DNA of 10,315 nucleotides from Bacteroidota bacterium (GTDB lineage Bacteria; Bacteroidota; Ignavibacteria; Ignavibacteriales; Ignavibacteriaceae). Below the pieces are notes generated by a model. The model was not told where the DNA came from. It made no database searches and was given only the letters and a program-made list of their open reading frames with translations. Positions 1 through 10,315 of this stretch are shown here, piece after piece. The stretch is taken from NCBI GenBank assembly GCA_021796135.1, contig JAJYOQ010000117.1, positions 1 to 10,315 on the forward strand. The letters are read 5' to 3'. The number at the start of each line of letters is the position of its first letter. Positions within the stretch are counted from its first letter, which is position 1. Both the position numbers and the translations under genes were made by a program.

Positions 1-1361
1 TATCTGCCTCTTTTAACCGGGAAAAATTTATTGAGTTAATTAAGCAGTATAAAAAAGTTGAATACTTTGAAAGAGAGTCTATTACTATTAAGGGTAAAGT
101 TATTTATGTTTTGGAAAATGTAACGGGTATATTTAATGATTCCGGCGAACTTGTGCGGCTAAGAGGATATATTGTCGATATTACCGACCGCATTATTGCC
201 GAAAAGGAACTTATCAATGCTAAAGAAAAAGCTGAAGAAATGAACCGCGTTAAATCAAGCTTTTTCGCTAATATGAGCCATGAACTTCGTACTCCGCTTA
301 TCGGTATCTTAGGATTTTCTGAAATTCTCAAGGATGAACTTTCCGGCAGTGAACTTTATAAAATGGCTGAGACTATCAATATTAGCGGCAATAGATTGCT
401 TAATACTCTGAATCTTATCCTTCAAATCTCTAAAATCGATTCCGAAAACTTTAAAGTCAATTTTGAAATATTTAATGTGCTTGATATCGTTAACGAAATT
501 CTAAATCTTTGGAAAATTACTGCAGATAAAAATAATATTTATTTGAATTTGCAGTCTGCCTTTGACTCAATTAAAATTAATTCCGATAAACAATTACTCT
601 ATGAAATAATAAACAATCTTATCAGTAATGCTATTAAGTTTACTGAAAATGGCGGTATTACTGTTAAATTAAATAAAATTACTGAAGAGAAAAATTCCTG
701 GATTATTATCCGCGTCATTGATACGGGTATCGGTATTGCCGAAGAAGACCTAAATATTATTTTCAATGAGTTCCGCCAGGCTAGCGAGGGTTACTCTCGC
801 TCTTTCGAAGGTACCGGTCTCGGTCTTACTATAAGTAAAAAATTAACGGAAGCTCTTGGCGGTACTATCTCGGTCGAAAGTGCGCTTGGTAAAGGAACTA
901 CTTTTCAAATAAAACTGCCGGTTAATTTTACCTCTCCCAATGCTGAATCAAATGAAAATGAATTAACTAATAGTCAGGAAAACCAAAAAAAACCCTTACT
1001 TAAAGAAATATTATTAGTCGAAGATGATCCCGTTGCAACTAGCTTGGTTACTTTGATTCTTAATCGATACTATAATATCGATTCTTGTGTTAATGCCGAT
1101 AAAGCTTTACAAATGGTTAAACAAAAAAAATACGATGCTATTTTAATGGATATTCACCTCGGTATCGGGAAAAGCGGTATCGAAGCTGCTAACGAAATTA
1201 AATTATTAAAAGATTATTCCAATGTCCCGATTATTGCTATGACGGCTTATGCTATGCTCGAAGATAAAGAAAATTTTCTGAATGCCGGCTGCACTCATTA
1301 TTTATCCAAACCGTTTACTAAAAATGAAATCTTAAATATTTTGAAAGAAGCCTTATCCTGA
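1..1361 (+). CDS. Hybrid sensor histidine kinase (PAS-HisKA-HATPase-REC), 5' truncated
   Basis: A membrane-associated or cytosolic signalling kinase that autophosphorylates on His and passes the phosphate to its own receiver domain. Reading frame 3 is open from the left edge, so the gene starts outside the window; the TTG at 111 is internal. In the 452 visible residues, 1-65 look like the end of a PAS/PAC sensor domain. The H-box 'SHELRTP' follows with phospho-acceptor His93 (279-281). The ATPase has N-box 'NLISNAIKF' (about 205-213), G1 'DTGIGI' (240-245) and G2 'GTGLGL' (270-275). A C-terminal receiver has acidic residues E340-D342, phospho-acceptor Asp383 (1149-1151), Thr414 and Lys436. 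No DNA-binding or HPt domain follows before the TGA at 1359, so a separate phosphotransfer protein or response regulator is expected elsewhere. The sensed signal cannot be read from this part. Confidence 0.93.
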   Translation, partial: SASFNREKFIELIKQYKKVEYFERESITIKGKVIYVLENVTGIFNDSGELVRLRGYIVDITDRIIAEKELINAKEKAEEMNRVKSSFFANMSHELRTPLIGILGFSEILKDELSGSELYKMAETINISGNRLLNTLNLILQISKIDSENFKVNFEIFNVLDIVNEILNLWKITADKNNIYLNLQSAFDSIKINSDKQLLYEIINNLISNAIKFTENGGITVKLNKITEEKNSWIIIRVIDTGIGIAEEDLNIIFNEFRQASEGYSRSFEGTGLGLTISKKLTEALGGTISVESALGKGTTFQIKLPVNFTSPNAESNENELTNSQENQKKPLLKEILLVEDDPVATSLVTLILNRYYNIDSCVNADKALQMVKQKKYDAILMDIHLGIGKSGIEAANEIKLLKDYSNVPIIAMTAYAMLEDKENFLNAGCTHYLSKPFTKNEILNILKEALS

Positions 1362-1371
1362 AGAAATAATT

Positions 1372-1400
1372 TAATCCCTTTTTCATCCCTTCGCTCTATT
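1372..1400 (+). repeat. 29-bp intergenic direct repeat, copy 1
   Basis: A perfect 29-base match to 3755-3783 in the same orientation. It begins TAATCCC, then a T5 run, then CATCCCTTCGCTCTATT. It is pyrimidine-rich and G-poor and starts 10 bases after the stop codon of the histidine kinase. The flanks of the two copies do not match convincingly, so the repeated unit is short. No coding meaning is seen. Confidence 0.85.
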
Positions 1401-1495
1401 GTTATACCCAAGCCTCCTTAATAGATTTATAAGAATAAAAATGTGTCTTATTGATCCAAAAGACATCTGATACAAAATTGAAAATATTAATAAAT

Positions 1496-1511
1496 CGGTT
1501 AAAATTAACCG
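1496..1511. promoter_or_regulatory. Palindrome upstream of the beta-barrel gene
   Basis: CGGTTAA-AA-TTAACCG is a perfect 7-bp inverted repeat with a 2-base centre, 33 bases before the ATG at 1545. This position and the tight symmetry suit a dimeric repressor or activator site better than a terminator, because no T-run follows. A weaker 6-bp inverted repeat (TGTCTT/AAGACA, 1444-1465) lies further upstream. The regulator is unknown. Confidence 0.35.
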
Positions 1512-1544
1512 GCATTTATTATTTTATTAAGAAAGGATAATATC

Positions 1545-2294
1545 ATGAATAAATTGAAAACAATTTTAGCTGTTTCAGTATTAATCTTATTGGTTAACAT
1601 TCCCTCTTTTGCACAAAGCCCGATGACATTACAGCTTGGAGGAGGATTAGGTTATGTTTCCCCTATGGGAAATTACGGCGGGTCAACTATGGATTACTAT
1701 GCAGGAACAAAATATGGTTTGTCAAGCGGTATCAATATCCATGGAAAAGCTAGGTTGGAATTTTTAGGCTTTAACCTGAACGGTGAAATAGGTTATACTT
1801 GGCTTTCAAATAGCGGCAATTCCGAACCCGGACAAGGCAGTATAAACATTTCACAAAAAGTATTTTCAATAAAAGTCGGCCCGGAAATACAATTTAAAAT
1901 CCCGCTATCGCCTATTACACCATATTTAGGTGCAAATATTTCCTTAAACTCTTTCAGCGGCGATGCTTCTTTTCAAGGCGTTGCTAAGATTCCGTCAGCA
2001 GATTATGCGATGCAGAATGCTGTCCGCGTAGGTCTTGGACTAGGCGGAGGCATAATACTCGGTATCAGCCGAAACATGAATCTGGATATCGGAATTCAAT
2101 ATAATTTCTTAAATGTATTCGGAAAATCATGGAATAATGCTAATGCGGCTAGCGATCAAAGATTAAATTCGTATCTTGCATTGAACGATGCCGCCGATCC
2201 GAATTATATTAATGATAGCAATGTTAATTTTATAAACAGCTCAAGATCTATAAATACATTGTCAATTTCTGCAACACTAATGTTTGTATTATAA
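1545..2294 (+). CDS. Outer-membrane beta-barrel protein (OmpA/porin-like fold), function unknown
   Basis: A secreted 249-residue protein predicted to insert in the outer membrane. The start at 1545 is supported by a purine-rich GAAAGGA ribosome-binding site (1531-1537). Residues 1-24 form a typical Sec signal peptide (basic 'MNKLK', hydrophobic core, cleavage after 'SFAQ'). The mature part is rich in glycine and aromatic residues with alternating hydrophobic strands, opening with 'LQLGGGLGYVSPMGNYGG', and ends in a hydrophobic strand 'SISATLMFVL', as in the broad OMP_b-brl group. I see no periplasmic peptidoglycan-binding domain. The gene stands alone: the kinase upstream ends 183 bases earlier and the gene downstream is convergent. 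Codon use favours A-ended codons (gga, aca, tca, gca), unlike the kinase and cytochrome genes. The substrate or role cannot be named. Confidence 0.8.
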   Translation: MNKLKTILAVSVLILLVNIPSFAQSPMTLQLGGGLGYVSPMGNYGGSTMDYYAGTKYGLSSGINIHGKARLEFLGFNLNGEIGYTWLSNSGNSEPGQGSINISQKVFSIKVGPEIQFKIPLSPITPYLGANISLNSFSGDASFQGVAKIPSADYAMQNAVRVGLGLGGGIILGISRNMNLDIGIQYNFLNVFGKSWNNANAASDQRLNSYLALNDAADPNYINDSNVNFINSSRSINTLSISATLMFVL

Positions 2295-2363
2295 ATTTTT
2301 TTGCAGCCCGGCTTCGAACCATAGCAATTAACATTGGAATAGCTGTGAAAAGGATATGCTGAA

Positions 2364-2401
2364 CTTATTCATTTTTTTATAAACCTGTAATTCTGAATAA
2401 G
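2364..2401. repeat. Inverted repeat between convergent genes
   Basis: CTTATTCA (2364-2371) and TGAATAAG (2394-2401) are perfect 8-bp inverted arms around a 22-base spacer. They lie in the 135-bp gap between the convergent beta-barrel and transporter genes. It could form a shared terminator hairpin, but neither strand shows a T-run directly after the stem, so this is only a candidate. Confidence 0.3.
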
Positions 2402-2429
2402 ATTTCGCATATTAACGAGAATCTATAAA

Positions 2430-3611
2430 TTAAATAAGATATATTACACTTACTATGCCTGTCCCAAATATAAGTACAAGCATAACCCAATAAATAATTT
2501 TATTAAATCCGGCTAAATGATATTCTCCCATTAATTTCTTATTCGATGATATCAATCCTAATGTTATTGCAGGTCCCACTAATACTACTATTTGAAGTAC
2601 CATAAGATTTAAAGCAAGATTAATTAAATTTAGCGAGATTATCGGAACAATAAGTGCAGGAATCGATTCAACAAGATATACTTTGAACCAGTTCTTCCTG
2701 CCCCATCCTACTGCTTCCGTAAATCCCCAGCTGCTTCCGAGTGATATTACTATGAGAGCTATGAATGAGGCTGCTATCAGCCCAACTGCAAAAAAAGAAG
2801 GAGCAAATTTGCCGGCAATGGATGCCAGTCCATGTGATAAATTTATTGGCGAGGCAAAGTTTAAATTTTTGGCACTTAATCCTATGGACGCAATGACAAT
2901 TGCTACCATTATTACTTCTGATACAACTGCGCCTAGAAATGTCTCTAATCTCAATGCCCATAAACTTTTTACGGTAATTCCTTTCTCGGCGGTTGCGGAT
3001 GCTTGATAAAAAAGCATAAATGGCATTATGACTGCACCGACATTGGCTGCTAATAGAAAAAGGAATTCTGATGATGACGATAAATAAAAAGGCGTAACTT
3101 GTATTCCTTTCCTGGCTGTCAAAAATGCTGAAACGATCCAGGATATTACAAAGAATATTGACACAATTATTAAAGGCTTTTCTGCTTCGGCATATTTTCT
3201 TTTGTAAACCAGAATGACATGTGCTAGAAATGCGATTGGTACAGAGATTAGAGGTGAGATTCCTATAATTTGAAACCCTATTGCTATTCCGGTATATTCT
3301 ACAATATAACTTACTACGTCAACTAAAGCCATGGGAACTGCCGCCAGTATGGCAATGCGTCTATTGTAATTTTCTCGGATCAAATCGCCTAGTCCTTTGC
3401 CGGTGACTGCTCCTACTCTGCCTGCCAGTTCCTGGATAATATAAAGGGGAATAATTAGCAAAAGCAGAAACCAAATGAGCTTAGTTCCGTATTTTGCTCC
3501 GCTTTCTGCAGCAGTTATTACACTTGCTGCATCTACATCTGCTATCATTACTAGCCAGCCTGGTCCCCATACCTTGAATAATTCTTTTATTTTTAATAAT
3601 TTATATGACAA
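2430..3611 (-). CDS. Nramp-family divalent metal transporter (Mn/Fe type), variant motif
   Basis: An inner-membrane proton-coupled transporter, most likely for Mn2+ or Fe2+. It has 393 residues with about 11 hydrophobic helices, near the usual family length. Helix 1 opens with 'GPGWL' and carries 'DAAS' (27-30) where classical Nramp proteins have DPGN, so the binding Asp is kept and the Asn is Ser. Helix 6 has 'AVIMPFML' (193-200) against the usual A-x-x-M-PHN: Ala193 and the metal-selecting Met196 remain, but the His-Asn pair is Phe-Met. This alignment was made by eye. The start is TTG at 3611, preceded by AGGAAG on the coding strand; no in-frame ATG lies between it and the upstream stop at 3693-3695. 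A strong inverted repeat (3658-3680) sits 46 bases upstream of the start and could bind a metalloregulator. Many A-ended codons are used. Confidence 0.88.
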   Translation of the reverse strand: MSYKLLKIKELFKVWGPGWLVMIADVDAASVITAAESGAKYGTKLIWFLLLLIIPLYIIQELAGRVGAVTGKGLGDLIRENYNRRIAILAAVPMALVDVVSYIVEYTGIAIGFQIIGISPLISVPIAFLAHVILVYKRKYAEAEKPLIIVSIFFVISWIVSAFLTARKGIQVTPFYLSSSSEFLFLLAANVGAVIMPFMLFYQASATAEKGITVKSLWALRLETFLGAVVSEVIMVAIVIASIGLSAKNLNFASPINLSHGLASIAGKFAPSFFAVGLIAASFIALIVISLGSSWGFTEAVGWGRKNWFKVYLVESIPALIVPIISLNLINLALNLMVLQIVVLVGPAITLGLISSNKKLMGEYHLAGFNKIIYWVMLVLIFGTGIVSVIYLI

Positions 3612-3657
3612 TGCATGTCTTCCTGTTATTATTCTAGAGGATTTGATTTTGTTGTTT

Positions 3658-3680
3658 TTATTAAGACTAAATCTTAATAA
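3658..3680 (-). promoter_or_regulatory. Candidate operator for the Nramp transporter
   Basis: TTATTAAGA-N5-TCTTAATAA is a perfect 9-bp inverted repeat, 23 bases long, located 46 bases upstream of the transporter's TTG start on its coding strand. Manganese and iron transporters are often controlled by dimeric metalloregulators (MntR/DtxR or Fur families), which bind sites of this general form. It does not match any one published box closely, so the regulator is not assigned. Confidence 0.45.
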
Positions 3681-3754
3681 TAAACATATATTTTATTTTA
3701 ATATTATGCAAGTGACTGCACTCAAAACATTATAAATTTATGGTCTACATAACG

Positions 3755-3783
3755 TAATCCCTTTTTCATCCCTTCGCTCTATT
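3755..3783 (+). repeat. 29-bp intergenic direct repeat, copy 2
   Basis: Identical over 29 bases to 1372-1400 and in the same orientation. This copy lies in the 269-bp region between the divergent transporter (start 3611) and lectin (start 3881) genes, not after a gene end, so it is not simply a terminator of the upstream gene. Confidence 0.85.
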
Positions 3784-3799
3784 TATTTATTATCAATGT

Positions 3800-3848
3800 G
3801 AACCTATATTATCTTCATGGGTTCCTCTAAAGTATTAAATAGGAACCT
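3800..3848. promoter_or_regulatory. Three-arm inverted repeat upstream of the lectin gene
   Basis: Arm B, GGTTCCT (3820-3826), pairs perfectly over 7 bp with arm C, AGGAACC (3841-3847). Its GGTTC also pairs with an earlier arm A, GAACC (3800-3804). Arms A and C share GAACCT, so B could pair with only one of them at a time. It ends 33 bases before the ATG at 3881. It may be a promoter operator or a 5'-leader hairpin; the sequence alone does not decide. Confidence 0.3.
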
Positions 3849-3880
3849 GGTTTTTATTCAATTAAAGAATGGAGTTCTCT

Positions 3881-4243
3881 ATGAAAAACTTTTTTTTAAC
3901 CGCATTATTTGCTCTTTTATTCTTTGGATCTAATGCCTTATTCGCTCAAGCTCAAATCCAGACCGGTAAATTTTCTGCAAATAGCTCGGTCCAGGGCTAT
4001 ACCTTGGATCAGAATTCCGGCGATAGATCTATGACTATTAGCATTACTTTTGCAAAATCTTTTGAGAAAAAACCTCAGGTAACACTTTCTGTTATTATGC
4101 TTGACGCTGATACTAAATCTAATATCCGCTATAATGTAGAAGCTTCTTCCGTTTCTCGTGATGGTTTTACAATTAAGATCTCTACCTGGAGCGATACTAA
4201 AATATTAGGTATTGCCGGCAATTGGATGGCGCATTCAGATTAG
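3881..4243 (+). CDS. Secreted H-type lectin domain protein
   Basis: A small exported protein, probably binding sugars. I choose the ATG at 3881 rather than the in-frame ATG at 3869, because GGAG (3871-3874) then lies 6 bases upstream as ribosome-binding site and the protein begins with a clean signal peptide 'MKNFFLTALFALLFF', cut near 'LFAQA'. It has 120 residues. Residues 48-118 match the H-type lectin (discoidin C-terminal/snail agglutinin) pattern: 'ITFAKSFEKKPQVTLSVIML', then 'NIRYNVEASSV', 'DGFTIKISTWSDTKI' and the closing 'GNWMAH'. The motifs F..KPQV, GF.I...TW.DTKI and the final W are the recognisable features of that fold. Family members usually assemble as trimers or hexamers. There is no membrane anchor or second domain. 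A strong terminator follows at 4323, so it is a single-gene unit. The ligand is unknown. Confidence 0.72.
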   Translation: MKNFFLTALFALLFFGSNALFAQAQIQTGKFSANSSVQGYTLDQNSGDRSMTISITFAKSFEKKPQVTLSVIMLDADTKSNIRYNVEASSVSRDGFTIKISTWSDTKILGIAGNWMAHSD

Positions 4244-4278
4244 TTATTATTCCGGATTCCTGATAGCAAATTCTCAAC

Positions 4279-4301
4279 ATTCCCTTTTCCCGTTTTTCTT
4301 C
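4279..4301 (+). other. Pyrimidine tract after the lectin gene
   Basis: A nearly unbroken C/T stretch (TCCCTTTTCCCGTTTTTCTT, 4281-4300) lies 36 bases after the lectin stop and before the hairpin terminator. Similar C/T-rich, G-poor tracts follow the kinase (1376-1397) and the PLP enzyme (5909-5941). They may help transcription end or be compositional chance. Confidence 0.3.
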
Positions 4302-4322
4302 AATTGCTTATCATTATCATTT

Positions 4323-4363
4323 AAACGGCATTTACTACTTTTCTATAGTTATGCCGTTTTTTT
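4323..4363 (+). terminator. Intrinsic terminator downstream of the lectin gene
   Basis: AAACGGCAT (4323-4331) and ATGCCGTTT (4351-4359) form a perfect 9-bp stem around a 19-base loop, and the second arm runs into a seven-T tract (4357-4363). This has the layout of a Rho-independent terminator on the plus strand, 80 bases after the lectin stop. A 12-bp palindrome, TTTCAATTGAAA (4361-4372), overlaps its end. It separates the lectin gene from the next gene. Confidence 0.8.
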
Positions 4364-4434
4364 CAATTGAAAAATTCCATAGCTTTACTGTCGTAAAACT
4401 TTAAAGTTACTAATTGTAATATTCGGAATCTTTT

Positions 4435-5907
4435 ATGCCCGGTTTGTTAGAAGAATATTTTAACCCTTATAGAAAAAATATTGTCGGTATCGACCACTCC
4501 TTCCTTTCCCCTTATGGCGAAAAAAAAATCGTCTATGCCGATTGGATCGCTAGCGGTCGCCTCTATGCCCCTATTGAAAAAAAAATAATCGAAACCTTCG
4601 GTCCCTTTGTCGGTAATACTCATTCCGAAGCTAGCTTTACCGGTACGGCTATGACTGTCGCCTATAAGTCCGCTCACGATATTATTAAAAATCATGTCAA
4701 TGCCGGCAAGGATGATGTTATTATTACCGCTGGCTCCGGTATGACTGCTATGATTAATAAATTCCAAAGAATCCTTGGTCTGAAAATTCCTGAACAATTA
4801 AAAGAGTATCTGAACCTTCCTCCTGAATTAACACCTGTGGTCTTCGTTACTCACATGGAACACCACTCAAACCATACTTCCTGGCTCGAAACTATCGCTG
4901 ATGTCGTCTGTATCCAGCCTGATTATAATGGTCTGGTCGACCTTAATGACTTCGAACTCCAGCTCGAAAAATATAAAAATAGAAAATTAAAAATCGGCGC
5001 CTTTACCGCTTGCTCTAATGTCACTGGTATCGAAACTCCTTATTATAAATTGGCTTCTATGATCCATAAGTACGGCGGATTCTGCTTTGTCGATTTCGCT
5101 TGCTCCGCTCCTTATGTTAATATCAATATGCATCCGCCTGATGAATTGGAAAAACTCGATGCTGTCTTCTTTTCTCCTCATAAATTCCTCGGCGGTCCCG
5201 GCTCTCCCGGTGTGGTTATCTTTGATTCGCACCTCTATAAAAATAAAATCCCCGATAACCCGGGCGGCGGTACTGTCGATTGGACTAACCCCTGGGGTCA
5301 GCATAAATTTGTTTCTAATATCGAACTGCGTGAGGACGGCGGCACTCCCGCTTTCCTCCAAACTATTAAAGCTGCCCTTTGCGTTAAATTAAAGGATGAT
5401 ATGGGCGTCGATAATATTAAAGCCCGGGAAGAATACCTTGTCAATATTACTCTGAATGGTCTTAGAAATATCCCCGGTCTGCATATCCTTGCCGATAATG
5501 TCAACGATCGCTTGGGCGCTGTCTCTTTCTATGTCGATAATATCCACTATAACCTCTTGGTCAAATTGTTGAATGATCGCTTCGGTATCCAAATGCGCGG
5601 CGGATGCTCTTGCGCCGGCACTTACGGTCACTATCTGCTCCATGTCAGCCCGGACCAGTCTAAACATATTACCGAAAGAATTAACTTGGGCGACCTTTCC
5701 GAAAAACCCGGCTGGGTGCGTATGTCTGTACACCCTACTATGTCTGACTATGAACTGAATTTTATCCTGAATTCTCTCACTGATATTGTCCAAAATATCT
5801 CTGCCTGGAAAAAAGACTATTTCTATTCTTCTCACGATAATGAATTTTTCCATGTCTCTTCCGGCAATTCCGATAATCAGATGATCAAAAATTGGCTGAA
5901 CTTATAA
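4435..5907 (+). CDS. Class V aminotransferase-fold PLP enzyme, cysteine desulfurase-like
   Basis: A cytosolic pyridoxal-phosphate enzyme of the NifS/CsdB/SufS superfamily. It has 490 residues, longer than a typical SufS (about 400), with extra sequence at the C-terminus (after about 450). Visible landmarks: 'GSGMT' (100-104, phosphate loop), 'MEHHSN' (141-146, with a ring-stacking His), 'FVDFAC' with Asp220 (contacts the pyridine nitrogen), and 'SPHKFLGGPGSPG' with Lys250 as the Schiff-base lysine. 'RGGCSCA' (388-394) aligns with the 'RTGHHCA' of SufS-type desulfurases, placing Cys393 at the catalytic cysteine. This supports desulfurase or selenocysteine-lyase chemistry, but many relatives are uncharacterised, so the substrate is open. 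GGAA (4425-4428) precedes the ATG by 6 bases. No SUF/ISC scaffold genes are adjacent, and terminator-like signals suggest it is transcribed alone. Confidence 0.85.
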   Translation: MPGLLEEYFNPYRKNIVGIDHSFLSPYGEKKIVYADWIASGRLYAPIEKKIIETFGPFVGNTHSEASFTGTAMTVAYKSAHDIIKNHVNAGKDDVIITAGSGMTAMINKFQRILGLKIPEQLKEYLNLPPELTPVVFVTHMEHHSNHTSWLETIADVVCIQPDYNGLVDLNDFELQLEKYKNRKLKIGAFTACSNVTGIETPYYKLASMIHKYGGFCFVDFACSAPYVNINMHPPDELEKLDAVFFSPHKFLGGPGSPGVVIFDSHLYKNKIPDNPGGGTVDWTNPWGQHKFVSNIELREDGGTPAFLQTIKAALCVKLKDDMGVDNIKAREEYLVNITLNGLRNIPGLHILADNVNDRLGAVSFYVDNIHYNLLVKLLNDRFGIQMRGGCSCAGTYGHYLLHVSPDQSKHITERINLGDLSEKPGWVRMSVHPTMSDYELNFILNSLTDIVQNISAWKKDYFYSSHDNEFFHVSSGNSDNQMIKNWLNL

Positions 5908-6193
5908 TCTCCTTATTCTTTTTTCCCCCTTTCCCTTCCCCAAAACCTTAATATTATCAATTTTTTATATCTAATATATCTCTTAAAATAATTTAATTTT
6001 ATTATAACTTTCCCATTTCTGGGAATTGAACCTTTTTCGTTTCTCAATGCTGAATTTTTTGTCACAATTTCTGCTAAGCATCTACATTTTTATAATATTA
6101 CTTGCGGCATATTCTTTGTTAATAAATAGCGAATTTTGATTAAGAACAAGTATTTCTTAATGAGATTATTGAAAAATAAACTTAAGGTCTAAA
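5908..6193. other. 286-bp gap before the cytochrome locus
   Basis: AT-rich and without a credible gene. It starts with a C/T-rich tract (5909-5941) just after the PLP enzyme stop. It contains a short hairpin TTCCCA-N4-TGGGAA (6010-6025), which has no T-run directly after it. The right end holds the FNR-like site and inverted repeat at 6136-6160. No RNA gene is recognised. Confidence 0.5.
6136..6160 (+). promoter_or_regulatory. FNR/CRP-like site overlapping an inverted repeat
   Basis: TTGAT-N4-AACAA (6136-6149) differs by one base from the FNR consensus TTGAT-N4-ATCAA. It overlaps a perfect 7-bp inverted repeat, TTAAGAA-N7-TTCTTAA (6140-6160). It lies 44 bases before the micro-ORF that opens the cytochrome locus, a position and gene context that suit control by an oxygen- or redox-sensing CRP/FNR-family regulator. 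In AT-rich DNA such a match can occur by chance, and no clear -10 box was assigned. Confidence 0.35.
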
Positions 6194-6268
6194 ATGAAAA
6201 ATATTATTATGTATTTGCTGTTTGTTATTGTTATGGTCGCCTTGTTCGGCTTCGCTTATACAATTTAA
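6194..6268 (+). CDS. 24-residue single-helix membrane micropeptide
   Basis: ATG at 6194 to TAA at 6266-6268 encodes 'MKNIIMYLLFVIVMVALFGF' plus 'AYTI'. It is almost wholly hydrophobic with a short basic N-terminus, as expected for one inner-membrane helix. AAGG (6184-6187) sits six bases before the ATG, a good ribosome-binding site, better than those of the two large cytochrome genes downstream. It ends 95 bases before the first cytochrome gene in the same direction. Tiny helices of this kind (for example CydX of cytochrome bd or CcoQ/CcoS of cbb3 oxidases) often accompany respiratory membrane complexes, so it could be an accessory subunit; that is inference from context. It could also be a leader peptide, given the hairpin at 6308. 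I recognise no named family. Confidence 0.5.
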   Translation: MKNIIMYLLFVIVMVALFGFAYTI

Positions 6269-6307
6269 CAAATATCTTCAAGTTCAAATAAATAACTAAT
6301 TGATTCC

Positions 6308-6332
6308 GCTGACATTCTTATCTGTCAGCTTT
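6308..6332 (+). terminator. Hairpin between micro-ORF and cytochrome gene (weak terminator or attenuator)
   Basis: GCTGACA (6308-6314) and TGTCAGC (6323-6329) form a perfect 7-bp stem with an 8-base loop, followed by only three Ts. It lies 39 bases after the micro-ORF stop and 34 bases before the cytochrome ATG. The short T-tract suggests partial termination, mRNA processing or attenuation, which would make the upstream small gene more abundant than the cytochromes. Confidence 0.4.
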
Positions 6333-6363
6333 AACTAAACTCTCGTAAAAAATTAATAGCAAG

Positions 6364-8541
6364 ATGAACAATAAAACCTTTTTACCTTATCGCAAAATAT
6401 TTTCTTCATTGTTTTTTATATCTTTCTTTATGCTGCTGGCTTGCAGTAAATCTTATGCTCAATCTAATGACGACTGCTTGACTTGCCATAGCGATAGTAC
6501 TCTGACTATGAAAAAGGCTGGCAAAACAATTTCCCTTTTTGTGGATTCTAATGTACTGGCTCACTCTCCTCACCTAAAACTGCAGTGCGTCTCTTGCCAT
6601 GTCGGCTTTGACCCTAATAATGATCCTCATAAAAAGGATATTCAGCCGGTTGATTGCAAATCCTGTCATAAAGACGCTGCTATCAAACACCCGTTCCATC
6701 CCCAAATGATGAAGGCTACCGGGCAAAGTCAGGGTGTTGATGTCAATTGTAAATATTGCCACGGTACGCATGATGTCGTTTCTCCGAAAGTCCCTGGTTC
6801 AAAATTTTATAGAACTAATATCGTTGACGCTTGCGGCTCCTGCCATAAAGACAAAAAAGCTGAATACGAAACTTCTGCCCACGCTAACGGTCTTAGAGAA
6901 GGTATTAAAGGCGCTCCTGATTGCTTTACTTGCCATAGAAATCCGATTGTCTCTGCTTCCGCTCTTAAAGATAGTACCGAAATTAAAATCGCTCAGGAAA
7001 AATTATGCATCTCCTGCCATCTCGATAATCAGGAAATTAAATCCAGAACTTCCCCGTCTGCCGGATTTATTACTTCCTACGAACAAAGTGTTCACGGCAA
7101 AGCCCTTCTCGGCGGTAATGGTAAAGCTGCTAATTGCGTTAATTGCCATACTGCTCATAAAGTAAAACCGGCTAGCGATCCTACTTCTACGGTTAATAGA
7201 TTTAATGTCCCTAATACTTGCGGTCATTGCCATGCCGAAATCGCTTCCGAATATAAACAAAGTGTCCATGGTGTGGCTGTCCTCCAAAAAGGTAATCTTG
7301 ATGCCCCTGTTTGCGTTACTTGCCATGGCGAACATAATATCATGAACCCTGATAACCCGTCTTCTCCGACGGCTTATGCTAACGTGTCTCAGGAAATTTG
7401 CTCTAAATGCCACTCCTCTCTCGCTCTCTCTGCTAAGTATGGTCTGAATCCTAATAGATGGAGCACTTTTAAAGATAGCTACCATGGGCTGGCTATGCAG
7501 GGCGGCGCTACTATCGTTGCTAATTGCGCTAGCTGCCATACAGCTCATAATGTATTGCCTCCTTCTGATCCGAGATCTAGCGTCTATAAGGGTAACCTTT
7601 CTAAAACCTGCGGTAGATGCCATCCGGGCGCTAATGAAAAATTTGCCGGCGGTAATATCCATGCTTCTAATGCTAATCAAAAAAATGAACCTGTTCTTTA
7701 TTGGATTGCTTTTATCTATATCGCTATGATTATTTCGGTTATCGGCGCTATGCTGCTGCATAATATCTTGGATTTTATTAAAAAAGCTAGAATTAAAAAA
7801 CTTAAACAAATGGGTATGATTATCCATGAAAAACCAGGTCATTCATTGTATTTAAGAATGACTCTTAATGAACGTATCCAGCATATCCTCCTCGCTTTAA
7901 GCTTTATTGTCTTGGTTATTACCGGCTTTATGCTGCAGTTCCCGAATTCCTGGTGGGTCTCTCATGTCAGAAGCTTGAGTGAAAATGCTTTTACTTATAG
8001 AGGCATTCTGCATAGAATCGCCGCTGTTATTATGATTGTCGTTAGCTTGTACCATCTCTATTATATCCTCTTTACGACTAGAGGTAAACAGCTTGTTAAA
8101 GACCTGCTTCCTAAAAGACAGGACTTCTTCGATGCTATCGGAGTGGCTAAATTTAATCTTGGCTTGTCTAAATCTAAACCTAAACTTGACCGCTTTAGCT
8201 ATGTCGAAAAAGCTGAATATTGGGCTTTGATCTGGGGTACTATCATTATGTCGGCTACCGGTCTTATTATGTGGTTCTATTATACTCTATTTATCGGCTG
8301 GTTCTCTCTGCTCGGCTGGGATATCGCTCGCACTATCCATTACTATGAAGCTTGGCTTGCTACTCTGGCTATTCTGGTCTGGCATTTCTACTTTGTTATC
8401 TTTAGCCCGGATATCTATCCGATGAACCTTTCCTGGCTGACCGGACACCTTACCGAAGAAGAAATGGAAGATGAACATCCGGCTGAATTGGAAAAATTAA
8501 ATGGTCAGCTTTCTGATAATGAAGAAAATAACAGCAAATAG
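6364..8541 (+). CDS. 13-heme cytochrome c fused to membrane cytochrome b domain
   Basis: A 725-residue quinone-linked membrane cytochrome. A signal sequence (1-33) ends 'SYAQ|S'; 'LLAC' (24-27) could alternatively be a lipobox. The periplasmic head carries 13 CxxCH motifs, with first Cys at 38, 75, 98, 129, 157, 187, 215, 258, 286, 317, 346, 388 and 416; several are followed by a further His ('CHGTH', 'CHTAH', 'CHGEH') as in doubled-CxxCH families. Residues 445-680 hold about five membrane helices with His at 466, 507, 550, 564, 659 and 674 as potential heme b ligands, like the cytochrome b561/formate dehydrogenase gamma group. The tail (695-725) is acidic. The fusion would carry electrons between the quinone pool and the heme chain, in the manner of Geobacter CbcL; the direction and partner are not known. 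The ribosome-binding site is weak. A paralogous cytochrome follows 10 bases downstream. Confidence 0.9.
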   Translation: MNNKTFLPYRKIFSSLFFISFFMLLACSKSYAQSNDDCLTCHSDSTLTMKKAGKTISLFVDSNVLAHSPHLKLQCVSCHVGFDPNNDPHKKDIQPVDCKSCHKDAAIKHPFHPQMMKATGQSQGVDVNCKYCHGTHDVVSPKVPGSKFYRTNIVDACGSCHKDKKAEYETSAHANGLREGIKGAPDCFTCHRNPIVSASALKDSTEIKIAQEKLCISCHLDNQEIKSRTSPSAGFITSYEQSVHGKALLGGNGKAANCVNCHTAHKVKPASDPTSTVNRFNVPNTCGHCHAEIASEYKQSVHGVAVLQKGNLDAPVCVTCHGEHNIMNPDNPSSPTAYANVSQEICSKCHSSLALSAKYGLNPNRWSTFKDSYHGLAMQGGATIVANCASCHTAHNVLPPSDPRSSVYKGNLSKTCGRCHPGANEKFAGGNIHASNANQKNEPVLYWIAFIYIAMIISVIGAMLLHNILDFIKKARIKKLKQMGMIIHEKPGHSLYLRMTLNERIQHILLALSFIVLVITGFMLQFPNSWWVSHVRSLSENAFTYRGILHRIAAVIMIVVSLYHLYYILFTTRGKQLVKDLLPKRQDFFDAIGVAKFNLGLSKSKPKLDRFSYVEKAEYWALIWGTIIMSATGLIMWFYYTLFIGWFSLLGWDIARTIHYYEAWLATLAILVWHFYFVIFSPDIYPMNLSWLTGHLTEEEMEDEHPAELEKLNGQLSDNEENNSK

Positions 8542-8551
8542 AAATGCCTAT

Positions 8552-10120
8552 ATGAAGCTATATAAAATCTTTTATCTTTTTTTAATTTTTCCGCTATGGC
8601 TGCTTCTTAACTTTAGTCTATTTGCTCAGTCTAATAGCGATTGCCTTACTTGCCATGCGGATAAAACTCTCACGGGTAAAATAAACGGACATACTGTTTC
8701 TGTCTATATCGACGAAAAAAAACTCGCCGCTTCTGTCCATAATGGCAATCAATGTACGGATTGTCATGCCGATCTTGTAAATTCGGATTTCCCGCATAAA
8801 ACTAATGTCGCTCCTGCTCAATGCGTCCCTTGCCATGATGATGAACAAAAACAATACTCCGAGGGTATTCACGGTAAAGCCGTTGCTAAAGGCGATCCCC
8901 TTGCTCCTCGTTGCCAAAATTGCCATGGCTCGCATGAAATTCTGCCGGTTAAAGATATTCGCTCCGCTGTGGCTCCTATTAAAATTCCGTTTGTCTGCGG
9001 CTCTTGCCACCGAGAAGGTACTAAAGTCCAGATCCAAAGACATATTCCCCAAAATCATATTTTAGAAAATTATACCGAAAGTATCCACGGTGTCGGTCTC
9101 CTGCAGAAAGGTCTCTCTGTCGCTGCTAATTGCGCTTCTTGCCATTCTGCTCATAAAATTCTTCCTCCGACTGATCCGCAGTCTACAATTTCTCGAAAAA
9201 ATATCTCGAAGACTTGTACTAAGTGCCATCAGGAAATTGAAGTGGTGCATAGAAAAATTATTAAAGGTAAACTCTGGGAACAAGCTCCTAATACTCTGCC
9301 TGTATGTACCGATTGCCATGTTCCTCATAAAATTAAAGATGTACTCTATAAAGAAAGTGTCGCTAATCAGGATTGCTTAAGCTGCCACGGCAGGGCTAAC
9401 CTAAAATCTGCTGATGGTCGGTCTATGTTTGTCGATGTTGCTAAATTACAGAATTCCGTCCATGTTAATATCTCTTGCAGTCAATGCCATAATACTGTTA
9501 ACCCTTCTCTGATGCGCCCCTGCACTGGAATCTCTCCGAAGGTCGATTGCTCTATTTGCCACGCAGATGAGGGCGACCAGTATTCTAAAAGTATACACGG
9601 ACAGCTTTTTGCTAAACAAGATCCAAATGCTCCGGATTGCGAGGATTGCCATGGCTCTCATAATGTGCTGGCTAAATCTAATCCGGCTTCCCCTACTTTC
9701 CCGACTAATATCCCGAACCTCTGCGGCTCTTGCCATAGAACCGGCGAAAAAGCCGCTGTTAGATATCATGGAACTGAACATAATATTGTCGCTAATTATA
9801 CCGAAAGTATTCACGGTAAAGGTCTGATGAAAAGCGGTCTTACTATTACTGCTACTTGTACCGATTGCCATACTGCTCATATGGAACTCCCTCACTCCGA
9901 TCCTAATTCTAGCGTTAATAGAAAAAATATCGCCGCTACTTGCGGTAAATGCCACTATGGCATCCAAAAACAACTTGAGAATAGCGTCCATTCTCCTAAT
10001 ATTACTAAAACTGATAAGAAACTTCCTGTATGCAGACCGGCGATAAAGAAAGTACCCACCAACAGACCAGTCATACTCCAGAAAGTCCAGAACATAATCG
10101 GATATTTAACAGGTTCGTGA
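8552..10120 (+). CDS. Exported multiheme cytochrome c (15 full hemes, 16th interrupted), 3' end broken
   Basis: A periplasmic or surface electron-transfer cytochrome. I choose the ATG at 8552, 10 bases after the previous stop, because it gives a proper signal peptide ('MKLYKIFYLFLIFPLWLLLN', cleavage after 'LFAQ'); an earlier in-frame ATG at 8501 would overlap the upstream gene. CxxCH motifs start at residues 31, 68, 91, 121, 149, 194, 222, 252, 275, 309, 333, 363, 391, 436 and 464. Hemes 1-8 and 9-16 form two homologous octaheme units. The N-terminus also resembles that of the upstream cytochrome, so the two genes are paralogs in one operon. At Cys494 (10031-10033) the 16th motif is cut: the expected xxCH is missing, and the 28 residues to the stop at 10120 are only the antisense of a minus-strand cytochrome gene. 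The real protein very likely continued, probably into a membrane b domain. Confidence 0.85.
   Translation: MKLYKIFYLFLIFPLWLLLNFSLFAQSNSDCLTCHADKTLTGKINGHTVSVYIDEKKLAASVHNGNQCTDCHADLVNSDFPHKTNVAPAQCVPCHDDEQKQYSEGIHGKAVAKGDPLAPRCQNCHGSHEILPVKDIRSAVAPIKIPFVCGSCHREGTKVQIQRHIPQNHILENYTESIHGVGLLQKGLSVAANCASCHSAHKILPPTDPQSTISRKNISKTCTKCHQEIEVVHRKIIKGKLWEQAPNTLPVCTDCHVPHKIKDVLYKESVANQDCLSCHGRANLKSADGRSMFVDVAKLQNSVHVNISCSQCHNTVNPSLMRPCTGISPKVDCSICHADEGDQYSKSIHGQLFAKQDPNAPDCEDCHGSHNVLAKSNPASPTFPTNIPNLCGSCHRTGEKAAVRYHGTEHNIVANYTESIHGKGLMKSGLTITATCTDCHTAHMELPHSDPNSSVNRKNIAATCGKCHYGIQKQLENSVHSPNITKTDKKLPVCRPAIKKVPTNRPVILQKVQNIIGYLTGS
8639..10033 (+). repeat. Tandem duplication of an octaheme module inside the second cytochrome
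   Basis: Unit 1 (8639-9364, residues 30-271) and unit 2 (9365-10033, residues 272-494, truncated) align motif by motif. Heme cysteines 91/333, 121/363, 149/391, 194/436, 222/464 and 252/494 are all exactly 242 residues apart; hemes 1-2 (31, 68) correspond to 9-10 (275, 309) with one or two residues of slippage. Shared text includes 'NYTESIHG' and 'CGSCHR'. At DNA level a 17-base stretch (9068-9084) recurs exactly at 9794-9810. Confidence 0.85.
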
Positions 10121-10315
10121 TGCGTAGCGTGAGTAAAGTAGCCTGCGAATTGTCTATTAGCGCCTTCGTGGCATTTTTTACAAGTTTGAACTTTATTTTG
10201 AAAGCTTAAATGAGATTTCGGATTTTCGACCGGGAGAATATCATGAGATCCGTGGCAATCCCAGCATTTAGCAGTTTGGGAATAACCCAATCGAGAGACC
10301 TGACCGTGATAAGTT
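10028..10315 (-). CDS. Multiheme cytochrome c / cytochrome b fusion, internal fragment on the opposite strand
   Basis: Read from the right edge on the minus strand, about 95 residues begin 'TYHGQVSRLGYSQTAKCWDC' and contain two heme motifs, CWDCH (with a following Gly-Ser-His) and CKKCH, then 'GANRQFAGYF' and a hydrophobic helix 'FWTFWSMTGLLVGTFFIAGL' ending in His-Thr. This aligns closely with hemes 12-13 and the first membrane helix of the cytochrome at 6364 (CASCH, CGRCH, 'GANEKFAGG', then helix 445-468). It is therefore the head-to-membrane joint of such a fusion. The gene is open at the window edge (5' side) and loses its meaning at about 10028, where the frame runs into the antisense of the plus-strand cytochrome. 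It is best read as the displaced downstream part of the 8552 gene, or of a close paralog. Confidence 0.8.

Follow-up and report, generated by a model that had tools for sequence, protein, structure and literature searches.

The window, the whole stretch of 10,315 nucleotides analysed here, ends in an inverted join within a single multi-heme cytochrome gene, and we consider it very likely that this join is a chimera produced in the laboratory or by the assembler, and not in the cell. As an observation, the join is confirmed far beyond chance. Its two arms stand in opposite orientation, belong to the same gene, lack the part of the gene that lies between them and share at least 2 bp at the seam. 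As a biological feature, the join is very probably not real. The window starts and stops inside genes and its end is therefore likely to be the end of the contig. The coordinates of the features are given in Table 1.

Table 1. Features around the inverted join and the gene preceding it (positions in the window).
Feature	Position	Strand	Description
Upstream gene	6364..8541	+	Multi-heme cytochrome with a fused cytochrome b561 domain; Pfam PF14522, PF01292
Left arm	8552..10033	+	Residues 1-494 of a multi-heme c-type cytochrome; start also possible upstream, at 8501
Seam	10028..10033	.	GTATGC, fits both arms (compared with both corresponding places in L001, L002 and L003)
Right arm	10028..10315	-	Reverse complement of the same gene further on, corresponding to P0001 residues 544-639
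Antisense tail of the left-arm frame	10034..10120	+	28 residues, then a stop (10118-10120)

Translation and alignment with relatives showed that the plus-strand frame is cytochrome-like up to the Val-Cys pair encoded at 10028-10033. From 10028 to 10315 the coding signal is on the minus strand, where 96 cytochrome residues are encoded, ending in FFIAGLHT. A preliminary description of this DNA had reported a plus-strand cytochrome intact up to Cys494, a strand switch at about 10028 and a minus-strand piece with this same ending; alignment with relatives bears out the first of these, and translation and blastn the other two. The antisense tail that prolongs the left-arm frame past the seam is not a real C-terminus. 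By motif count, the left arm comprises 15 complete CXXCH motifs, and a 16th is cut at its first Cys. The intact homologue P0001 has 19 such motifs; the 17th is absent from the window, and the 18th and 19th are the two motifs of the reversed arm, which also carries the C-terminal hydrophobic helix.

To compare this arrangement with that of relatives, genome contigs were scanned and eight loci encoding a relative were obtained (L001 to L008). Blastn alignments were continuous with window positions 6457-10029 in L001 (83.7%), 6447-10029 in L003 (84.8%) and 8465-10026 in L002 (84.0%). Window positions 10028-10315 matched these three loci on the opposite strand over 288 bp, ungapped in each case (L001:6944-6657, 89.6%; L003:6865-6578, 87.8%; L002:1970-1683, 84.0%). 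Both arms are thus found as one gene in all three relatives with a DNA match reaching both breakpoints. Among the other loci, the contig of L004 ends within the left arm, L005 showed a partial upstream DNA match alone (window 8129-8480), and L006 to L008 showed none at the blastn setting used. In each of L001, L002 and L003, 406 nt separate the two breakpoints. In comparison with L001 and L003, in which the gene is a single open frame of 683 residues, the 117 bp between the arms are missing from the window, a statement that holds up to the window end. One gene, an inverted join and 117 absent bp support the inverted chimera with a skipped middle that the preliminary description had put forward; as a whole, its reading is partly supported. 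The fractions of identical codons against L001, L003 and L002 were 0.665, 0.649 and 0.647 for the left arm, and 0.728, 0.674 and 0.532 for the right arm. Judged by these fractions, of which the right-arm figure for L002 is the lower one, a single source genome for both arms is plausible. The right-arm codon identity to L002 being below that of the left arm counts against the chimera reading.

Protein comparisons placed the two arms in the same gene and not in paralogues. Of 7998 scored candidates, 7774 were homologues of the left arm at E up to 0.001, and the statistics on the two halves refer to the best 120 of these 7774. The left arm is 94% identical to P0001 over 100% of its length. The right arm is identical to P0001 residues 544-639 at 93 of 96 positions (97%), and to the paralogue encoded directly upstream (6364-8541) at 30 of 96 (31%). 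In each of the best 120 homologues (120/120), both halves were found in one protein, in the same direction and 38 residues apart, with positions extrapolated from the alignment ends. The 119-residue frame that contains the right arm retrieved 29 proteins, all aligned over at most 81% of it, as expected for the 96 residues up to the seam. The preliminary description had the minus-strand piece belong further downstream in the plus-strand gene, and this is what the relatives show. Its two cytochrome genes joined head to head are instead one. It had also named an inversion between paralogous cytochromes as an alternative, and the upstream paralogue would be a ready partner for it; such an inversion is virtually impossible given the constant 38-residue spacing and the identities of the right arm, and we regard it as excluded because the right arm matches the same gene.

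We also surveyed 80 genomes of the family to which the genome holding L001 (G001) belongs. Some match to the gene was detected in 74 of them. At least 28 of the 80 have a match on the same strand, with 58% identity or more, over P0001 residues 505-639, a segment that includes both breakpoints, and 27 of these 28 matches contain no stop. Near-full-length same-strand matches were found in at least 25 of the 80 genomes, one with a single TGA, and the matches in G030, G008 and G072 are partial yet cover residues 505-639. Matches at 32-51% identity, mostly to paralogues, also run in one direction across the breakpoint part in these genomes. The join interrupts a gene that, in relatives, is whole wherever it is found whole. 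A head-to-head form was absent among the matches listed in the 80 family genomes; according to the preliminary description, such an order in a relative would have spoken for a real rearrangement. The same description had proposed to look for a relative in which the gene at 8552 continues through CxxCH into a b-type domain; the gene does run on past the seam point in L001, L002 and L003 and in the best 120 homologues. In G072 and G064, the gene is split over two contigs, with coverage overlapping at about P0001 residues 500-583.

Analysis of domains and gene neighbourhood could give clues regarding the role of the intact gene. The left-arm frame contains Pfam domains PF14522, PF14537 and PF09699 above their cut-offs. 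The best Pfam matches of P0001 are Cytochrome_C7, Cytochrom_c3_2 and Paired_CXXCH_1, as are those of the window frame, and in NCBIfam P0001 has similarity below cut-off alone, best to DmsE-type decaheme cytochromes. The C-terminus of P0001, read by eye in the alignment, consists of one hydrophobic helix with no b-type domain. PF01292 was found in none of the precomputed domain sets of the best 120 of 7774 homologues. A b-type continuation of the gene was rejected, the best 120 of the 7774 homologues ending 22-88 residues (median 36) past the seam point and P0001 ending 38 residues beyond it. The “first b-domain helix” of the preliminary description was therefore a misreading; the b561-like protein is the product of a separate downstream gene. 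In L001 this next gene (7090-7950) scores 29.2 bits against PF01292, just below the cut-off of 30.1, and a further neighbour encodes a protein of 501 residues in which a NapC/NirT domain (PF03264) exceeds its cut-off and the match to the NrfH model stays below its own. The intact gene of relatives thus codes for a 19-CXXCH cytochrome ending in a hydrophobic helix, and its neighbours are b561-like and NapC/NrfH-like genes. These families suggest a part in passing electrons between quinones and cytochromes of the periplasm.

The region before the left arm is organised similarly in relatives. The upstream cytochrome gene occupies the same place in L001 and L003, as shown by blastn. A start of the second cytochrome is possible at 8501, overlapping the first gene, which stops at 8541. 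This overlap of the two frames is kept in L001 (5011 versus 5051) and L003 (4932 versus 4972), a sign that translation of the two cytochromes may be coupled. The cytochrome pair is preceded by an aminotransferase class V gene (4435-5907; SufS-like, below the NCBIfam cut-off), as it is in L001 and L003. Further upstream, an exact 28-bp direct repeat (1373-1400 and 3756-3783; chance expectation 0.00) occupies two intergenic stretches, one ahead of the gene at 1545 and one ahead of that at 3869. A search with 24 bases of the repeat, allowing up to 2 mismatches, gave one match each in 2 of 8 related genomes, both at 2 mismatches. The repeat is possibly a shared regulatory or leader element.

The preliminary description had based the join on a 6-bp microhomology, GTATGC. 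This sequence is compatible with both sides, and on the left side it also encodes Val-Cys. However, only GT (10028-10029) is securely shared: at the left place of 10028-10033 all three relatives (L001, L002 and L003) have GTTTGT, whereas the reverse complement of the right site is GTATGT in L001, GTATGC in L002 and GTATGT in L003. An overlap of up to 6-8 bp is possible, the upper figure following from codon meaning. Where the relatives have GTT valines, the window has GTA at 1 of 16 (L001), 2 of 13 (L003) and 3 of 17 (L002); where they have TGT cysteines, it has TGC at 4 of 5, 5 of 7 and 5 of 6, respectively. Since GTA is rare and TGC common in these counts, a 6-bp overlap is possible and not established, with a prior from the Val/Cys codon counts of roughly one in ten. 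In 200,000 random inverted joins drawn within the gene, at least 2 bp were shared in 16.7% and at least 6 bp in 0.16%. A DNA hairpin was considered as an explanation and rejected: the fold of the intact L001 region is not notably better than those of its 100 shuffles (z -1.01), 18 of which equal or surpass it.

We searched for the seam elsewhere. Of 391 genomes of the class, 54 contained a degenerate seam pattern, at 59 places in all, versus 16 matches for the backwards control. None of the 59 places, taken with their flanks, gave a tblastn match to either arm, and the control loci L001, L005 and L008 were found in the same search. The pattern matches are therefore unrelated to the cytochrome gene, and base composition in coding sequence may account for their excess over the control. 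Residues 476-522 of the chimeric frame, which share few words with database proteins, yielded two candidates and none at E up to 0.001 in a database of 90% identity representatives, which may hide such frames. An exact 30-base seam search in viral contigs gave no match.

Two kinds of real rearrangement within this gene were considered. In the first, some 406 bp of the gene would have been turned round in place, bounded by GTATGC / GCATAC, a short inverted pair. The seam is identical to the expected left end of such an inversion, the right junction of which would be 117 bp past the window end; because the window stops short of it, the window cannot separate this inversion from a chimera. If the left allele was GTATGC, the resulting 6-bp overlap is of a length that random inverted joins reach in 0.16% of cases, which would favour an inversion. 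We nevertheless consider it unlikely. Only 12, 14 and 11 of 42 bases pair at the two breakpoints in L001, L002 and L003, respectively, so that no inverted repeat is present there, and no Pfam recombinase family was detected among the eight window proteins scanned, though such an enzyme might be encoded downstream of the seam, past the window end, or at a distant place. The gene is in normal order in the best 120 of 7774 homologues and in at least 28 of 80 family genomes, and the outcome of the inversion would be the loss of a conserved gene. If it was true, the cytochrome would be broken or switchable and would lack the four final heme motifs together with the C-terminal helix. A 406-bp inversion at very short repeats that switches off the end of this 19-heme cytochrome, perhaps reversibly, and so tunes electron transfer is extremely unlikely. 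Intragenic inversions are reportedly the subject of a paper from 2024.

The second is a real inverted duplication or larger fold-back rearrangement, present in the organism or in some of its cells, and arising by template switching at a short repeat. Template switching in vivo can give the same kind of seam, and the right arm diverges from the same gene comparably with the left arm. Such an event is very unlikely here, however, as no carrier was seen among the relatives, the gene would be broken by it and a laboratory route explains the seam equally well.

We infer instead an artificial origin for the join. In an inverted chimera, the displaced 3’ end of a DNA copy would anneal through a few bases, from GT up to GTATGC, to an oppositely directed site that lies in the same gene at a distance of 406 bp, where extension would follow. 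The product would run forward into the gene, then turn back from a more distal position, the 117 bp between the arms being absent up to the window end. By analogy with published chimeras, phi29 strand-displacement amplification would be the best-documented source of such a molecule; library-preparation artefacts, a mis-joined assembly tip or other snap-back artefacts would have the same appearance. The length of the right arm suggests that more than one short read, or one long read, carried the arm, because 288 bp exceeds the usual short read. An amplified molecule would account for this length, but so would a real allele.

The significance of the join is that of a quality warning only, and its biological interest is low. 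The plus-strand frame of 522 or 539 residues is a truncated cytochrome to which 28 antisense residues are appended; the short frame on the minus strand is no second gene. Taken at face value, either frame would lead to a spurious protein or a false rearrangement.

The join can be compared with three known systems. As in invertons (PMC11892184), reversal of a segment between an inverted pair would give the left junction of the window. Unlike them, the relatives have no proper inverted repeats and the window has at most 6-8 bp; the window also shows one junction in one orientation, with no recombinase among its eight scanned proteins. Library-preparation chimeras containing inverted repeat sequences are known, and a PDSM model has been described for them (PMC10908179); set against these, the inverted pair of the window is at most 6-8 bp long, with its members 406 nt apart, and the right arm is 288 bp. 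For phi29 chimeras, which arise in multiple displacement amplification (MDA), it is reported that more than 85% are inverted with intervening deletions, that 76.8% have a complementary overlap of at least 2 bp, with a maximum of 21, and that the joined segments tend to be less than 10 kb apart (Lasken and Stockwell 2007, PMC1855051). Among 36.7 million inverted chimeras in a further data set, the overlap peaks at 7 nt with more than 95% within 3-13 nt, and the segments lie mainly within 5 knt, with a preferred distance of 80-280 nt; a table in that source gives 22,292 chimeras at an overlap of 2 nt versus 547,136 at 7 nt (PMC5372508). The window differs from these MDA chimeras in that its secure overlap of 2 bp is at the low end, and would be uncommon among them if it is the real value, and in that 406 nt is above the preferred distance. 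It resembles them in that its two segments are joined in opposite orientation, the sequence between them is missing up to the window end, and the breakpoints lie 406 nt apart and hence within 5-10 kb. Some bases are shared at the seam, 2 bp securely and possibly 6-8; overlaps in MDA-type chimeras span 2-21 nt, and 16.7% of random joins also share at least 2 bp.
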